Shown piece after piece: positions 1 through 7,870 of a DNA stretch of 7,870 nt. Under the pieces are notes generated by a model. The model was not told where the DNA came from and did not search any database. It saw nothing but the letters and a program-made list of their open reading frames with translations. This DNA is from Kiritimatiellia bacterium. Its GTDB lineage: Bacteria > Verrucomicrobiota > Kiritimatiellia > UBA8416. The DNA lies in the NCBI GenBank assembly GCA_007126175.1, contig SLBU01000078.1:1-7870 (forward strand), given 5' to 3'. Made by a program: the position numbers and the translations under genes. Position 1 is the stretch's first letter; each line of letters starts with the position of its first letter.

Positions 1-165
1 CAAGGCGTCGTCATCCACCCACGTCTCTATATCTGGCGCTAGTGCACGCGCATCCGAGGCCAGCAACAGCCGGATTCCCGACGCCTCGGCTATCGCAGAA
101 AGACGCCGTAACACCGCCTCCGCGCGCGGCTTGTGCATATTGACGATCACACCTAGATTTTGCAT
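1..165 (-). CDS. nadK: Probable NAD kinase, N-terminal 55 codons (runs off left edge)
   Basis: This partial reading frame starts with ATG at 165 and stays open to the left edge, so only 55 residues are visible. It begins MQNLGVIVNMHKPRAEAVL and continues with a predicted helix and a second strand (GIRLLLASDAR). That beta-strand, N-x-x-K-P-x-A, helix, strand pattern is the usual N-terminus of ATP-NAD kinases, which phosphorylate NAD to NADP in the cytosol. The diagnostic GGDGT motif lies further in and is outside the window, so the family cannot be confirmed. It lies 34 bases downstream of the tlyA stop on the same strand. A tlyA-ppnK(nadK) order is known from mycobacteria, which supports the call. 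A GGGG run 9 bases before the ATG may serve as a weak ribosome binding site. An overlapping 61-codon frame at 11-196 has no recognisable features and is not used. The alternative is some other Rossmann-like protein. Confidence 0.62.
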   Translation of the reverse strand, partial: MQNLGVIVNMHKPRAEAVLRRLSAIAEASGIRLLLASDARALAPDIETWVDDDAL

Positions 166-199
166 GGACCAAGTCCCCGTCTCTGCTGTGAAACATGCA

Positions 200-952
200 T
201 CATGCAGTCATACCTCCCGCCGTTTTGCGCCACCAGGCAAGATATTCCACATTACCGGCAGGACCAATCAAAGGCGATTCTACACAACCGAGCCACTGAA
301 GCGAGAGTTTGTTTTCGCCAAAACCACGAATCTTCTGCACCACAGCCTCCCGTACCACCGGATCACGCACCACACCACCACGGCCAACCTCTGCACGCCC
401 CGCCTCGAATTGTGGTTTGATCAACGTCACCATCTCCCCCCCCGGAACCAGAACCGCCACAACCGGCGGCAATACCAGCTCCAACGAGATAAACGACACA
501 TCAAACACGGCAAATGCAGGTGGATACGGCAGATCAGCAGGCTGCAAATAACGCACATTACAACGCTCCAGCACCGTGACGCGCGGGTCTTGCCGCAGCC
601 GTTCATGTAACTGCCCCCTGCCAACATCTGCCGCCACAACGTGCGTGGCGCCATGCACCAGCAAACACTCCGTAAAACCACCAGTCGATGCCCCCACATC
701 CAAGCCTTGCAACCCCGCAACAGACCAGCCAAATGCCTCAAAAGCACCCTCCAACTTGTCGCCGCCGCGGCTTACAAAGCGCGACTGCGCCTTCACCCGC
801 AGCACCGCATCGCTGGCAATCTTCACACCCGCCTTGTAGGCGGGATGCCCGTCTACCGAAACCGCACCAGCCAGAATCAAACGCTGCGCTTGCTCCCGAC
901 TCTCACACAGCCCCCGCGCAACCGTTAGCACGTCTAAACGTTCTTTTGCCAA
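200..952 (-). CDS. tlyA: TlyA family rRNA (cytidine-2'-O)-methyltransferase
   Basis: The 250-residue protein matches the TlyA family (historically 'hemolysin A') in length and layout. Residues about 5-65 form an S4 RNA-binding domain (RLDVLTVARGL, then AQRLILAGAVSVDG). The rest is an FtsJ/RrmJ-like SAM-dependent methyltransferase domain. Visible motifs are SRGGDKLE (61-68), the SAM loop LDVGASTGGF (84-93), DVSFIS (151-156), KPQFEAG (179-185) and GNVEYL (233-238). K66, D151, K179 and E236 fit the K-D-K-E catalytic tetrad. Characterised homologues methylate ribose on 16S and/or 23S rRNA; which substrate is used here cannot be read from sequence. The start codon is TTG: an in-frame TAG lies eight codons upstream and no ATG or GTG lies between, and the S4 motif begins at residue 5. 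A TAGG-rich leader gives an AGG seven bases before the TTG. The probable NAD kinase follows 34 bases downstream. Confidence 0.95.
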   Translation of the reverse strand: MAKERLDVLTVARGLCESREQAQRLILAGAVSVDGHPAYKAGVKIASDAVLRVKAQSRFVSRGGDKLEGAFEAFGWSVAGLQGLDVGASTGGFTECLLVHGATHVVAADVGRGQLHERLRQDPRVTVLERCNVRYLQPADLPYPPAFAVFDVSFISLELVLPPVVAVLVPGGEMVTLIKPQFEAGRAEVGRGGVVRDPVVREAVVQKIRGFGENKLSLQWLGCVESPLIGPAGNVEYLAWWRKTAGGMTA

Positions 953-1086
953 AAATATACCTACCTATTCCTATAGCTTCATGTATGTCGCAAAACATAC
1001 CACCTGCCCGACTCTTCGAACCGAATCACCGTTTCCGGCTTTCTATCCTTGCACAATGCTCTAAATTCCGTCAATCTCCCAGCGCC
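953..1086. promoter_or_regulatory. Divergent intergenic region between tlyA and the GDT1-ferritin gene
   Basis: These 134 bases separate two divergent genes, so promoters for both should lie here. I could not find a convincing -35/-10 pair in either direction. For the rightward gene, TAAATT at 1062-1067 could be a -10 element, but no good -35 lies 17 bases upstream. For tlyA, TATAGG (complement of 972-977) is a possible -10 with a poor -35. No GG-N10-GC sigma-54 element was found. The region contains one perfect inverted repeat, listed separately. Confidence 0.5.
983..1000. promoter_or_regulatory. Perfect 6+6 inverted repeat, candidate operator
   Basis: GTATGT (983-988) and ACATAC (995-1000) are perfect inverted copies separated by CGCAAA. 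The repeat lies between two divergent genes, 31 bases from the tlyA start and 87 bases from the start of the metal-handling fusion gene. An 18-base dyad of this kind could bind a dimeric repressor. The arms do not extend past six bases, there is no T-run to make it a terminator, and I do not recognise it as a Fur or MntR box. The regulatory role is inference. Confidence 0.35.
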
Positions 1087-1857
1087 ATGGATATCAGACT
1101 TTTTATCAGCACATTCCTGCTTATTTTTCTTGCCGAGCTAGGCGACAAAACCCAACTCACCGCCATGGCTCGCGCGGCCGGATCGGATGGTGCCAAATGG
1201 ACCGTATTCGCTGCGGCCGCCGCCGCACTTTTACTCTCAACCCTACTGGCCGTCACACTCGGGCGTACGATTGCACGCTTGGTACCCGATCATATTGTCC
1301 GCTTACTCGCCGCCCTCCTTTTCATCAGCTTCGGCATGGTGCTGCTTGTCGGCGCACTACAACGGGGCGCACGCGCAAGCCAGCCAGTCGCGCACCCCCC
1401 AACGACAAACGGCATGATGATGCGCGCCATCATGCACATTGCCGCAGAATTCGAGGAAGCCTCCGCGGCCGATTATGCCGCCTTGGCACGCGAAACCAAT
1501 GACCCGGCCGTACGGCGCTTATTGCTGCAATTGGAAGCCGATGAACGCGCCCATCTCCAAATGATGCATACGATCGGCCAGGATCATGCCGAGACCCGCT
1601 TCGAACAACTCGACCGGACCGACCTCCCCTCCGGAACCGCGCTGCAACATGATGTGGCTCTCAGCGACCGCCCGATCCTCACACACGCCCTCGAACATGA
1701 GCAGGCCACCATGCAGTTTTATCTCGAACTGGCAAACCGGACCCCGATCCCCGCCCTCCAGCGCACCTTTACCTCCCTCGCCAATGCCGAGCATGCGCAC
1801 ATTGCACGCATCAAAATGCTGCTTGCCGATCATGGGGCATACGTGCAGGATGAATGA
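1087..1857 (+). CDS. Fusion of a UPF0016/GDT1 half-transporter with a ferritin/rubrerythrin-like di-iron domain
   Basis: The 256-residue protein has two parts. Residues 1-92 are one UPF0016/GDT1 (TMEM165) unit: three hydrophobic segments (about 2-17, 38-58, 68-91), with the family signature E-x-G-D-K-T as ELGDKT at 17-22. The family moves Mn2+ or Ca2+ across membranes. Most members carry two such units, so this single unit would have to dimerise. A Pro-rich linker (about 93-110) leads to a four-helix ferritin-like domain (111-250). Its metal-ligand pattern is complete: E123-x6-Y130, E153-x2-H156, E205-x6-Y212, E235-x2-H238. Positive charges in the first loop and after the third segment suggest the ferritin part is cytosolic. 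The role is inferred as metal export or storage coupled to iron oxidation. The ATG at 1087 fits the family N-terminus; the frame is open back to 688, but that stretch is antisense to tlyA. An in-frame ATG at 985 would add 34 unlikely residues. No clear Shine-Dalgarno is visible. Confidence 0.85.
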   Translation: MDIRLFISTFLLIFLAELGDKTQLTAMARAAGSDGAKWTVFAAAAAALLLSTLLAVTLGRTIARLVPDHIVRLLAALLFISFGMVLLVGALQRGARASQPVAHPPTTNGMMMRAIMHIAAEFEEASAADYAALARETNDPAVRRLLLQLEADERAHLQMMHTIGQDHAETRFEQLDRTDLPSGTALQHDVALSDRPILTHALEHEQATMQFYLELANRTPIPALQRTFTSLANAEHAHIARIKMLLADHGAYVQDE

Positions 1858-1860
1858 GAA

Positions 1861-1889
1861 TTGACGCCTCTTCCCTCCCTCTTTAGATT
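1861..1889 (+). promoter_or_regulatory. Sigma-70-type promoter for rpoN-mfd
   Basis: TTGACG (1861-1866) is followed after exactly 17 bases by TAGATT (1884-1889), close to the TTGACA-17-TATAAT consensus. It begins three bases after the stop codon of the fusion gene and would start transcription near 1896, about 38 bases before the rpoN ATG. The leader contains a run of eight T (1909-1916). rpoN and mfd can therefore be transcribed separately from the upstream gene, although read-through cannot be excluded because no terminator lies between. Confidence 0.55.
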
Positions 1890-1933
1890 GCATTTGAGTA
1901 AGGTACGCTTTTTTTTGGAACAACTGGAACATC

Positions 1934-3364
1934 ATGGCAACGCAATCCCTTTCCCTTTCCCAAAGCCAGCGCATGCAGATGGTTATGGCACCCCAACTGC
2001 GACAGTCGCTCGAAATGCTCCAAGTCCCCATACTCGAACTGCGCACCATGATCCAAAAAGAACTCGAAATGAATCCAACGCTCGAGGAACTCGCCCCCGA
2101 AGGACCCCAACTCGAAATTGAAACGAGCCCCGGCGAACCCGACGACACCAGCGAAATGAGCTTCCAGAAAGAATTCGAAGTTCTTGCCAAGCTCGACGAT
2201 GAATGGCGCGATTATTTCTTTCAGGACATCGACAACCGCCCCGGAACGCCCGAAGCAGAAGAAAAGCATCAATACCTGATGGACTCGCTGCCCCAGCAGG
2301 AGTCGCTCCAGGAACATCTCATGCAGCAGCTCACATATACCGATCTGACCGAAGAAGATCAGCGCATTGCCGAACTGCTTATCGGTTCCATTGATGATGA
2401 TGGCTACCTCGCGACCCCCCTCGACGAACTCGCCGATACCAGCCCTTATGATACGGATCATTTACAACATGTATTACTCGCCATTCAGGAGTTTCATCCG
2501 GTCGGTGTCGGTGCGGCCGACTTGCGCGATTGCCTCCTCCTACAACTTGAGCGCATGGGCAAGGCCGACTCTCTCGCGGGCGATATCGTCCGTCATCATC
2601 TCGAAACTCTGGCCCGCCACAAATTCGATCAGATTGCCCGCACATGCAAAACCACCCCCGATAAAGTGCGCGAGGCCGCCGCATTCATTACCACCCTCGA
2701 CCCCGCCCCCGGCCGCGCCTTCTCGGCCACCATTGCAACCTACGTCATTCCCGAAGTTGTCGTTCGCAAGATCGACGGTGCCTATACCATCATCCTCAAC
2801 GATGATCGCCTGCCCCATCTACGGATCAGCCAGCATTATCGCACCCTGATGGAAAACCCAGACACCCCGCGCGACGTCAAAACCTACATTCGCGACAAAC
2901 TGCGTGCCAGTGCCTTCCTCATGCGCAGTATCGATCAAAGGCAGCGCACCATTTACCGCATTGCCGACGCAATCGTGAAACATCAAATCGGCTTTCTCGA
3001 TCATGGCGTAGCGCATCTGCGCCCCATGACCATGGCCGAGGTTGCCAGCGAGGTCGGCGTGCACGAAACCACGGTCAGTCGGGCCGTACATCAGAAATAT
3101 ATGCGTACCCCCCAAGGCACCTTCGAAATGAAATACTTCTTTACCACCGGCCTCAAAACCGATGCCGGTTCCGACATTTCCAACGAGTCGGTCAAAAGGT
3201 TGATGCAGGATCTGGTCGCTGCGGAAAACCCGGCCAAACCGCTTTCGGACCTTACGATCATGCAGCAATTGCATCAACAAGGCATCAAGGTGGCACGGCG
3301 CACCATCGCCAAATACCGCGATATCCTGCACATCCCGCCATCGCACCTCAGGAAGCGAGGCTGA
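1934..3364 (+). CDS. rpoN: RNA polymerase sigma-54 factor (RpoN)
   Basis: The 476-residue protein is full length for sigma-54, the factor that directs RNA polymerase to -24/-12 promoters and needs an AAA+ enhancer-binding activator. Region I is the Gln/Leu-rich N-terminus (LSQSQRMQMVMAPQLRQSLE, from residue 8), which contacts activators. An acidic region II follows (about 50-100), rich in Glu and Asp. The core-binding domain spans roughly 105-300. The helix-turn-helix domain is at about 362-403 (MTMAEVASEVGVHETTVSRA begins at 365). The RpoN box that reads the -24 element is intact at 454-463 (ARRTIAKYRD). The ATG at 1934 fits the family N-terminus and has GGA five bases upstream. mfd follows after 7 bases, so the two are probably co-transcribed. 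No activator gene or -24/-12 promoter is in the window, so the regulon cannot be judged. Nothing suggests damage. Confidence 0.97.
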   Translation: MATQSLSLSQSQRMQMVMAPQLRQSLEMLQVPILELRTMIQKELEMNPTLEELAPEGPQLEIETSPGEPDDTSEMSFQKEFEVLAKLDDEWRDYFFQDIDNRPGTPEAEEKHQYLMDSLPQQESLQEHLMQQLTYTDLTEEDQRIAELLIGSIDDDGYLATPLDELADTSPYDTDHLQHVLLAIQEFHPVGVGAADLRDCLLLQLERMGKADSLAGDIVRHHLETLARHKFDQIARTCKTTPDKVREAAAFITTLDPAPGRAFSATIATYVIPEVVVRKIDGAYTIILNDDRLPHLRISQHYRTLMENPDTPRDVKTYIRDKLRASAFLMRSIDQRQRTIYRIADAIVKHQIGFLDHGVAHLRPMTMAEVASEVGVHETTVSRAVHQKYMRTPQGTFEMKYFFTTGLKTDAGSDISNESVKRLMQDLVAAENPAKPLSDLTIMQQLHQQGIKVARRTIAKYRDILHIPPSHLRKRG

Positions 3365-3371
3365 GTGCGCC

Positions 3372-6300
3372 ATGCCAAAGCATGACAGCTTTCAAACCTG
3401 GCGCAACATTCTCGACACCTGCGCCAGCCACCCGCGCCACATTTCGCTGCCCCCCGCAGCTTCTTCGGCACAAGCCTTTGCTGCCATTGCGATGCAGCAA
3501 ACCACCAAACGCCCCCTGCTCTGGATCGTGCCCGATGAGAGCGCATTGTCCACCGCCCTACGCGACCTGCATGCACTCCACCCCGCAGGCGACACCCTGC
3601 ACCTGCCTTTCCCGCCGGTATATGCGGATGCCGCCTCACAACAGCATGCCGACCTCGATGGCACAGGCACACGCCTGCGCACCCTCTATCGCATCGCGGA
3701 CATACAAGCATCCGGACAGGCACCTATTGTCGTGGCCCCGCTAGCTGCCGTAACCCAGCCAACCTTGGCGCCTAGGCAAATCCGTACACTCTCATTCCGG
3801 ATGGACGTCGGCGAACAAGCCAACCTCGAACGTGTTCGTATATTTCTCGAGCACAGCGGGTATGCTAGAGAGGCCGAAGTACTCGAAAAGGGCCAATATG
3901 CCGGACGCGGCGGCATCCTCGATGTCTGGCCCGCCGACACGGCATTTCCACTGCGCGTGGAATGGTTCGGCGATGAAGTCGAATCCATACGCCTCTTCGA
4001 TCCCATCACCCAGCGCACGATCGAGCGCACCGCCACGGTTCTGCTTACCCCCCTGCAGGAAACGGCCGGCCCAGAAGCCTCCCTGCTGGATCATATCCCG
4101 GCCGTCGCAGCCATTCTCTGGTTCGACTACCACAGTGCCGCCGAGTCCTTGCACGACACCCCACCCACCACCAACAACCCGGAGCATTGGCTGCATCCAG
4201 CAGGCGACGTTCTCACCATCGACTTTGGAAGCCTCGAACCTGACACCACCCTGCCCGCCTTTACCGAGATCGAACATGCCGTCCGCTTGCCCGCCACCAG
4301 TGGCACCACACAATTGACACACGCACGCCAGAACTTTCTCGCCCATCTCCTGGCGGCAAAAAAGGCCGGCTGGAATATATCCCTCTTCTTCGACACCATC
4401 GGTACACGCGACCATTTCCTGCACCATGTCATGCCGCCGGGCGTTGCCCCCTTCCACATCGAAATCGGCTGCCTATCTGAAGGGTTTGCCTGCCCTGCCA
4501 TCCAAACCATGTACGTGGCCGAATCCGATCTGTATGGCCGCAAACGCTTCCCGGCCCAAACCGACACCATCGCCAGAAAGGCCAGACGCTACGCCGGCTC
4601 CAGGATCAATGACTTTACCGACATGGAAGCCGGCGATCTCGTGGTGCACACGGATCATGGCGTGGGACGCTATCTCGGTGTGCAAACCATCCAGTTCAAC
4701 AACAAAACCGAGGAGGTTTTGGCGATTGCCTATGCGGACGATGCCAAGCTGTACGTGCCTGTTGCGCATGCCCATCTCCTGAGCCGCTACGTCGGTATGG
4801 CCGGCAGCAGCACCGCGCTGCACCGGCTCGGGGGCAAACGCTGGACCCGCGAGAAGGATGCCGCCCGCTCCGCTGTCATGGATCTCGCCGCCGAACTCCT
4901 CGAAATCCAGGCCCGCCGCAACCTGTTGCAGGGCCATACCTTTTCAAAGGATGGCCCCCTCCAACACGAATTCGATCAAGCCTTCCCCTTTGTCGAAACC
5001 CCTGACCAGATCCAGGTCATCGAGGAAGTCAAAACCGACATGGAAGCCGCCCGTCCCATGGATCGGCTCATCTGCGGCGATGCAGGCTACGGCAAGACCG
5101 AAGTTGCCATGCGCGCAGCCTTCAAGGCCGTATCCGACCACATGCAGGTGGCCGTACTCGTTCCCACCACCGTCCTGGCCCAACAGCACTTCCAGACCTT
5201 CTCGGAACGAATGGCCGGCTTCGACGTTCGCATCGCCGTCATCAGCCGCTTTCAAACGCAAGCCCAGCGCAAGCGAACCTTGCAAACCCTGCACCATGGG
5301 GGCATCGACATCATCATTGGCACCCATGCCCTCGTCCAGCCCGGCGTACGCTTTGCAAACCTCGGACTCGTCATCATCGATGAAGAGCAGCGCTTTGGTG
5401 TTGCACACAAGGAACGCCTCAAAACCCTGCGTGCCCTCGTCGACGTCCTAACACTCAGCGCCACACCCATCCCGCGAACCCTCTATATGAGTATGACCGG
5501 GGCCCGCGACCTGAGCTTACTGCGCACCGCACCGCGCGAACGCGTCCCCATCGAAACCATCGTCACAACCGCAACCGAAGAGAATATCACCCAAGCCATC
5601 CGCTATGAGCACCGCCGCGGCGGACAAGTCTACTTTCTACATAACCGCGTCGTCTCCATCGCACGCCTCCGCGAAAAAATCTCTGCATGGGTGCCCGAGG
5701 TGCGCATCGAGATGGCCCATGGCCGCATGCAGGCCTCCGAATTGTCTGCCGTCATGCAGCGCTTTGTCGCCGGGCACATCGATGTCCTCCTCTGCACGAC
5801 CATCATCGAAAGCGGCATGGACATACCACGCGCCAACACCATGATCATCGATCGGGCCGACCGCTTCGGCATTGCCGACCTCTATCAACTCCGCGGACGC
5901 GTCGGACGCGGCGACCGCAAGGGCTTTGCCTACCTCCTGCTGCCACGGCATGGCATTGTCGACAAAGCCGCACGCGAACGCATCCAGGCCATCCGCCGTC
6001 ACAGCGGACTTGGCGCAGGCTTCAACCTCGCCATCAAGGATATGGAAATTCGCGGGGCCGGCAACATCCTGGGGGCTGCCCAGAGCGGACACATCTCCGC
6101 CATCGGCTTCGGCCTCTACTGCCAGCTCCTGCAACGCGCTGTGGCACGCATGCAAGGCTTGCACATTCCCGAAATCGAAACCGAAATGCGCCTCGACTTC
6201 ATCGCCACCACCGAAGCCGACAGCCCCCGCCAAGCCCTCGCCTGCGTTCCCATCGACTACATTGCCGACGAACGCTTGCGAATTGCCATCTATCGACGCA

Positions 6301-6596
6301 TTGCAGAGGCTGACAGCAGTGTCGCCCTGCAAGACCTGCAAACTGAACTCGTCGACCGCTTTGGCCCCCTCCCCGAAACGGTCACGCGTTTACTTGCCAT
6401 TGCCCGCATCAAATACCAGGCCACACAATGCGGCATTACCCTCATCGAAACACGCCAGACACGCCTTCTCCTTTTCCGCGGCAACGACCCCATCACCGAA
6501 CCCGGCGGGAGCCTCCCCCGCCTCAAGACAACCAATCCAGACGCCAAACTCCGCGAAATCGCAGAATATCTCGACGCGGTGGCAGCGGCAACGTAA
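3372..6596 (+). CDS. mfd: Transcription-repair coupling factor (Mfd)
   Basis: Mfd is an ATP-driven DNA translocase that removes RNA polymerase stalled at lesions and recruits UvrA for excision repair. The 1074-residue protein is somewhat shorter than E. coli Mfd (about 1150) but has every domain. The N-terminal UvrB-homology part includes RGGILDVWP (179-187) and FGDEVESIRLFD (about 199-210). The RNA polymerase-interacting CarD-like domain starts near 411 with GDLVVHTDHGVGRYLG (421-436). The RecG-like translocase has Walker A GDAGYGKT (569-576), Walker B DEEQ (670-673) and motif VI QLRGRVGR (839-846). The TRG region follows at 881-916 (DMEIRGAGNILG, QSGHISAIGF). The C-terminal TRCF domain includes DRFGPLP (995-1001). 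As in other Mfd proteins, the UvrB-like part has no Walker motif. The ATG at 3372 is 7 bases after the rpoN stop; an AGG ends 12 bases upstream. The role in coupling repair to transcription is family knowledge. Confidence 0.97.
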   Translation: MPKHDSFQTWRNILDTCASHPRHISLPPAASSAQAFAAIAMQQTTKRPLLWIVPDESALSTALRDLHALHPAGDTLHLPFPPVYADAASQQHADLDGTGTRLRTLYRIADIQASGQAPIVVAPLAAVTQPTLAPRQIRTLSFRMDVGEQANLERVRIFLEHSGYAREAEVLEKGQYAGRGGILDVWPADTAFPLRVEWFGDEVESIRLFDPITQRTIERTATVLLTPLQETAGPEASLLDHIPAVAAILWFDYHSAAESLHDTPPTTNNPEHWLHPAGDVLTIDFGSLEPDTTLPAFTEIEHAVRLPATSGTTQLTHARQNFLAHLLAAKKAGWNISLFFDTIGTRDHFLHHVMPPGVAPFHIEIGCLSEGFACPAIQTMYVAESDLYGRKRFPAQTDTIARKARRYAGSRINDFTDMEAGDLVVHTDHGVGRYLGVQTIQFNNKTEEVLAIAYADDAKLYVPVAHAHLLSRYVGMAGSSTALHRLGGKRWTREKDAARSAVMDLAAELLEIQARRNLLQGHTFSKDGPLQHEFDQAFPFVETPDQIQVIEEVKTDMEAARPMDRLICGDAGYGKTEVAMRAAFKAVSDHMQVAVLVPTTVLAQQHFQTFSERMAGFDVRIAVISRFQTQAQRKRTLQTLHHGGIDIIIGTHALVQPGVRFANLGLVIIDEEQRFGVAHKERLKTLRALVDVLTLSATPIPRTLYMSMTGARDLSLLRTAPRERVPIETIVTTATEENITQAIRYEHRRGGQVYFLHNRVVSIARLREKISAWVPEVRIEMAHGRMQASELSAVMQRFVAGHIDVLLCTTIIESGMDIPRANTMIIDRADRFGIADLYQLRGRVGRGDRKGFAYLLLPRHGIVDKAARERIQAIRRHSGLGAGFNLAIKDMEIRGAGNILGAAQSGHISAIGFGLYCQLLQRAVARMQGLHIPEIETEMRLDFIATTEADSPRQALACVPIDYIADERLRIAIYRRIAEADSSVALQDLQTELVDRFGPLPETVTRLLAIARIKYQATQCGITLIETRQTRLLLFRGNDPITEPGGSLPRLKTTNPDAKLREIAEYLDAVAAAT

Positions 6597-6607
6597 CAAA
6601 GCAAAAC

Positions 6608-6636
6608 TTGACACTTTTGCCTGCACGCCCTAGCGT
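6608..6636 (+). promoter_or_regulatory. Sigma-70-type promoter for glyS
   Basis: A perfect -35 TTGACA (6608-6613) is followed after exactly 17 bases by TAGCGT (6631-6636), a moderate -10. It lies 12 bases after the mfd stop and would start transcription about 30 bases before the glyS ATG. It has the same 17-base spacing and TAG-start -10 as the rpoN promoter. The -10 overlaps the right arm of an inverted repeat listed separately. The leader is too short for a T-box or riboswitch. Confidence 0.5.
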
Positions 6637-6638
6637 GC
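6623..6638. repeat. Perfect 6+6 inverted repeat overlapping the glyS -10
   Basis: GCACGC (6623-6628) and GCGTGC (6633-6638) are exact inverted copies around the four bases CCTA. The RNA could form a GC-rich hairpin, but no T-run follows on either strand, so it is not a classical terminator for mfd. Its overlap with the proposed -10 would fit an operator or may be chance. The function is unknown. Confidence 0.4.
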
Positions 6639-6674
6639 CACCATCATCAACGCAGGAAAGATAGGGATACTCGC

Positions 6675-7870
6675 ATGGCAGCAGCTAAAAAAGATACATC
6701 AGCCAACATCATGGACGCACTCACATCGCTTTGTAAAAGGCGCGGTTTCATCTTCCAGACATCCGATATCTATGGCGGCCTGAACGGCTTCTGGGATTAC
6801 GGCCCCCTTGGTTCTCAACTCAAAAAGAACATCAAGGACGCCTGGTGGCACGATATCGTCCAGATCAACGAAAACATCGTCGGACTCGATTCCGCCATCA
6901 TCATGCACCCCCGCGTCTGGGAGGCATCCGGGCATATCGGAGGATTTTCCGATCCCATGGTCGATTGCAAAGCCTGCAAGAAACGCTACAAGGCCGACAA
7001 CCTGTGCGAGGAACAAGGGGCCGAATTACGCCAGGAAGGCAAAACCTTCCGGCTGCCCGATGGCATCGTCTGCCCCGCCTGCAAATCCAAGGATCTCACC
7101 GAACCGCGCGCATTCGACCTGATGTTCAAAACCTTCGTCGGCCCGGTCGAAGATGACTCCTCCGTCGCCTACCTGCGCCCCGAAACCGCACAGGGCATCT
7201 TTGCGCAATTTACCAATGTCATGGCTACCACGCGCCAGCGCGTTCCCTTCGGGATTGCCCAGATCGGCAAAGCCTTCCGAAACGAAATCAACCCCCGCAA
7301 CTACACCTTCCGCTCGCGCGAATTCGAACAAATGGAACTCGAATTCTTCGTGGAACCCGGTACCGATGCCCATTGGCACGAATACTGGATCAAGCAACGC
7401 CTGGCCTGGTACGAATCCGTGGGACTGCCGGCATCCTCTCTCCACCAGGACATACACCCACACGAGAAACTGGCCCATTATGCGTCGGCCTGCACCGATA
7501 TCGCCTACGAATTCCCCTTCGGCATACAGGAACTCGAAGGCATTGCCGCCCGCGGCAACTTCGACCTCAGCCGTCATGCCGAATTCAGTGGTAAATCCAT
7601 GGACTACATCGACCCCGTCACCAACGCACGGTTCGTCCCGCATGTGGTCGAGCCCTCAGCAGGCGTCGACCGCATCGCATTAGCCATCCTGTGCAATGCC
7701 TACAAGGAACAATGGGTCGGCAAAGAAAACAACGATATTATACCCGCCGAACCCGGCCAACAGCCACCACAAGGCTATGAAGCACGCACCGTCATGGAAT
7801 TTGCCCCACGCGTTGCCCCCATCAAAGCCGCCGTGTTCCCGCTGCTCAAGAACAAACCCGAACTCGTCGA
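6675..7870 (+). CDS. glyS: Glycyl-tRNA synthetase, single-chain alpha2 type, N-terminal 398 codons (runs off right edge)
   Basis: This class II aminoacyl-tRNA synthetase charges tRNA-Gly with glycine in the cytosol. It is the homodimeric archaeal/eukaryotic-like type also called GlyQS, unrelated to the alpha2beta2 GlyQ-GlyS enzyme. The start shows the family pattern CKRRGFIFQTSDIYGGLNGF then WDYGPLG (20-46). A four-Cys zinc insertion follows (C98-x2-C101 and C133-x2-C136). Further on are the glycine-recognition loop RPETAQGIF (168-176), class II motif 2 with FRNE (201-204) and EFEQMELEFF (216-225), and motif 3 EPSAGVDR (326-333, with R333). The anticodon-binding domain begins near 376 (FAPRVAPIKAAVFPL), and its remainder is outside the window. 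The ATG at 6675 has a good AGGG eight bases upstream. It has a probable promoter of its own after mfd. No damage is visible in the part seen. Confidence 0.96.
   Translation, partial: MAAAKKDTSANIMDALTSLCKRRGFIFQTSDIYGGLNGFWDYGPLGSQLKKNIKDAWWHDIVQINENIVGLDSAIIMHPRVWEASGHIGGFSDPMVDCKACKKRYKADNLCEEQGAELRQEGKTFRLPDGIVCPACKSKDLTEPRAFDLMFKTFVGPVEDDSSVAYLRPETAQGIFAQFTNVMATTRQRVPFGIAQIGKAFRNEINPRNYTFRSREFEQMELEFFVEPGTDAHWHEYWIKQRLAWYESVGLPASSLHQDIHPHEKLAHYASACTDIAYEFPFGIQELEGIAARGNFDLSRHAEFSGKSMDYIDPVTNARFVPHVVEPSAGVDRIALAILCNAYKEQWVGKENNDIIPAEPGQQPPQGYEARTVMEFAPRVAPIKAAVFPLLKNKPELV

Follow-up and report, generated by a model that had tools for sequence, protein, structure and literature searches.

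The human member of the GDT1 (UPF0016) family is associated with a disorder of glycosylation. The members studied so far transport Mn2+ (PMC7380456), and in the accessible text of that review the terms "iron" and "Fe2+" have 0 occurrences and iron transport is not ascribed to any GDT1 protein. A GDT1 unit is described as a set of three helices, and the two units of GDT1 proteins as antiparallel; in proteins with a single unit the charge bias is weak and pairing into homodimers is considered feasible, and one such protein, from Desulfovibrio magneticus, is reported to complement a yeast mutant on its own (PMC4067407).

The union of a ferritin-like di-iron domain and a metal transporter in a single polypeptide is known from MbfA, whose N-terminal ferritin-like domain is described as cytoplasmic, ferroxidase-active and needed for iron transport (PMC7762939), and as dimerising in solution (PMC4902296); the characterised MbfA proteins are confined, according to the same description, to alpha-proteobacteria (PMC7762939). 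A second point of comparison is EncFtn, in which the iron site is built from Glu32, Tyr39, Glu62 and His65 (PMC5012862) and lies across a dimer of two-helix chains (PMC5012862, PMC7762939).

The window analysed here, a stretch of 7,870 nucleotides from a Kiritimatiellia bacterium (contig SLBU01000078.1), encodes a protein in which a GDT1 unit is followed by a ferritin-like domain (Table 1). A full-text literature search, with most subscription papers outside its coverage, returned no paper on a fusion of GDT1/UPF0016/TMEM165 with a ferritin-like or rubrerythrin domain, in agreement with an earlier note on this DNA, made from the sequence alone, whose author knew of no described protein of this architecture; the single paper that one part of the search listed deals, judging by its title, with a hydrogenase-rubrerythrin. 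Both parts and the general idea of a transporter-ferritin fusion are already known; what is new is the combination, the order of the domains, the apparent EncFtn-type site in a single chain and the reversed charge pattern discussed below.

Table 1. Features of the fusion gene and its neighbours in the window (residue numbers refer to the fusion protein; counts refer to the 252 fusions among the matches listed)
Feature	Positions	Strand	Basis
Whole gene, one frame of 256 aa plus stop: one-unit GDT1 (UPF0016) with C-terminal ferritin-like domain	1087..1857	+	Pfam, homologues
GDT1 unit, residues 1-92	1087..1362	+	PF01169; model with broken helix 3-18/22-30, helices 34-65 and 68-98
Transport motif ELGDKT, residues 17-22	1135..1152	+	Sequence; invariant in 60/60 rows of alignment A1
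Linker, residues 93-107	1363..1407	+	pLDDT <50 at 96-106
Predicted four-helix di-iron ferritin-like domain, residues 108-256	1408..1854	+	PF02915; model and fold matches
Half-site 1, helix 1: E123, Y130	1453..1476	+	E in 252/252, Y in 240/252
Half-site 1, helix 2: E153..H156 (ExxH)	1543..1554	+	E in 242/252, H in 251/252
Half-site 2, helix 3: E205, Y212	1699..1722	+	E in 247/252, Y in 252/252
Half-site 2, helix 4: E235..H238 (ExxH)	1789..1800	+	E in 250/252, H in 244/252
S4/FtsJ methyltransferase	200-952	-	Neighbour in window
Sigma-54	1934-3364	+	Neighbour in window
TRCF (Mfd) helicase	3372-6596	+	Neighbour in window
Open-ended frame	6675-7868	+	Neighbour in window

The two domains and the iron-site residues

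Residues 8-83 of the window protein (P0001) match the GDT1 family PF01169 (E 6.1e-21, 75 bits, against a cut-off of 27), which bears out the earlier reading of ELGDKT, a form of the family motif E-x-G-D-(K/R)-(S/T), as the mark of a GDT1/UPF0016 half-transporter. The difference from single-unit GDT1 transporters is the addition of about 150 residues of ferritin-like sequence, the plain units found in the loci having approximately 79-121 aa. In this ferritin-like part the best Pfam match is Rubrerythrin (PF02915; residues 197-248, E 6e-9, 36.8 bits, cut-off 22.8), and the structural model predicts four helices, with good confidence, in the expected ferritin-like fold. When this model was compared with known structures by Foldseek, the single row at E <= 0.001 was the ferritin-like 1vjx; the search of solved structures by sequence had EncB 7s5c as its best match, at a non-significant E of 0.05. 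NCBIfam gave matches under threshold alone, among them, in the ferritin part, EncB_fam (29.6 bits, cut-off 90) and the MbfA profile FeExpMbfA (28.3 bits for the whole protein and 33.2 for the ferritin part, far below the cut-off of 450). Whereas MbfA has a VIT1/CCC1 transporter and an N-terminal ferritin, the fusion has a GDT1 unit and a C-terminal ferritin and carries no PF01988, and the reversed order of the domains that had been read from the sequence therefore stands. The comparison with rubrerythrin also reveals differences: no rubredoxin domain is found by Pfam, and the ligands follow the pattern of a glutamate plus ExxH, twice.

The same order of domains is present in at least 252 database proteins, of which 248 have one GDT1 unit and four have two. 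These 252 fusions (P0001-P0060 and P0122-P0313) are those among the matches listed in protein searches that took the best 120 of 140, 120 of 3524 and 120 of 340 matches, each from about 8000 scored candidates, and are not a census. Among the matches listed in the first search, the 59 further fusions (P0002-P0060) carry both Pfam domains at identities down to 31%, while seven proteins (P0202, P0207, P0215, P0216, P0218, P0220 and P0227), for which precomputed Pfam gives PF01169 alone, were counted as fusions by length and alignment. The existing source labels of many members are simply "rubrerythrin" or "TMEM165/GDT1".

The six ligands expected of a di-iron site (E123, E153, H156, E205, E235 and H238, or EEHEEH) are all present in the window protein, and the complete set is found in 241 of the 252 fusions among the matches listed; the four-helix domain with a full complement of ligands, as it was first described, is thus upheld by profile, model and fold matches together. 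The spacing of the residues is the same in both halves (E123/Y130/E153/H156 and E205/Y212/E235/H238) and equals that of the EncFtn half-site (E, Y+7, E+30, H+33), so that the domain resembles the EncFtn dimer site within one chain; in other words, it looks like an EncFtn dimer written as a single chain, both half-sites being held by one four-helix chain that is itself joined to a membrane unit.

The site is altered or gapped in the remaining 11 of the 252 listed fusions: P0059 is gapped, five have EHHQEM or EHHQEL (two of these five rows are named Lentisphaeria), two have EDHEDH, two ESHEEL and one EEHEEN, which implies that in some lineages the fusion has been retained although its standard metal site has not. 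Lentisphaeria-type rows in which EHHQEM or EHHQEL replaces the standard ligands are P0202, P0207, P0215, P0216 and P0220, and Lentisphaeria-type fusions with the same layout and length, likewise lacking the standard ligands, were seen at loci L109, L110 and L113 (genomes G309, G222 and G117). The ferritin-like domain of these ligand-altered fusions may have another role there.

The partner of the GDT1 unit and the side of the membrane

The model of the GDT1 unit of the window protein consists of a broken helix and two long helices at low confidence (pLDDT 50-78), and the same helix layout is predicted confidently for a relative with two units (P0017). Foldseek returned no row at E <= 0.001 for this two-unit model, and the MFS transporters at the top of its list, with an rmsd of about 22, were not trusted.

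Exactly one PF01169 match per genome was found in all 27 of the fusion genomes checked, including that of the window. The latter is 68.7% complete; 18 of the other 26 are at least 90% complete, and all 18 have one match. As no separate GDT1 partner was found in these 27 genomes, the fusion must pair with itself if it works like other GDT1 proteins. Taken with the natural two-unit versions described next, this count speaks for the dimeric transporter that the earlier note had imagined, and by sequence and analogy the fusion protein likely forms a homodimer. A unit of three helices requires a second one in antiparallel orientation, and therefore the side of the membrane on which the ferritin lies comes into question.

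In four relatives (P0017, P0018, P0019 and P0122) two GDT1 units precede the ferritin-like domain. The identity between the two units is 52-67% in these proteins, whereas the units of 50 ordinary two-unit proteins average 37% (26-56%). In a weak tree the two-unit fusions branch amid the one-unit fusions, apart from the ordinary two-unit proteins; the high identity and this position suggest that they arose by duplication inside the fusion lineage. To be counted as ordinary, a protein had to have 170-215 aa and two motifs, which holds for 50 of the 61 listed matches without ferritin (P0061-P0121).

The distribution of positive charge also separates the two groups. The number of positive charges on the side of the N- and C-termini minus that on the side of the central loop is +5, +3, +5 and +5 in the four two-unit fusions, and -2 to -9 (mean -5.4) in ordinary two-unit GDT1 proteins, negative in all 50 counted. 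The signs are unchanged without the C-terminal tail (+2, +1, +4 and +3 against -2 to -10), and among the 11 matches left out of the 50, 10 have the same sign and one differs (P0107, 175 aa with one motif, +1). The contrast of 4/4 with 0/50 has a Fisher p of 3e-6, the four being not independent by descent and representing about two lineages. Because the positive charge sits on the side of the termini, the C-terminus of the two-unit fusions, and with it the ferritin, is predicted to lie inside the cell, in the reverse of the orientation of ordinary two-unit GDT1 proteins. The ferritin domain amounts to a built-in marker of sidedness, so that the reversed charges of the two-unit relatives make the polarity and the dual topology of GDT1 proteins directly testable.

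In the one-unit form the charges of the window protein are nearly balanced (odd 4, even 5), and the mean bias, from counts that depend on the alignment, is weak: 162 fusions average +0.96, and the 74 plain single units taken from loci L021-L093 and L115-L123 average +0.32. A homodimer of dual topology would place half of the ferritin domains outside, and given this weak bias the ferritin of the one-unit fusion could lie inside alone or on both faces of the membrane.

A different arrangement occurs at a spirochaete locus (L045:5998-7012), where a plain GDT1 unit comes immediately after a GDT1 unit with a divergent C-terminal region. The two have opposite charge biases (1 on the N side and 5 on the C side in one, 6 and 2 in the other), which place the C-terminus inside. 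As two adjacent units of opposite bias, this pair is similar to the paired GDT1 genes of cyanobacteria; the difference is its C-terminal extension, which has part of the ligand pattern alone and no Pfam ferritin match. On the basis of their sequences, the two-unit relatives and the L045 pair read as two natural ways of supplying the partner.

Possible roles of the fused ferritin domain

The ferritin-like domain of MbfA is needed for transport and GDT1 members move Mn2+, and for these reasons a cytosolic metal-capturing domain that feeds a GDT1 exporter is proposed here. Two chains, each with a GDT1 unit of three predicted membrane helices, would pair; the EncFtn-type ferritin domain, predicted to be cytosolic from the charge counts of the two-unit relatives, would capture Fe2+ or Mn2+ present in excess, and it would either oxidise the metal or pass it to the GDT1 pair, by which it would be exported. 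For this proposal as a whole, drawn from sequence and analogy, we consider the balance of probability to be about even. The homodimer, the direction of export, the identity of the metal and the coupling of the domains we infer by analogy with MbfA, and the fusion is read as a counterpart of MbfA built around another transporter. Redox genes close to the fusion in G014, G334 and G027, described below, are also in keeping with this proposal. The family shows the MbfA idea on a different transporter in organisms whose source names point to Kiritimatiellia, Lentisphaeria, Spirochaetes, Planctomycetes and one Desulfobulbaceae record, and if it is true that the fusion moves iron, iron would be added to the substrates of GDT1 proteins. 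VIT1, a possible other iron exporter, is present in 6 of 27 fusion genomes, so that it is neither excluded by the fusion nor paired with it.

A more tentative version of the proposal, possible rather than probable, makes the fusion a second, independent ferritin-primed exporter, in which a single-chain EncFtn-type ferroxidase would feed a GDT1 dimer with iron. The one-unit form would insert both ways and hold the enzyme on either face of the membrane. Those of the lineages seen here that fixed the orientation, by duplication or by a partner gene, would keep the ferritin cytosolic, the duplicated ones by flipping the transporter relative to ordinary two-unit GDT1 proteins.

The alternative that survives best, which we find rather doubtful, is that the GDT1 dimer moves Mn2+ alone and that the di-iron domain gates it in response to Fe2+ or peroxide, holding the balance between iron and manganese. 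The studied GDT1 members are indeed described as Mn2+ transporters (PMC7380456), the ELGDKT motif is invariant in 60/60 rows and the fusion is retained even where the ligands are altered; however, a complete ferroxidase-type site that is so strongly conserved suits catalysis at least equally.

It is unlikely that the protein is a membrane-anchored peroxide scavenger, with a rubrerythrin-like di-iron domain for which the GDT1 unit is mainly an anchor or a supply of metal. Apart from the fact that Rubrerythrin is the best Pfam match of the domain, the argument for such a role comes from the surroundings of some fusions. In G014 (L127, G014:C74:5000-15000) the fusion is flanked by the genes for a glucose-6-phosphate dehydrogenase and a PF01182 protein (glucosamine-6-phosphate isomerase / 6-phosphogluconolactonase), and within about 5 kb there are two desulfoferrodoxin genes and two genes of the rubrerythrin family, one of the latter scoring exactly at the cut-off of Pfam. 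In G334 (L139:5990-7537) the adjoining gene on the same strand encodes a rubredoxin-domain pyridine-nucleotide (NAD(P)H) oxidoreductase with a rubredoxin-reductase C-terminal domain, and in G027 the opposite strand carries a rubrerythrin-family gene at a distance of about 0.5 kb. These are three cases in 20 regions, few of which were Pfam-scanned for neighbours, and do not constitute an enrichment figure. Desulfoferrodoxin, of a superoxide-reductase family typical of anaerobes, occurs in 16 of 21 fusion genomes and in 141 of the 366 remaining genomes of the same sample (Fisher p 0.0009), but this association is confounded by ancestry. The scavenger is further opposed by the retention of the transport motif in all 60 rows, by the doubling, and not the loss, of the GDT1 unit in four relatives, and by the lack of a rubredoxin domain in the window protein. 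An importer or periplasmic device, in which the ferritin would lie beyond the inner membrane and GDT1 transport would run the other way, is very unlikely: the near-balanced charges of the one-unit fusions make either insertion possible, but all four two-unit relatives and L045 place the C-terminus inside by charge.

Distribution, surroundings and origin of the fusion

The earlier note had asked whether the fusion might come from faulty assembly. An artefact of assembly or annotation is refuted by the homologues of the same order among the matches listed, which leave it practically no chance and establish a real single gene; fusions also lie on long contigs, such as one of 5.6 Mb (P0243) and the single contig of genome G117.

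The survey of genomes and phyla that had been suggested finds the fusion in 21 of 387 genomes from an even sample of the phylum (19 as a full-length single row, G216 as two adjoining rows and G015 split), together with names from several phyla. Among the 38 relatives, 13 have a GDT1 match: 11 are whole fusions, G015 has the fusion split over two contigs and G019 has a plain unit. The order of the window includes a Kiritimatiellae record (L014) whose protein is identical to that of G010, of the same order. The source names of the fusion proteins are Kiritimatiellia, Lentisphaeria, Verrucomicrobia, Brevinematales, Spirochaetales, Phycisphaerae and Planctomycetota, with one Desulfobulbaceae record; as the source genomes are mostly metagenome-assembled, single names may be misbinned. 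A scan of contigs with a single peptide pattern (at least 80 loci) gave locus titles of Kiritimatiellae, Brevinematales, Spirochaetes, Verrucomicrobia, Lentisphaerae and Planctomycetaceae. One apparent match to residues 1-157, at the myxococcal locus L064, was rejected: the locus has just a plain unit of 91 aa, and the three forward frames downstream are without a ferritin motif.

The neighbours in the window are ordinary housekeeping genes; the S4/FtsJ methyltransferase is presumably of the TlyA type, and the open-ended frame looks by eye like a glycyl-tRNA synthetase. No conserved operon or neighbour gene emerged from a comparison of 31 loci or from one of 26 loci, and in the former the largest cluster of neighbours after the fusion itself (five loci) proved to be a shadow frame on its opposite strand. 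Rfam, at gathering score over 20 sources, found no family and hence no known manganese riboswitch; scans for promoters and terminators found 1 and 2 sites, much as in shuffled sequences (0.7 and 1.1), and the PADLOC and plasmid searches had no match.

With regard to origin, 50 of the 97 inner branches of a tree of 88 columns are open. The one-unit fusion rows require 10 changes on the quick tree, at least two of which are forced by starred branches. A single origin of the fusion is unsupported, given these forced changes and the plain units that lie among the fusions, and on this tree the ferritin domain may have been gained or lost several times. Three plain GDT1 units from RUG-named and Oligosphaeraceae records (L023, L024 and L028) sit among the fusions in the weak tree, perhaps through loss of the ferritin domain.
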